Origin: Psychrobacter fulvigenes
Lineage (GTDB): Bacteria > Pseudomonadota > Gammaproteobacteria > Pseudomonadales > Moraxellaceae
Assembly: GCF_904846155.1 (NCBI RefSeq)
Contig: NZ_CAJGZP010000001.1
Location: 1,364,001 to 1,428,000 of the forward strand
Reading direction: 5' to 3'
Length of the DNA: 64,000 nucleotides
Part shown: one piece after another, positions 1 to 64,000 of the stretch
How positions within the stretch are numbered: the first letter of the stretch is position 1
How the letters are laid out: each line of letters starts with the position of its first letter
Notes under the pieces: model-generated
Seen by the model: only the letters and a program-made list of their open reading frames with translations
What the model was told of the DNA's origin: nothing
The model's database searches: none
Program-made: the position numbers and the translations under genes

Positions 1-173
1 TAAAAGAGGGTGTTGCAGGCAGTGATGAGATTGCGCAGCAGATTAAAGACTTGGTACGCGAGCGTTTAGCAAAACATGCCTATCCACGCGAGATTGAGTT
101 TGTTGCAGCATTACCAAAAACGCCAAGTGGTAAGATTCAACGCTTTTTGCTACGTAGTCTGTCTGCTGAATAA
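1..173 (+). CDS. Acyl-CoA synthetase (AMP-binding), C-terminal end only
   Basis: The window opens inside a gene; the last 57 codons are readable and end in TAA at 171-173. The tail carries the typical C-terminal lid of acyl/acetyl-CoA synthetases, including the PKTPSGKIQR motif, whose Lys is the catalytic (and often acetylated) lysine of the adenylation half-reaction. The enzyme would activate a carboxylic acid to its CoA thioester. Which acid cannot be told from this fragment. The next gene on the same strand is an SDR of the 3-hydroxyacyl-CoA dehydrogenase type, so a fatty- or short-chain acid degradation cluster running in from the left is a reasonable inference. Confidence 0.85.
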   Translation, partial: KEGVAGSDEIAQQIKDLVRERLAKHAYPREIEFVAALPKTPSGKIQRFLLRSLSAE

Positions 174-246
174 ATAAACTTCATTGTCGCAATATAGTAA
201 TTTCTAATACTTTCAACTAACAATATTAAATGGTTAAGGAATGATC

Positions 247-1026
247 ATGCAAATTCAACAACACAGCTTTTTGGTTACTGGTGGTGCATCGGGTTTAGGT
301 GAATCAGTCGTTCGCGCCATCGTTGCTGAAGGCGGCAACGTCGTCATCGCTGACCTCGATGAAGCAGCGGGGCAAGCGTTGGCAGATGAGCTGGGCGCCA
401 ACGTACGTTTTGTGCGCTGTGATGTTACGAGTGGCGATGAGGTACAGGCCGCTATCGATATGGCCGAAAAAGCATTCGGTGGTCTGCAAGGATCAATCAA
501 CTGTGCGGGTATCGTAGTAGTACAAAAGCTACTGGATCGCGAAAACAATCCAGCGGACCTTGATGCCTTTAGCCGCGGTGTTAATATCAACCTCGTCGGC
601 TCATTTAACGTAGCGCGCTTAGTCGCAGCCAGTATTGCCAAGCGCGTAGCGACTGACGATGATGCCGAAAAAAACGCCGACCAAGGTGTAATTATCAATA
701 CCGCCTCCATTGCTGCCTTCGACGGTCAAGTAGGACAAGCCAGCTACTCCTCATCCAAAGCTGGCGTGGTGGGTCTGACCTTACCATTAGCACGTGAGCT
801 GGCACGTCACGGTATCCGCGTCATGACGATTGCGCCTGGCGTCTTTGCTACTCCTATGATGCAAAGCATCCCTGAAAAAGCGCGTGAGCAGCTAGAAGCA
901 GGTGTTCCTTATCCTAAGCGTATGGGTGCACCCAATGAGTTTGCCAAACTGGTCATGCATATCATTGATAACGCTTATCTAAATGGAGAAGTCATTCGTC
1001 TAGATGGTGCGATTCGTATGATTTAG
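247..1026 (+). CDS. SDR-family dehydrogenase, 3-hydroxyacyl-CoA dehydrogenase type II-like
   Basis: A 259-residue classical short-chain dehydrogenase/reductase. Visible motifs are the N-terminal Rossmann TGGASGLG, the acidic residue after beta-2 (IADLD) that points to NAD(H), NCAG, and the catalytic Ser plus YSSSK (Tyr-x3-Lys) near residues 155-170, followed by PGVFATPM. The best family match by eye is HSD17B10/FadB2-type 3-hydroxyacyl-CoA dehydrogenase, which oxidises 3-hydroxyacyl-CoA in beta-oxidation or isoleucine breakdown. An ATG at 241 lies directly against the AAGGA (236-240), so the ATG at 247, six bases downstream, is the better start. The upstream acyl-CoA synthetase supports a role in acyl-CoA catabolism; the exact substrate is inferred. 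Confidence 0.85.
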   Translation: MQIQQHSFLVTGGASGLGESVVRAIVAEGGNVVIADLDEAAGQALADELGANVRFVRCDVTSGDEVQAAIDMAEKAFGGLQGSINCAGIVVVQKLLDRENNPADLDAFSRGVNINLVGSFNVARLVAASIAKRVATDDDAEKNADQGVIINTASIAAFDGQVGQASYSSSKAGVVGLTLPLARELARHGIRVMTIAPGVFATPMMQSIPEKAREQLEAGVPYPKRMGAPNEFAKLVMHIIDNAYLNGEVIRLDGAIRMI

Positions 1027-1139
1027 TCCTCTTTCAAACGTGTTTATGGTTTGATTCATAAGTTTTGCACAAACTTGGCATGGTCTTTTGCTATTTTATA
1101 AAAGTTGAATTTATTCATTGACAATAAGAAGCAAAAATC

Positions 1140-1709
1140 ATGTCATTTTTCTTTAAAGGTTCTAGGAAACACTCAATTTGGATGTTGATGGCGATAGGGA
1201 TTAGCCTTACAGTCATTCTTAGCATCAGAGTCAGTGCTTCTTCTGCTAATACCGCAAAACAAACACAGCCCATCCCTAACACAGTGGTGATTGATAAAGT
1301 GTTTGTTGATAAGTCAGAGCGCCGTATGCAACTCTTGAGCGGTGATACCGTTATTAAATCTTATCGTATTGCACTAGGAGATAGTCCAGTAGGTCACAAG
1401 CAGCAAGAAGGTGATCAGCGTACGCCCATAGGGACTTATGTTTTAGATTATAAAAATGAAAACTCCATCGCTCATCGCTCGATTCATATCAGCTATCCCA
1501 ATGCTGCTGACAAAGCACACGCAAAATCACTGGGTGTCAGCCCTGGCGGCGATATCATGATTCATGGTCAGATGAATGGCTTCGGTCATCTGGCATGGTT
1601 TAATCAGCAGCGAGACTGGACAGATGGCTGTATCGCGGTTACTGATGACGAGATGGATGAGATCATGGATGCTGTGAAAATTGGCACACCTATCGAAATC
1701 GTTGAGTAG
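1140..1709 (+). CDS. L,D-transpeptidase (YkuD domain)
   Basis: A 189-residue secreted or membrane-anchored protein: basic start, hydrophobic segment at about residues 14-32, then a YkuD catalytic domain. The catalytic signature is present, with His in IMIHGQMNGFG (about residue 141) and the nucleophile in DGCIAV (Cys about 164). Such enzymes form 3-3 peptidoglycan cross-links or attach proteins to peptidoglycan in the periplasm; some hydrolyse instead. The protein is short, with no LysM or peptidoglycan-binding domain, like the small ErfK/YafK-type members. It stands alone between the SDR gene and a 450-bp gap before clpB. The start has only a weak AAGAAG ribosome site. Confidence 0.85.
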   Translation: MSFFFKGSRKHSIWMLMAIGISLTVILSIRVSASSANTAKQTQPIPNTVVIDKVFVDKSERRMQLLSGDTVIKSYRIALGDSPVGHKQQEGDQRTPIGTYVLDYKNENSIAHRSIHISYPNAADKAHAKSLGVSPGGDIMIHGQMNGFGHLAWFNQQRDWTDGCIAVTDDEMDEIMDAVKIGTPIEIVE

Positions 1710-2158
1710 TTGGTTTTTTAATTGTCTTAAATATCTGTACTTTTTGACGTACTAGTGGCGTATCTGGAGTTTTTTAGAAGTAATATTCACACCCTCTTCA
1801 TACTTTATCTGCATTTTATTCGTGTTCTTAAAAGCTTTTTCCGTCTTTGTTTGAATAACCGACAACTTCCTAAAATTTCTTTGGTTTATTCTCTTGAAAT
1901 ATTTCACAAGTATGCCTATTAATGAGATATCGTCAATATCATTGTTATGAGTAGGGTTTAGTTTGGAAGGGTTGTATCTCCGACATTTTCTGTATATACG
2001 CGATGATACGCATAAGTCACTAACTATTATTGACAACAGAGAGTTCAAGGTTGAAAAACTACTGAGCATACCTTATATAGATAACAACGAAAGGCCGGCG
2101 GTATCGTTTAATACTTATAAAAATCCGCGGCTCATACTAATTATAAAAGGACACAATG
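1710..2158. other. AT-rich intergenic region upstream of clpB
   Basis: About 450 bases without a gene I can support. A 105-codon minus frame and an 89-codon plus frame cross it, but both have skewed composition and no recognisable domain, and the plus one runs into clpB. The region probably holds the clpB leader and promoters. Confidence 0.5.
1893..1920 (+). promoter_or_regulatory. Possible heat-shock (sigma-32) promoter for clpB
   Basis: CTTGAAA at 1893-1899 matches the sigma-32 -35 consensus exactly. After a 14-base spacer, GCCTATTA at 1914-1921 resembles the CCCCATnT -10 element at most positions. It lies about 240 bases before the clpB start, which is long, and is the only such match noticed there. 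clpB is a classic sigma-32 gene, so the assignment is plausible but unproven. Confidence 0.35.
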
Positions 2159-4756
2159 ATGAGGTTCGAAAAATTTACGCAAAAGCTGCAATCTGCTATC
2201 TCCGAGGCGCAAAGCTTGGCTCTAGGACGTGATCACACAGGTATAGATCCTGTGCATCTGTTGGCAGTATTGCTCCAAGATGAGTCTAACTTATCGATTT
2301 GCCAACAAGCAGGGGCATCTATTCCCGCGCTAAAAAACGGTGTAGCAAAGGCGCTCGACAATCAAGCAACGATTAGCGAGCCAACAGGCGACGTTAATTT
2401 AAACCCAAATTCGGTTAAAATATTGAACTTGGCAGATCGTCAAGCGCAAAAAGAAGGCGATGACTTTATCGCTACTGAATGGGTGATATTGGCCCTCGCT
2501 GAGCAAGGCGACACCAAAAAGATATTTGAAAGCGCTGGCGTAACGGCTGCCAAATTAAAAGCCGTGATCGAGCAATTGCGCGGTGATGAGACCGTTGACA
2601 ATCAAAACGCCGAAGACCAACGTGATGCGCTGAATAAATATACCATTAACCTGACTGAGCAAGCAGAACTTGGCAAGCTTGATCCAGTGATCGGTCGTGA
2701 CGAAGAGATTCGCCGTACTATCCAAGTGCTGTCACGCCGTACTAAAAACAACCCGGTACTCATCGGTGAGCCAGGTGTTGGTAAGACAGCCATCGTCGAA
2801 GGCTTGGCACAAAAGATCATTAATGGTGATGTGCCAGAAGGTCTGCGTCGTAAGGAAGTGCTCTCATTAGATTTGGGTGCTTTGATTGCGGGCGCAAAGT
2901 TCCGTGGTGAGTTTGAAGAGCGACTCAAAGCTGTGCTGAGTGATTTGGCGAAGCAAGAGGGTAACGTCATCTTATTTATCGATGAGCTGCATACCATGGT
3001 TGGTGCTGGTAAATCTGAAGGGTCTATGGATGCCGGCAATATGCTAAAGCCAGCGCTTGCGCGTGGTGAGCTGCACTGTGTCGGTGCGACGACGCTTGAT
3101 GAATATCGTCAATATATCGAAAAAGACGCCGCTCTTGAGCGCCGTTTCCAAAAGGTGTTGGTTGATGAGCCGACGGTCGAAGACACCATTGCGATTTTGC
3201 GTGGTCTCAAAGAGCGTTATGAGCTACATCACGGAGTTGATATTCAAGACAGTGCTATCATTGCCGCGGCGCGGATGAGCCATCGTTATATTACCGATCG
3301 CAAACTGCCAGACAAAGCCATTGATTTGATCGATGAAGCGGCCAGCCGTTTACGCATGGAGATGGACAGTAAGCCTGAAGCATTAGGCAGGCTAGATAGC
3401 CGTCTGATTCAGCTAAAAATGCAGCGTGAAGTGCTTAAGAATGAAGAAGATGCTGGCGCGCAAGCTGAACGTAAAGTGCTCAATGAACAAATAGAAGAGT
3501 TAGAAAAAGAGTACGCCGATCTCAATGAGATTTGGCAAGCAGAAAAAGCATTGGTTAAAGGCAGTCAGCAGCTCAAAGACGAGCTAGACAAGGCACGTAT
3601 TGCTTATGACAAAGCCAGCCGTGAAGGCGACTATGAGACCATGAGTAAGCTACAGTACGAAACGATACCGCAACTTGAGCGTCGTATCGCTGAGTCGGAT
3701 TTGGCTGAACAAGAAGAGCAGGCAGATGATGCTATAGGTGGCAAGCTGCTACGGACTAAGGTCACTGATAACGAAATCGCAGAAGTCGTTGCCGCTGCTA
3801 CTGGCATCCCCGTCAGTAAGATGATGCAAGGCGAGCGTGATAAAATGATCGCTATGGAAGAAAAGCTCCATGAGCGGGTGATCGGTCAAGATGAGGCTGT
3901 TGAAGCAGTGGCCAATGCTGTACGCCGTAGTCGCGCAGGTCTATCAGATCCCAACCGTCCGTCAGGTTCTTTCTTATTCCTTGGACCTACGGGTGTCGGT
4001 AAAACTGAGCTGACTAAGTCGCTTGCAAACTTCCTATTTGATAGTGAAGACGCCATCGTCCGTATCGACATGAGTGAGTATATGGAGAAGCACAGCGTCA
4101 GCCGTTTGGTCGGTGCACCTCCAGGATATGTCGGTTATGAAGAAGGTGGTACTTTGACGGAAGCGGTACGCCGTAAGCCTTATAGTGTTATTTTGTTTGA
4201 TGAGGTCGAAAAAGCGCATCCAGATGTGTTCAATATCTTATTGCAAGTGTTGGACGATGGGCGCTTGACGGATTCACAAGGTCGCGTGGTTGACTTCAAA
4301 AACACCGTTATCATCATGACCAGTAACTTGGGGTCGCACAAGATTCAAGAAATGGTCGGTGAGAGCTACGAGGATATCAAAGCGGAGGTCATGGAGTCGG
4401 TTGGACAGCATTTCCGTCCGGAGTTCGTCAACCGTATTGATGAGATTGTAGTATTCCATCCGCTTGGTATGTCACAGATGGCAGGTATCGCTGATATTCA
4501 ATTGGACAGATTGCGTCAACGTCTACAAGAGCGTGAGCTGGATATCGAGTTATCGCCTGACGCGATGAGTAAGCTGGTTGCGGTTGGCTATGATCCGGTG
4601 TATGGTGCGCGTCCGCTGAAGCGTGCTATCCAGCAAGAGATCGAAAACCCGCTGTCATTGAAGCTGCTGGCAGGTGACTTTGTCGCTGGTGATATCATCA
4701 AGGTCGATGTCGGTGTTGATGATAAGCTAACTTTTGATAAGCTTAGAATGAGTTAA
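2159..4756 (+). CDS. clpB: ATP-dependent disaggregase ClpB
   Basis: An 865-residue AAA+ chaperone that works with DnaK to pull aggregated proteins apart in the cytoplasm. Domains in order: Clp N domain (1-150), first AAA+ module with Walker [10 protein letters not shown] near residue 203 and Walker B LFIDELH, the long coiled-coil M domain (about 400-525) that separates ClpB from ClpA, and a second AAA+ module with GPTGVGKTE near 608 and a C-terminal ClpB small domain. Length is normal for the family. Two ATGs are adjacent (2156, 2159); the second gives MRFEKFT, which aligns with other ClpB starts and sits 7 bases from AAGGA. A strong terminator follows. Confidence 0.97.
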
Positions 4757-4780
4757 TACAGTCAGTTCAGAAGTAACCAA

Positions 4781-4820
4781 CCCCTTACTTGCATGGGCAA
4801 GTAAGGGGTTTTTTCTTTTT
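4781..4820 (+). terminator. Rho-independent terminator after clpB
   Basis: A perfect 12-bp stem (4781-4792 with 4797-4808, ATGG loop) is followed by a run of T residues broken by one C. It closes the clpB transcript before the sugar dehydrogenase gene. Confidence 0.9.
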
Positions 4821-4934
4821 TAAGACATCGGCTATAGAAAAACATAATCTGTACCAGAGCCTGAGCGATGCTTGCTATATTGGGAGTAGATATCATTAGA
4901 AGTGATATAAAAGCAAACTGAAAGGATGGATATT

Positions 4935-6194
4935 ATGACAACGACAATTACGCATTTGAAAGTGCCTTTGACCATCGTAGCATTACTGTTTAGTGCTTCG
5001 GCTTGCTCTAACCCATCAACGACCAATGCTGAGAAGGCCGCTGTACAATCAGAAGCATCAGGCAATGCTGCCACCGATACACAACCTGCCAGTACACAAG
5101 CCAGTGCTGCCAAGCCTGAGTTTACGACGACGCCTGTCGCCAGTTTTGATGAGCCATGGGCAATGACAGCGTTACCCAAAACAGATAATGAATCACCAAA
5201 AGTATTGGTGACGCAAAAAACAGGTGAATTGTTTATCGTCGATACCGCTACAGGAGAGAAGGCAGCCGTGAGCGGCGTATCTAACGTGGCTTACGGTGGA
5301 CAGGGCGGCTTAGGGGATATTGTACTTGCGCCAGATTTTGCAGATAGCATGATGGTCTATCTTAGCTATGTCGAAGCAGGCGTAGGAAAGGACAGTAATA
5401 AATATGGCGCCAAAGTCATTAAAGCTAAGCTTGTAGACTTAGACACCGCGCCAAGCCTACAGCAGATTACTCCGATCTGGCAGCAGATCCCGAAGCTTAA
5501 AGGACAAGGGCATTATAGTCATCGCTTGCTTTTTTCACCTGATGGTCAGTACTTGTATATCAGCTCAGGTGACAGACAAAAACAAGATCCTGCACAGGAT
5601 ATGAGTGTGAACTTGGGGAAAATAATACGATTAAACCTTGATGGTTCTGTGCCAACAGACAATCCATTTGTTAGTCATGCTACCAGCTCTAATGATATCT
5701 CTAGCCAGTTTTGGACGACAGGACATCGCAATGTGCTAGGCATGACGTTTGATGATGCGGGCAGGCTTTGGGCACATGAGATGGGACCAAGAGGCGGCGA
5801 TGAGTTTAATTTGATCGAAAAAGGCAAAAACTATGGTTGGCCGATAGTATCAAATGGTCGTAATTATTCTGGCATTGATATACCTGATCATGACACACGT
5901 CCTGAATTTGAAGCGCCTAAGATCACTTGGACACCAGTAATATCACCGTCATCGATGAGCATATACTCATCGGGTCAGCACAATGACTTTCCAGCATGGG
6001 AGGGAAGTGCTCTGATCAGTGGATTGTCATCAAAGGCGCTGATAGTGGTTGATATGGACGAAAACAATGAGGCTTCTGAGCGTTACCGTTATGATATGGG
6101 AGAGCGTATCCGTAGCGTATTGGCTGTGGATGGTGAGGTGTGGTTGGTAGAAGATGGCGATAATGCTCAGTTGTTACGCTTACTGCCCAAATAG
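4935..6194 (+). CDS. PQQ-dependent sugar dehydrogenase-like lipoprotein (YliI/Asd family)
   Basis: A 419-residue secreted beta-propeller of the glucose/sorbosone dehydrogenase family. The N-terminus is a lipoprotein signal with lipobox LFSASAC, then a low-complexity Ala/Ser/Thr linker to about residue 60. Family landmarks follow: YGGQGGLGDI, HYSHRLLFSPDG, SSGDRQ, GHRNVLG, EMGPRGGDEFN and NYGWP. These correspond to the PQQ- and calcium-binding loops of soluble aldose dehydrogenases. The likely role is periplasmic oxidation of aldose sugars with electrons passed to the respiratory chain; the real substrate is unknown. The ATG at 4935 lies 8 bases after AAAGGA (4921-4926); the ATG at 4926 overlaps that site and is unlikely. 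Confidence 0.85.
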   Translation: MTTTITHLKVPLTIVALLFSASACSNPSTTNAEKAAVQSEASGNAATDTQPASTQASAAKPEFTTTPVASFDEPWAMTALPKTDNESPKVLVTQKTGELFIVDTATGEKAAVSGVSNVAYGGQGGLGDIVLAPDFADSMMVYLSYVEAGVGKDSNKYGAKVIKAKLVDLDTAPSLQQITPIWQQIPKLKGQGHYSHRLLFSPDGQYLYISSGDRQKQDPAQDMSVNLGKIIRLNLDGSVPTDNPFVSHATSSNDISSQFWTTGHRNVLGMTFDDAGRLWAHEMGPRGGDEFNLIEKGKNYGWPIVSNGRNYSGIDIPDHDTRPEFEAPKITWTPVISPSSMSIYSSGQHNDFPAWEGSALISGLSSKALIVVDMDENNEASERYRYDMGERIRSVLAVDGEVWLVEDGDNAQLLRLLPK

Positions 6195-6300
6195 TTAGGA
6201 GGTGTTTAGCAGCACAAGGAAAGCTGTGTTTTTTAAGAGATATATAGCAGAACCATGAGAGTGCAGCTGTTATTTCTAGTAAGTTAAGGATTGTAATTTA

Positions 6301-6329
6301 TTGATAATAAACAGTTAATTTGTTATGGT
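6301..6329 (+). promoter_or_regulatory. Promoter of BCCT copy 1 (extended -10 type)
   Basis: TTGATA at 6301-6306, a 17-base spacer ending in TGT, and TATGGT at 6324-6329. The same arrangement with identical spacing stands before copies 2 and 3, which makes it credible even though the -10 hexamer itself is weak. Confidence 0.6.
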
Positions 6330-6362
6330 GGCACTCCTAAAAAAATTAAGGCTAATGAATAA

Positions 6363-8012
6363 ATGGATCATGTAAAAGTTGAAAGATTAGGCCCATTTCC
6401 AAGGGTGAATAAACCTGTCTTTATTACATCAGGTATTTTAATCGTCGGCTTCATTATATCTGGTGCGTTCTTCACTGAGACCGCTGGCGCCCCGTTTAGT
6501 TTTTTACAGAGCTTTATTACCACAAACTTCGGTTGGCTATTCATTATTTTGATGAACGTGGCGCTGGTGTTTTGTATTTACCTAGCAGCGAGCCGCTACG
6601 GTGATATTCGTTTGGGCAGACAAACAGAAGAGCCGTAATACCCCTTATTCTCGTGGATTGCGATGCTGTTTTCAGCGGGTATCGGTATTGGGCTAGCGTA
6701 CTGGGGAACAGCAGAGCCGCTATATCACTTTATGGCACCGCCACTTGGTGAGCCAGAAACGGTAGAAGCTGCCAAGCAGGCGATGAACCTCTCGTTTTTA
6801 CACTGGGGTTTACATGCTTGGGCTATTTATACCATCGTTGCTTTGTCTCTAGCTTATTTTCATTTTCGCCGCGGACTGCCGTTATCGATTCGCTCAACGC
6901 TATATCCTATCTTGGGTCAAAGGATTTATGGTCGTTGGGGACATACCGTCGATATCTTAGCAGTATTCGGTACTATGTTCGGTGTCGTGACTTCCTTGGG
7001 TCTTGGCGTGATGCAGATTAACTCTGGTCTTGAAGAGCTATTTGGCATACCAAACACCATCATTATGCAGTTCATCATCATTGCTTTTGTGACGGCATTG
7101 GCTTGTGGCTCGCTGATGTTAGGTCTTGATAAAGGTATCAAGCGTTTAAGCGATATTAATATGGCTTTCACCGGTGTGCTGTTGGCATTTATGGTGATTT
7201 TAGGTCCGACACTCTTCATTTTTGATAGTTTCATTGAAAACATCGGTAACTATCTGACAGCGGTCGTTCCATTGGGTTTTTGGGGTGAGGCTTATAGCAA
7301 TACCGATTGGCAGGGCGCATGGACGATTTTCTACTGGGCATGGTGGGTTAGTTGGGCACCATTCGTCGGGGTATTTATCGCTCGTATTAGCCGTGGCCGT
7401 ACCATTCGTGAGTTTGTATTAGGTGTATTGTTAATACCAATGACCATTTTGTTTTTCTGGTTTACGACTTTTGGCGGCGTGGCCATTCATATGGAGTTGC
7501 TGGCAGCCATTAATCCTGAACTGGTTAGCCCAGGATTGGTTGAAGCGGTACAAGCAGATACAGGTAGTGCCATCTTTAAGTTGGTCGAATACTACCCACT
7601 CACCAAGCCTATTACGTTTTTGATCGTTATCATGATTGTACTTTGGTTTGTGACCTCGTCTGACTCGGCCAGTTTTGTTATCGATATGCTGACCGCTGGT
7701 GGTGATACCAATCCACCAAAAATCCAACGTCTGTTTTGGGCGATCATGCAAGGTCTGATAGCTGCCATATTGTTAGCCGCAGGTGGTTTGGGCGCTCTAC
7801 AAGCCGCAGCGATTGTTGCTGGGCTACCGTTTGCTATTGTGGTTTTTGTCATGATGTATGCATTACTGCGTGGTCTTAGTCGCGATCGTCTCATTTTATA
7901 TCGTAATCAGCTGCGCTTCATTACTGATGAGTCGGCAGAGCACAACTCGGCTGATGAATTCGTCGATGAGCACTTGCTAAAAGGTCCACCCAAGATTGTG
8001 GATGGCGATTAA
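6363..8012 (+). pseudogene. BCCT transporter copy 1, interrupted by in-frame TAA
   Basis: The frame from ATG 6363 to the stop ending at 8012 would encode a 549-residue betaine/choline/carnitine transporter. TAA at 6636-6638 stops it at codon 92, and it continues intact for 449 more codons. The intact copy has Gln at the matching place (TETPQYS versus TEEP-stop-YPL), so one C-to-T change at a CAA codon explains the lesion. Everything else is preserved: GIGIGLAYWGTAEP, the Trp-rich FYWAWWVSW segment, ISRGRTIREF, and VTSSDSASFVIDM. Family members are 12-TM carriers that import compatible solutes with Na+ or H+. The second piece has no good start of its own. Either a recent pseudogene or a gene needing stop readthrough. 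Confidence 0.85.
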
Positions 8013-8064
8013 TTTTTGATTTGAGACTGGGTGTCAATGACAGTTTCAAGAGATAGCTTCAAAC

Positions 8065-8095
8065 AATAGCTCTGATATTTCAGGGCTATTTTTTT
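8065..8095 (+). terminator. Terminator after BCCT copy 1
   Basis: An 11-bp stem (8065-8075 with 8080-8090, one G-T pair, TATT loop) is followed by T5. It separates copy 1 from the promoter of copy 2. Confidence 0.85.
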
Positions 8096-8126
8096 GTATC
8101 AAAAATAACAAATATGGGCGTTATGT

Positions 8127-8155
8127 TTGATAATTGGGTAACATCTTGTTAAGGT
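8127..8155 (+). promoter_or_regulatory. Promoter of BCCT copy 2 (extended -10 type)
   Basis: TTGATA at 8127-8132, a 17-base spacer ending in TGT, and TAAGGT at 8150-8155. It shares the CATCTTGT stretch with the copy 3 promoter, showing that the leader was duplicated with the gene. Confidence 0.6.
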
Positions 8156-8184
8156 TGTTAACTCTAAAATATTGGATAAGTAAT

Positions 8185-9813
8185 ATGAGTGAACTCAAAA
8201 TAGGTCGTTTAGGGCCTTTTCCACGAGTGAATAAACCTGTGTTTATTGCCTCAGCGGTATTGATTGTAGGGTTTATTATTTTTGGTGCCCTATTTCAAGA
8301 ACTGGCAGATACTATATTTACGAGTGCGCAGAGTTTTATTACCCAACGATTTGGTTGGATGTTTGTCATTTTGATGAACGTTGCCGTGTTTCTCTGTTTG
8401 TATTTAATCTTTAGTAAATACGGTGATATCCGTTTAGGTCACCAAACCGAGACACCGCAGTACAGTCTGCCATCTTGGATTGGCATGCTATTCTCAGCTG
8501 GTATCGGTATTGGTATCATGTACTGGGGTACTGCTGAGCCTGTCTATCACTTTATGGCACCGCCACTGGGTGATGCAGAGACGGTAGAAGCTGCCAAACA
8601 AGCGATGAATATCTCATTTTTACATTATGGTATACACGCTTGGGCGATATATGCTGTCGTAGCGTTATCATTGGCCTATTTTCATTTCCGCCGCGGACTG
8701 CCGCTGTCGATTCGTTCTAGCTTATATCCGATATTGGGTCAGAAGATCTATGGCAAGTGGGGCCATACCGTCGATACGCTCGCAGTATTTGGTACCATGT
8801 TCGGTGTGGTAACGACGTTAGGTTTTGGAGTATTACAGATCAACTCTGGACTAGAGGGCCTGTTTGGCCTGCCTAATAATGTGACCATGCAGGTTATTTT
8901 GATCGCATTGATTACGATGCTGGCTTGTGGCTCATTATTAATGGGTTTGGATAAAGGCATCAAACGTCTCAGTGATACCAACATCATTTTGACATTTGTA
9001 TTGTTAGGATTTGCCTTTATCATGGGTCCTACTCAGTACATTATGGATAGCTTGGTCGAAAATACTGGTAACTATTTACAAAACCTTGTGCAGTTAGGCT
9101 TTTGGAGTGAAGCTTATAGTAAAGGTGATTGGCAGTCTTCATGGACGATATTCTACTGGGCATGGTGGATCAGCTGGTCGCCATTTGTAGGGGTGTTTAT
9201 CGCTCGTATCTCTCGTGGTCGTACGATTCGTGAGTTCTTATTGGGCGTGCTATTCATTCCTATGATTATCTTGTTCTTCTGGTTCACAACCTTTGGTGGT
9301 GTGGCAGTAAACATGGAGTTGATCGGCAATCCTGGATTTATTGAAGTCGTACAAAACGATTATGGTAGTGCTATCTTTAAGTTGATGGAGTTTTATCCAT
9401 TGACCAAAGCGACTACCATGCTGATTGTTATCATGATTGTATTATGGTTTGTCACCTCATCGGACTCAGCCAGCTTTGTCATTGACATGCTGACCTCTGG
9501 TGGTGAAACCAATCCGCCTAAGATTCAGCGTTTGTTTTGGGCGATTATGCAAGGTCTTGTGGCGGCGATTTTATTGGCGGCGGGTGGCTTAGGTGCGCTA
9601 CAAGCAGCAGCCATTGTCGCTGGATTTCCTTTCGCGATTGTGCTCTTCATCATGTTGTATGCGATGCTGCGAGGGTTTAGCCGCGATGAGTTGATACTCT
9701 ATCGTGCAGAGCAGCGCTTTATCACTGATGAATCAGTTGAGCACAATACGGCCAACGAATTCGTCGATGAGGAGTTGCTTGAAGGACCACCTGAGGTTGC
9801 TAAAGGTGACTAA
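8185..9813 (+). CDS. BCCT-family compatible-solute transporter (intact copy 2)
   Basis: A 542-residue carrier of the betaine/choline/carnitine transporter family, the only uninterrupted one of three tandem paralogues. About 12 membrane segments are visible. Landmarks: GPFPRVNKPVF at the start, GIGIGIMYWGTAEP (Gly-rich TM3 region), the aromatic FYWAWWISWSPFVG of the substrate cage, RISRGRTIREF, and SSDSASFVIDMLTSGG. Family members import glycine betaine, choline, ectoine or carnitine in symport with Na+ or H+ at the inner membrane for osmoprotection. Which substrate is used cannot be read here. The C-terminus is short, ending soon after the last TM with an acidic stretch. ATG 8185 follows GGATAAG. 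Confidence 0.93.
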   Translation: MSELKIGRLGPFPRVNKPVFIASAVLIVGFIIFGALFQELADTIFTSAQSFITQRFGWMFVILMNVAVFLCLYLIFSKYGDIRLGHQTETPQYSLPSWIGMLFSAGIGIGIMYWGTAEPVYHFMAPPLGDAETVEAAKQAMNISFLHYGIHAWAIYAVVALSLAYFHFRRGLPLSIRSSLYPILGQKIYGKWGHTVDTLAVFGTMFGVVTTLGFGVLQINSGLEGLFGLPNNVTMQVILIALITMLACGSLLMGLDKGIKRLSDTNIILTFVLLGFAFIMGPTQYIMDSLVENTGNYLQNLVQLGFWSEAYSKGDWQSSWTIFYWAWWISWSPFVGVFIARISRGRTIREFLLGVLFIPMIILFFWFTTFGGVAVNMELIGNPGFIEVVQNDYGSAIFKLMEFYPLTKATTMLIVIMIVLWFVTSSDSASFVIDMLTSGGETNPPKIQRLFWAIMQGLVAAILLAAGGLGALQAAAIVAGFPFAIVLFIMLYAMLRGFSRDELILYRAEQRFITDESVEHNTANEFVDEELLEGPPEVAKGD

Positions 9814-9860
9814 AGCACGGTACTAAGCCTAAATGTAATGTGAATATCTTAATATAAAAC

Positions 9861-9895
9861 AAAACCCCAGTCTCATTGTAGATTGGGGTTTTTTT
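9861..9895 (+). terminator. Terminator after BCCT copy 2
   Basis: A 12-base-arm hairpin (9862-9873 with 9880-9891, one G-T pair, six-base loop) runs into T residues. Confidence 0.85.
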
Positions 9896-10004
9896 ATAAG
9901 AGTGATTGTACACATGCAGAAAACATCATATCAAGAAGATAAGACAGCTAAAAAGCTTGCAGAATTTGTTCATACAAAAACTCCCCATCATACTAGGGTT
10001 ATAT

Positions 10005-10033
10005 TTGATAATTCATCAACATCTTGTTATGGT
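10005..10033 (+). promoter_or_regulatory. Promoter of BCCT copy 3 (extended -10 type)
   Basis: TTGATA at 10005-10010, a 17-base spacer ending in TGT, and TATGGT at 10028-10033, matching the copy 1 and copy 2 promoters. Confidence 0.6.
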
Positions 10034-10060
10034 TACGCTCTTTTAAATTTGGAAAGATCT

Positions 10061-11715
10061 ATGGACCATGTAAAAGTTGGCAGAGTAGGACCTTTTCCGC
10101 GAGTGAGTAAACCTGTATTTTTAACCTCGGTAATCTTAATTACCCTGTTTATTATTTTGGTGCATTCTTTAACCAACAAGCAGAAATAGTATTTAATCAA
10201 GCAAAAGCATTTGTCTCTTTGCGTTTTGGTTGGTTCTTTATTGTGGTGATTAATGCCACTGTATTGATGAGTATCTATATGATATTTAGTCGATATGGCG
10301 ATATTCGGCTGGGTCATCAGAATGAGAAACCTGAAAATAAGCTCATCTCTTGGATTGGTATGCTGTTCTCAGCGGGTATCGGTATCGGACTCTTATACTG
10401 GGGTACGGCTGAGCCGCTATATCACTATATGGCACCGCCTCTAGGTGAAGGGGAAACGGTCGCCTCTGCTAAGCTTGCGATGAATATCTCGTTTTTGCAT
10501 TATGGTGTTCATGTGTGGGCGCTCTACGGCATGGTTGCGTTAGCGTTGGCTTATTTTCATTATCGCCGCGGTTTGCCATTGGCCATCCGCTCAACGCTAT
10601 ATCCAATACTGGGCAAAAAAATCTATGGTGGCTGGGGACATACGGTTGATACCTTAGCGGTATTCGGTACGATGTTTGGGGTAGTGACCACCTTGGGTCT
10701 TGGAGTTTTGCAGATTAACTCTGGCCTTGAGAGCTTATTTGGTATTCCTAACAACATCAGTGTACAAATCATCTTAATTGCCGTTATTACGGTACTTGCA
10801 GGGATGTCACTGTTCTTAGGGCTGGATAAAGGTATTAAGCGCTTAAGCGATATCAATATCTTTTTGACTATTATACTATTGAGTTTCGTTATCCTCTTGG
10901 GGCCTACGCAGTTTATTTTTAATAGTTTTATTGAAAATATCGGTAATTATTTACACCAAGTCATTCCACTAGGTTTCTGGACGGAGTCTTATGAAGGTCA
11001 AGAAAACTGGCAGTCTTCGTGGACGATTTTCTATTGGGCATGGTGGATTAGTTGGTCGCCGTTCGTTGGTGTATTCGTGGCTCGTATCTCTCGTGGTCGT
11101 ACCATTCGTGAGTTCACATTGGGCGTGTTATTAATCCCTGTGGCGATATTGTTCTTGTGGTTCACCGCTTTCGGTGGTTCTGCGGTACATATGGAGCTGA
11201 TGGCTGCAGTCAATCCTGACATAGCAAGCCCTGGTCTTGTCGAGGCTGTTAGAGCAGATACTGGCAGTGCCATCTTCAAACTAATGGAATCTTACCCGTT
11301 AACATCAGTATTTAACCTACTCATTGTTATCATGATTGTGCTGTGGTTTGTGACTTCATCGGACTCTGCCAGCTTTGTGATTGATATGCTGACCTCAGGC
11401 GGTGATACCGATCCTCCAAAAGTTCAGCGCTTGTTTTGGGCAGGGACTGAGGGCGTCATCGCGGCAGTGCTATTGGCGGCTGGTGGCTTAGGGGCGTTGC
11501 AAGCAGCTTCTATCGTATCAGGTCTGCCATTTGCAGTGGTGATATTGGTGATGATGTATTCATTATTACGCGGTTTGAGTCGCGATCATCTAATTCTCTA
11601 TCGTCAGCAGCAGTGGTTTATCACTGAGGAGTCAGCAGAGCACAATTCAGCAAATGAGTTCCCTGATGAAGATTTACTGAAAGGTCCGCCAGCAGTCAAA
11701 GAAACAGGTGAGTAA
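10061..11715 (+). pseudogene. BCCT transporter copy 3, broken by a one-base deletion
   Basis: Translation from ATG 10061 gives MDHVKVGRVGPFPRVSK, matching copy 1. After about 32 codons it leaves the family frame and stops at TAG 10187-10189. The rest, including the NQQAEIVF stretch, GIGIGLLYWGTAEP, FYWAWWISWSPF and SSDSASFVIDM, lies in the next frame and runs open to 11715. The shift falls at the T run 10155-10158: four T here, five in copy 2 at the same place. One missing T accounts for everything. The restored protein would be about 551 residues. The downstream frame has no ribosome site near a start that would give a whole carrier. A sequencing error is also possible. Confidence 0.82.
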
Positions 11716-11763
11716 TTGTTTTTGACTTACCTACGATAATACGGCACTGAAAATGTAATAAGT

Positions 11764-11797
11764 AAAAATCCCAGTTTATTTTAAACTGGGATTTTTT
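11764..11797 (+). terminator. Terminator after BCCT copy 3
   Basis: The arms AAATCCCAGTTTA and TAAACTGGGATTT form a perfect hairpin followed by T residues. Its position also suits termination of the converging minus-strand gene at 11818. Confidence 0.85.
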
Positions 11798-11817
11798 GTA
11801 AATGGCTTATCTGTAAG

Positions 11818-12168
11818 TTATTCTAATGTCGCGTTAGGTTGGATGCATTCTCCTTTTACATAACCAATCGCGGCAGCTGTGCCACAGGCTGAACAGGCGT
11901 TGCCCGCCGTTCGATAACTGACTACCGAGCCAACTTTGGTGGTAACGCAAACAGGGTCATATTGCATAGTACACATGTTTTGCTCTGGGTTGTGAGGCGG
12001 GCACTTAGTAAACAGATTGTCAATGGGTGCTGGTTGGTTGATAGGCGGTATATGATTCGAAGTGGCATCAGGCTCGGCGACACTCGGTATATTACTACAG
12101 CCTACTAATGTCATCGCTACGGATAATCCTAGTAACGATAGCCAAGATTTACATGAATTTTTTATCAT
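11818..12168 (-). CDS. Small lipoprotein with a Kazal-like cysteine pattern
   Basis: A 116-residue protein with a lipoprotein signal peptide (lipobox LVGC, Cys about residue 24) and a Pro-rich linker, then a compact Cys-rich domain. The spacing C-x7-C, then a Tyr/Asn-containing stretch, C-x2-C, and a last Cys in GYVKGEC, is that of Kazal-type protease-inhibitor folds, which appear in some bacterial periplasmic lipoproteins. Function is unknown; protease inhibition is only a family-based guess. AAGGA stands about 8 bases before the ATG. It converges with BCCT copy 3 and is followed upstream by a dispersed repeat. Confidence 0.65.
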   Translation of the reverse strand: MIKNSCKSWLSLLGLSVAMTLVGCSNIPSVAEPDATSNHIPPINQPAPIDNLFTKCPPHNPEQNMCTMQYDPVCVTTKVGSVVSYRTAGNACSACGTAAAIGYVKGECIQPNATLE

Positions 12169-12213
12169 GATGAAAATCCTTATAAGTGAGTGTAATAACC
12201 TCCTGTTATTATC

Positions 12214-12316
12214 ATACCAATCCCAAAACTACGTTTGACTATGCCAAACTCATTAAGTCTACGAGAAGGAGTACTTGCGCTCGTCTGCTTATGGTTATAG
12301 TTCTTTGGAATGGTAT
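12214..12316. repeat. Dispersed intergenic repeat family 1, copy 1
   Basis: A 103-bp element in the gap between two minus-strand genes. It is clearly related to 59686-59789: both begin ATACCAA-CCCAAAA, share blocks such as CAAACTC, GTAGTACTTGC-like and CTCGT sequences, and end TTTGGAA-GGTAT. The ends are inverted repeats of each other (ATACCA / TGGTAT, with TCCCAAA / TTTGGAA inside), as in a MITE or REP-like element. It contains no frame of interest. Confidence 0.75.
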
Positions 12317-12425
12317 ATATCAGCATAAAATCAAAAGTATCTGATAATTGCTGCATCATTTTATCTTAGACTATTTTTTGGTAGTCATCTAGCCCATATG
12401 CTTTTGATAAAAAACCAGGCCTAAT

Positions 12426-12459
12426 AAAAAACCCAAGCTTAGTATTAAGCTTGGGTTTT
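12426..12459 (-). terminator. Terminator after the DUF3144 gene
   Basis: A perfect 14-bp stem (12428-12441 with 12446-12459, loop GTAT). Read on the minus strand it is followed by a run of T, so it ends the transcript of the gene at 12483-12845. Confidence 0.85.
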
Positions 12460-12482
12460 GAGTACTTTAATGCTCCAAAACT

Positions 12483-12845
12483 TTAGTCAGCAGCTTTGTC
12501 GTCTTTATTGAGCTGTACATATTTATCAAAGTTTTGTGCATAGTCAGTTAGGTTGTCGCTTAGCATCTGACGGTACTGTTTGACATAAAACTCTACGATG
12601 TCATCTTTTTCTTTAGCAAAATCATCACCTTTTACAAAGCCAATAGATGCGACTGAGGCACTGTAACGGGCGGCAGCATATAATAAAGAAGCGCCTACTT
12701 GGCCTGAATGAGCATCAGGGCCTAATTGACTGTTTGCCACACCGATGATGGCATCGGCGCGCTGGTAAAACGCCTGCATTTCTGGGGTGATTTCGATGTT
12801 AGCGTCAACACCATTATCTTGGTCTTGAGTCGTATCTTGTGACAT
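12483..12845 (-). CDS. DUF3144 protein
   Basis: A 120-residue soluble protein with no signal peptide. The core FYQRADAIIGVANSQLG matches the start of the DUF3144 family, followed by the family's helical region with SLLYAAARYSA and a Lys/Asp-rich tail. The biochemical function of the family is not known to me. CAGGAG stands 8 bases before the ATG. It lies just downstream of metK on the same strand, but a terminator-free gap of 130 bases and its own ribosome site do not show whether the two are co-transcribed. Confidence 0.75.
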   Translation of the reverse strand: MSQDTTQDQDNGVDANIEITPEMQAFYQRADAIIGVANSQLGPDAHSGQVGASLLYAAARYSASVASIGFVKGDDFAKEKDDIVEFYVKQYRQMLSDNLTDYAQNFDKYVQLNKDDKAAD

Positions 12846-12975
12846 TAGCTACTCCTGTAAAGTTTAGATAAACGAGTAAGTATGAGCAATCAGGCTATTA
12901 TCTCCTGAACAACCCTATCATAGCGGATGAGACAGAGTTGAATCAGTGGTAGAAGCCAGTTGTAGAATTTAAGAT

Positions 12976-14142
12976 TTATAGGCCAGCATCTGCTTTTAAG
13001 ATTTCGGCTTTGTCTGTTTTTTCCCAAGTGAAGGCGATGTCTGAGCCAACACGACCAAAGTGTCCGAACGTGGCTGTTTTTTGGTACATTGGCTGTAGCA
13101 AGTTCAGCATTTGTGTAATGCCATAAGGGCGCAGATCAAAATGCGTACGAATCAAGCGAATGATTTCCTCAGAGCTGATCTTGCTGGTGCCAAAGGTATT
13201 AACAGAGATTGAGGTAGGTTCAGCAACCCCAATAGCATAGCTAACTTGTACTTCACAGCGGTCTGCTAAGCCTGCAGCGACGATGTTTTTGGCAACATAA
13301 CGTACGGCATAAGCCGCACTACGATCAACTTTTGAAGGATCTTTGCCACTGAATGCACCGCCGCCATGACGAGCCATGCCACCATAAGTATCAACGATGA
13401 TCTTGCGACCAGTGAGCCCTGCATCTCCGACTGGACCGCCAATGACGAATTTGCCAGTTGGGTTGATGTGATAGCGGGTACCAGCATGCAATAGATCAGC
13501 AGGCAATACTTGCTTGATGATATTTTCCATCACCGCTTCTTGTAAGTCTTTTTGTGAAATGCTTGGGTCGTGCTGAGTGGAGAGAACCACAGCGTCAATA
13601 GCAGCTGGAATATCACCATCATATCTTAGAGTGACTTGTGCTTTGGCATCTGGACGTAACCAAGGCAGGTCACCAGCACGGCGCAGCTCAGATTGACGTT
13701 CCATCAGACGATGCGCAAACTCGATTGGCGCAGGCATCAAGACATCTGTTTCATTACTGGCATAGCCAAACATCAACCCTTGGTCGCCAGCGCCTTGCTC
13801 TTCTGGACTACTGCGATCAACACCTTGCGCGATTTCAGGAGATTGCTTGCCCAGCATGTTGATAACGGCGCAGGTCTCACCGTCAAAGCCAAGGTCTGAG
13901 TGGTGATAGCCAATGCCATTGACCGTATCACGCACAATACGTTCAACATCGATGTTGGCAGTAGTCGTCACTTCGCCTGCTAATATTACGGCACCTGTTT
14001 TTACTAAAGTCTCGCAGGCAACACGTGCTTGCAGGTCTTCACGTAAAATGGCATCGAGGATAGCATCGGAGATTTGGTCAGCCATTTTATCAGGATGGCC
14101 TTCACTCACGGATTCTGAAGTAAATAAGTTGTATTCACGCAT
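12976..14142 (-). CDS. metK: S-adenosylmethionine synthetase
   Basis: A 388-residue MetK, which makes SAM from methionine and ATP in the cytoplasm. Signatures: [15 protein letters not shown] at the N-terminus (His of the ATP site), [12 protein letters not shown], and the [16 protein letters not shown] loop near residue 260. A longer frame starts at TTG 14163, but ATG 14142 gives [11 protein letters not shown], the usual start of proteobacterial MetK. No SAM riboswitch-like leader was recognised. The methionine synthase genes mesX/mesD lie about 10 kb away, so methionine synthesis and use are on the same segment though not one operon. Confidence 0.97.
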
Positions 14143-14286
14143 AATGGGATCGCTTAATAGCAAGGACTGTCATTAGTAAGACCAGTCATAATTGAATGTT
14201 AACGGAAAATAAGAGGCAAAAGTGAATCAAAAAATTAGCACATTTTACCGTGAATCGGGTTAAAACTCTAGTGTTAGGCATTGCTG

Positions 14287-14883
14287 CTAACAATTATAGA
14301 AATCATCAAGCTGGCTGTCCTCTTGCCAGCGGTATTCTGTATAGCTAGCAATCTGCCGCGCGGTATCAATATCATGTCTATCGGCAATAAAACCAAGCGC
14401 CATATCCATTCCAGCACTGACGCCTGAGGAGGTGTAAAACTTACCGTCTACTACCCAGCGTGCTTGGTGTACCCAATGAACTTTATTTGATTGCTCAATA
14501 ACCCATTGCCAAGCAAGCTTATTAGAAGTTGCACGCTTGTCATCTAAGAGATTAGCCTTTGCTAATAACGCACTGCCAGTACAGACGCTGAGCACCCAGT
14601 CAGCATTGTTAGCAAGCGTGGTTAGGGTCTGTAAAAACTGGCGGTTCTCGATTACTTGGCGAGTACCTTTGCCACCAACAATCAATAAGATATCAGTCTG
14701 ATGCTCTAACTCTGTTACCGCGATAGTATGCAGAGCAATCCCATGATGGTTATAAATAATACCACCTGTCATAGAGGCAAATTGGATACGAAAATGCTCA
14801 GGCAGGCTACCGAACATCTCGATCGGTCCAAATAGGTCTAGCGTTTCAAAATTATCAAATACTAAGGCAGTGAGTGTTTGCAT
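14287..14883 (-). CDS. DJ-1/PfpI-family protein
   Basis: A 198-residue single-domain protein of the DJ-1/PfpI (class I glutamine amidotransferase-like) superfamily. Core features: the N-terminal strand with FDNFETLDLFGPIEMF, LLIVGGKGT, the nucleophile elbow SVCTGSALLA (Cys about residue 103), and a later ASNKL-like helix plus GVSAGMDMAL. This subgroup resembles isonitrile hydratase-like proteins and the N-terminal half of GlxA-type AraC regulators. The precise reaction is not determinable. ATG 14883 follows GGAAGA; a TTG at 14886 is the alternative. It ends the minus-strand group nudC-rsxB-nth. Confidence 0.8.
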   Translation of the reverse strand: MQTLTALVFDNFETLDLFGPIEMFGSLPEHFRIQFASMTGGIIYNHHGIALHTIAVTELEHQTDILLIVGGKGTRQVIENRQFLQTLTTLANNADWVLSVCTGSALLAKANLLDDKRATSNKLAWQWVIEQSNKVHWVHQARWVVDGKFYTSSGVSAGMDMALGFIADRHDIDTARQIASYTEYRWQEDSQLDDFYNC

Positions 14884-14941
14884 CAATCTTCCTTAAGTTG
14901 AAATGGCTATAAAAGGCAATGCTAACAATAATAAAGAATCT

Positions 14942-15637
14942 TTATATCTCTAAAAACTTGGCTTTATCCTTAAACATACATTCCTCAAAGACAGGACAGG
15001 CACCGCATTTTGGTGTACGTGCTTGGCAGGTATAGCGCCCATGCAGAATAAGATAATGATGGGCATCAACGATTAAGTCTTCTGGGATACGCTCGACCAG
15101 TTTTTTTTCGACCATCAACACGGTTTTGCCAGTAGCCAGACCTGTGCGATTACCAACTCGAAAGATATGGGTATCGACGGCCATGGTCGGCTGTCCAAAA
15201 GCAGTATTTAATACCACATTAGCGGTTTTGCGGCCAACGCCTGCCAACGACTCCAAATCTTTACGGTTATCGGGAACTTGACTGTCGAATTTTTCAATCA
15301 AGTCGCGACAAGTTTTTATGACATTTTTGGCTTTAGAGTTATATAGGCCGATGTTTTTTATATAAGACTTCAGCCCTTCTTCACCCAGAGCCAAGATTGC
15401 CTCTGGTGTATTTGCCACTGGATATAATTGTTGGGTGGCAATATTGACGCTCACATCAGTCGCTTGTGCAGACAAAATGACGGCGATAAGTAGTTCAAAG
15501 TCACTACTGTAGTTTAGTTCGGTTACTGGCTCATCAATAGTGGCAGCCAGCTTTTCAAAAAACGGCCGAACATTACGATTGGGCAATCGTCTTGATGGCG
15601 GTGTCTCTGCAGTCTTGTGTTTGACAGTTTTACTCAT
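14942..15637 (-). CDS. nth: Endonuclease III (DNA glycosylase/AP lyase)
   Basis: A 231-residue base-excision repair enzyme that removes oxidised pyrimidines and nicks the abasic site. The helix-hairpin-helix reads LAGVGRKTANVVLN, whose Lys is the catalytic lysine; VDTHIFRV carries the catalytic Asp. The C-terminal iron-sulfur ligands follow the family spacing C-x6-C-x2-C-x5-C (in CQARTPKCGACPVFEEC). An extra N-terminal 20 residues (basic, Thr-rich) exceed the E. coli enzyme. Its neighbour upstream is rsxB, the usual Rnf/Rsx-nth partnership of gammaproteobacteria. Confidence 0.95.
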   Translation of the reverse strand: MSKTVKHKTAETPPSRRLPNRNVRPFFEKLAATIDEPVTELNYSSDFELLIAVILSAQATDVSVNIATQQLYPVANTPEAILALGEEGLKSYIKNIGLYNSKAKNVIKTCRDLIEKFDSQVPDNRKDLESLAGVGRKTANVVLNTAFGQPTMAVDTHIFRVGNRTGLATGKTVLMVEKKLVERIPEDLIVDAHHYLILHGRYTCQARTPKCGACPVFEECMFKDKAKFLEI

Positions 15638-15755
15638 GGTATTTTGATTATCTTTTAACAGTAATATTTAAAAGCGGTGGCTTAAAATCTTTAAGCATTG
15701 TATTGATGCGCTGAAATAACGTTAAACGTCTTTTGCTTTAACGAAGCCTTTAGAG

Positions 15756-16586
15756 TTATAGTTTTGCAAGTTGTGCTTGTAGCTCTGCCAGCTCTAGGCG
15801 CTTATTGCTATTCTCACGCACACTCAGCTGTTTTTCGAGCTTTTTAATTTTGCTTCTCAGTTTGGCGGCGGCAATGGTGTCTTTGGCTTGCTGCTCACTG
15901 ATATCTAACGTTTGGCTGGCGGCGTTATTGAGTTTGGCTTCAACCATACTAACAACAGGCTTGGTATTACTGCTATCTGCAAGCTGCAGAGTCACGCGGT
16001 TTAGATGAGTATGATAACGCTGACGCAAATTATCCTGTTCTTGAATACGTACACTTTCAGTGAGCTCACGCTCAATGGGTATCAAATCAATACAGTCAAC
16101 AGGGCAGGGCGCTATACATAACTCGCAGCCAGTACATAAATCGGTAAAAATCGTATGCATATGCTTGCCAGTACCGATGATAGCATCCACTGGGCAGGCA
16201 GGAATGCATTTGGTACAACCGATGCAGTCATCTTCACGAATGACGGCGCGAACCTCGGTTGGGCGCTCAGTGCTAGGATCTATTGGCCATTGTGAAGCGG
16301 CAGCCGTTAGTGGCTCTTTACTATCAATGTTAAGTATTCGACGAATAGCGTCTGTAACAGGCTGTCCACCTGGCACACATTTATTATACGGCTCACCCTC
16401 TACCACGATCGCAGTAGCATAAGGCAAGCAGCCATCTGGGTGCTCACAAAGTCCACATTGAGTCTGCGGTAGACAGGCGTCAATGGCTGCAATCTGCTGC
16501 TGAATATCAGACGGCAAAGAAGCTAAGGTCAATGTATCAAATAAAATAGGTAGGTCTGCTAAGCGTGTGTCAATATTACTGGGCAT
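15756..16586 (-). CDS. rsxB: Electron transport complex subunit RsxB/RnfB-like ferredoxin
   Basis: A 276-residue iron-sulfur protein. An Fe-S domain with C-x2-C-x4-DGC-x-PYA ([15 protein letters not shown]) near residue 45 comes first, then two 4Fe-4S ferredoxin motifs, [12 protein letters not shown] and [12 protein letters not shown], at about 125-165. A Lys/Glu-rich coiled coil makes up the last 70 residues. Unlike E. coli RsxB it lacks an N-terminal membrane anchor, a form seen in Pseudomonas and Acinetobacter. No other rnf/rsx gene is present in the window, so it may work as a free-standing electron carrier, possibly delivering electrons to Fe-S enzymes. It sits between nudC and nth on the same strand. 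Confidence 0.88.
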
Positions 16587-16654
16587 GTAAATAACGGCCT
16601 TAAAACTGGCGATAAATAATAGGGTTTATACGTGGGTATTCAATTATAACTTAT

Positions 16655-17650
16655 CTAAAGTGACATCCCTTGCTCATGCATAATCTGCGCGATTAGTTCA
16701 TAAGCGATACTGCCTTTAAAAGGTATCTTAGGCAGATTTGAGAGATCAAAAAAATCAGCATGCGACAGCTCTTTTTGTTGTATGGCAATCTCGCCGCTGG
16801 CATACGACGCGCGAAAGCCCAACATCAAATTAGAAGGAAAAGGCCACGGCTGACTGCTCACATAGCGTATGTCCGTTAAGCTGATGGCCACTTCTTCAGC
16901 GACTTCACGTACGACCGCATGCTCCAAGCTTTCACCTACCTCTACAAACCCTGCAATGAGACCGTACTGTAGCTCCGAGCTTGGCTTGCCATAGCGATGA
17001 TGGTGGGCCAATAGTATTTGCATCTCTCCAGTCTTAGGATTTGGGCGAGTAATAGCAGTGATGATACAAGGCTGCACACGTGGATATTGACGTAAGCGGC
17101 AGACTTGACAAACCATGGCACGCTCACCAGATTTATCCGCATGGACTGGCGCGCTACAACGACTACAAAACTGCGTATCTGCCTGCCAGCGTAAGAGTTG
17201 AATAGCTTGGCTCAACTGCGCGGCAAGCGCAGCAGGTAGTTGCGTAATCAGCTGCCGATAAGAAATAAAGTCGACAGTGTCACTAGGCTGAGAATTATCA
17301 ACAGCGCCTTCTGTTTCAGGTGTGAAGAGGAGCGTATCAGAAGCTGTACTCAAGTCTGGAATAGCAATACCGTGCACTTCTGCATAATGAGACGTAATGG
17401 CACTGGTCGCGCGAAAGTCTTTAGTCTCAGTATGTTTGAGTGCTTCTTCCCAGTGGCTGGGTGCTAAGCTTTCTATAAGCTCCACACGTCCTACTTGATA
17501 GGCATCAGCATCCGTCGCATCACTCATTACAGCATCGTTTTGTAATGCAAGGTCTTCAGTGTTTGGGAGCATCACTTGTAATGGCCACCAACCTGCCACT
17601 GTATGTCGACACAGTATGGTCTCGTTATCAAGTACAAAAGCGGTGGTCAT
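16655..17650 (-). CDS. nudC: NADH pyrophosphatase / NAD-decapping Nudix hydrolase
   Basis: A 331-residue NudC-type enzyme that cleaves NAD(H) and removes NAD caps from RNA. A zinc ribbon (CSRC ... CQVC, about residues 165-185) precedes the Nudix box GFVEVGES...REVAEEVAI at about 235-257, and the diagnostic SQPWPFP motif follows it. The last Gly of the Nudix consensus is Ala here (EEVAI rather than EESGI), a tolerated position. The N-terminal domain is longer and more divergent than in E. coli (257 residues). ATG 17650 is preferred over TTG 17656. The gene lies just upstream of rsxB and nth. Confidence 0.93.
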   Translation of the reverse strand: MTTAFVLDNETILCRHTVAGWWPLQVMLPNTEDLALQNDAVMSDATDADAYQVGRVELIESLAPSHWEEALKHTETKDFRATSAITSHYAEVHGIAIPDLSTASDTLLFTPETEGAVDNSQPSDTVDFISYRQLITQLPAALAAQLSQAIQLLRWQADTQFCSRCSAPVHADKSGERAMVCQVCRLRQYPRVQPCIITAITRPNPKTGEMQILLAHHHRYGKPSSELQYGLIAGFVEVGESLEHAVVREVAEEVAISLTDIRYVSSQPWPFPSNLMLGFRASYASGEIAIQQKELSHADFFDLSNLPKIPFKGSIAYELIAQIMHEQGMSL

Positions 17651-17707
17651 CGTCAACTATCCAAACTATGAGTGAGCGTGCATAAAAGCGATACATGCTG
17701 AGGGTAT

Positions 17708-19390
17708 TTAAGCAGTCAGCAGCTGGTTTAAACTATCCAATGCAATATCAAGAGACTGCTTGCTAATAGGGCGATTGTTTTCAAAACCCTCCAAGCGATA
17801 ATCTACCGCCATTATGACGTCAGCGATACGTGCCAGTGTTTGCTCATCGATAACAGAGCCATCTGCCAAGCGCTCTTCTATATAAACAGAAAGCTGGCCA
17901 AACAAGTTGGCAGCGGCAGGAATCTGCAAAAACCTGACCGCGCCTGCCACTTGGCGGAGCATTTCAGGAGTGTTTTGAATTTTGACTATGTCGCGGTTGG
18001 GATCGGCTAAATAATCAGTGATAGCTTGCACGATACTGGATATCGTCAAGCGACTCTCTTTAACCAAGGTATCATAAGCTGTATCTAGCTGATGTAATGA
18101 GATATGTTGGTTATTCATAGGCAGGTGCGTCATACCTGGGGTATGTCTTCTTGCCATCGCCGTCGAGGCGTTTTCTGCAAGCATCAGAGATAAGAGTAGG
18201 TGATCAAAATCCTCTGAGGTCGGTGTCTGCCATTTTGCTACTTTTGCAGCAGCAGACTCAAGCGCACTTGCGGCATCATCTAAACCCAGTAACTGCATGG
18301 CCGAGCTTAGTTCAGTTAAACTTTCTGTTATCGAAGACACTTGTAGGACAAGTGCGTCAGAGGTATCGCCACGTCCATAGCTTTCGGCTTTTTCTTTAAT
18401 GCTATTGATTTGATTTTGAATGATATGATTCAGTGTGTCGGTAATGGCGCGATTAGGCCCAAACAAAAAGCGTTCCATTTGCTTGCGCTGCGGCGACTCT
18501 AGCTGATTGATAGCGTATTGCTCACGCAGTTTTTGTGCCTGTTCATTATCACGCCGGCAAGCAAAGCTGACTAAATCAGCAAAACGCCTATCCATGACGG
18601 GCAGATAGTTTTGAAACTGCTGTTCTAGATAGATAAGGGTATGTTTCTGGCTCATTTTCAGCGGTAGTATGTCTTTTAGATCAGTGACTGCCGCCGTTGC
18701 CGCTTGCCAAAATAAACTGCTGGTATGCGCTGCGATCAAAGCACAGGCTGCACTCATGGCATCCAGTTTTTGCTGTGCATCTGGGGTTAATAGGCTGTTG
18801 TTTTTTGTGAGCGCCACACCCAGACCACTACGATAAGCACTCGTTAATAGCTCGATATCGAGATTGAGCTCACTTAGCGGCTGATAGTTCTGTTCAGGGT
18901 TGGCGATGACGACACTACTGCTACCAAAATTAGAAAAATAGCTGGCATCGATAGTATCCTGCTCACTATGGACATGCAGCTTATTAATGATCGGTAGTAA
19001 TAACGTTGGCTCTACCGTCTCTTTTAACAAAACAAATTCAACGTAGCGATCAAGCGTCATAATGGCTTCTGATAGATCCATAATCAGCGCCGTATCATTA
19101 TTATTGCCATTATCGAATAGCTTCTGAAAGCCAAAGGCGATCGCTGTGCTTAATATCTGTCCACCCTTTAACCCGATCAGCTCAAAAATACGGGACAGCT
19201 GCGTCAATACATCAATGGAGTCTAGTAGTAAAGGTGCCTGTGCAGTATCATCATTGAACTCGCTTAAGTGAGTTTCACTGTCTTTAAGAATGACAATGAT
19301 TTCATCATAGAGCAGATGCAATGATGGTAAGTTAAAGTTAGTGATACTAAGGGCAGGCGTGCTTGCAGTGGTTTTTTCAGCTTGGCTCAT
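17708..19390 (-). CDS. Stand-alone protein resembling the N-terminal Hpt-like region of ChpA/PilL
   Basis: A 560-residue, almost entirely alpha-helical soluble protein. The segment LPSLHLLYDEIIVILKDSE...LLDSIDVLTQLSRIFELIGLKGG resembles the degenerate Hpt modules at the N-terminus of ChpA/PilL, the large CheA-like kinases that control type IV pili. No HATPase, CheW or receiver domain follows, and no phosphorylatable His-containing Hpt core is obvious. A role in pilus or surface-signalling control is inferred from resemblance only. A TTG lies five codons upstream; ATG 19390 gives MSQAEKTT. It is separated from nudC by 57 bases, so co-transcription is likely. Confidence 0.6.
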   Translation of the reverse strand: MSQAEKTTASTPALSITNFNLPSLHLLYDEIIVILKDSETHLSEFNDDTAQAPLLLDSIDVLTQLSRIFELIGLKGGQILSTAIAFGFQKLFDNGNNNDTALIMDLSEAIMTLDRYVEFVLLKETVEPTLLLPIINKLHVHSEQDTIDASYFSNFGSSSVVIANPEQNYQPLSELNLDIELLTSAYRSGLGVALTKNNSLLTPDAQQKLDAMSAACALIAAHTSSLFWQAATAAVTDLKDILPLKMSQKHTLIYLEQQFQNYLPVMDRRFADLVSFACRRDNEQAQKLREQYAINQLESPQRKQMERFLFGPNRAITDTLNHIIQNQINSIKEKAESYGRGDTSDALVLQVSSITESLTELSSAMQLLGLDDAASALESAAAKVAKWQTPTSEDFDHLLLSLMLAENASTAMARRHTPGMTHLPMNNQHISLHQLDTAYDTLVKESRLTISSIVQAITDYLADPNRDIVKIQNTPEMLRQVAGAVRFLQIPAAANLFGQLSVYIEERLADGSVIDEQTLARIADVIMAVDYRLEGFENNRPISKQSLDIALDSLNQLLTA

Positions 19391-19579
19391 AGTTGTTTTC
19401 CACAAAATGCTGATAAATTCATATTCTGATGATAGATGAAAATGACTAATAATTCATGGTTAATTTAAGTTATCAGCCATAATCCATTAAATCCGTTAAG
19501 GCAGATATCTGCTAAGTCAATATATGTCAATAATAGTCATAGCGTCTCAGAGTGTTATTTGGGAGGGTGTTTATCACTT

Positions 19580-20662
19580 TTACCACTGAGACATGTTGGT
19601 TTTTATATCGGGATAATCTTCTGCTAAGCCTGCAAACCAGCTCTGATTGGCGCTGCTGTCAGCTTTGGACTCCAATAACATGGCAGCAAGACTGGCAAAG
19701 CTCGCATGAGCGGTATGACCACCATCTGCTTCAGCATCATCCTCGATAGCTAGCGCGACCTGACCACCAGTCATCGCTAAATAGACTTCGGCTAAGATCT
19801 CTGAGTCAAGTAAAGCGCCGTGAAAGGTTCGGTCTTGTTTACCCACATCAAGGCGGCGTACCAGTGCATCAAGGGTGTTTTTCTGTCCAGGGTATTGCTG
19901 TTTGGCCATCGCCAGCGAGTCAGTGACTTTTACTCGCTGCGCAAAGTCAGTCATACCAACCTTGTCAAACTCCATTGATAAGAAGGTCATATCAAACGCC
20001 GCGTTGTGAGCGATGATCTCTGCACCATCCATAAATTCATAGAGCGATTTGGCTACTTGATCAAAGGTTGGTTTGTCGGTTAAAAAAGCCTCAGAGATAC
20101 CATGAATACGGATGACTTCTTCGTCCATACCGCGTTCTGGATTGATATAAACATGTAGCTTCTCGCCCGTGAACTTACGGCCGACTAGCTCAACGATACC
20201 CACTTCGACTATTCGATCCCCTTTTAGAGCATCAAGACCTGTGGTCTCCGTATCCATAATCAATTGGCGGTTGGCTTCATGACGATGAATGGGCTTGGGT
20301 AGCAGTGGGCGAAAATGCGGATTGGCACGGCTGGTATCGCCGTCAAACTGTGGCAAATCTGCCGTCTCATCTGGCAAGTTATTAGTTGGCAAATTGTTAG
20401 TTGGCAAGTTATTATCTGCTGTCATTGCATCTGTACTCATAGACTCGGTACTCATTGGCTGTATATCGTGGCTCAGTTGGCTACTGACTTGCATGGAATG
20501 TGAGAAGCTATTTGTTGCATCTAAAAGTGTCTCGTCTGAAGCGATGTCATCTAACACTTCCTCTAATAGGGCTGCCTCGTCATCCATCATATCAAAGCCC
20601 AAGGGATCAAAGTTAAGCCAGTCATTAGCGGTTATTTGAGTTTTTTTTAGCATTACCTTCAT
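19580..20662 (-). CDS. dnaQ: DNA polymerase III epsilon subunit (proofreading exonuclease)
   Basis: The C-terminal 230 residues are a clear Dna[21 protein letters not shown] (Exo I, two acidic catalytic residues), [15 protein letters not shown] (Exo II), and [20 protein letters not shown] (Exo III, His and Asp). It proofreads in the replicase core. The first 120 residues have no counterpart in E. coli DnaQ: an acidic stretch ([13 protein letters not shown]), Met/Ser-rich repeats ([10 protein letters not shown]) and two to three copies of a LPTNN unit encoded by a 15-bp tandem repeat. The frame overlaps the end of rnhA by roughly 30 bases; ATGs at 20662 and 20653 are both possible starts, neither with a strong ribosome site. 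Confidence 0.9.
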
Positions 20663-21251
20663 GATTATCATCTTTAGGCGTACTATTGCCTGCAGCTGAC
20701 GGCTCACTACTTGAAGTGACTCCAAGGTTGGCCAGCTCGTCGGCCTTTTCATTGCCTGCATGACCTGCATGACCTTTTACCCAATGCCAATCAACATCGC
20801 GATCCTGACGAAGCTTATCTAGCTGTTGCCACAAATCCTGATTGGCAACGGGCTTTTTGCTGGCGGTTTTCCAGCCGCGTTGTTTCCAATTGGCAATCCA
20901 CTGCGTAATGCCGTTTTTTACGTAGCTAGAGTCAGTCCAGATTTCAAGCTTTGAGCCGCGTGGGCTGTGCTCTAGGGCTTTTATTGCTCCCATCAGCTCC
21001 ATACGGTTATTGGTGGTTTCTTTATCGCCGCCGTATAGGTCTTGTGTACGTCCATCGCTAAATATCAGATGTGCGCCCCAACCACCAGCGCCCGGGTTGC
21101 CTTTGCAAGCCCCATCAGTATAGGCGACGGTGGTGTTTGCCTTCACTGCCAGTGGGTCGGCTGTATTTTGCTGACGAGTACTTGCAGCGCTTACTGATAC
21201 GTCAATAGAAGCGCTAGAGGCATGCAGTGATGAAACATGATTGTCTGACAT
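20625..21251 (-). CDS. rnhA: Ribonuclease HI
   Basis: A 208-residue RNase H that degrades RNA in RNA-DNA hybrids. All catalytic landmarks are present: [11 protein letters not shown] (first Asp), TNNRMELMG (Glu), WTDSSYV (Asp), and [16 protein letters not shown] (His and last Asp). The core is flanked by a Ser/Ala-rich N-terminal extension of about 40 residues and a 25-residue hydrophilic tail, making it about 50 residues longer than E. coli RnhA. The adjacent, overlapping dnaQ follows on the same strand, an arrangement common in gammaproteobacteria where rnhA and dnaQ are neighbours (divergent in E. coli, tandem here). Confidence 0.95.
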
Positions 21252-21521
21252 AAAAACTCAATAACCTATTAAATACTAACCTGCAGCCACACACAATTTA
21301 TATAAAAGCATGGCTCAACTGCTGCTAGTGTCACTTAAATGAATGCGCTTGATTATAGCAAATCCATGACCAATATGTGCTCTTGCTAATGACGAAACTG
21401 TAAAACGACATATCAGCACAGCAGGATAGAAATTTTCTGTTAAAATAAGCCTGATGAATTCACCTTAATTTGAATTGAGCTTTTCAGGTCTCAAAACCCT
21501 TTATTGTAGGATAATCCTAAC

Positions 21522-22106
21522 ATGCCTAAACGCTTAGACGGTCGCTTAGTCACTATAAACAGTAAACTATGCAATAAACTTGCCATTCTCGCAATCAGTA
21601 GCATAGCCTGCAGTGCGTTATTTTTGACTGGCTGTAACGACAGTAGTCTTTCAGACGCTGAGAATACAGAGACAAAAGCTGAAGCGGATTTATCTGTCTT
21701 TGCAGGCTGTTATACCGTCAGCCATAACGAACCTGCACAGATTAAAATCAGTGAGCAATCAGGTGAGTGGGTGATGCAGATGAAAGAGCCTGCAAGTGCT
21801 AACCGTGTCTGGGATGTCGCTGAACCGTTAGAAATCGTTGATAACAGCGAGATACCTAAGTTTTTCTCCATCGATCCTGATAATGTCGATGCAGTCATTG
21901 CGCGTCCTGATAGGGTATTGGTGTTGGCACATGTCAAACCTGTCTATGCCAATATTGATCCACTCCTTGACAGTGAGTATTTGTCTTATATTTATAGAGG
22001 GGCCAATACCATTTATCGGGTAGATTGTGATGAGGTTAATACGGATATTTTAGCCAATCCACATGCCAACATTGTGATTAATAATGTCAATGAAGACAGC
22101 TATTAA
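21522..22106 (+). CDS. Putative lipoprotein, function unknown
   Basis: A 194-residue protein with a long basic N-region, a hydrophobic stretch and lipobox LTGC (Cys about residue 38), so it should be anchored to a membrane by lipid. The mature part is acidic and beta-rich, begins with a Glu/Ala linker, and contains FAGCYTVSHNEPAQIKI; two further cysteines (one here, one in YRVDCDEV near the end) could form a disulfide. I do not recognise a family. AGGA about 10 bases before the ATG supports the start. It is divergent from rnhA. Confidence 0.7.
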   Translation: MPKRLDGRLVTINSKLCNKLAILAISSIACSALFLTGCNDSSLSDAENTETKAEADLSVFAGCYTVSHNEPAQIKISEQSGEWVMQMKEPASANRVWDVAEPLEIVDNSEIPKFFSIDPDNVDAVIARPDRVLVLAHVKPVYANIDPLLDSEYLSYIYRGANTIYRVDCDEVNTDILANPHANIVINNVNEDSY

Positions 22107-22188
22107 TGATGGATATAAAGGCCCTTAGACAGTTACTGATTGTTTGAACAGTGTTTGCTATCCAGTGTTTTGTAATAGAGTTAAAAAT

Positions 22189-22494
22189 ATGAATTTTTTT
22201 AGTTATGTGGTGTTAGGCGGATTGTCTTATGCAGCTGGTTGGGCAATACGAAATTATGTACTGAATAAAAAGCCTGCACCTGAACAGCCGTATGGCTTGA
22301 AACATCCAACAATTTTGGGGTATCTAGGTGGGTTTTTTATCATCATGCTGGTGGTGTCGTGGCTGATTGGTCGCTACTTGCTCGGTCATGTTAGCCTTGA
22401 TCTGCCGTTTATTGTTATCAATAGTTTGGTTGCGACCTTCGTCTATTCATTTGGTCTAAATCCAGAAAACTCACGTTATGATCTGCCGAACTGA
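22189..22494 (+). CDS. Small inner-membrane protein, function unknown
   Basis: A 101-residue protein with three likely membrane segments: YVVLGGLSYAAGWAI, then ILGYLGGFFIIMLVVSWLIG, then LPFIVINSLVATFVYSF. The loop between the first two is Pro/Lys-rich. No family recognised. An upstream in-frame GTG/TTG would lengthen it to 116, but the ATG at 22189 puts the first hydrophobic stretch at the very N-terminus and looks right. It follows the lipoprotein gene by 80 bases and ends before a terminator, so the two may form one transcript. Confidence 0.65.
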   Translation: MNFFSYVVLGGLSYAAGWAIRNYVLNKKPAPEQPYGLKHPTILGYLGGFFIIMLVVSWLIGRYLLGHVSLDLPFIVINSLVATFVYSFGLNPENSRYDLPN

Positions 22495-22570
22495 ACAAGC
22501 AAAATGAATAGCAGCAGCACGTGACAAAAAACGCATCCGTTTTTTAGGATTCACTATAGAGCTGATAAAT

Positions 22571-22616
22571 AAGCAACGACGGGTTAATAAAAACCGTGAG
22601 TCGTTGCTATTTTTTG
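22571..22616 (+). terminator. Terminator after the small membrane protein gene
   Basis: Stem AGCAACGAC (22572-22580) with GTCGTTGCT (22600-22608), an inner GGTT/AACC pairing, then T6. Confidence 0.8.
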
Positions 22617-22658
22617 TGGTCTTAGTTGGGCGCTTTAGTTAAGAGCTTTAGTTAAGAG

Positions 22659-23153
22659 CTATGGGCTGTCAGAAAGGGTGTTGTTGTCATCGGTCTTTTC
22701 TGCTTTTATCTCAGTCTCAGTCTCAGTCTCAGTCTCAGTCTCAGTCTCAGTCTCAGTCTCAGCTTTGAGAGAAGTTTGGCGTTTTTTCCATGACTGATAC
22801 TTGTGCAGATCTTTTTCGACCAGTTTTAAGCAAAAAGTAATGACTAAGGCATCATCAATATAACCAATAATCGGGATGAAGTCTGGAATGATATCGATAG
22901 GATTTAGAATATATAACAAACCTACGACGACCGCTGATATGGTTTTGTAGGGGATGTCTTTATAGTTGCCTTGATAGTAGTCTTTCACTAAGCTCATAAA
23001 CAACATCAAGTCTTTAGTAAAGCGTTCTAGATAACTGTTGTCTTGCAGCTTGTCTTTAAGTTTTTCTTCTTCACGAATGATGTATTCTAGGTCAGCATCA
23101 GCAATCCTGTCAGTGTTTCCGTTTTTGCTACCCTCTTTATAATCAGCAGTCAT
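22659..23153 (-). CDS. DUF1232 (YkvA-type) membrane protein with a Thr-Glu repeat tail
   Basis: A 164-residue protein of the DUF1232 family: DIPYKTISAVVVGLLYILNPIDIIPDFIPIIGYIDDALVI is the conserved hydrophobic core (written here in parts: LNPIDIIPDFIPIIGYIDDA). Family members are small helical proteins of unknown function, often near membranes. The C-terminus has nine or so Thr-Glu dipeptides encoded by a hexanucleotide tandem repeat, then a Lys/Asp-rich end. AAAGGAGA sits five bases before ATG 23153, which decides the start against a longer frame from 23189. Confidence 0.8.
   Translation of the reverse strand: MTADYKEGSKNGNTDRIADADLEYIIREEEKLKDKLQDNSYLERFTKDLMLFMSLVKDYYQGNYKDIPYKTISAVVVGLLYILNPIDIIPDFIPIIGYIDDALVITFCLKLVEKDLHKYQSWKKRQTSLKAETETETETETETETETEIKAEKTDDNNTLSDSP
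22710..22763. repeat. Hexanucleotide tandem repeat (CTCAGT, eight units plus a ninth variant)
   Basis: Eight exact copies of CTCAGT (22710-22757) and a ninth ending in C, inside the DUF1232 gene. The unit is a multiple of three, so length changes add or remove Thr-Glu pairs without shifting the frame. Confidence 0.95.
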
Positions 23154-23268
23154 TACTATTCTCCTTTCACGTATTTTTAGTATATTCATACTATAGCCAG
23201 CATATATCTATAGACCAAATTCGATTCGTGCTCTATTTTAAGATAATTTTTTAAGGCAATGATCCAAT

Positions 23269-24537
23269 ATGCGCGCAACCACAAAAACTCTACAGCAGTC
23301 ATCAACAGACACTACGACAAACAACGAGCTTAATCGCCGCCAGTTTTTTTGGCAGTTAGGCATGACTGCAGGAGCAGGGCTGTTTGCAACCCAGAGCCTT
23401 GCGCAAAGCTTGAGTGTTGCTACAAGAGACCAAAAAAGTGCTAAATCCCTGACCAAAGACGAATTACCTATCTCAGAGTTGCCTACCTCAGCGGTTGAAG
23501 ATAATCAGTTAATAGGGTCTACCTCAAAGTGCATAATACCTACGATTGAAACGCGTCTATTTGCTAGCTCCAACGTTGGCGGTAGTAATGAGCGCAACCA
23601 GCTAGCATTGGAGCGATTGGCCTGTGCAGGTTTTGAGGTACACAATCCTGCTATCACCAAACGCCAGTATTTACGCTTTGCTGGTACGGATGCGCAGCGG
23701 GCCAGTGACCTGCAGAATATCGCCACTGGTGCCATTAAAGCGCCCAAACTGCTACTCGGCGTGCGCGGTGGCTATGGCGCCATACGCTTGCTCCCGTTGA
23801 TTGATTGGCCGACGTTAGGACGTGTTATGCACGAGCGTGGCACTATATTGGCTGGGTTTAGTGACGTCACTGCTATTCAATGTGCGCTATTGGCACAAGG
23901 GAAAATGAGCTCGCTTGCTGCGCCCATGCTCTACAGTGAGTTTGGCAAAACCACACCTGATGAGGTGAGTTGTCGCCAGTTTGTAGCGGCACTCACTAAT
24001 CCTAATTTACGCATCGATATACAGAGTGCAGCGTTGACCAGTGCCCAGTTACCCACGATTTTAGCCACTGATGAGAGTCAAACACTAACAGGAACGATCT
24101 GGGGTGGTAATCTCAGCGTGGTATCGGCGCTGGCAGGGAGTAAGTACTTACCGAACATTGATGGTGGCATTGTCTTTTTGGAGGACGTGGGCGAGCAGGC
24201 ATATCGTATTGAGCGCATGCTCTATGACTTGTATTTGGCTGGCGTGTTTCAGCGTCAGCAAGCCATTGTTTTTGGGTCGTTGTCTGGTACCGGTGAAGAC
24301 AGCTATGACAAACGCTATGATGTGGCGATGGTCATTCGTCAGTTGCATAAGCTGACTGGACTGCCTATCTACAGCGGCATGAGCTTTGGACATATCAGTA
24401 AAAAACACAGCTTCCCACTGGGCGCAAGGTGTGAGATAAGCCCGAACGCTCTAGGCGGTTATGGCATGAGCTTTACTGATTATCCAGTCATTGATAATAA
24501 AAATATTATAAGTGTTGAGGGGCTGTGGCAGGTTTGA
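23269..24537 (+). CDS. ldcA: Muramoyltetrapeptide (L,D-) carboxypeptidase, family S66
   Basis: A 422-residue LdcA-type serine peptidase that trims the terminal D-Ala from murein tetrapeptides during wall recycling. Landmarks: RGGYGAIRLL, the nucleophile in AGFSDVTAIQ (Ser198), WGGNLSVV, FLEDVGEQAYRIERML (Glu of the triad) and GMSFGHISKKHSFPLG (His). The N-terminus has a twin-arginine-like RRQFFWQLG followed by a hydrophobic stretch and Ala-x-Ala, so export by Tat to the periplasm is likely; most LdcA enzymes are cytoplasmic. About 60 extra residues precede the catalytic domain. Divergent from the DUF1232 gene. Confidence 0.85.
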   Translation: MRATTKTLQQSSTDTTTNNELNRRQFFWQLGMTAGAGLFATQSLAQSLSVATRDQKSAKSLTKDELPISELPTSAVEDNQLIGSTSKCIIPTIETRLFASSNVGGSNERNQLALERLACAGFEVHNPAITKRQYLRFAGTDAQRASDLQNIATGAIKAPKLLLGVRGGYGAIRLLPLIDWPTLGRVMHERGTILAGFSDVTAIQCALLAQGKMSSLAAPMLYSEFGKTTPDEVSCRQFVAALTNPNLRIDIQSAALTSAQLPTILATDESQTLTGTIWGGNLSVVSALAGSKYLPNIDGGIVFLEDVGEQAYRIERMLYDLYLAGVFQRQQAIVFGSLSGTGEDSYDKRYDVAMVIRQLHKLTGLPIYSGMSFGHISKKHSFPLGARCEISPNALGGYGMSFTDYPVIDNKNIISVEGLWQV

Positions 24538-24687
24538 GAAGTACGATAATTTTCCAACATGAATTTTATTCATCTTATGTTTAAGTTAAGTCGTTTTTAT
24601 TCATGTTCTAATTTGGGTATGATTCATCCCATACACAAATTTGGTTTTATCTCAGTTAATGAGAGTAGATTAAGGTAGCAGATTATC

Positions 24688-25710
24688 ATGAGTAAACAGT
24701 TCACATATACCATCTCACACATTCGTTTTGACGAAAACTATCAGCCTGCAGACAGCACGCGTCTGACCACTAACTTTGCGAATTTGGCACGTGGCGACAA
24801 TCGCCAAGAGAACTTACGCAAAACGCTCGCCATGATAAACAATCGTTTTAACGATTTGGCGCACTGGGACAATCCAACCGCTGACCGTTATTCTGTTGAA
24901 GTCGATATCATTTCAGCAGACTTAGATATCGAAGGCAATGGCAATACGTTTCCAGTCATTGAGACGCTGAAAACAACGATTGTCGACCATAAAGAAAACA
25001 CCCGTATCGACGGTATGATTGGCAATAGCTTCTCATCTTATGTACGCGATTATGACTTTAGCATTGTGTTACCAGAGCATTTCGCAAACCATCCAGAGTC
25101 CGCGCCACCAGCTGATTTTGGCGATTTGCACGGTAAGCTGTTTCAACATTTATTGAACTCAGAGGCCTATCAAGCCAACTTTCACAAGCAACCTGTGATT
25201 TGCCTGAGTGTGTCAAGCAGTAAGATCTATCAGCGCACGGGCAATGAGCATCCTGTATTAGGGGTCGAATACAGACAGGATGAGTATTCATTGACCGATG
25301 ACTACTTCCACAAAATGGGCTTAACCGTTCGCTATTTCATGCCTGCAGGTAGTGTTGCGCCTTTAGCGTTTTATTTCGCTGGTGACTTGCTACGTGATTA
25401 CACCGATCTTGAGCTGATCAGTGCCATCAGTACGATGGAGACTTTCCAGAAGATCTACCGACCTGAAATTTACAATGCCAACTCTACCGCTGGTCACATA
25501 TATCAGCCAAGTTTGAAGTACCAAGACTATTCATTGACTCAAATTGTCTATGATCGCGCGGAGCGCAGCCAAATGGCGGTGACGCAAGGTAAGTTCACGG
25601 AAGATGAGTTTATAAAACCCTATCAGGCCATTCTTGATGAGTGGGCGGCAAACTATGTTGTGACAAGCGAGACAATTCAAAAAGAAGCGGCTAAAAAACG
25701 CGCAGCTTAA
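24688..25710 (+). CDS. mesX: MesX (DUF1852), partner of methionine synthase MesD
   Basis: A 340-residue DUF1852 protein without signal peptide. The family almost always stands beside a short MetE-like protein, as here. Genetic work on folate-independent methionine synthases (Price and colleagues, 2021) showed that MesD needs MesX and oxygen to make methionine; the methyl donor was not settled, as far as I recall. No motif of a known enzyme fold stands out; there are several conserved aromatic stretches such as DDYFHKMGLTVRYFMPAG. mesD follows after 55 bases and a flavin reductase gene lies further on, which fits an oxygen- and flavin-linked reaction. The start at ATG 24688 is preceded by a distant AAGG. 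Confidence 0.88.
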   Translation: MSKQFTYTISHIRFDENYQPADSTRLTTNFANLARGDNRQENLRKTLAMINNRFNDLAHWDNPTADRYSVEVDIISADLDIEGNGNTFPVIETLKTTIVDHKENTRIDGMIGNSFSSYVRDYDFSIVLPEHFANHPESAPPADFGDLHGKLFQHLLNSEAYQANFHKQPVICLSVSSSKIYQRTGNEHPVLGVEYRQDEYSLTDDYFHKMGLTVRYFMPAGSVAPLAFYFAGDLLRDYTDLELISAISTMETFQKIYRPEIYNANSTAGHIYQPSLKYQDYSLTQIVYDRAERSQMAVTQGKFTEDEFIKPYQAILDEWAANYVVTSETIQKEAAKKRAA

Positions 25711-25765
25711 TAGACCCTTATCAACCAAAATATAAAAGATTAGATAATAGAGAAGATTAAATATT

Positions 25766-26794
25766 ATGGAATTATTATTACCGACGTCAACAGCAGGCAG
25801 CTTACCAAAACCTTCTTGGCTTGCCGAACCTGAAAAAATTTGGTCACCTTGGGCATTGGAAGGCGAACAACTGCTTGAAGCCAAACAAGATGCGCTACGG
25901 GTGTCATTACAAGAACAGCGGCATGCAGGGATAGATATTGTCAGTGATGGGGAGCAGACTCGTCAGCATTTCGTGACCACCTTTATTGAACATCTAGATG
26001 GCGTCGATTTTGAGAACCGTAAAACGGTCAAAATCCGTGATCGTTATGAGGCGAGTGTGCCATCTGTCGTTGGGGCTGTGAGCCGTCAAAGACCAGTATT
26101 TGTAGACGACGCCAAGTTTTTACGGCAGCAAACAGATCAGCCGATAAAATGGGCGCTGCCTGGCCCAATGACGATGATTGATACGCTGTATGATGGTCAT
26201 TATAAAAGCCGTGAAAAACTGGCTTGGGAATTTGCCAAAATTCTCAATCAAGAAGCCAGAGAGTTAGAAGCGGCTGGGGTAGATATTATCCAATTCGATG
26301 AGCCTGCCTTTAACGTGTTCTTCGATGACGTCAACGACTGGGGCATCGCCACGTTAGAGCGTGCCATTGAAGGGTTGAAATGTGAGACGGCGGTGCATAT
26401 TTGCTATGGCTATGGTATCAAAGCCAATAATGACTGGAAAAAGACGCTGGGTTCAGAGTGGCGCCAGTATGAGCAAGCATTTCCAAAACTGCAGCAGTCT
26501 GCTATCGATATTGTTTCACTCGAGTGTCAAAACTCACATGTGCCGATGGATTTGATTGAATTGATTCGCGGCAAAAAAGTGATGATCGGTGCCATTGATG
26601 TGGCAACCAATACTATTGAAACTCCTGAAGAAGTTGCGGATACGCTACGCAAGGCCCTGCAATTTGTTGATGCTGATAAGCTTTATCCTTCGACCAACTG
26701 CGGCATGGCACCTCTGTCTCGCCAAGTGGCACGTGGTAAGCTTGCAGCATTAAGTGCAGGTGCGGCAATCGTTCGTAAAGAACTGACAGCTTAG
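25766..26794 (+). CDS. mesD: Core MetE-type methionine synthase MesD
   Basis: A 342-residue protein corresponding to only the C-terminal catalytic half of cobalamin-independent MetE. Zinc ligands of MetE are in place: His and Cys in VHICYGYG (about residues 211-213), Glu in VSLECQNSH, and Cys in STNCGMAP (about 311). The homocysteine site motif FDEPAF is also present. The N-terminal folate-binding half of MetE is missing, so it should not use methyltetrahydrofolate triglutamate in the usual way. With MesX upstream this identifies the MesD family, which methylates homocysteine to methionine by a folate-independent, oxygen-requiring route. Confidence 0.9.
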   Translation: MELLLPTSTAGSLPKPSWLAEPEKIWSPWALEGEQLLEAKQDALRVSLQEQRHAGIDIVSDGEQTRQHFVTTFIEHLDGVDFENRKTVKIRDRYEASVPSVVGAVSRQRPVFVDDAKFLRQQTDQPIKWALPGPMTMIDTLYDGHYKSREKLAWEFAKILNQEARELEAAGVDIIQFDEPAFNVFFDDVNDWGIATLERAIEGLKCETAVHICYGYGIKANNDWKKTLGSEWRQYEQAFPKLQQSAIDIVSLECQNSHVPMDLIELIRGKKVMIGAIDVATNTIETPEEVADTLRKALQFVDADKLYPSTNCGMAPLSRQVARGKLAALSAGAAIVRKELTA

Positions 26795-26942
26795 TACGTA
26801 TTGCACGGCACTTACTACATAGCATCTATTACCCAGTACTAACCAATCTTAAGATGTGTGGGGATCAATGCTCGAGAGTTTGGTTTGATTGTAAAATCCG
26901 ATTAGAATCATTAAGTAATCCTATCGATAACTGAAGAAAATC

Positions 26943-27053
26943 TATAGTCGAACCACGCTTAAAGTGTTACGGTATTAAGTCCCTGTGCCTATCATTATAA
27001 TACTTGCGCGCTTGCCTTGTATTGTTTTTAGGATTGACACGCCCTACTACTTA
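26943..27053 (+). repeat. Divergent member of dispersed repeat family 2
   Basis: The sequence begins TATAGTCGAACCACGCTTAAA, matching the end motif of family 2, then shares a GTTACGGT block and a CTTGCCTTGTA block with the copy at 38466. The right end is not clear. It fills the gap between mesD and the flavin reductase gene. Confidence 0.4.
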
Positions 27054-27079
27054 CCGAGCTCAAATTTAGGATTACAGTA

Positions 27080-27592
27080 ATGATTAAGGATATGATTGAA
27101 GCAACCGACTTTAGAGATGCAATGTCTATGTTAACGACAGCGGTCAATGTGGTCACCACAAAAGGCCCTTCTGGTATGCATGGGTTTACCGCATCTGCGG
27201 TATGTAGTGTCACGGACACACCGCCAACCTTACTGGTCTGTATGAATCGGATGGCTCGATCACATAAAAGTTTTATTGAAAATAAAATCTTGAGTGTCAA
27301 TGTGCTAGGGGTACAGCATGAATATATATCCAATACCTTTGCCTCCAAACTCGGTTCAAAAGAGCGATTCAAACAGGGTTCTTGGACGCAGTTAGCAACA
27401 GGCGCTCCTGTTTTAGAAGATGCGCTCGTCAGCTTTGATTGTGAGATTGAGCAAGTTCAGGAAGTTGGCACGCACAGTATTTTTATATGCCGTGTTGTCG
27501 CTATCAAGCAGGAGAAGCAAGATGGGCAAAATGAAAGTTTGGCCTATTTTAATCGTGCCTATCATCAAGTGGGTCAAGCCGATCAAGGGTAA
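27080..27592 (+). CDS. Flavin reductase (FMN-binding split-barrel)
   Basis: A 170-residue flavin reductase-like protein of the HpaC/NtaB type: FRDAMSMLTTAVNVVTTKG, GFTASAVCSVTDTPPTLLVCMN, SHKSFIENKILSVNVL and a final YFNRAYH are the family pattern. It would use NAD(P)H to reduce FMN or FAD for an oxygen-using partner. mesD and mesX lie upstream on the same strand, and a flavin reductase next to them has been noted in other bacteria, so it probably supplies reduced flavin to the Mes reaction; the 285-base gap filled with repeat sequence means it may have its own promoter. AGGA stands about 8 bases before ATG 27080. Confidence 0.85.
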   Translation: MIKDMIEATDFRDAMSMLTTAVNVVTTKGPSGMHGFTASAVCSVTDTPPTLLVCMNRMARSHKSFIENKILSVNVLGVQHEYISNTFASKLGSKERFKQGSWTQLATGAPVLEDALVSFDCEIEQVQEVGTHSIFICRVVAIKQEKQDGQNESLAYFNRAYHQVGQADQG

Positions 27593-27610
27593 ACCGCGTA
27601 CATTATTTTC

Positions 27611-27640
27611 TAGGGTCTGTTGGATATCCAATAGACCCTA
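27611..27640. repeat. 30-bp near-perfect palindrome
   Basis: Fifteen-base arms, TAGGGTCT then GTTGGAT against ATCCAAT then AGACCCTA, with one mismatch and no loop. It starts 18 bases after the flavin reductase stop. There is no T run after it, so it is either an atypical terminator or a protein-binding site. Confidence 0.8.
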
Positions 27641-27661
27641 ATTACTATCTAGCTAAAATAA

Positions 27662-27810
27662 CTATAGTTGATACACTTTAAAACCGACACAGTGCTACTG
27701 GGATAAATTTTGTGCAGCCTCTGGAGTGCGAAGCGCACAGCAAGCAAGGAAAATTTGTACCAGTAGCACGACAATATAAACGTATCGATTTTATTTCGAG
27801 TTGACTATAT
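27662..27810 (+). repeat. Dispersed repeat family 2, full copy A
   Basis: About 149 bp between the flavin reductase and the TauE-like gene. It begins TATAGTTGATACACTTTAAAA and ends in the inverted TTGACTATA. An inner inverted pair CTACTGG / CCAGTAG flanks AATTTT / AAAATT and a core containing GCAAGCAAGG. The reverse complement of 37145-37307 aligns with it over more than 100 bases. Confidence 0.8.
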
Positions 27811-27842
27811 TTAACCAAATCTAAATAAGAAGTAACTATCCT

Positions 27843-28676
27843 GTGGAACTAATCATTTTTTTAATAATAGGGGCGCTAGCAGGGTTTGCTGCAGGGCTAT
27901 TTGGCGTGGGCGGCGGCACCATCATCGTGCCACTGTTATTTATCGTTTTTACGCAAATGGACTACAGTCCTGACAACATCATGCATCTGGCGTTAGGTAC
28001 CTCACTGGCGACCATCATTGTCACCTCGATCAGCTCGTTAATGGCACACAATAAAAAGGGCGCCGTCATGTGGCCTGTCTTTAAAAACTTAGCGCCAGGT
28101 TTAGCGGTTGGCTGCTTTTTGGGTGCGGGAATAGCAGGGCAAATATCTGGGCTTTATCTGCAGCTTATTGTCGGTGTATTTTTGCTTTGGGTCGCCTATA
28201 AGATGTTCTTCGGTGGCAAAAAACAGGTCGCCAGTCATGCTAATAATGTCAGTAATGCCAACCATAATAATACAGAACTGCCTTCAAAACCTAAACAGTT
28301 GGCAGCAGGCGGGGTTATTGGCGTTGCTTCGGCCATTTTTGGTATTGGTGGCGGCAGCTTAACGGTGCCTTATCTCACCCGTTATAATGTGGTCATGCAA
28401 AAAGCGGTTGGTACATCCGCTGCATGCGGCTTGCCGATTGCCATTGCAGGTGCGCTAGGGTATATAGTATTTGGGACGCAGGCGCAAATAAATGTACCTA
28501 ATACCATTGGCTTTGTGCACATTTATGCCTTCTTAGGTATCAGCATCATGAGTTTTTTCACCGCGAAGGTAGGCGCAAAAGTCGCTCATATACTATCACC
28601 AGCATTGTTAAAGAAATGCTTTGCGCTGTTATTAACCGTGGTGGGATTTTATTTCCTTTATAAAGGATTGGTTTGA
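27843..28676 (+). CDS. TauE/SafE-family membrane permease (UPF0721)
   Basis: A 277-residue inner-membrane protein with about eight hydrophobic segments in two halves. Each half has the family's Gly-rich signature: AGFAAGLFGVGGGTIIVPLL near the N-terminus and GVASAIFGIGGGSLTVPYL in the middle. A short hydrophilic Asn-rich loop separates the halves. Family members export sulfite, sulfoacetate or related organosulfur anions; substrate not determinable here. The start is GTG (27843). It follows the mes cluster, but a repeat element lies between, so a functional link to sulfur metabolism is only suggestive. Confidence 0.85.
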   Translation: MELIIFLIIGALAGFAAGLFGVGGGTIIVPLLFIVFTQMDYSPDNIMHLALGTSLATIIVTSISSLMAHNKKGAVMWPVFKNLAPGLAVGCFLGAGIAGQISGLYLQLIVGVFLLWVAYKMFFGGKKQVASHANNVSNANHNNTELPSKPKQLAAGGVIGVASAIFGIGGGSLTVPYLTRYNVVMQKAVGTSAACGLPIAIAGALGYIVFGTQAQINVPNTIGFVHIYAFLGISIMSFFTAKVGAKVAHILSPALLKKCFALLLTVVGFYFLYKGLV

Positions 28677-28700
28677 GGTTTGAAAGACTTAGATTAAACA

Positions 28701-28753
28701 TATACCAGCAGCGCGCATAAATTTATAACAGTTTTATTTTCAACTGACTATAC
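28701..28753 (+). repeat. Dispersed repeat family 2, right-end fragment
   Basis: About 53 bp matching the last third of copy A: ATACCAGCAGC, then GTTTTATTTTCAA and CTGACTATA. The left part is absent, so this is a solo end. Confidence 0.6.
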
Positions 28754-28817
28754 GTTCGTTATTCTTACTAGAGATACAACCTATTAGTAGTCCTAATATT
28801 TAAATATTCAACAAATC

Positions 28818-29756
28818 TTAGTTGCTTATAGCAGCTTGTTGCCGTTCTCGATACGCTTTCGGTGACATACCATATACTCGCTTAAATGCTTGGCTAAAAG
28901 TTGAGTTTGATGTGTAACCAACTAGCTCACTGATTTGACCGATACTATTATGTTGTAGGCGTAGTTGGCGAGCAGCAAGACATAAGCGGTAGGTAGTCAG
29001 GTAAGTCAAGGGCGGCACCCCCATAATGTTTTTGAAGCGCTGAGTAAAGCTTGAACGAGACATGCCGACCTTTTCTGCCAGCTCATGAGTCGTCCATTTA
29101 TGATCTGGTGAATCATGAAGAATGGCTAGTGTTTTTGATAAATACGGATCTCTCATAGCAAGCAACCAATTCTCTGCCTTCTCAGGCAATCTTTCAATAT
29201 ATGTGCGTAAGCATTCAACCATGACAATACTTGCCCAAAAATTAATCATCGCAAGCTTACCTAAGCGCTCATATTGAGACTCTATTGTTAAGAAACCAAG
29301 GGCCCAGCCGAGCGCTTTAAATTGACTTCCATGGTTTTCATCATGCTCAGGCAAAATGGCGGGTAATGCTGATAGTAGCGGTCGAAGCAGGTCTTTATCG
29401 TATTGACATTCGATTACTATAAATTGCGTATTAGAGTTACTGTCTTTGAGAAGGTCGGCAGGACATTTATCATCCTCAAGTAAAGTTTTATCTAACTCTT
29501 GGACATGTTGACTATGATAGTTTGGTGCATGACAGATATGTTTATTGGAATTAGGAATCATCACAATATCACCAGTATACACTTGTCGTGATACTCCATT
29601 TATAGTGATATAAAAGCTGCCAGCTTGAATCAAATAAAAATAAATATTGTCGCTACTCGTGAGTGAAAATGCCCAGTCACCAGAAAAACTCAAACAATAA
29701 TATTTAGTTTCCTTTAGGTGCTGAGATTGCTGTAGCAACCTACTCAGTACATCCAT
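28818..29756 (-). CDS. AraC-family transcriptional regulator
   Basis: A 312-residue regulator with an N-terminal cupin sensor (about 1-130; GSFYITINGVSRQVYTGDIVMIP is the jelly-roll core, of which GDIVMIP is most typical) and a C-terminal double helix-turn-helix (about 205-305). The second HTH carries the AraC signature SELVGYTSNSTFSQAFKRVYGMSPKAYR in family form. This cupin-AraC type resembles regulators of alcohol, aldehyde or aromatic catabolism genes. Its target is not evident; the nearest catabolic candidate, a flavin monooxygenase gene, is 5 kb away. A 780-base gene-free stretch lies upstream. Confidence 0.9.
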   Translation of the reverse strand: MDVLSRLLQQSQHLKETKYYCLSFSGDWAFSLTSSDNIYFYLIQAGSFYITINGVSRQVYTGDIVMIPNSNKHICHAPNYHSQHVQELDKTLLEDDKCPADLLKDSNSNTQFIVIECQYDKDLLRPLLSALPAILPEHDENHGSQFKALGWALGFLTIESQYERLGKLAMINFWASIVMVECLRTYIERLPEKAENWLLAMRDPYLSKTLAILHDSPDHKWTTHELAEKVGMSRSSFTQRFKNIMGVPPLTYLTTYRLCLAARQLRLQHNSIGQISELVGYTSNSTFSQAFKRVYGMSPKAYRERQQAAISN

Positions 29757-30539
29757 AAGTCCCGTCCTTAATTATCAATCAGCTTCGAGATCCTTGTCAT
29801 CGTTTCCTGTCTAAAAACATTGTTGATACTAGGTTTGATATCACGATGAACGGTGCATTTCTCTATCTAAAAAACCATCAAATATAGTCTGATCAGGTGT
29901 AAGAATCTAGCCAATAACCATATCTAAAAGAGTGTGTCTAATTTTATACTACCAAATATCGTATGTTATTTACTTTAAATATTATAGGTTTTTGAGGAAA
30001 TACCAGCTAAATGGTTGTTTCGTAGGGTCAGCTATATCTTTAGCGAAGATATTTTTTTGTCTTATAAGTCAGGTGGTTAGATCGTTTTTAGTGTTTGCAT
30101 AGATAACAAGTAGCAGCGAGATTGTAGTAGAGCATGTGATGCGGTCAAGTTAAAGGATAAAAAACCTAATAATCAAAAGCTTGCTGCTCAATATCAAGGT
30201 GATAGTCATAAAGCCCTCTAAAAAAATGATTGCTAACCAGTAGAAATCCAAGACAAAAGGTAATTTATCTATATAAATTAACCAAACATGTGTTTATTGT
30301 CTCTATATTTTTAGTCGTAGCACATTATCATCAATTTGGCTTGCGACATATTTAGTAGATGGTCTATGTTGGTGTTATGGCCGCTGATAATAGTAAAGCA
30401 GATGATTTGATTGGTTAAATGTTAAGTCTACTGTTTGTTGATACTTGTTATAGGAAACCAACTGAAGTTTTGCTGTGAGCAGTTTTCGTACTCAAGTATT
30501 TTAAATCTGGATATGTTAATTCTCAAAGGAGTTGAGACC
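29757..30539. other. Gene-free region between the AraC regulator and the large unknown gene
   Basis: About 780 AT-rich bases with no supported frame, tRNA or repeat that I could match elsewhere in the window. It should contain the promoters of both flanking genes. Confidence 0.5.
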
Positions 30540-33500
30540 ATGACTACTAAAAAAACAGGTTCTAAAGCTACTGACACTAGCAAGCAAAAAAAGCAAACTT
30601 CCTCCCAAAACATCTCAGACGTCTCAAAGGCGCAGACATCTGTAGAAGCTCAAAGCGGTGCTACCATTAAGACGCAAATCGATGATTTTAAGCACGGCTT
30701 TCATATGGCCGAAGAGTAACTGCTCAGGCTACAATCTGAAATAGCAAAAGATACGAGTAGTGATTCAGCTCAGATCAAGTCATTAAAAGTGAAGGCTGAT
30801 GCGGCACAAAAGCTTATTTCTGATCTAAAGGATAAAGTCGCTGCCGCCCCTGAAATTGCGCAAAACTTGGGCGTAGGTATTGAGCGTCCAACGATCATCG
30901 AAAAAGAATTCCACAACGTGGTTAGAGAAACTGAGCTTAATCTTAACGATGTGGTTTTGGAGACGCCAAAGGTTATAGCGCAGCAGCGTATGACTGGCAT
31001 TGGGCCACGTGATGCCAAGCTGTTCGCAGACAACACCATGACACCGATCCAGATGATTGGCAAATTGCGCCTCTAGTTTGATGGTGAAGATGGACGACCA
31101 GCACCCAATGCTACTTATGCCTTGCAGGCGACGCGAAAAGACTCAGATGAAAAGATACAACTGCGCAGTGGTAAGACAGACTCTAGAGGGTATACCTCAG
31201 TTAATTTGTCTAATATTGAGCTTGATAGTATCGAAAAAATCGATGTCATCATCCATGACGCTTCGCTAGACAAAACCAATCCACATATCTATACCTTGTC
31301 TAAAGATAGAATCTTGGATGGATTATTGTTAGCAGTTCCTCATATTATCCCTGTTCCAAAAACATTGGTCGAAAAGCTACATGATTGGATGGACAATCAT
31401 GACAGCACTGAGACACCAGGAACCATAGAAGATCCCGATGATATTGACTTGAGTATCTCGCCAGCATCTTTTGGTCTCAATGAAGAGCATATCGATGGAA
31501 ACTGCTGTTTGCGGCCAAGGACTGAGTTTCCTGCCAAAGAGTACTACTTTCGCCAAACGGTGCGCCTGACTGATATTGAAGATGTGCGCTTGGTATTTAA
31601 CGGTGAAAAGGAAAAAGAGCGCACGGGTGTGGCATCACCTATTGATTATGGTGATGACTCTGCGAGTACCTATGCAGTACTAGGCGGCAACTTGCTCATA
31701 GGTCTGTCTAATCTGTATCGCCACGGTTGGTATCCTGCTGGGCGCGGCTTGGGACGACTGTTATACTCGACGTCACTAGCACCTTGCGAAGATATCAATC
31801 TAGCCTTTATTGATTGGACACGTAGTGAGCGCGATACTCGTTCTGAGTCGCGAACACAAACTGAGCAAATGGAGCATGATCTACAGCATGATCGCAGTAT
31901 CGATGAAGTGGTGGACTTGGTATTGCGTGAGAACCAAGAGGGTAGCTCAGCTGCTGGCGGCGGCGGAGCAAGCTTAGATCTTGGGTTCTTTAGTATTGGC
32001 GGCGGGGGGGGTGGTACCTCCAGCTCATCGACAGGGCGGCGCTCTTTGCACACTTCAACGGTGCAAAATATATCCGATAGTGTGTCGCAAAGTGCGTCGG
32101 CTATCCGGCATCAGCGCTCTACCGTTGTCACAACCTCCTATCAGCGAGAGTCTGAACGTATTCAGACGCGTACAGTACATAATCACAATATGAATCACGT
32201 GATGAACTTGCAGTACTTTCAGGTGGTAGAGCACTACTCTGTAAAGACCGAGCTGGTTGAGGAAAAACCTGTATTGATGGTGCCCTACGCGGTCGATCAG
32301 GCTATATTTGGAACAATTGCCAGTTTTGATAAGTTCGTCAACTCGCCCTCTAGTGCCATTACTCGTTTTCTTGATCGGCATTCAAGACTGTTACGAAGAA
32401 TGGTGCCGCGCAGCTATAGAAGTGCCTTTCAATCGCTCTCAAGACTGTTGCATTGCAAAGATGTCTATAGTATCGAAGAGCCTTATGCGACTTTTTCGCG
32501 TTGGGATATTACTCTAGGGTCAGCATGGCGGCTTGGGGTTAGCCTGCGTATCAAAACCAAATCAGGACAAACGCTGCGCTTAAGCCCTCGCGGTCACACC
32601 TCCAATCAGCCTCCAAGTTACTTTGTCTCCTCACCTGTTAGACATGATGATATCAGTGAGTTTATCGTCTCCTTTGATAGTGCCGAGGCGCTACGTAATA
32701 TCAACGCTATAGACTTAGGTTTTTTTAGCATTAATGAAACCGCCTTTGGAGATGCGATTAAGTTCAAGCTTGACCGTATCGAAGTCTATGCTACGACCGA
32801 TCGCTCGCGCTATATTAGCAATCCGCAATCCTTTGTGATTGAAACCAATGCTGTTGATGTCACGCTGGATGCTAGCAATCCTTCGGTAAACATCGGTATC
32901 GTTGCCAATCCTCCCGTTGACTTTAGCAGCTATCGGGGCCGCGAGCATAGAGACTATTGCCGCTTGCAGGAGCTGATCGCTCACATCCAAGGGCAGCCTA
33001 TGCGCTATATGCGAGCAATCTGGCTACGCGAGGACTCAGATCGTCGCGCTATCCGATTTGATCAATTCAAAATAGGCGACAAATCACTGCTCGATCATAT
33101 CGTCAATAAGCCCATCGGTATTTTGGGTAATTATGTCGCCTTTGAGGTGCTCGAAGGCCATCGCATCGCTGCGGTCAGGAGCCCTGACTACGTGGTATCT
33201 AGCCGTGTTGTTACTATTCCGACTAGAGGTGTATTTGGTGAGGTGTTCTTATCGTGCTGTAATGCTACAGAAAAACGCGATGTCGAGCGCTTCGTTGAAC
33301 CTGAGAACCGCTGTCAGCGTACCGCGCCTGACATCACCGGCGTCTCACCTGGTAGCCGCGCATCACGCAGCGATACCACACCGACCAGCTTTGCTGCGCC
33401 GATCGTCAACATGCAGGCAGCTCCAGCAGTACCTGACTCCTCGGGTATGGCAAACGCTTTGTCAGTAATGGGAACGCCTGATATATTCCGCGATCTGACC

Positions 33501-34688
33501 AATGGCGCTGAGCTGTTATCCTTTATCAATAACGCAACCAAAGAGGCGTTTACGAGCACTCGTCAGCACCGCGCTGCTATGGATGCTATCGCAGGAGATG
33601 TAGTGCGCGGCTTGGTCTCAGCCTATACAGGTGTGCCAATATCTAGTAGTGATTCAGCTGCGCCTGCGGACGCTAAGACCGATGGCGTCACCAAATCGAC
33701 CAATACCAAAAGCGGCACCAAAGCCAGTACCACGGCGCCTACCTCAGCGAAGATCAATAACCCAGGTCTGCAAGCGGCATCGAGTGAGATGGTCAGACAG
33801 ACATCACCTTCCAAGCTGGTCGATCAGTTGCAAGTGATCAAAAAGGCGGTTGATTCGGATCTATTAACCCAAGCAGAAGGAAGTAGACGTACCGCGCAAC
33901 TACTGGGTGAGATTGACGATCAAAACGTCATTATCCCAGCGTCAAATATCTCTTATGGTGTTGTGGCTGAGCCGTTAGGGACAGCGTCACGCGAGGTCGA
34001 TATCAAGCTGCGTGTCTTTATACCCGCGCCAGTGGTGACTACTGGCATACCATTGACCAGTGCCTATGCTGGCGATGATCGTAGCTTTTCGTACAGTGAT
34101 GGTACCTCAAGAGCTGAGATTCATGCCAAGCTTACGTTTGGGACGGATCATGCTTGGCCACAATTGCAAATAGATCAGATCGAATTTGGTGCCACTCATG
34201 CCTACGATCAGGACGATACCTCAGATGTGGCTGGCAAGCCAAGCTGGTGGAACTCGATCAATAGTGGTGCAAGCCCAACAGACTCTGGAACGCTGACCAG
34301 AACTGCGGACAACTTAAATGCGGTACAGTCCTATACTTATGCGCCTACTGCCGAGAGCTATTGGCCAGATGGACCTATCGCCGCCTTGGTGTATCTCAAA
34401 GTCAACGCACCCAATCCACTAGAGTCTCTAGCCCCTGCGATAGACGCCAATCTGTATCTGTATGTCAAACAGTATAATGGCAAGCTCTATTACAAGCTAT
34501 CAGGCGATCACGACGGGTTCCCAGCGTTTGAACTGTACGTGGATGAGTGCCGAGTATTCTCGCATGATCCTGCTGCCGAAAACCAAAGCCCAGCGTCATT
34601 ATTGCCACCATCGGAATACAGAGTCGGCGAAACAGGCATCACCAGTGGTTGGAGTATGTTACCGTGTGACATAACTACACAAGTTTAA
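30540..34688 (+). pseudogene. Very large protein of unknown function, frame broken by TAA and TAG
   Basis: One reading frame of 1,382 codons runs from ATG 30540 (AAAGGAG 8 bases upstream) to 34688, interrupted only by TAA at 30717 and TAG at 31074. Both sit where a Gln would fit (MAEE-stop-LLRLQSE; GKLRL-stop-FDGEDG). Layout: Lys/Thr-rich start; helical region; a beta-sandwich-like segment with GKTDSRGYTSVNLS; Gly-rich loops (GGGGGG) near residue 485; a helix with many Ser/Gln/Arg; NHNMNHVMNLQYFQVVEHY, a motif I have seen in large uncharacterised bacterial proteins; a hydrophilic Ala/Thr/Lys linker near 1060; and a C-terminal beta-rich domain. No signal peptide or TM. Function unknown. The last piece alone is 1,188 codons with no good start. 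Confidence 0.8.
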
Positions 34689-34705
34689 TTACCTTCAGCA
34701 ATATA

Positions 34706-34739
34706 GAGCCTCAAGGCACACTGTTTTGAGGCTTTTTTT
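34706..34739 (+). terminator. Terminator after the large unknown gene
   Basis: The arms AGCCTCAA (34707-34714) and TTGAGGCT (34726-34733) form a hairpin followed by T7. Its presence just after the stop shows the long frame was a proper transcription unit. Confidence 0.85.
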
Positions 34740-34914
34740 GGTTAAAGTATACGTAAGGCGCTGATGAATCTCATCTTTTATTCTCGTCTAGGTAGATTGC
34801 GAGAAGTATACCGATATGGTGCCAACTTATATTAAAAATATGCTTAGAGTAAAAACGATATAGAAATGGTGTCCGCATAAGTTAAGCAAAGCAATTCTTA
34901 ATAATAGCTTACCC

Positions 34915-34953
34915 AATAAAAATGGCCGTACTGAATCAAACCAGTGCGGCCAT
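34915..34953 (-). terminator. Terminator after the flavin monooxygenase gene
   Basis: ATGGCCGTACTG (34922-34933) pairs with CAGTGCGGCCAT (34942-34953) with one mismatch; on the minus strand T5 follows. Confidence 0.75.
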
Positions 34954-34999
34954 CATGCTTACCATTTTTTGTCCGTTATTTAGAGTAGTGATGTTCAGC

Positions 35000-36814
35000 T
35001 CACTCTAAGTGATGAGCTTCCTGTAAACCATAAACAGGTGTTTCTATCCCTTCCATTCTGGCCTTAAGTTGCAGTGATAAGTATTGAGAGTAGTGCCGCG
35101 ACTGATGCAAGTTTCCGCCATGGAACCATAACGCCTCTTGCTGCGTTGGTTTCCACATATCTCTTAACTCACCTTCCCAAGGGCCTGGGTCTTTTTTGGT
35201 ATCTGAGCCCATCCCCCAGCACTTACCGACTTTATCGGCTACTTCTTGTGAGATTGTTTTTGCCGCCCAACCGTTCATAGAGCCAAATCCAGTAGCATAG
35301 ACAATTAAATCTGCCTCTAGCTCTGTGCCATCCGTTAGCACCACTGACTTCGGCTTAATGTGATCAATACTAACACCAGATTTAAGCTTTATCTTCCCTT
35401 CCGCTACTAGCTCAGAAGCACCGACATCGATATAGTAACCAGAGCCTCGACGTAAGTATTTCATAAAGAGACCAGTATGATCTTCACCAAAGTCGAGCAT
35501 AAACCCTGCGTCAGTTAACTTTTGATAAAAGTCAGCATCTAACTCTGCTACTTTACGGTAAACAGGCTCATGAAATTGCGGCATGATTTTAAAAGGAATA
35601 GAACCAAAGGTCAGGTCCGCCTTATAGGTAGTCATTCCATTCTCAACTGCTTCTTCTGAATACAAACCCCCTAATACCTCATCCATCAAAGTATCTGATT
35701 TAATAATATGCGTTGATGAACGTTGTATCATAGTGACGTCTGCGCCATTTTCCCAAAGGGCGGCACAAATATCATGCGCTGAGTTATTGGCACCTAGTAC
35801 GATACATTTTTTTCCTCGATAAGCCTCACCGCCTGGGTGCTGGCTTGAGTGATGCTGCTCTCCAGCAAAATCTTCCATACCAGAAATTTCTGGTATGTTT
35901 GGCAACCCTGACATACCAGTCGCCAAAACCAATTGCTTAGGATGTAATACTAAATGTTCACCCGCTCTATCAACCTCTACATTCCACTGCTGTAACTCCT
36001 CATCGAATTCAGCACTGATACATTCAGTTGATCCCCAGTAGTTTAACTCCATAACCTTGGTATACATTTCTAACCAATCACCAATTTTGTCTTTTGGCGT
36101 AAATACTGGCCAGTTCTCAGGGAAGGGGAGGTACGGCATATGGTCATACCAGACAGGATCATGCAAACATAATGACTTATAACGATTACGCCATGTATCA
36201 CCTGGTCTAGGCTGCTTATCTATGACAATTGTCGGAACGTCGAGTTGCCGTAAGCGAGCTCCTAGACCGATACCGCCCTGTCCACCACCGATAACTAAGC
36301 AATAAGGCTGCTCGCTATAACCGAGGTTTTTTTCTTCAATTTCCCGTTTTTCCTGCCACGTTAAACGATCAGGGTCAGCACCATGTTCAGCACCTTTTGG
36401 ACGTAATCTTTTACGCTTTTCAGGGAAGTCTTTGAGCTCGGTCATAGTGGTTAATAATGTCCAAGCTTTACCATTACGCAGACGTAAGTGTCCATAGCCT
36501 TTTGCCACCTTGGTGTTGAAGGTTATCCAAGCTTCTATAACACCCTCATTTTCTACTGCATCTTCTTCAAGCTGCCAATTATATGGTTCAGCCGTTTCTA
36601 GGGTATGCGAGAGCATATCTTTAATTTCATCTTGCCCCTCCAATGTCTTGATATTCCAAGTAAATGAAACTAAATCACGCCAATACCCTTCGGCTTCAAA
36701 GTACTCAGCTGCTTGGTCTATATCTTTTGTGCGCAAGGCTTGATCAAAACCTTGCAGCCAATTAGTGACTTGTTGGCTTGCGGATAACTCATTATCATGC
36801 TTTTGAGTAGTCAT
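35000..36814 (-). CDS. Flavin-containing monooxygenase with N-terminal NTF2-like domain
   Basis: A 604-residue FAD/NADPH monooxygenase related to YUCCA/FMO and Baeyer-Villiger enzymes. The first 130 residues look like a SnoaL/NTF2-type alpha-beta barrel (LRTKDIDQAAEYFEAEGYWRD). Then come the FAD-binding VIGGGQGGIGLGARL, the FMO/BVMO fingerprint FAGEQHHSSQHP (FxGxxxHxxx), the NADPH-binding VLGANNSAHDI and the ATGF motif near the end. It probably oxygenates a small ketone, amine or sulfur compound in the cytosol; the substrate is unknown. GGAGAGG before ATG 36814 decides the start. It stands alone with its own terminator, flanked by the unknown large gene and a repeat. Confidence 0.85.
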   Translation of the reverse strand: MTTQKHDNELSASQQVTNWLQGFDQALRTKDIDQAAEYFEAEGYWRDLVSFTWNIKTLEGQDEIKDMLSHTLETAEPYNWQLEEDAVENEGVIEAWITFNTKVAKGYGHLRLRNGKAWTLLTTMTELKDFPEKRKRLRPKGAEHGADPDRLTWQEKREIEEKNLGYSEQPYCLVIGGGQGGIGLGARLRQLDVPTIVIDKQPRPGDTWRNRYKSLCLHDPVWYDHMPYLPFPENWPVFTPKDKIGDWLEMYTKVMELNYWGSTECISAEFDEELQQWNVEVDRAGEHLVLHPKQLVLATGMSGLPNIPEISGMEDFAGEQHHSSQHPGGEAYRGKKCIVLGANNSAHDICAALWENGADVTMIQRSSTHIIKSDTLMDEVLGGLYSEEAVENGMTTYKADLTFGSIPFKIMPQFHEPVYRKVAELDADFYQKLTDAGFMLDFGEDHTGLFMKYLRRGSGYYIDVGASELVAEGKIKLKSGVSIDHIKPKSVVLTDGTELEADLIVYATGFGSMNGWAAKTISQEVADKVGKCWGMGSDTKKDPGPWEGELRDMWKPTQQEALWFHGGNLHQSRHYSQYLSLQLKARMEGIETPVYGLQEAHHLE

Positions 36815-37144
36815 AAAATTCCTCTCCATGGTTATTTTTATTTACTCTATTGCTAAGCTTCATGTGCAGCAGTGAAAATTCACTAAACACCAAATAGCAT
36901 ACTTTTCGAAGTGAATCGAAAAGTGTGAGCTTTTGATATCAGCGAGTGTCATTTCAAAACAGAAAGTTAATACACTTAAGAAAAAGAATATTCTCTATGG
37001 ATAGTAACTCCTTATAAGAGCTATAGCCTTTAAGACTATAGCTCTTATAAACAGATGTTGTCAATTCTAGTATATGGTTGTTCTCTCATCTGTTAGCTAT
37101 CCTGATAAAATGTAGTATTTATATAGTGATTCCTAAATAAAAAG

Positions 37145-37307
<163 letters not shown>

Positions 37308-37412
37308 CTCACTTTCGGTTGGATTGCTTTGGGTGATTTATGGAGAGGGTGAGATGTATCATGTGCCAACTACGGGTGTTATCTAGTTTGTAGATTAACT
37401 ATTAACTATTTA

Positions 37413-38411
37413 TTAAGTACGGTTGTTCATATACTCTGCTTCTGTTAAGTCTGGGTTACGACAGTCTTTCAATCCATCATACCCATCGTCATAACGTGAA
37501 CGTTCAATAATGAATTTACGTAACTCACCCTCTTGACTACCATCAAGCGTGAAATCATTTAATAAATCTATCATGTCTTGTGATGTTTCTATGTCATTGT
37601 CAACGAGATAATCAATGCGGGCCGCTTGTGCTGGTGTTAGTGGTCCGGTTGTTTGTACAGCGTGGGCACCTGTACCATTATTGTAGTCGTCCTCATCATA
37701 AAAACCATCAGTGTCGATATTACTATTTCCAGTATCAGCTACTTCTTCACTATCAACAATGCCGTGAAAGACATCTTCAAACTCATCATTTTCAGTGTTG
37801 TATATTTCATCCTCTACATCAGCCCAGTCTAAGTCAGCGACAGATGGTTCTTCGACTGTATTATTAGACTCTTTATCGTTTAAGTCTAACGGAAAGGCAA
37901 TTCTTGTGACTTTCCAGCTAAGGCCGTCTCTATGCATAATCACATCTAATGACTCTTTATCAACATCATCAAAGATCTGAACTTTGAATCGATTAAATGA
38001 CAGGTAGCCGGCTTTATAATCAATATCCTCATTTTTGGCTTCAGGCTTATCTTCAGACGTGTCATTATTTAAGTCAAAATCTAGTTTTTGCCCTTGAAGC
38101 ATTAATGCAACGCCGTCGGGTGTGACGACACTGTCTATAATTGGGTCTATCATCGCAGTGGCTAACATGGTGCCCAAAGCTTCAAAGCCATCTTGCTCAT
38201 CACTTGCAGCAAGCTCCTTAAGCATGGCGGCTTTGACTTGATCCTTCATACTTTGTTTCACATTAGGGAAGTCAATGTACCCCGAGAGCTTGTCTGCATC
38301 TCCTTGTACAGCAGCATTTTTAATGTTATTCAACGCTATATAGGGTGATGTATAAAGGTAGATTGCAAATACAACAAGCAAGCCCGCCAACCAAGGCAAA
38401 AGTTTTTTCAA
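37413..38411 (-). CDS. DUF2939 protein with long acidic C-terminal extension
   Basis: A 332-residue protein with an N-terminal membrane anchor or signal (LLPWLAGLLVVFAIYLYT) and then the DUF2939 core: SPYIALNNIKNAAVQGDADKLSGYIDFP in family form, and a beta-rich region ending at GLSWKVTRIAFPLDL (about residue 180). Beyond that are about 150 residues rich in Asp, Glu and Asn, ending in a segment with GLKDCRNPDLTEAEY. Function of the family is not known. It stands alone between two members of repeat family 2 (37145 and 38466). The ATG follows an AGGAGAG-like site. Confidence 0.75.
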   Translation of the reverse strand: MKKLLPWLAGLLVVFAIYLYTSPYIALNNIKNAAVQGDADKLSGYIDFPNVKQSMKDQVKAAMLKELAASDEQDGFEALGTMLATAMIDPIIDSVVTPDGVALMLQGQKLDFDLNNDTSEDKPEAKNEDIDYKAGYLSFNRFKVQIFDDVDKESLDVIMHRDGLSWKVTRIAFPLDLNDKESNNTVEEPSVADLDWADVEDEIYNTENDEFEDVFHGIVDSEEVADTGNSNIDTDGFYDEDDYNNGTGAHAVQTTGPLTPAQAARIDYLVDNDIETSQDMIDLLNDFTLDGSQEGELRKFIIERSRYDDGYDGLKDCRNPDLTEAEYMNNRT

Positions 38412-38465
38412 AAAAGCTCTCCTAAAATATGGATGAAATGAGTTATTAACCTATCGCGCACAAGA

Positions 38466-38560
38466 TATAGTCGGAGCACTTTTAAACCGCTACGGTGTTA
38501 CCCGCTCTAGATTTACTTAGTGTACTATCTGCGGTCGGTCGCCTTGTAACGACTTAAAAA
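38466..38560 (+). repeat. Divergent member of dispersed repeat family 2
   Basis: Begins TATAGTCGGAGCACTTTTAAA and has ACCGCTACGGTGTTAC, close to copy A's ACCGACACAGTGCTAC, then diverges. The right boundary is approximate. Confidence 0.45.
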
Positions 38561-38833
38561 TCGTTGAGATTCTGGTGTATACTTACAAAGCAGTGATTTT
38601 TAGCAAGGAATATTAACATTGCTTGACATATAAAACAATTTGATAGAGTGTGATTGGCTAACTCTTGAACTACTGTAAAGAAAATACTAAAAATAGCTGA
38701 TAGCATATGTGGCCAAAGTATCGCCACAATCACACTCATTGCTCATATTTATCTAACAATCTAATAATAGTCAAAGTTTAGTCAAAGCAATGACATAAAC
38801 TTTTATTTAAGAAAAGAAGGAAGTTAAAGAAAC

Positions 38834-40423
38834 ATGGCTAAAACACCTGCAAATAAGAACGACCAAGCCAAAGATGGTCGCTTTGAAGAAGCCCTTTGGG
38901 ATGCTGCTAATAAATTGCGTGGTAGCGTCGAATCGTCAGAATATAAGCACATCGTCCTTAGCCTGATTTTCTTAAAGTTCATCAGTGATACCTTTGAGCA
39001 GCAGCGCCAAAAGCTCATCGATACAGACTATGAGAAGCACATCGACATGGTGCCTGCTTATACCAAGGATAACGTGTTCTACTTGCCAGAGGAGAGCCGT
39101 TGGCGCTTTATCCAGCAGAATGCCAAGCAAGAAGATATCGCGCTCAAAATCGATACGGCGCTCAGCACCATTGAGAAGACCAACCAATCATTGAAGGGCG
39201 CATTGCCTGATAATTACTTCTCTCGTCTTGGCTTAACGGCCAGTAAGCTTGCCGCTTTGATTGATGTGGTCAATAACATCGACACTATTGGTAATCCTTC
39301 CGAGGACACCGTCGGGCGCGTGTATGAGTATTTCTTAGGTAAGTTTGCCGCAACTGAAGGCAAGGGCGGTGGTGAGTTCTATACGCCTAAGTCCGTGGTC
39401 AATCTCATTGCAGAAATGGTTGAGCCGTATCAAGGCAAAATCTACGATCCGTGCTGCGGTTCGGGCGGTATGTTCGTGCAGTCCATCAAGTTCATCGAGA
39501 GTCATCACGGCAATACCAAAGACGTCTCTATCTATGGGCAAGAGTACACCAGCACGACCTATAAACTTGCCAAGATGAACCTTGCCATTCGCGGTATCGC
39601 TAGCAACTTGGGTGATGTGGCTGCCGATACCTTCTTTAAGGATCAGCACGAAGACCTCAAAGCCGACTTTATCATGGCAAACCCACCCTTTAACCAAAAG
39701 GATTGGCGCGCACCTGATGAGCTGGTCGACGATCCACGCTGGGCAGGCTATCCGACACCGCCGACGGGCAATGCCAACTATGCGTGGATATTACACATGA
39801 TATCTAAGCTCTCTGAGCACGGTACGGCAGGTTTCGTATTGGCAAACGGTTCGATGTCTACCACCACCAGTGGCGAGGGTGAGATACGCGAGCAAATCAT
39901 CAAAAACGATTTGGTCGATTGTATGATTGCGCTACCAGGTCAGCTGTTTTATACCACGCAGATTCCGGTGTGCTTATGGTTCATCAGTAAAGACAAAGCC
40001 GCCACCTCCGCTGATAGTAAAGCAAAAGGGCTGCGCAATCGTAGCGGTGAGACGCTATTCATCGATGCGCGTGCTATCGGTAGTATGGTGGATCGTACGC
40101 ATAAAGAATTTACTACTGATGACATCGAGGCGATTGCTAAGACTTATCATGCATGGCGCGGTGAAGCGGAAGCAGGCGGTTATGAAGCCTACGCAGATGA
40201 AGCAGGTTATTGCAAATCGGCAAGTCTAGTTGATATCAAAGCCAATGACTATGTACTGACACCGGGGCGTTATGTCGGCGCTGCGGCAATAGAGGACGAC
40301 GGCATCCCGTTTGAGACTAAAATGCTGGAGCTAAGCCAAACGCTATATAAGCAAATGCAAGCTTCTGAAAAGCTAGATGCGACTATTCGTCAGAATTTGG
40401 AGGTATTGGGTTATGGTGAGTGA
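38834..40423 (+). CDS. hsdM: Type I restriction-modification methyltransferase subunit HsdM
   Basis: A 529-residue N6-adenine methyltransferase of a type I system. An N-terminal helical HsdM domain (LWDAANKLRGSVESSEYKH) leads to the SAM-binding motif DPCCGSGGMFVQ at about residue 204 and catalytic NPPF at about 281. It protects host sites, as a dimer with HsdS, and forms the restriction complex with HsdR. AAGGAAG precedes the ATG by about 10 bases. It overlaps hsdS by 11 bases; the operon is hsdM-hsdS-rhuM/fic-hsdR, all in one direction, starting after a 420-base gap with a repeat remnant. Confidence 0.95.
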   Translation: MAKTPANKNDQAKDGRFEEALWDAANKLRGSVESSEYKHIVLSLIFLKFISDTFEQQRQKLIDTDYEKHIDMVPAYTKDNVFYLPEESRWRFIQQNAKQEDIALKIDTALSTIEKTNQSLKGALPDNYFSRLGLTASKLAALIDVVNNIDTIGNPSEDTVGRVYEYFLGKFAATEGKGGGEFYTPKSVVNLIAEMVEPYQGKIYDPCCGSGGMFVQSIKFIESHHGNTKDVSIYGQEYTSTTYKLAKMNLAIRGIASNLGDVAADTFFKDQHEDLKADFIMANPPFNQKDWRAPDELVDDPRWAGYPTPPTGNANYAWILHMISKLSEHGTAGFVLANGSMSTTTSGEGEIREQIIKNDLVDCMIALPGQLFYTTQIPVCLWFISKDKAATSADSKAKGLRNRSGETLFIDARAIGSMVDRTHKEFTTDDIEAIAKTYHAWRGEAEAGGYEAYADEAGYCKSASLVDIKANDYVLTPGRYVGAAAIEDDGIPFETKMLELSQTLYKQMQASEKLDATIRQNLEVLGYGE

Positions 40424-41759
40424 TTGGGTAAGTTTAAGCGAAGTATGTGAGATTCGACGTGGTTCTTCACCAAGACCCATTGTTAATTTTACATCAGAAA
40501 TAACAGGAATGCCTTGGGTAAAAATTGCAGATGCAACAGCAGATGAGTCGAGATATATAACCAAGACAAACCAATTCATAAAACCTGAAGGGGTTTCTAA
40601 AAGCGTCATTGTTGAGAAAGGTGATTTAATACTATCTAATAGTGGAACAGCAGGATTGCCTAAATTTATGGGTATTACTGCTTGTATACATGATGGATGG
40701 CAGGTCTTAAAGAACTTAGACGGAATTACTAGTGAGTATCTCTACTACTCATTAATACATATCAGACCATTTTTGCTTCATCATGCTTATGACAGTGTAA
40801 TGAAGAACTTAACTTTAGATATGGTTAGGAATGCAAGAATTAAGTTGCCGCCACTTCCAGAACAAAAAGCCATTGCTCATATCCTCGGTTCTTTAGATGA
40901 CAAAATCGAACTCAACCGCCAAATGAACGAAACGCTAGAAGCGATGGCTCAGGCATTGTTTAAAAGCTGGTTTGTGGATTTTGATCCAGTTATTGATAAC
41001 GCGCTCGCAGCTGGTAATGCCATTCCTGATGAATTTATCGAACGTGCTGAGCTACGTAAAGGCATTGAGAAAAAAGAGAACTCAGATATTCAGAGTTTAT
41101 TCCCTGATGAGTTTGAGTTTACTGAGGAAATGGGATGGATTCCGAAGGGTTGGGTTGTTATACCAATATATGAGATTGCAGATTTCATAAATGGTTCGTC
41201 TTTCAAAAGCAAATTTTTCTCCGATGAAAATGAAGGCTTACCAATCATTAAGATCGCAGAAATCAAAAACGGTATTTCGCAACAAACTAAGTTTACTACT
41301 CAAGAAATGGCTGACAAGTATTTCATCAGTGATGGTTCAATCGTTTTTTCATGGTCGGGAAATCCAGATACTTCAATTGATACGTTTATTTGGACTGGTG
41401 GAGATGGATGGTTGAATCAGCATATTTTCAATGTCGTATTACATGAAGACAAAGACAAAACTTTCATTTATTACTTGTTGAAAAGTTTAAAGCCAGTTTT
41501 TACTGAGATTGCAAGGGATAAGCAGACAACAGGGCTTGGCCATGTGACCGTAAAAGACATGAAACGAACTTATACTATTAAACCATCTGGTTCGACATTA
41601 GAAGCTTTTGCAAGACAGTCAAATCCGATCTTTGAAAAGTGGTATCAAAATTTATTTTCTTCTAGAGAGTTAATCAAACTCCGCGACACTCTTTTACCTA
41701 AATTAATGTCAGGTGAATTGCGTATTCCCGACGCTGACGCCATGACAAAGGAGGTATAG
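40413..41759 (+). CDS. hsdS: Type I restriction-modification specificity subunit HsdS
   Basis: A 448-residue DNA-recognition subunit. It has two target-recognition domains, each followed by a helical conserved region: LPPLPEQKAIAHILGSLDDKIELNRQM after the first (family form; core PEQKAIAHILGSLDDKI) and ELIKLRDTLLPKLMSGEL at the end. Target sequence cannot be predicted by eye. A longer frame from 40377 exists, but ATG 40413, overlapping the hsdM stop and preceded by GGAGG, is the obvious start. The stop is fused to the ribosome site region of the next gene, so translation is probably coupled. Confidence 0.95.
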   Translation: MVSDWVSLSEVCEIRRGSSPRPIVNFTSEITGMPWVKIADATADESRYITKTNQFIKPEGVSKSVIVEKGDLILSNSGTAGLPKFMGITACIHDGWQVLKNLDGITSEYLYYSLIHIRPFLLHHAYDSVMKNLTLDMVRNARIKLPPLPEQKAIAHILGSLDDKIELNRQMNETLEAMAQALFKSWFVDFDPVIDNALAAGNAIPDEFIERAELRKGIEKKENSDIQSLFPDEFEFTEEMGWIPKGWVVIPIYEIADFINGSSFKSKFFSDENEGLPIIKIAEIKNGISQQTKFTTQEMADKYFISDGSIVFSWSGNPDTSIDTFIWTGGDGWLNQHIFNVVLHEDKDKTFIYYLLKSLKPVFTEIARDKQTTGLGHVTVKDMKRTYTIKPSGSTLEAFARQSNPIFEKWYQNLFSSRELIKLRDTLLPKLMSGELRIPDADAMTKEV

Positions 41760-42752
41760 ATGAGCATAAACACTGAACATAACCACGCGACAATAGAAAT
41801 ATATCAAAGCCGTAATGGTCAAGCACAGGTAGATGTCCGTTTTGAGCAAGAAACCGCATGGCTGTCACAGGCACAAATGGTGGCACTGTTTGGTCGGGAT
41901 CAGTCCGTGATTTCACGTCATATCAACAATGCCTTGAGCGACGAAGAAATCTCTGAAAAAAGCAATATGCAAAAAATGCATATTGCAAATTCTGATCGAC
42001 CCGTGGTCTTTTATGATCTAGACGTGGTTATTTCAGTTGGCTACCGTATCAAGTCACCTCAAGGTGTACAATTTAGGCGATGGGCGACCCAGCGCCTGCG
42101 TGAGTATCTCGTGCAAGGTTACGCCATTAATGAGCAGCGCTTTGATAAAAATGCCGCCGAATTAAAGCACGCTTTAGCCCTTATCAAAAAAACCGCGCAA
42201 AGCCCTGAACTAAAAACCGATGAAGGACGCGGCTTGATAGAGATTATCAGCCGCTATACCCAGACCTTTTTGTGGCTACAGCGTTATGATGAAGGCCTGC
42301 TTAACGACCCAACAGGACAAACAGGCGGTCTATTGCCCAGCACCGCTGATGCCATGGCGGCACTAAATCATCTCAAAGCCCAATTGATGCAACGTGGCGA
42401 GGCGACAGAGCTATTTGCCAAACCGCGCGGTGATGGCTTGGACAGTATCTTGGCGACTTTAGAGCAAACCGTGTTTGGTGAGCCGGCTTATCCGACCATT
42501 GAGAGTAAAGCGGCGCACTTATTGTATTTTATGGTCAAAAACCATCCCTTTACCGATGGTAATAAACGCAGTGGCGCGTTCTTGTTTGTGGATTTTTTGT
42601 ATCGCAACAACCGCTTGCTCGACAGCGAGAGCAATATGGTGATTAATGATACGGGACTTGCCGCCTTAACGTTATTGGTTGCCGAGTCTGACCCCAATCA
42701 AAAAGACACCTTAATTAAACTCATTATGAACATGCTGTCGTTAGAGAGCTGA
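41760..42752 (+). CDS. RhuM-Fic/Doc fusion protein inside the type I RM operon
   Basis: A 330-residue two-part protein. The N-terminal half is a RhuM-type domain (YQSRNGQAQVDVRFEQETAWLSQAQMVALFGRDQSVISRHI, of which AWLSQAQMVALFGRDQSVIS is diagnostic), which contains a helix-turn-helix-like segment. The C-terminal half has a Fic/Doc active-site loop, HPFTDGNKRSGAFLF, at about residue 262. The second Arg of canonical Fic motifs is not present, as in Doc-type members, which transfer a phosphate instead of AMP. The start abuts the hsdS stop with AAAGGAGG upstream. Such proteins often travel with type I systems; whether it is a toxin, a regulator or an abortive-infection partner is not established. 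Confidence 0.85.
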   Translation: MSINTEHNHATIEIYQSRNGQAQVDVRFEQETAWLSQAQMVALFGRDQSVISRHINNALSDEEISEKSNMQKMHIANSDRPVVFYDLDVVISVGYRIKSPQGVQFRRWATQRLREYLVQGYAINEQRFDKNAAELKHALALIKKTAQSPELKTDEGRGLIEIISRYTQTFLWLQRYDEGLLNDPTGQTGGLLPSTADAMAALNHLKAQLMQRGEATELFAKPRGDGLDSILATLEQTVFGEPAYPTIESKAAHLLYFMVKNHPFTDGNKRSGAFLFVDFLYRNNRLLDSESNMVINDTGLAALTLLVAESDPNQKDTLIKLIMNMLSLES

Positions 42753-42770
42753 TCAATAGAGGCGTAACCG

Positions 42771-45700
42771 ATGAAATTCACCGAAGACCGACTTGAACAA
42801 GCCATTATTGAATTGCTAGCAGCCGAGGGCTATCCACATACCGTTGGTGAAGCACTTAATCGTAATCCTGACGATGTGCTCATTAAGTCTGATCTTCGAC
42901 AGTTTCTAACGACCCGTTATAAAGCTGACTTAATCACAGAATACGAGATTGAGTCCATCATTCATAAGCTTGAATACCTTCCTGCCTCAGACCTTTACGA
43001 CACCAATAAAGCCATCATGAAGCTTGTCGCTGATGGCTTTACCCTCAAGCGTGAAGACTATACCCAAAAAGATTTATACATCCAGCTGATTGATTATGAG
43101 GCACTCAATAACAATCGCTTTCGCATCGTGAGTCAAATGGAAATACAAGGCTTTGAGCTGCGTATTCCTGATGGCATTCTTTATATCAACGGTTTACCAC
43201 TGGTGGTGTTTGAATTTAAGAGCAGCATCCGTGAAGATGCCACCATGTTTGATGCCTACACCCAGCTAACCACCCGTTATAAACGCGATATTCCAGAGCT
43301 GTTTAAATACAACGCCCTATGCGTCATCAGTGATGGGGTCAACTCAAAGATGGGTTCATTCTTTGCGCCTTATGAGTTCTACTACTCTTGGCGCAAAGTC
43401 ACGGGCGATGAGAAGTTAGAGAAAGACGGTATCCACTCCTTATTGACCATGATGAGCGGTTTATTTGATAAAACGCGCTTGCTTGATGTCATCCGTAATT
43501 TTATTTACGTACCTGACAAATCAAGCTTTGATGCAAAAATCGTTTGTCGTTATCCGCAGTATTATGCGGCCACCAAGCTATACGCCAATATCAAGCAGCA
43601 CATGAAGTTGCTCGACAGTCATGGCAACTTGATTGACGATAATGGCTTACGTGACGGCAAGGGCGGGACGTACTTTGGCGCGACTGGCTGTGGTAAGAGC
43701 TTTACCATGCTGTTTTTAGCACGTCTGCTAATGAAAGACGCGGCGCTTGGTAGCCCAACCATCATCTTAATCACGGACCGCACCGACTTAGATGATCAGT
43801 TATCCAACACCTTTACCAATGCCAAGACCTATATCGGCGATGACAACATCATCAGTGTCGAGAGTCGAGCGCACTTGCGTGAGCAGCTAAAAGGGCGTAA
43901 GAGTGGCGGCGTGTTCCTAACCACCATTCATAAGTTCACCGAAGATTTGCAACTGCTGACCGACCGCAGTAACGTCATTTGTATCTCTGATGAAGCGCAT
44001 CGCAGTCAAATCAATCTCCAGCAAAAAATCACCGTCACCGAAGACGGGGTAAAGAAGTCTTACGGCTTTGCTAAGTACCTGCATGACTCATTGCCCAATG
44101 CTACTTACGTTGGCTTCACGGGCACACCGATTGATGCCACTCTTGATGTGTTTGGTCCAGTCGTTGACAGCTATACCATGGTTGAGTCGGTATTCGATGA
44201 AATCACCGTGCGTATCGTCTATGAAGGTCGCGCTGCCAAAGTGCTGCTTGATAGCAAGCAGCTTGATGAAGTAGAGAAGTATTACCAGCACAGTGTCGAG
44301 TCAGGCGCCAGTGTTTATCAGGTCGATAAAAGCAAACAGACCATGGCCAGTATGTCGACCATACTCGGTGACCCTGATCGTATACGCGCCATCGCCGAGG
44401 ACTTTGTGCAGCACTATGAAGCACGAGTAGAAGAGGGCACCACCCAAAAGGGTAAGGCGATGTTTGTCTGTAGTAGCCGTGAAGCTGCCTATCAGCTGTA
44501 CAAAGACATCATAGAGCTGCGTCCTGAGTGGGATGAGGTACGAGCATGTGAGGAAGGCTCAACCTTATCTGAAAGCGATAAGAAAAAAGTTAAACCGTTG
44601 GAGCGCGTCAAGATGATCATGACTCGTAACAAGGATGACGCAAAAGGCATGTGGGATAATCTTGGTAATAAAGACTACCGTAAAGAGCTCGACCGTCAGT
44701 TTAAAAACGGTAAGTCTAACTTTAAAATCGCCATCGTCGTTGATATGTGGCTCACAGGCTTTGACGTACCTTTTCTCGATACCATCTACATTGATAAACC
44801 TTTGCAAAAGCATAGCCTGATTCAAACCATCTCACGGGTCAACCGTAAGTTTGAAGGCAAAGAGAGCGGCTTAGTGGTTGATTATATCGGCATCAAAAAA
44901 CAGATGAACTTGGCGCTCTCACATTACACTGGCGGTCAGATTCAAAACCTAGAAGATATCCAAAAGTCAGTGGTGGTGGTCAAAGACCATTTAAACCTAC
45001 TCGATACCGTCTATCATAAGTTTGACTCCAGCCTGTACTTCAACGGTACGCCATTAGAGCAGCTCAATTGCTTGAACGCGGCGGCAGACTTCGCGCTGCA
45101 ATCCAAAAAGCTAGAAAAACGCTTTATGGATTTGGCCAAGCGTTTGAAGTCTGCCTATGATATTTGCGTCGGTAGCAGTGAGCTCACAAAGGCGCACAAG
45201 GACAAGATTCATTACTACCTAGCCATTCGTACCATCATCTTTAAAATCACTACTGGTGGCGCGCCTGACGCCCAGCAGATGAACCAAAAGGTACATGACT
45301 TGGTGAAAGACGCGCTGCTGAGTGATGGCGTTGAAGAAATCTTTAAGCTTGGTGATAACAGCGATGGTGAGATTGATATCTTCGATGAAGACTACCTAGC
45401 CAAGCTTGAGGTGATTAAACAGCCCAACACCAAGCTGGAGCTGCTACAGCAGCTACTGGCTAAAGCCATTGGTGAGCTGAAAAAGACCAACAAGGTGAAG
45501 GGCGTCGATTTCAGTAAGAAGATGAATGCCTTGGTTGAGAAATATAACGACCGTGACGAGCAAGATGTACTACGCGCTGAAGTCATTGGCGATTTCTCTG
45601 ATGAGATCATAAAGCTGTATCACGAGCTGCGCGAAGAGATGGCGTCGTTTGGTGAAATGGGTATCGACTTTGAAGAAAAGGCATTTTATGACATTCTGCT

Positions 45701-45953
45701 GTCACTGGCGCATAAATACGATTTTACCTATCCCGAAGACAAGCTGATTGAGCTGTCCAAAGAAGTGAAAAAACTCATAGATGAAAAAGCTAAATACACT
45801 GACTGGAACAAAAAAGAGGATATCCGAGCCGAGCTACAGTTTGATCTAATGGTATTGCTTGACGAGTGGGGCTATCCGCCAGTTGATTCAAAAGAGGTCT
45901 ATAAAGAGATATTTGAGCAGGCTGAGAATTTTAAGCGCCATAGGATGGTTTAG
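42771..45953 (+). CDS. hsdR: Type I restriction endonuclease subunit HsdR
   Basis: A 1,060-residue motor and nuclease. N-terminal PD-(D/E)xK-type nuclease with VVFEFKSS at about residue 146; SF2 translocase with Walker A GATGCGKSF at about 303, DEAHRSQ at about 406, and GFTGTP; a second RecA lobe with TGFDVPFLDTIYIDKP and QTISRVNR; and a C-terminal helical domain that binds the methylase core. It translocates DNA and cuts unmethylated DNA at a distance. Length fits the family, and no break was found, so the system looks functional. AGAGGCG precedes the ATG. A terminator follows at 46033. Confidence 0.95.
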   Translation: MKFTEDRLEQAIIELLAAEGYPHTVGEALNRNPDDVLIKSDLRQFLTTRYKADLITEYEIESIIHKLEYLPASDLYDTNKAIMKLVADGFTLKREDYTQKDLYIQLIDYEALNNNRFRIVSQMEIQGFELRIPDGILYINGLPLVVFEFKSSIREDATMFDAYTQLTTRYKRDIPELFKYNALCVISDGVNSKMGSFFAPYEFYYSWRKVTGDEKLEKDGIHSLLTMMSGLFDKTRLLDVIRNFIYVPDKSSFDAKIVCRYPQYYAATKLYANIKQHMKLLDSHGNLIDDNGLRDGKGGTYFGATGCGKSFTMLFLARLLMKDAALGSPTIILITDRTDLDDQLSNTFTNAKTYIGDDNIISVESRAHLREQLKGRKSGGVFLTTIHKFTEDLQLLTDRSNVICISDEAHRSQINLQQKITVTEDGVKKSYGFAKYLHDSLPNATYVGFTGTPIDATLDVFGPVVDSYTMVESVFDEITVRIVYEGRAAKVLLDSKQLDEVEKYYQHSVESGASVYQVDKSKQTMASMSTILGDPDRIRAIAEDFVQHYEARVEEGTTQKGKAMFVCSSREAAYQLYKDIIELRPEWDEVRACEEGSTLSESDKKKVKPLERVKMIMTRNKDDAKGMWDNLGNKDYRKELDRQFKNGKSNFKIAIVVDMWLTGFDVPFLDTIYIDKPLQKHSLIQTISRVNRKFEGKESGLVVDYIGIKKQMNLALSHYTGGQIQNLEDIQKSVVVVKDHLNLLDTVYHKFDSSLYFNGTPLEQLNCLNAAADFALQSKKLEKRFMDLAKRLKSAYDICVGSSELTKAHKDKIHYYLAIRTIIFKITTGGAPDAQQMNQKVHDLVKDALLSDGVEEIFKLGDNSDGEIDIFDEDYLAKLEVIKQPNTKLELLQQLLAKAIGELKKTNKVKGVDFSKKMNALVEKYNDRDEQDVLRAEVIGDFSDEIIKLYHELREEMASFGEMGIDFEEKAFYDILLSLAHKYDFTYPEDKLIELSKEVKKLIDEKAKYTDWNKKEDIRAELQFDLMVLLDEWGYPPVDSKEVYKEIFEQAENFKRHRMV

Positions 45954-46032
45954 GCATAGCAGGTATATTTTTGATTTAATCGCCTCTTAGCATGACGTTT
46001 AGACTGAATATTTTGATAGCTTACACAAAGAA

Positions 46033-46065
46033 AAACACCGCAAATCATAACGATTTGCGGTGTTT
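46033..46065. terminator. Bidirectional terminator between hsdR and the tRNA genes
   Basis: A perfect 14-bp stem (46033-46046 with 46052-46065, loop ATAAC), flanked by A and T runs. It can end the restriction operon and the opposing tRNA-Leu transcript. Confidence 0.85.
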
Positions 46066-46079
46066 CTTTACTACTATAA

Positions 46080-46166
46080 TGGTACCCGGAGCCGGACTTG
46101 AACCGGCACGCTATTGCTAGCGAGGGATTTTAAATCCCTTGTGTCTACCAATTTCACCACCCGGGC
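46080..46166 (-). tRNA. tRNA-Leu (anticodon TAA)
   Basis: The minus strand folds as a class II tRNA: acceptor GCCCGGG, anticodon stem AGGGA with loop TTTAAAA (anticodon TAA) and TCCCT, a long variable arm (CGCTAGCAATAGCG), the T arm GGTTCAAGTCC, and an encoded CCA end. Confidence 0.95.
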
Positions 46167-46290
46167 AAAACTTGTTTTATCTTTAATGTAAACTAGCTGA
46201 TAGACCATCTAGTCACTAGATAAGTGGCCGCTATTATAAGCGGTTACGCTAATAATGCAAGCCTAAATTAACGTAAAGTTAATAAATAAT

Positions 46291-46364
46291 TGGAGGCTGG
46301 AGTCGGAATCGAACCGGCGTTAACGGAGTTGCAGTCCGCTGCATGACCACTCTGCCATCCAGCC
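46291..46364 (-). tRNA. tRNA-Cys (anticodon GCA)
   Basis: The minus strand starts GGCTGGATGGCAGAG, has anticodon loop CTGCAAC (anticodon GCA), T loop GGTTCGATTCC, acceptor end matching GGCTGGA, and an encoded CCA. It lies 125 bases upstream of tRNA-Leu on the same strand; the two are probably one transcript. Confidence 0.95.
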
Positions 46365-46675
46365 AATCAAGGTGGACTATATTAGCAAAGATAATTTAAA
46401 TTACAAGTCATTTTTTAGTCAAAACCAAGTTATTTTAGCAAACAGGCGTTTTTAAGCACGCTAAGGGTACTTAGCCATCATAAAAACACTGAAAATTGAT
46501 ATTTTATGCTTACTGTTTTTAACGCCTACTGCTAGATAATGGTACAAACCATAAGGCCACGTTATTTTGGTCAGCGTGGCCTTACTTAAAAACGCATCAC
46601 CACTAAACGCATTACCACTAAAATAATACTTCGTGACGATGCTTATGCTTATAAAGATTGCAACCAAGATAAAGA

Positions 46676-46810
46676 TTAAACAATGTCCTTATTTTGGCGG
46701 CGGGCCTTTTTTACATCACGGTAAGTTGCGGTGCAGATAAGTATCAACACGGCCAATGTGAGTGCAGGCCAAATTAAAATGTACAATCCGTATATAAACA
46801 CATTATCCAT
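46676..46810 (-). CDS. Putative transporter small subunit (44 residues)
   Basis: A 44-residue protein, MDNVFIYGLY at the start, one membrane helix (ILIWPALTLAVLILICTA) and a basic tail (RDVKKARRQNKD). This is the pattern of the small partner subunits (MetS-like) found next to some sodium/solute symporters. AAGGAG stands 5 bases before the ATG, and the symporter gene ends 45 bases upstream on the same strand, so the two should be co-transcribed and co-translated. The family assignment rests on size, topology and context. Confidence 0.75.
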   Translation of the reverse strand: MDNVFIYGLYILIWPALTLAVLILICTATYRDVKKARRQNKDIV

Positions 46811-46855
46811 ATTAGCTCCTTATATAGTATTGGTCAGATGAGAATGACAAATGAG

Positions 46856-48520
46856 TTAGGCATTGGTTTTTGATCCTAGGTTTGCTTTTGGTTTGTCATA
46901 ATTGCCCACCCGCTGTTTAATCAAGTCAAAGTCAAAGTGCTCATCTCCCATGAGACTGACCACGACACAAACAATCGTACTTACGCCATAAGCGGTCAAA
47001 GAAGCGACCAAGACCATGTATTGACGTAAAAACCCTGTCGCATAGATGAGCATCAATATCAAAGTGATGGCAGCGGCAAGCATGCCTATCTTACGACCCA
47101 AGAAACCAAACACCATCAGACCGATGACGACAGCCGCACCGACACTTGCCATAACTTCAAAGAATAAAGCAGTAAAACCAGTGATTGGTATGAGCTCAAA
47201 ACGAGCAATACAAAAGAAAATCAGTGCGACAATCACAGAGGAGGTAAAAGCAACATTGGTCACACGATTCCAGAACACACTGGCAATCACAGGGAAGACC
47301 ACAGCACCCCATAGGGCACCGACAAATACCAGCATGACCAAAATATCAAGCTTGAAGCTGGCAAATATCAAACCTAAAACAGTAGCAACAATCATGGTCG
47401 TACGACCAACAAGTATCATTGTTTTGGGTTTCACCCGACCTTTGGCGATATTTTTACCATAGATATCAGCCATCATAATCGTTGACAGTGCGGACAAATC
47501 AGAATCGGCTGTCGATGATAGCGCGCCAATCACCAAAATGAAAAACAGTCCAATAAATACTGGATGTAAATAAGTACTCACCATCTGTGGTATCAAGTTG
47601 TTCATATCGCCATTCAGGGGTTCGATACCAACGGTCAGCGCCATGAGACCAATCATACCCAAACCAATGACAATGCCAGCGTAACCGACAGTGGCTGTTA
47701 GAAAGGTGGATTTAATCTTCGTCTTTTCAATGGCAAATAAACGCTGAGTAATGGTTTGGTTACCAATGGCATAAGCCAATACCGCGACAAAATAAGGCGC
47801 TCCTTGTTGAAAAAACGCTTCAGATGAAAAGAAATCCTGCTGCTGCAGGGTGAGATTGGGTAGTCCGCTAACCATCGCTGAAGGACCGCCCATCGAAAAC
47901 AATATCAACGGAATAATGATAGCGCCAATTGCCATCAGGGCTATAAGCTGCGCAAAGTCAGTAAAGACAGAGGCACGGAAGCCTGAGGTTAATGTATAGC
48001 TAAGCACGCCAACGCCTGCGACTATCACACCAGTTTGGAAGGAGAGAGGGGATAGTACGGATACCAATGCACCAGCTGCAGTGAAGTTGACCATCAAGCT
48101 AATTAAGCTGCCCATAAGGTTAGATACTGCTAAAATTAATTGGCTTGATGATCCATGGCGAGCATTGATGAGTTCGCCTAATGTGTGTCCATTGGGTGCA
48201 AGCTCTCGAAAACGCTTACCAAATGGATAGATGAATAAAATCATCAAGGCGCCCCAAAAACCATAATGAATCGGCCCTGATACCCCATATTTGTATCCAG
48301 ATGTGGCCGCTGCATAAAAGGACGCCGCCCAGATCCAAGTGGCTGTCATACTGGCCGCGCCCATACCGAAACCGACCCCATGACCTGCTACCATAAATCC
48401 AGAGGTGGTCTCCTTGTCTTTTTTAATCAATAAGGACAGTAAGTATGTACCACCATAAAACGCTAACAATAATAAAATAATAGTTAGCGCTGAGAATTGG
48501 AACAATGACTCAGTTTTCAA
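46856..48520 (-). CDS. Sodium:solute symporter (SSS family)
   Basis: A 554-residue inner-membrane carrier with about 13 helices. Family features: a first helix, then the GFMVAGHGVGFGMGAASMTATW segment (unwound TM1 region), GFRASVFTDFAQL (conserved after TM5), and the ALSSTADSDLSALSTIMMADIY stretch with the Na2-site Ser/Thr residues and Asp. It uses the Na+ gradient to import a solute. The closest subgroup by eye is the urea/DUR3- and monocarboxylate-like set; the substrate is not known. The small 44-residue protein downstream is a probable subunit. The next upstream gene is 830 bases away and divergent. Confidence 0.9.
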   Translation of the reverse strand: MKTESLFQFSALTIILLLLAFYGGTYLLSLLIKKDKETTSGFMVAGHGVGFGMGAASMTATWIWAASFYAAATSGYKYGVSGPIHYGFWGALMILFIYPFGKRFRELAPNGHTLGELINARHGSSSQLILAVSNLMGSLISLMVNFTAAGALVSVLSPLSFQTGVIVAGVGVLSYTLTSGFRASVFTDFAQLIALMAIGAIIIPLILFSMGGPSAMVSGLPNLTLQQQDFFSSEAFFQQGAPYFVAVLAYAIGNQTITQRLFAIEKTKIKSTFLTATVGYAGIVIGLGMIGLMALTVGIEPLNGDMNNLIPQMVSTYLHPVFIGLFFILVIGALSSTADSDLSALSTIMMADIYGKNIAKGRVKPKTMILVGRTTMIVATVLGLIFASFKLDILVMLVFVGALWGAVVFPVIASVFWNRVTNVAFTSSVIVALIFFCIARFELIPITGFTALFFEVMASVGAAVVIGLMVFGFLGRKIGMLAAAITLILMLIYATGFLRQYMVLVASLTAYGVSTIVCVVVSLMGDEHFDFDLIKQRVGNYDKPKANLGSKTNA

Positions 48521-49350
48521 ATTGATACCTCGCTATTGTTAACTATAAAAAGCTGACATCATCAAATATAATCTCAGCTCTTGATGATTGAATCAGCAGT
48601 CTATCGCTATCGAGAGTGGCAAAATTTGCATTATCAACTGGCCTTATTAACTATCAGTTATTAGAGCCAATCATTGGCGTGAAATCTAATAAGCGTGATG
48701 CGCTGGTACAGCTATGTACCAAACTATAGGCGCAGTCTATGGCTAGCGTTTGATAATGGCATTGCCATGATGCTGACAAACGATGCATTTGCATGTCGCG
48801 ATAATGACTGCATACCAGCATTCATTACGATGTGGATGCTGGTTGATCTTGATAGGCATATTGGCAAAAGTAATTGGCCAACTGCAATTGATACATAAGA
48901 AGTAAGATCTATTGAGTTCATCAATAAAACTACAACTATGTTAAACATGTGTAACATTTATGGATAATAAGGGTAACGTATTACCAGCTTAATCTCAAAT
49001 CTCTTGGGTTATTAGTTTTCAAACTGAATCGCACCGTCATTTGAATGCTTAAAAATAACGATATTAAAATAATAATATTCGCTTGAAGGTATCTATAAAG
49101 TAGGTCGGTTTCTGGGTATGTTTTTGCTTAAATCATATTGAATACTAGGCTTTTGGCGGCTAGACAGGTACAATACGCATGTTTAATTTGGTGCTGTTAA
49201 TGGTTATATATTGATATTATTATGATCAATATATCGATTGATATTCATGTATGTAAAGACATATTTGCATGCCGATACATAGCTATTTCTAGCTAAAAAA
49301 CCTGTCAGCGCTATTCATATTTTTTTATCGCTTTCTCTATTGGAGTTACT
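48521..49350. other. Gene-free region between the symporter and folD
   Basis: About 830 bases with no supported gene. A 67-codon plus frame near 48700 shows no family pattern and no ribosome site. The stretch just before folD is very AT-rich with short inverted motifs (GATATTATTATGATCAATAT and nearby), likely promoter DNA. Confidence 0.5.
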
Positions 49351-50223
49351 ATGTCGACTGCCCATGGGTCCGCTACCGTTTTGGACGGCAAAGCACTTGC
49401 TAAACAAATAGAACAGCTACTGCGCACACGCGTGGACGCCATCAAAGAAAAGACTGGACGCACACCAAGCCTTGCTACGATATTGGTCGGTGAAGATCCC
49501 GCTTCTGCCACTTATGTGCGTATGAAGGGCAATGCCTGTAAACGCGTCGGTATGGATTCTATTCGAGTAGAAATGCCAAGCGCGACGACCACAGAGCAGC
49601 TTATGGCTAAGATAGACGAGCTTAATAATAACCCAGACGTACATGGAATCTTGCTCCAGCATCCAGTACCTAGCCATATCGATGAGCGCGCTTGTTTTGA
49701 GCAGATTGACCTTGCAAAAGATGTGGATGGCGTGACTTGCTTGGGCTTTGGACGCATGAGTATGGGGGAGTCAGCCTATGGCTCATGTACCCCGCAAGGC
49801 ATCATGCATTTATTAGCGCATCATGATATCGAGCTTGCTGGCAAGCAGGCAGTGGTGGTAGGGCGTAGTCCTATCTTAGGTAAGCCGATGGCGATGATGC
49901 TCCTGAATGCCAACTGCACAGTGACTATGTGTCATTCAAAAACCCAAGATTTGGCTGAGTATATCAAGCGTGCTGATATTGTCGTTGGAGCGGTAGGCGT
50001 GCCAGAGCTCATCAAAGCAGACTGGATCAAAGAAGGCGCAGTCGTCATCGATGCAGGCTTCCATCCAACGGATGATAGCGGTGTCGGCGATATCGAAATG
50101 CGCGGCGTAGAAAACATCGCTAGTGCCTATACGCCAGTACCAGGCGGCGTAGGGCCGATGACCATCAATACCTTGATTCGTCAAACGGTTGAAGCGGCTG
50201 AGAAATCGGCAGGTCTGATCTAG
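49351..50223 (+). CDS. folD: Methylenetetrahydrofolate dehydrogenase/cyclohydrolase
   Basis: A 290-residue bifunctional enzyme of one-carbon metabolism that turns 5,10-methylene-THF to 10-formyl-THF. Motifs: [17 protein letters not shown] (catalytic Tyr and Lys), [30 protein letters not shown] (NADP-binding), and [12 protein letters not shown] near the end. Length is typical. TTGGAG precedes the ATG by 6 bases. It is a single-gene unit with a perfect terminator. Confidence 0.96.
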
Positions 50224-50243
50224 CCAACCACTCAGCTAAAACA

Positions 50244-50277
50244 AAAAGGGGCTAAATATTAATATTTAGCCCCTTTT
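50244..50277. terminator. Bidirectional terminator between folD and the di-heme lipoprotein gene
   Basis: A perfect 34-bp palindrome (AAAAGGGGCTAAATATT and its complement) with T residues after it on both strands; it serves both converging genes. Confidence 0.9.
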
Positions 50278-50333
50278 CTATGTTTTTAACAGTGATAATT
50301 ATTGATCAATAACAGCAGTTAATGCGCAACGAC

Positions 50334-51806
50334 CTAAATGCTTCGCAAGAAGCTGAGCAAGGTTTGTTTCTCTTCAGCAGGCAGCTGTCTAAAGCGCGTT
50401 TTTGCTTCTTCAGCTTCACCGCCGTGCCACAATATTGCTTCGGTTAAACTGCTCGCCCGACCATCATGCAAGAATCGTGCTTCTGGATCACGCGCTACAA
50501 GCCCAATACCCCAAAGCGGTGGTGTACGCCATTCAAAGCTTTCAGCATTTTTTTCTTTCACACCATCATCCAATCCTGCACCCATATCATGCAAAAGCAG
50601 GTCAGTATAAGGGTATATCACTTGCTGTGATAGGAGTGGGAATCGGATGCTTTCCCCAGTTTTTTGCTTGGGTGTATGACAGCCAGCACAACCAACATCG
50701 GTAAACAAAGTAGCGCCTTGATTGAAGGTTTGTAAGTCATTGATTCGCCTTTCAGGCACTGCCAACGCTGTCATAAAGTCAACCACGGCATCTAAGCTAC
50801 TATCTGACACTTCAGGACTACCACCGTTTTCTGCTGTCCAACAGATTGGTTGATTGACTGTACAGTTGGGATCCATAAATACTGAGGTAGTTAGCCCCAT
50901 ATCCTGTGACATAGCATTGGCGTTTTGCGTACGTAAGCTTGAGTTAATTGCTTTCCAACCAAAGCGCCCAACCTGTTGTTGATTGCCCTCATAAACCCAG
51001 TGCACGCGACCACTTATACCATCTTGGTTGCTGTCATCTGAATCGGCTGCGGCAATAATATCAGCTTCAGGGATTAGGTTGAGTAGCCCCATACCAACTA
51101 ACTGTGGTGAAATACGCCCACTAATGGCAGTGTTTCCTAAAGGTTGAGTTGTATCAGTAGGAGTAAAGGTAAACTCAGTACCAGACGGTGTGTTTTGAGT
51201 CGCAGTCGTGCTGCTATAGTGCATTTTACCTTCAGGGGCAATACTGGAGTCAGTGCTTTGATGTTGCATTTGCTCACCATAGTAAGCATGTGCCGTACCC
51301 TGCCTATCACCCAGCCTAAACAAAATCGCATCACTCAACTCACCATTAGCAAGATGAATGGGTTTGCGGCCTACATCGCTATGGCATTGGGTACAGGCAT
51401 TGGCGTTGAATAATGGGCCGACACCATCAAATAGCACGCGGCCGACATTCGCGGGTGTCCATTGAGTAATAAATAGCTCGCGTCCAGGTGAGATACCGCC
51501 TAATAAACTGCTCGGTAGATTAGGCATTATCTGTAAAAATGGACGTGCTACATCAGAATTGATAGTGGCTGCGCCGCCAGCTGGTAGCCAGTTAGTATCC
51601 GTTTCTTGGTTGCTATTATCATCAGGTAAGACTGGTAAGTTAGGGGAAGTGGAGGTACTGTCGTCTGAACCACCACAAGCAGTCAATACGATGCTAAACG
51701 TTAACAGAGTCGTACGCACAATAATGGGCAATGATACAGCTGGTGCCTGTTTAAAGAATTGTTGAGAGAATCGCTTAGGTGTCGTGAAGTTATGCGATAA
51801 AGACAT
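50334..51806 (-). CDS. Di-heme DUF1111 lipoprotein (thiol oxidoreductase-like cytochrome)
   Basis: A 490-residue secreted lipoprotein (lipobox LTAC, about residue 43). Two c-type heme sites are visible: CTQCH at about residue 137 and CAGCH at about 370; the second is followed by GHTPKQKTG-like sequence and a di-heme peroxidase-like helical core with FLHDGRASSLTEAILWHGGEA. This is the DUF1111 family, distantly related to MauG/CcpA di-heme enzymes and often called thiol oxidoreductase. It probably works in periplasmic electron transfer. ATG 51806, after TTTAGGT, replaces a 25-codon longer frame. The RCC1 lipoprotein gene lies 150 bases upstream on the same strand behind a Fur box, so iron control is likely. 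Confidence 0.85.
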   Translation of the reverse strand: MSLSHNFTTPKRFSQQFFKQAPAVSLPIIVRTTLLTFSIVLTACGGSDDSTSTSPNLPVLPDDNSNQETDTNWLPAGGAATINSDVARPFLQIMPNLPSSLLGGISPGRELFITQWTPANVGRVLFDGVGPLFNANACTQCHSDVGRKPIHLANGELSDAILFRLGDRQGTAHAYYGEQMQHQSTDSSIAPEGKMHYSSTTATQNTPSGTEFTFTPTDTTQPLGNTAISGRISPQLVGMGLLNLIPEADIIAAADSDDSNQDGISGRVHWVYEGNQQQVGRFGWKAINSSLRTQNANAMSQDMGLTTSVFMDPNCTVNQPICWTAENGGSPEVSDSSLDAVVDFMTALAVPERRINDLQTFNQGATLFTDVGCAGCHTPKQKTGESIRFPLLSQQVIYPYTDLLLHDMGAGLDDGVKEKNAESFEWRTPPLWGIGLVARDPEARFLHDGRASSLTEAILWHGGEAEEAKTRFRQLPAEEKQTLLSFLRSI

Positions 51807-51959
51807 GGTGTTACCTAAAAAGAGTGTCATAAATGAATACAACGCTGATAATAAGTCATCTAACGGATAAAAGGGCTGCATAGCATATGTGCCCTTTTAT
51901 CGCTTATTATGGCGTTTTATAAGGTTTGGGTTTGCCAGTATATTGGCATGACGCTGGTG

Positions 51960-53555
51960 CTAGTTTGGCAGGCTAATGGGAATAGGATAGTTATACATCC
52001 ATATATGAGCAGCGTTTGCACTGCCGAGTGAGCCCTCAAAGCTCCAGCCCCAAGTGAATAAGTTGCCATCAGCCTGTGTGTTTGATGTCTCATGAGCAAT
52101 GAGGTGCATCGCGCCCATTGCTATATTATCGATATCCGTCAAGCTGGTGAGCTTGTCAGTCGGCTCATCCAAATCATTATAGATGGTTCTTCCTATGTCA
52201 TTAGTCTCACCAAACATACCCCAAGGGTAGACCTTGCCATTATTCAGTAGTGCGTAGCTGGCATTGCCATTGGCATAGATACGGCGCACTTCTTTGTCCG
52301 TGAACCAAGGAAGCTTTTTGGGTGCAGTGACTGTACTATTCCAAGCGTTATCGGTATTAGAGAAGATTTCGCCGTTATAGCCCACTTGGCTGCTGGCATT
52401 CAAGCCCCAGCCATAGACCGAGTCTTGATTGGTTAATGCTAAAACATGATCACGCCCAGCGGCCAATTGCGTGACGATTTCAAGGCTATCATCTGCTACG
52501 TCAGACGTCTGAACCACTGAAATACGGACTGGTTTAGGGTTTTCGTTAACACAGTTATTAGCACTGGTACATTCTTGGCCTTTCCCAAGGTTGGCATAGG
52601 CATCGCTACCCCAGCCCCAAACTTGACCTTTGTCATCAAGTGCATAAGAGCTATTTGCACTGGCCACCACTTGTACAATCTGGCCAGCATCTATGGCAGA
52701 AAAGTCAACTTTGACAGGGTTGCTGCTATCAGTGGTTGAGCCATCGCCCAGTTGTCCTTGACCATTGGCACCAAAAGCCCAAACAGAACCGTCTTTGGTT
52801 AAGACTAAGTTGTGCTTATAGCCAGTAGCAACCATCAGAGCATGGTTGATTTCTGAAATGGTAGAGATATCAAGACGGCAATCCTCTTTACTGCTGCAGC
52901 TATGACGACCTGTCTCACCGCGGCCCAGTTGTCCATATTTGTCCTCACCCCAACTATAAACGTGACCCTCTTGGTCGATGGCTAATGAGTGATTTTGGTT
53001 AAAGCTAATGCTGGCAAGATTGTTTGGAGCACGGCTCATTAATATAGGTGTGGCAGGGTGGACACTGATATCGGATAGTTTTGATGTCATATTGAGGCCG
53101 GTTTGACCGTAATTATTGCGTCCCCAACCATACAGCTGACCGTCTTTAAGAGCACCTGTATGCGAGCCTCCAGCAGCAACCTTATCGCCCAAATAGATAG
53201 TTTTAATAGACTGTGTGATATTGCCAGCTTTATCGGTTGCCGTTAGAGTCAAAACATTCCTACCTAGTGCCAATAAAATACTATCATTAAATAGACCCTC
53301 ACTATTTATGGTAAGCACTTGATTTGGTTTGTCATTGAGTTGATAGGTTAATGACTGCATTCCACCAGTATCTTTGACCTGACCTGCTAAGAATACTGCT
53401 GCCACGTTTGAGTAGCCATCACTAAATTGATCATTAGTGATCAAGAGAGGCGGCGTCACATCACCTATCTTGATATCGTCTTCACCACCACAAGCGTTGA
53501 GCAGTAGTGCTGTCGTGACAAATGTTAATGCTTGGCCTAGACGGGATAAATGCAT
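51960..53555 (-). CDS. RCC1-repeat lipoprotein
   Basis: A 531-residue lipoprotein (lipobox LNAC, Cys about residue 22). Residues 30-125 resemble an Ig-like bacterial domain (LTATDKAGNITQ). The rest is a seven-bladed RCC1-type propeller, seen in repeated units of the form YGWGRNNYGQTG, YSWGEDKYGQLG, WAFGANGQGQLG, WGWGSDAYANLG and FTWGWSFEGSLG. Such surface or periplasmic propellers usually bind partner proteins; no enzyme activity is implied. It is the first gene after the Fur box and is followed by the di-heme lipoprotein gene, which suggests that the two act together under iron limitation. Confidence 0.85.
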   Translation of the reverse strand: MHLSRLGQALTFVTTALLLNACGGEDDIKIGDVTPPLLITNDQFSDGYSNVAAVFLAGQVKDTGGMQSLTYQLNDKPNQVLTINSEGLFNDSILLALGRNVLTLTATDKAGNITQSIKTIYLGDKVAAGGSHTGALKDGQLYGWGRNNYGQTGLNMTSKLSDISVHPATPILMSRAPNNLASISFNQNHSLAIDQEGHVYSWGEDKYGQLGRGETGRHSCSSKEDCRLDISTISEINHALMVATGYKHNLVLTKDGSVWAFGANGQGQLGDGSTTDSSNPVKVDFSAIDAGQIVQVVASANSSYALDDKGQVWGWGSDAYANLGKGQECTSANNCVNENPKPVRISVVQTSDVADDSLEIVTQLAAGRDHVLALTNQDSVYGWGLNASSQVGYNGEIFSNTDNAWNSTVTAPKKLPWFTDKEVRRIYANGNASYALLNNGKVYPWGMFGETNDIGRTIYNDLDEPTDKLTSLTDIDNIAMGAMHLIAHETSNTQADGNLFTWGWSFEGSLGSANAAHIWMYNYPIPISLPN

Positions 53556-53645
53556 AAAAACCTCAATAAATGATTAAAATTAGCAACACTGACGGTAAAT
53601 AAGTACCGTAGCAATACCTGAGCAAGAATTAATGCGAATAGTATT

Positions 53646-53664
53646 ACAAATGATAATCGTTATC
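53646..53664 (-). promoter_or_regulatory. Fur box before the RCC1/di-heme lipoprotein pair
   Basis: The 19-bp site ACAAATGATAATCGTTATC agrees with the Fur consensus GATAATGATAATCATTATC at 15 of 19 positions, including a complete GATAATC-GTTATC inverted repeat. It lies 91 bases before the RCC1 gene start. Repression by Fe-Fur and induction in low iron are inferred. Confidence 0.75.
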
Positions 53665-53788
53665 AATAAAAATATAGAAAATAATGAGAGTTAATATGCT
53701 ATCCAAACCAATAATATCTGGAAATAATGACTTTAAGTTCAGCTTTTAGAAAAGGAGCAGACGACCAGCTCAGTTTTAGAGTGGCGAC

Positions 53789-55003
53789 TTACAACCAACC
53801 CAAGCGCTTAAAGTTGTAGTATAAGTAGCCGCATAATGAGCCGATGATCAGCATGATGACAAGATATGAATATTCCCAGTGCAGCTCAGGCATAAAGTCA
53901 AAGTTCATACCATAGATCCCAGCTATGGCTGTCGGTACTGCCAATATACCCGCCCAAGCGGCAAGCTTACGTACGACCTCGTTCTGTCCCATATTGACCA
54001 TGGCCATGTAGGTATTCATCACCACGCTCAGCATCTCATTTAAGCCGTTGATGGCATCTAAAGAGTGTAACAAATGGTCATTCACGTCACGGAAGTAGGG
54101 TCTGGCTGCTTGCGAAAACGGTGAGACTAAATCACTGTGGTTATGATTGATAAAAAAACTACAGATATCTTGGACTGGCAAGATAACCGCGCGCATATGT
54201 ACCAGCTGAGACTTCAATCCGTACAAATTGTGCAGCGTCTCTTTATTAAACTCATAAGTAAATATATTACGTTCTTGCTCACGTAAGTAGCTGCCTAAAC
54301 GATCGGTGATAGGCATATAGTTATCGACGATAAAGTCAAGAATGGCATGCAAGACAAAGATAGGTCCCATGCGCAGTTTTTCAGGACGGCGGTGGCAATG
54401 GTCACGCACTGGAGCATAAGAGTTCGAGGGACCAGTGCGAATGGTAATTAGGTAGTTTTTACCCATAAAAATGGCGGTCGTACCATAGCGAATCACACTG
54501 CCTTCTAGCTTTGCCGTCCGTATCACTAAGAAGATGGTGTCGTTGTTATAGCTTTCTATTTTGGCGCGTTGATGATCTGCAAAAGCATCTTCAATCGCTA
54601 GCTCATGCAAATCAAACGCACTTTGTACTTCAGCGATGGTTTGAAGGCTAGGCTCATATAGACCGAGCCAGATGAACTGACCGTTGTTGGTGAGTGCCTT
54701 GCTGACATCACTGATCGCTACCTGATTGAGTCGCTCGCCTGTCTTTCGAGAGTAAGAGTGACAGTTGACGATCTCATTGATGCTTAAAGGTTCAATGTCT
54801 TCATAGCGTTCAGCATCAGGGTCGTAGACCGTCATGGTCTCTAGGGTATCTTCTGCGGTTGCATCTGCATCGCCATAGATATAACTGTCATAATCGACCC
54901 GATAAGGGTGGTCACTGTTATTAACAGAATACAGATGATTGATATTGGAGTCAGGGGTGATACGTGTGGTCATCTTGATAGGCTGCTTGTCATCGTGATT
55001 CAT
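53789..55003 (-). CDS. corA: CorA-type magnesium/cobalt transporter
   Basis: A 404-residue membrane protein: a large N-terminal cytoplasmic domain, then two C-terminal helices with the signature YGMNFDFMPEL (GMN motif) at the end of the first. CorA pentamers pass Mg2+, Co2+ or Ni2+; ZntB relatives move Zn2+, but they lack this exact MPEL form. About 70 residues of acidic N-terminal extension exceed E. coli CorA. An exact AGGAGGTGAT site puts the start at ATG 55003 rather than 55018. It follows the DUF2237 gene by 136 bases. Confidence 0.9.
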   Translation of the reverse strand: MNHDDKQPIKMTTRITPDSNINHLYSVNNSDHPYRVDYDSYIYGDADATAEDTLETMTVYDPDAERYEDIEPLSINEIVNCHSYSRKTGERLNQVAISDVSKALTNNGQFIWLGLYEPSLQTIAEVQSAFDLHELAIEDAFADHQRAKIESYNNDTIFLVIRTAKLEGSVIRYGTTAIFMGKNYLITIRTGPSNSYAPVRDHCHRRPEKLRMGPIFVLHAILDFIVDNYMPITDRLGSYLREQERNIFTYEFNKETLHNLYGLKSQLVHMRAVILPVQDICSFFINHNHSDLVSPFSQAARPYFRDVNDHLLHSLDAINGLNEMLSVVMNTYMAMVNMGQNEVVRKLAAWAGILAVPTAIAGIYGMNFDFMPELHWEYSYLVIMLIIGSLCGYLYYNFKRLGWL

Positions 55004-55139
55004 ATCACCTCCTGTCATATGGTGTAAAAAAATCGCTGCTGATGGCGTAAGCTACCAAGACGCCGCAGCTATAACTTATGATGTGTGTTGCCAGCGAGCG
55101 TAGATGCCCACGCAGATAGGCTAAATGGAGTTTTTACAT

Positions 55140-55529
55140 TTATAGGGCATAGCGCTTCAAAGTGTCGATATCGACTAGTGCCAACAAGCTTTCGTGACAA
55201 GCTTCAAGCTTAATCTGCGGGGCAACACCGAAGTCCAAAGCTTCGACCCAACGTAAAGCGCAGACACACCAGTAGTCGCCTGGCTTTAGACCAGGGAAGT
55301 TGTATTCAGGTAGCGGCGTGATTAAGTCATTGCCACGGCTGGCTGAAAAGTTCAAAAATTCACTGGTCATTTTGATGCAGACGGTATGTTGACCAACGTC
55401 ATGATTGCCAGTATGGCAAAAGCCATTACGATAATAGCCAGTAATAGGGTCAAAGCAGCAGCTGGCAAGGGCAGTGCCCAGTACGTTGGTTTGATTGTCG
55501 GCTGGGTTAGGATGGTAGTCAGATGACAT
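55140..55529 (-). CDS. DUF2237 protein
   Basis: A 129-residue soluble protein matching DUF2237 throughout: NVLGTALASCCFDPITGYYRNGFC, DVGQHTVCIKMTSEFL, SRGNDLITPLPEYNFPGLKPGD and WCVCALRWVEAL are the conserved blocks (shown in parts). Conserved cysteines could bind metal or form disulfides. Function unknown. A longer frame begins at 55616, but CGGAG before ATG 55529 and the family alignment support the shorter protein. It lies upstream of corA on the same strand. Confidence 0.88.
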   Translation of the reverse strand: MSSDYHPNPADNQTNVLGTALASCCFDPITGYYRNGFCHTGNHDVGQHTVCIKMTSEFLNFSASRGNDLITPLPEYNFPGLKPGDYWCVCALRWVEALDFGVAPQIKLEACHESLLALVDIDTLKRYAL

Positions 55530-56079
55530 AGGGTCTCCGAGGTAGATGATATTATTATAGGGTTTGGTAAATGAATTAAGCGTATGCCCTCGCAATCGAT
55601 AAATATCGCTATGCATGATGGCACCGTCAAATGTGGGTTAGTGTAACATGGGTTCGATAGGATATTGTCATACAAAACATTGCTATAAATTTCAAATGCT
55701 TGTCTACGGGTATCAAAAGCTAGCTGCGAACAGGGTTTAGGATAGATGCACTCTAATCATTTTAAGAGAGTGTTCAGCTATCAATAACTTCCTATAACAA
55801 CTAACCCTATATTGGCTGTAATTGTGACTAGGCGAAACTTGGCTGCTATGCTAAACTTAAAACTTAAAGTGCCTTGATCATTTATCGCATTAATTTAGTC
55901 GTTTTATCATTTCCATTTATGCTCATTATCCCTATTTTTTGGTATTACCTAGTTTGTTTATCATAATTGGGTCAATGATGGTGCGTTTAAAAAACACAGC
56001 TCATCATTAATGAGTTCATAAAAACACCCTTATAATGCCGCGTTTTTTTGGTAAGCGATACGCCAAACAAGGATTTATT
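55530..56079. other. Intergenic region before hisZ
   Basis: About 550 bases between divergent genes. No gene, repeat or RNA recognised. It should hold the promoters of hisZ and of the DUF2237-corA pair. Confidence 0.5.
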
Positions 56080-57384
56080 GTGTCTGCAAGTTCTGAATCA
56101 GCTGTTCTCGACCTATCACGCTCTGAAAACAACACCCAGTCTATGGATCATAGTACCGCATCTGGTGGTGCTCCACATTTAAGCAATTTTCATTTGAGTA
56201 ACTTCAGTGCAGAGGTTGCCAATAGTTGGCTATTGCCTGATGGTGTCGTCGATGTGTTGTTTGAAGATGCACAAAAGCAAGAAGTGCTGCGTCATCAACT
56301 GACTCAGCAGCTCATTACGCATGGTTATCAACTGGTATGTCCACCGATGATCGAGTATACCGAGTCATTGCTTAGTGAGGCGTCAGAAGATCTTAAACGT
56401 CAGACTTTTAAGATTATTGACCAGCTGACGGGCCGCTTGATGGGCGTGCGCGCTGACATCACACCGCAGATTTTGCGTATTGATGCGCATCATGGAGGCG
56501 ATGGTATTGCTCGTTATTGTTATGCAGGCGATGTGATTCATACCTTGCCATCAGGGCTATTTGGCTCACGTACGCCGCTACAGTTGGGTGCAGAGATATT
56601 TGGCTGTGCGTCGCTGAGTGCAGATATTGAGCTGATAGATGTGTTGTTTACGATGATAAACAACCTAAACATGAGTGCAGCGCTGCATATTGATTTGGGT
56701 CACGTAGCGATATTCAAGCGCTTAGCCATATTAGCAGAATTGCCTGATAGTGATACCAAACAGTTGATGCACTTATATGCGAATAAAAACCTACCAGAGT
56801 TAAAGCGTGTCTGCCAAGCGCTGCCAATGGGTAAGGATTTTTATACATTGGCGCGTTATGGGCATGATATGTCTCAATTGCTGGCCAAACTATCAGATAC
56901 GGCACAGCAAGATACCGATATTGCCACCGCAGTCGATGAGCTGCAACGCTTAAAAGAGCATCTACAGCAGCAATGGCAGTGTGATGTCAGTATCGATATT
57001 ACTGAGTTGTCAGGCTATCACTATCATACTGGTATCGTCTTCAATGGTTATATCAATAGTGAGACTCAGCCACTGGTTCGTGGTGGTCGGTTTGACGGTA
57101 TACAAATCCACAATGAAGAGCCAAGAGATGCTACCGGCTTTAGTATGGATGTCAGCCGTTTGCTCGCCCATACACATTTGGATGACCCCACAGTTGTGGT
57201 CATTAACTACAGCGATATGAGTCATGCTGATGGCTTGAAAACACAGGCTTTACAGCAGCAAGTAAAAAGCTTACGTCAGCAAGGTTGTCGTGTCACCATG
57301 CCGCTAAATGAGCATGATCGTCCCGTTGGGCTCACACACCGCTTAAGCATTATAGATGACCAGTGGCAGCTACAAGCCGTATAG
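56080..57384 (+). CDS. hisZ: ATP phosphoribosyltransferase regulatory subunit HisZ
   Basis: A 434-residue catalytically inactive histidyl-tRNA synthetase homologue that activates short-form HisG in histidine synthesis. Class II motifs: LLPDGVVDVLFEDA, GRLMGVRADITPQILRI (motif 2-like), FGSRTPLQLGAEIFG, and GYHYHTGIVFNGY with VRGGRFDGI near the end. It precedes purA, the order seen in Pseudomonas and relatives. The start is uncertain: GTG 56080 has AAGGA 7 bases upstream, ATG 56035 has none, and ATG 56143 would remove a Ser-rich, poorly conserved leader. Confidence 0.9.
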   Translation: MSASSESAVLDLSRSENNTQSMDHSTASGGAPHLSNFHLSNFSAEVANSWLLPDGVVDVLFEDAQKQEVLRHQLTQQLITHGYQLVCPPMIEYTESLLSEASEDLKRQTFKIIDQLTGRLMGVRADITPQILRIDAHHGGDGIARYCYAGDVIHTLPSGLFGSRTPLQLGAEIFGCASLSADIELIDVLFTMINNLNMSAALHIDLGHVAIFKRLAILAELPDSDTKQLMHLYANKNLPELKRVCQALPMGKDFYTLARYGHDMSQLLAKLSDTAQQDTDIATAVDELQRLKEHLQQQWQCDVSIDITELSGYHYHTGIVFNGYINSETQPLVRGGRFDGIQIHNEEPRDATGFSMDVSRLLAHTHLDDPTVVVINYSDMSHADGLKTQALQQQVKSLRQQGCRVTMPLNEHDRPVGLTHRLSIIDDQWQLQAV

Positions 57385-57399
57385 CCAATCTATTATAAA

Positions 57400-57488
57400 A
57401 GAGTGACAGCGTTAACCTCGCTTGATGTATTACTTATACATCTGTACTCGGTTGCCTTGACTCTCTTTCAAATTGAATCGACTATATA
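57400..57488 (-). repeat. Dispersed repeat, end motif of family 2 (reverse orientation)
   Basis: Read on the minus strand it starts TATAGTCGATTCAATTTGAAAG, like the end motif of the other copies, then diverges. It fills the hisZ-purA gap. Assigned on the end motif only. Confidence 0.4.
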
Positions 57489-57587
57489 GCCAAATGCTAT
57501 CTGGACTGAAAAACAACATCACTTTATAGATGTTTTAAAATTTTAAATTTACAAAGTTATCGTACACACCTCAATACATCATTGTAA

Positions 57588-58886
<1,299 letters not shown>

Positions 58887-58925
58887 ATAGATAGACCGAA
58901 AGCAGACTACTTTAAGTGAATAAAT

Positions 58926-58953
58926 AGACCCCGATGCCTGAGCATGGGGGTTT
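58926..58953 (+). terminator. Probable terminator after purA
   Basis: GACCCC and ATGC on the left pair with GCAT and GGGGGTT on the right around a CTGA loop, with one bulge, then TTTG. Weaker than the others here. Confidence 0.6.
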
Positions 58954-59200
58954 GTCATTTAAATACTGTCGCTGCTTTGAGATTTATAGCATGTCTTACT
59001 GTTAAGTTTACGTTCATGTAAGAGACAATCATAAATTAACCCTATCATTTATAGCGTCAATCATTATAATAGGCAACAATCTTACGTTGAGTGTTGTGTG
59101 TCCGTATTGGTGATACATAGCAATGGACTTGGCGTGATGGCTAGAGATAAAACAATCCCTTTCATTTCCTGTTTAACCAACTATTTATTAGGAGCTTTTC

Positions 59201-59632
59201 ATGGCTAACGAACGTACTTTATCTATCATCAAACCTGACGCTGTTGGCGGCAACAACATTGGCGCAATTTACAGCCGTTTTGAAGACGCTGGTCTAAAAA
59301 TCGTTGCGGCAAAAATGCTGCATCTTGATGACGAAAAAGCAGGCGGTTTCTACGCTGAGCACAAAGAGCGTCCATTCTACAATGACCTAGTATCATTCAT
59401 GACTTCAGGTCCAGTTGTTGTGTCTGTATTGGAAGGCGAAAACGCTATCGCTAAGCACCGTGAAATCATGGGCGCAACCAACCCAGCTGATGCTGCTGAA
59501 GGTACTATCCGTGCTGATTTTGCTAGCAGCATCGATGAAAACGCCGTTCATGGTTCAGATTCAGCTGAATCAGCCAGCCGTGAAATCAGCTACTTCTTCA
59601 ATGATGATGAAGTTTGTGCACGTACGCGTTAA
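59201..59632 (+). CDS. ndk: Nucleoside diphosphate kinase
   Basis: A 143-residue kinase that balances nucleoside triphosphate pools through a phosphohistidine. The whole family pattern is present: [12 protein letters not shown] at the start, [27 protein letters not shown] and the active-site [16 protein letters not shown] with the catalytic His at about 117. AGGAG precedes the ATG by 7 bases. A monocistronic unit between a gap of about 310 bases (nothing found in it) and a repeat. Confidence 0.97.
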
Positions 59633-59685
59633 TAGCGGTGATTATTGATATCATCTGTTATGATTAAGGATGATTGTTAATAATT

Positions 59686-59789
59686 ATACCAAACCCAAAA
59701 ATTACGACTAGCGGTGTCAAACTCGCTAAGCCTACTAAGTGTAGTACTTGCACTCGTTTTCCTAGCTACTCTATTTTTGGAAACGGTAT
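59686..59789. repeat. Dispersed intergenic repeat family 1, copy 2
   Basis: A 104-bp element related to 12214-12316, in the same orientation, with the same ATACCAAACCCAAAA start and TTTTTGGAAACGGTAT end. It lies between ndk and its terminator-like hairpin. Confidence 0.75.
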
Positions 59790-59802
59790 TAGTTTCGCCA
59801 AG

Positions 59803-59832
59803 CGGCTTATATCTTATGGTATAAGCCGTTTT
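59803..59832 (+). terminator. Terminator downstream of ndk
   Basis: CGGCTTATA (59803-59811) pairs with TATAAGCCG (59820-59828), followed by TTTT. The dispersed repeat lies between it and the ndk stop. Confidence 0.7.
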
Positions 59833-60096
59833 AGCTATTATAATAATCGTATTCTTTATTGAAAACTGTCGCCGTTTACCTCATTATCTATAATTACTCA
59901 GCATTATCAATCCCTTATCAGCATACTTTTATCATTTACTATTTATGAGTTCTAAGCGTTCATAGTAAATGAATACAACGTTAAATTGATAAAACCTGCG
60001 CTCATAACGGATTGCTCATGCACCACGGTATGGTCAAATCCCTATAAATAATTGCAAAGCTCGTATAAATACGCTCATGCAAAAAGGTTATCTATT

Positions 60097-61341
60097 ATGT
60101 CCACTATTCAAACACCCATTCAGCACGTACCTGCAAAAACTACTAATAGCATTAAGCTGGTAGATGAGGCACAAGCCAAGACCAACCTATTAGGAATGAC
60201 GCAAGCGCAACTTGCCGACTACTTTAAAAGTATCGGTGAAAAGCCGTTTCGTGCGACCCAAGTGATTAAGTGGATATATCAGCACGGTGTGACTGATTTT
60301 GAACAGATGACCAACCTTAGTAAGTCATTGCGTGATAAATTGTCACTGAATGCTTGTGTGACTCCGCCCAAAGTCATTCATCGTCAATATAGTGATGATG
60401 GCACACGTAAATGGGTGTTTGAAGTGACGGGTGGCTCGCTGGTTGAGACGGTGCTTATTCCCGCAGATGACAGTAAAGTGAACGGCCGTAAGACCTTATG
60501 TGTGTCTTCACAAGTAGGCTGCGCGCTTGACTGTAGTTTTTGTAGTACTGGCAAACAAGGCTTTGAGCGTGATCTGACGGCGGCGGAGATCATCGGGCAG
60601 CTATGGGTCGCCAATGCCTCATATATGACTGACGAGCATGATAGTTTAGAGGGTGTTGATCACAGCTTATGGGAAAACAATGTGACCAACGTGGTCATGA
60701 TGGGCATGGGCGAACCGTTATTGAATTACAAGCCAGTGGTCGGCTCGATGGAGCTGATGCTCAGCGATCACGCTTATGGCTTATCAAAACGCCGTGTCAC
60801 CTTATCGACATCAGGCGTAGTACCAAAAATGTATCAGCTGGCGCAAGATATAGATGTGGCACTCGCCATTTCACTGCATGCACCCAATGACGAGCTGCGT
60901 AATGAGCTGGTACCAATCAACAAAAAATATCCGTTAGAGGAGCTCATCGCCGCCGCAAAAAACTATGTCTATGACGTCAATCCGCGCCATAAAAAGCATG
61001 TGACCATTGAGTATGTCATGCTAGATGGGGTCAACGATAGCGATGAGCATGCCAAACAAATGGTGGCGCTGCTCGATGGCTTGCCAAGTAAGATTAACTT
61101 AATCCCGTTTAACCCATTTCCGCATGCGCCTTATGACAAATCAAGCAATAACCGCATTCATGCTTTTAGCAATATCCTGAGTGAAGCGGGTTTTGTTTGT
61201 ACCATTCGTCAAACGCGTGGTGATGATATTGATGCCGCTTGTGGTCAGTTAGTTGGGCAGGTAGCGGATCGAACCAGACGCTCGGCAGCATGGCAACAAA
61301 GCATCAAGGATCGCGGTATGAATAGTGATGTAGAGGTTTAA
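60097..61341 (+). CDS. rlmN: 23S rRNA/tRNA adenine-C2 methyltransferase
   Basis: A 414-residue radical-SAM enzyme that methylates A2503 of 23S rRNA and A37 of some tRNAs. The cluster-binding Cys-x3-Cys-x2-Cys lies in [28 protein letters not shown] binds SAM; the resolving Cys is in IDAACGQL near the end. A Thr/Ser-rich N-terminus of about 30 residues precedes the usual start of the domain ([13 protein letters not shown]). ATG 60097 follows AGG; the ATG at 60052 is preceded by no site. The rlmN-pilF-rodZ-ispG order is the common one in gammaproteobacteria. Confidence 0.95.
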
Positions 61342-61498
61342 TATCTCTTTTATCAGAGCTTGTAGCAAAAAATACAGCTGTCATTCATACTCTGAAACAA
61401 TGAGGAAATGTAGTAATGTAAACTAAATTGTACTTAAGGTATCTAAATCCATTAAACTAATGGCTTTGTTGATTTGCAGTTTTATGAAGGCGGCTATG

Positions 61499-62407
61499 AT
61501 GACCATTAAAAACGCTTGGCGTAAGCCGAAATGTTTACTCCCTAAGTACTTAATGCCTAAGTACTTAATGCCTAAGTGCTTACTGATAGCAAGTGCGCTT
61601 ATGGCCTTGATGGCGGCTGGGTGTCAAAGTACGCCCAGTAACGAGCTTGCTGGGATGGAGTATCAAACCTCAACCCAACCCAGCAATAATCGCAACCTTG
61701 ATAAGCAAGAAATCGCCCGCGTTCGCACGTCGCTTGCGGCGCAATATATCCGCAAAAACGAGCTTGATACCGCACAGCGTCAACTAGAAAAAGCCTTCGC
61801 TGCTGATAGCCGATATGCACCCGCCTATGATATGATGGGCGTCCTGTTGCAGCAAGAGGGCAGCCGCATTAATCTTGAAAAAGCAGATCAGTATTTCAAG
61901 AAAGCAATTGCGCTAGATAGAGATTTTGAACAAGCACGTAATAATTATGGCGTTTACTTATCCCAGATGGGACGCTATAGCGAAGCAGTAGAGCAGTTTG
62001 AGGTTGCAGGCTCGGCTTTGGGTTATGAAGGACGCATCGGCGCGCTTGAAAACCTAGGGCGTACGTATTTGCAGCTTGATAATAGACCCGCCGCGGCCAA
62101 AGCTTTTTTACGTGCATTAGAGGGTAATCGCAACAGCATCATTGCTCATATCGAGCTGGTTGACTTACTCCTTGAACAACAGCGTGTGCAGCAAGCGCAA
62201 AGACTCTATGATGAGACTTTGATACTGGTAAAGGGGCAGGGTATGAGCCCGCGACTTCTGTTGCAAGGTATCAAACTTGCCGCCGCGCAAAATGACATAA
62301 CGGCGCGTCAACAGTTGGCGCAGCAGTTGCTATCCGCTTATCCATTAAGTGATGAAGCAAAACAACTTAAGACTTGGCTTAACAATCCAGAGGCACCATG
62401 GAAATGA
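61499..62407 (+). CDS. pilF: Type IV pilus pilotin PilF/PilW (TPR lipoprotein)
   Basis: A 302-residue outer-membrane lipoprotein that assists PilQ secretin assembly. The signal ends in lipobox MAAGC (Cys about residue 42); TPR repeats follow from about 75 to 270, for example ARNNYGVYLSQMGRYSEAVEQF. The signal region is odd: 15 bp (AAGTACTTAATGCCT) is repeated so that it reads YLMPKYLMPKCL. Four ATGs lie between 61460 and 61499; GAAGG at 61486-61490 favours 61499 or 61496. The stop overlaps the start of rodZ by ten bases. Confidence 0.88.
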   Translation: MTIKNAWRKPKCLLPKYLMPKYLMPKCLLIASALMALMAAGCQSTPSNELAGMEYQTSTQPSNNRNLDKQEIARVRTSLAAQYIRKNELDTAQRQLEKAFAADSRYAPAYDMMGVLLQQEGSRINLEKADQYFKKAIALDRDFEQARNNYGVYLSQMGRYSEAVEQFEVAGSALGYEGRIGALENLGRTYLQLDNRPAAAKAFLRALEGNRNSIIAHIELVDLLLEQQRVQQAQRLYDETLILVKGQGMSPRLLLQGIKLAAAQNDITARQQLAQQLLSAYPLSDEAKQLKTWLNNPEAPWK

Positions 62408-63222
62408 CCAACCCATCAACGAACAATCAATCTAACGCTCAGGGATCATTTGGTGCCATGCTGCAGCAAGCCCGTAAGACTAAGCAATTAAGCTTAGAGG
62501 ATGCATCACGCGAGCTGTTTATTTTAAAGCGTCATCTGCAAGCGATGGAAGACGAAAACTTCTCAGCGCTGCCACAAGCTGCTTTTGCCCGCGGTTTTGC
62601 TATTAATTATGCAAAGTTCCTAGATTTAGATCCTGTACAAGTAGCGACCAGTTTTGATGCAGCTTACCCTAATGAATTGAAGGTACAGTCGACAAGTAAT
62701 ATTGATTCCCCATTACGGCCGATGGGTACCTTGCAACGTGATAGCCGTAGCCGGATTCGCTTCAATCCGTTACTGATTCTTGCCGTCATAGGCTTGATTA
62801 TCTTGGCAGTGTTTTTATTCCGTATGGTGACCAATGCCAGTAAAGACTCTCAAGACACAACCCCAGTTGTTGAAAACCTGTCAGCATCAGAGCAAGCGCA
62901 AGGAGCAGCAATCGATACGAGTGCTATCGATAATGTCGGTGCATCTGGCTCTGCGCTCAATTTAAATAATACGGCTGCTATGACAAATGCGGCACTAGAC
63001 GTCAATGTAACGGCTAATGCTGATATCACTATCACCGATGCGTCAGGCGCCAGCCTGATGTCTGGTCGTCAAACGGTTGGTGACTATAAGCTGTTTGGTA
63101 CACCTCCTTTCAATATTCAGATTGATAATGTAGACAATGTTAATTTATCGCTTAATCAAGAAGCGGTTGCTTTAGATCAATATGCGACCGATAAACAGGC
63201 CAGCTTTGCGCTAACACCTTAA
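62398..63222 (+). CDS. rodZ: RodZ-like cell-shape protein (HTH, one TM, DUF4115)
   Basis: A 274-residue bitopic membrane protein. A cytoplasmic helix-turn-helix (about 15-95; FGAMLQQARKTKQLSLEDASREL, AFARGFAINYAKFLDLD) is followed by a basic stretch (RDSRSRIRF), one TM helix (LLILAVIGLIILAVFLF) and a periplasmic part ending in the DUF4115 domain (SGRQTVGDYKLFGTPPFNIQI). RodZ links MreB to the elongation machinery. Overlap with pilF implies translational coupling. Confidence 0.9.
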   Translation: MEMTNPSTNNQSNAQGSFGAMLQQARKTKQLSLEDASRELFILKRHLQAMEDENFSALPQAAFARGFAINYAKFLDLDPVQVATSFDAAYPNELKVQSTSNIDSPLRPMGTLQRDSRSRIRFNPLLILAVIGLIILAVFLFRMVTNASKDSQDTTPVVENLSASEQAQGAAIDTSAIDNVGASGSALNLNNTAAMTNAALDVNVTANADITITDASGASLMSGRQTVGDYKLFGTPPFNIQIDNVDNVNLSLNQEAVALDQYATDKQASFALTP

Positions 63223-63318
63223 GCGGTCCTGATTTTTAGAAGCATTCATTTCAATTAGCGCATTCATTATCAATTCATGGTTTAATTCTATCTTTTGCTA
63301 TGCTTAAAGGATTCATAT

Positions 63319-64000
63319 ATGTCAACGTCATCGCCTATTAACCGTCGTCCTACCAAAAAAATATATGTCGGTGATGTCGCGATTGGCGGCGATGCACCGA
63401 TCAGTGTGCAGAGTATGACCAATACTGACACTTGTGATGTGGCAGCGACGGTTGCCCAAATTGAGCGCTGTGTTGAAGCAGGTGCTGATTTGATGCGTAT
63501 ATCGACGCCCACAATGGATACGGTCAAAGCTTTTGCTGAGATTCGCAAACGTGTCAGCGTGCCCTTGATAGCCGATGTACATTTCGATCATAAAATTGCG
63601 CTTGCGGTTGCCGAAGCGGGCGCGGATTGTTTGCGTATCAACCCGGGCAACATCGGTAGCGATGCCAAGGTACGTGAAGTGGTTGCTTGCGCCAAAGACT
63701 ACAATATTCCAATTCGTATTGGCGTCAATGCTGGCTCACTCGAAAAAGACATTCAGCGTAAATATACTGAGCCAACTGGCGAAGCGATGCTAGAGTCGGC
63801 CATGCGCCATATCGATATTTTGGAGCGTCTAAACTTTGACCAGTATAAAGTGTCGGTCAAAGCCAGCAATGTATTTTTGACTTTGGATGCGTATCGCTTG
63901 ATATCGGCACAAATCGATAACCCGCTGCATCTTGGTGTCACCGAAGCTGGCGTATATCGTACTGGCGCGGTCAAGTCTGCTATTGCACTGGGTGGTTTAT
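63319..64000 (+). CDS. ispG: 4-hydroxy-3-methylbut-2-enyl diphosphate synthase, N-terminal part
   Basis: The first 227 codons of IspG (GcpE) before the window ends; no stop is reached. It makes HMBPP in the methylerythritol phosphate pathway of isoprenoid synthesis. Strong family blocks: [62 protein letters not shown] and FKVSVKAS-type YKVSVKASN. The Fe-S cysteines lie beyond the window. AAAGGA precedes the ATG by 7 bases. Confidence 0.95.

Follow-up and report, generated by a model that had tools for sequence, protein, structure and literature searches.

Two long reading frames in a 64,000-nucleotide stretch of the Psychrobacter fulvigenes genome (C1:1364001-1428000, hereafter the window; the genome measures 3.47 Mb in 5 contigs) are interrupted by three in-frame stops, each at an apparent glutamine codon. 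Are these stops read as glutamine, are they artefacts or traces of DNA damage, or have the two genes been lost by ordinary mutation? Several claims of the original prediction were confirmed. The stops are real, TAA at 6636 being the sole internal stop of a frame of 549 codons, and TAA at 30717 and TAG at 31074 the sole internal stops of a frame of 1382 codons. Glutamine occupies all three sites in the intact, ~99% identical proteins P0050 (549 aa) and P0001 (1382 aa), and neither frame shows an indel against its counterpart, in agreement with the claimed absence of frameshifts. Because of the ~99% identity, P0050 and P0001 are probably alleles of the same species. Since intact proteins of the same length and near-identical sequence have glutamine at each site, we consider that both genes are, very probably, recent strain-level nonsense pseudogenes.

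The shorter frame is the first of three tandem genes of the BCCT transporter family (PF02028), the features of which are as follows (positions in the window).

6363..8012, plus strand: BCCT transporter gene copy 1, with one nonsense codon; PF02028 matches on both sides of the stop, and intact 549-aa relatives exist
6636..6638, plus strand: in-frame TAA at a glutamine position of copy 1; glutamine in P0050, in all 117 of the other relatives with 549 aa and at 29 of 29 genus loci
8185..9813, plus strand: BCCT copy 2, with an intact frame for 542 aa; every column that is invariant in 11 relatives is unchanged here
10062..11715, plus strand: BCCT copy 3, frameshifted near 10150-10165; the N-terminal part (ATG at 10062) and the remainder lie in different frames

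The TAA interrupts copy 1 at residue 92 of 549, within the PF02028 match, and cuts the domain near its start. Relatives of copies 1 and 2 with a named source come mostly from Psychrobacter. The count of 117 refers to the best 120 of 8000 scored proteins, P0050 being counted separately, the window's own 449-aa fragment set aside and one 486-aa protein left out. In a comparison set of 60 genomes of the genus, the piece behind the stop found a match in 58, and 30 loci were fetched; when the window's own was omitted, the codon was CAA in 11 and CAG in 18 of the remaining 29. The truncated 449-aa product (P0049) is present on two contigs, one of which belongs to this genome; the second may be the same genome stored twice, or another strain with the stop.

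Copy 1 differs from P0050 at 7 places including the stop, and 5 of these changes were assigned to the window lineage (the stop, F33S, L44P, V112A and G268A), 1 to that of P0050, while 1 was undecided. Four of the five window-lineage changes, i.e. the stop and three missense changes, affect residues on which the 12 nearest relatives all agree, and P0050 has no such change. The three missense changes at invariant columns in copy 1, with none in P0050 or copy 2, argue for the pseudogene reading.

Like other members of the family, copy 2 matches PF02028 over its whole length without interruption, and it is the only intact gene of the three; copy 1 is interrupted and copy 3 is frameshifted, its match starting at profile position 13. 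The residue at the site of the copy 1 stop is glutamine (CAG) in copy 2 and glutamate in copy 3. The frameshift of copy 3, in the same tandem cluster, had gone unmentioned in the original prediction. Elsewhere in the genome, the domain is free of stops in three BCCT genes (L003, L005 and L006), and a further one is broken by a frame change (C1:850293-851590, L084:10293-11590). This last gene was dropped as evidence on glutamine stops since its TGA lies behind the frame change. Taken with the frameshift in copy 3, it indicates that BCCT decay in this strain takes several forms beyond glutamine codons, which again supports the loss of copy 1 as a pseudogene.

The second frame belongs to a large accessory gene with the following features.

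30526..30531, plus strand: AAGGAG, resembling a ribosome-binding site (identified by eye), 8 bases upstream of the ATG
30540..34688, plus strand: large accessory gene with two nonsense codons; intact 1382-aa relative P0001; found in 1 of 60 genus genomes
30717..30719, plus strand: in-frame TAA at a glutamine position, residue 60; glutamine in P0001 and P0002
31074..31076, plus strand: in-frame TAG at a glutamine position, residue 179; glutamine in P0001, P0002, P0003, P0005 and P0025
34705..34735, plus strand: terminator-like hairpin of 14 pairs directly after the gene, from a hairpin scan that gave 6 in total where shuffled sequence gave 4.5, no more than expected by chance

For search, alignment and folding the gene was used as the piece behind the stops, or it was compared with the stops kept. 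Both stops lie ahead of the most conserved part of the 1382-residue product. The piece behind them matched only this strain's own genome among the 60, and this patchy presence argues for a pseudogene as well. Its neighbours, an AraC-type regulator on one side and a flavin-monooxygenase-like gene on the other, are encoded on the opposite strand. Comparison of codons in other Psychrobacter had been proposed as a check. Glutamine was uniform at the BCCT site, in all 29 loci, but residue 60 of the large gene is glutamine only in P0001 and P0002 among 15 aligned relatives, the 13 more distant ones having other residues; residue 179 is glutamine in 5 of the 15.

The only Pfam match of the large gene was a weak one to DUF3238 (PF11579). 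Its relatives form a family of ~1400-aa proteins (P0001-P0048) that share a conserved core but differ in their C-terminal domains, patchily distributed in marine Gammaproteobacteria; the named sources are Marinobacter, Alcanivorax, Amphritea and Kangiella, plus three further Gammaproteobacteria. Identity to P0001 in the core ranged from 41 to 90% among the 15 aligned relatives. The window gene shares this core, which carries no curated family name; a PHROG search gave no match for the family, and NCBIfam gave none for P0001, P0012 and P0022. The window gene ends in a DUF3238-like region, whereas many relatives end in DUF4056, PF05708, PF00691 or other Pfam domains.

The 14 differences between the large gene and P0001, both stops included, were divided with P0002 as outgroup into 7 of the window lineage (both stops, M263L, S460L, A788V, P967S and G1038D), 6 of the P0001 lineage and 1 undecided. 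Where the 14 other rows all agree, P967S marks the one column at which only the window deviates, and there is none at which only P0001 does. Apart from the stops there thus appears to be little sign of relaxed constraint, and this lack of excess change (7 against 6, with P967S alone private) would speak against the pseudogene reading.

A second point against that reading is that all three stops stand at glutamine codons. With the codon usage of this genome and a transition bias of 4-6, C-to-T changes at glutamine codons should make up 31-45% of new nonsense mutations, so that three out of three would be expected by chance in 3-9% of cases under this realistic bias, in 0.9-2.5% at a bias of 2 and in 0.2-0.7% with none. 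The all-glutamine pattern is mild and was chosen post hoc. By the smallest step, the 12 window-lineage changes of both genes comprised 6 C-to-T, 1 G-to-A, 3 T-to-C, 1 A-to-T and 1 G-to-C, a spectrum derived from the proteins of the near-identical relatives. This spectrum seems to fit AT-biased ordinary mutation and not pure deamination. PMC2936535 describes bacterial mutation as dominated by C/G-to-T/A transitions, a further reason to read the stops as those of ordinary pseudogenes.

The original prediction had offered recent loss by cytosine deamination, for example after long dormancy. A genome-wide burst of C-to-T changes, caused by damage, dormancy or a mutator, would account for three C-to-T stops out of three and for the share of GC-to-AT transitions, which is 7 of 12 overall and 6 of 7 in the large gene by the smallest step; copy 1, in contrast, carries three T-to-C changes and one G-to-C besides its stop. 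Such a burst should also have left its mark elsewhere, and the genome was therefore scanned for in-frame stops by codon-pair scores, which replaced earlier single-codon scores of insufficient sensitivity. The sample comprised the window and 40 stretches of 20 kb from this genome, together with 20 stretches of 20 kb from each of three relatives (G040, G028 and G004). Stops placed in silico were recovered in 180 of 200 cases here (tested on the first 20 of the 40 stretches), and in 177, 180 and 174 of 200 in G040, G028 and G004, respectively; slightly stricter settings recovered 250 of 300. Of the three real stops in the window the scanner picked up those at 6636 and 31074 but not the one at 30717, and it also marked one gene end (57382).

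The 800 kb beyond the window yielded 13 flags. In 9 of them a start codon lies no more than 5 codons from the stop, and these presumably mark neighbouring genes. The remaining 4 in 800 kb (L086:4336, L097:13274, L096:5692 and L215:6246) compare with 6, 2 and 3 per 400 kb in G040, G028 and G004, and only one was confirmed as nonsense. This TAA (L086:4336, C1:1194336) interrupts an outer-membrane-protein-like gene, which we take to be FadL-like, where 19 fetched genus loci have Tyr, Lys, Asn or Glu, and never glutamine. L097:13274 and L203:492 were rejected as nonsense, being natural ends at which an orthologue also ends, and L107:9889 of G040 was likewise a natural end. In another stretch of G040, fetched for its BCCT genes, a nonsense TAA (L110:4734) stands where the related window gene at 1179-1706 has glutamine, an event of the same kind in a relative.

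A homology count gave a similar picture. Its queries were open frames of at least 150 codons from the other sampled genomes, uncurated and with spurious frames included. Of 163 gene places here, 7 scored as broken, 6 by a stop and 1 by a frameshift; the corresponding figures were 8 of 117 in G040, 6 of 101 in G028 and 8 of 107 in G004. Neither count shows an excess of broken genes in this genome over the three relatives. Dormancy damage is unsupported, because it predicted many C-to-T nonsense changes genome-wide and the sample holds none of that excess; the count of such changes proposed earlier yielded, in the 800 kb outside the window, the single confirmed nonsense codon at a site never glutamine in relatives. 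Recent loss is supported as ordinary mutation, and a burst of any origin is very unlikely. The two stop-bearing frames in 64 kb do exceed the sampled rate, which counts against the pseudogene reading, though these frames are the reason why the window and the finding were chosen.

That a suppressor or near-cognate tRNA reads UAA and UAG as glutamine, so that both proteins are made, had also been proposed, and the occurrence of both TAA and TAG at glutamine positions with the frames open behind them is what it would predict. The decoding apparatus does not bear this out. The Rfam tRNA model found 49 tRNA loci in the assembly; ARAGORN read 47 of these, all with sense anticodons and none with CUA or UUA, the other two being degenerate. 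The tRNA-Gln has a UUG anticodon and a normal anticodon stem of five pairs. The idea that a four-pair anticodon stem lets tRNA-Gln misread stops was taken from PMC13092985, and it was rejected here in view of the five pairs. Two PF03462 release-factor genes, presumably RF1 and RF2, are both open.

No stop was retained in any relative examined (all have glutamine, in 29 of 29 BCCT loci, 118 of 118 BCCT proteins, P0001 and P0002), whereas programmed readthrough would call for stops conserved among orthologues. Nor are in-frame TAA or TAG common genome-wide, as the four candidates and one confirmed case in the 800 kb attest. Reassignment of stops to glutamine was rejected on the lack of a CUA or UUA tRNA and the rarity of in-frame stops in the sample. 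A change of code had already been ruled out in the original prediction, and rightly so, since other genes end normally (TAA 176, TAG 105 and TGA 59 in open frames of at least 150 codons of the first sample). Suppression and near-cognate readthrough are thus extremely unlikely. Two further elements were seen in the tRNA search: a tRNA fragment with a CAU-like anticodon loop, 30.9 bits and no acceptor stem (L170:123-179, C1:1974372-1974428), and a tRNA-like element with 34 bits to RF00005 and a long hairpin insert in its anticodon loop (L169:101-197, C1:1023800-1023896), for which ARAGORN made no call and which is present in 1 of 60 genus genomes, its own.

Base-calling or assembly errors would mean that the strain truly has glutamine codons and that the stops are artefactual. 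Glutamine at all sites in near-identical public proteins would be expected under such errors, and the frameshift of copy 3 sits in a short T run, the usual place for a sequencing indel. Against this, the contexts of the stops share no common motif by eye, the three relatives have stops and frameshifts at least as often, copy 1 carries private missense changes of several types besides its stop whereas copy 2 is free of them, and the truncated P0049 was recovered on two contigs, which may be one genome stored twice. Sequencing error, also raised in the original prediction, is thus the less likely explanation of the stops, and we regard it as improbable.

Under the preferred reading, ordinary point mutation, most simply C-to-T at glutamine codons, would have placed one stop in the first of three tandem BCCT genes and two in an accessory gene absent from most of the genus, and both genes would have lost their function. 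The losses may be tolerable since an intact BCCT copy adjoins and the large gene is presumably dispensable. The case resembles known bacterial nonsense pseudogenes: the stops are private, they affect a native gene that has been duplicated and an accessory gene of patchy occurrence, both genes have intact alleles elsewhere, near-identical homologues show no stop at the sites, and a conserved, needed part is cut off. It differs only in the coincidence of three stops at glutamine codons. A review (PMC11078800) names two routes to pseudogenes, disruption of native genes and failed or unneeded horizontally acquired genes. A literature search on Psychrobacter pseudogenes returned nothing on point, and we make no claim of absence from print. 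It is highly improbable that readthrough or internal restart, at a low level and depending on conditions, still yields some product, so that the stop alleles act as a tunable down-switch and coexist with intact alleles in one population.

Near-identical intact alleles, an ordinary set of tRNAs and release factors and a flat sampled rate together point to common gene loss, a phenomenon already known, and not to a new reading of the genetic code. In-frame stops at glutamine sites in clean frames can mimic recoding, and a false lead is thereby removed. The family of the large gene, in which a core is conserved and the ends are exchangeable, deserves more attention than the stops themselves.
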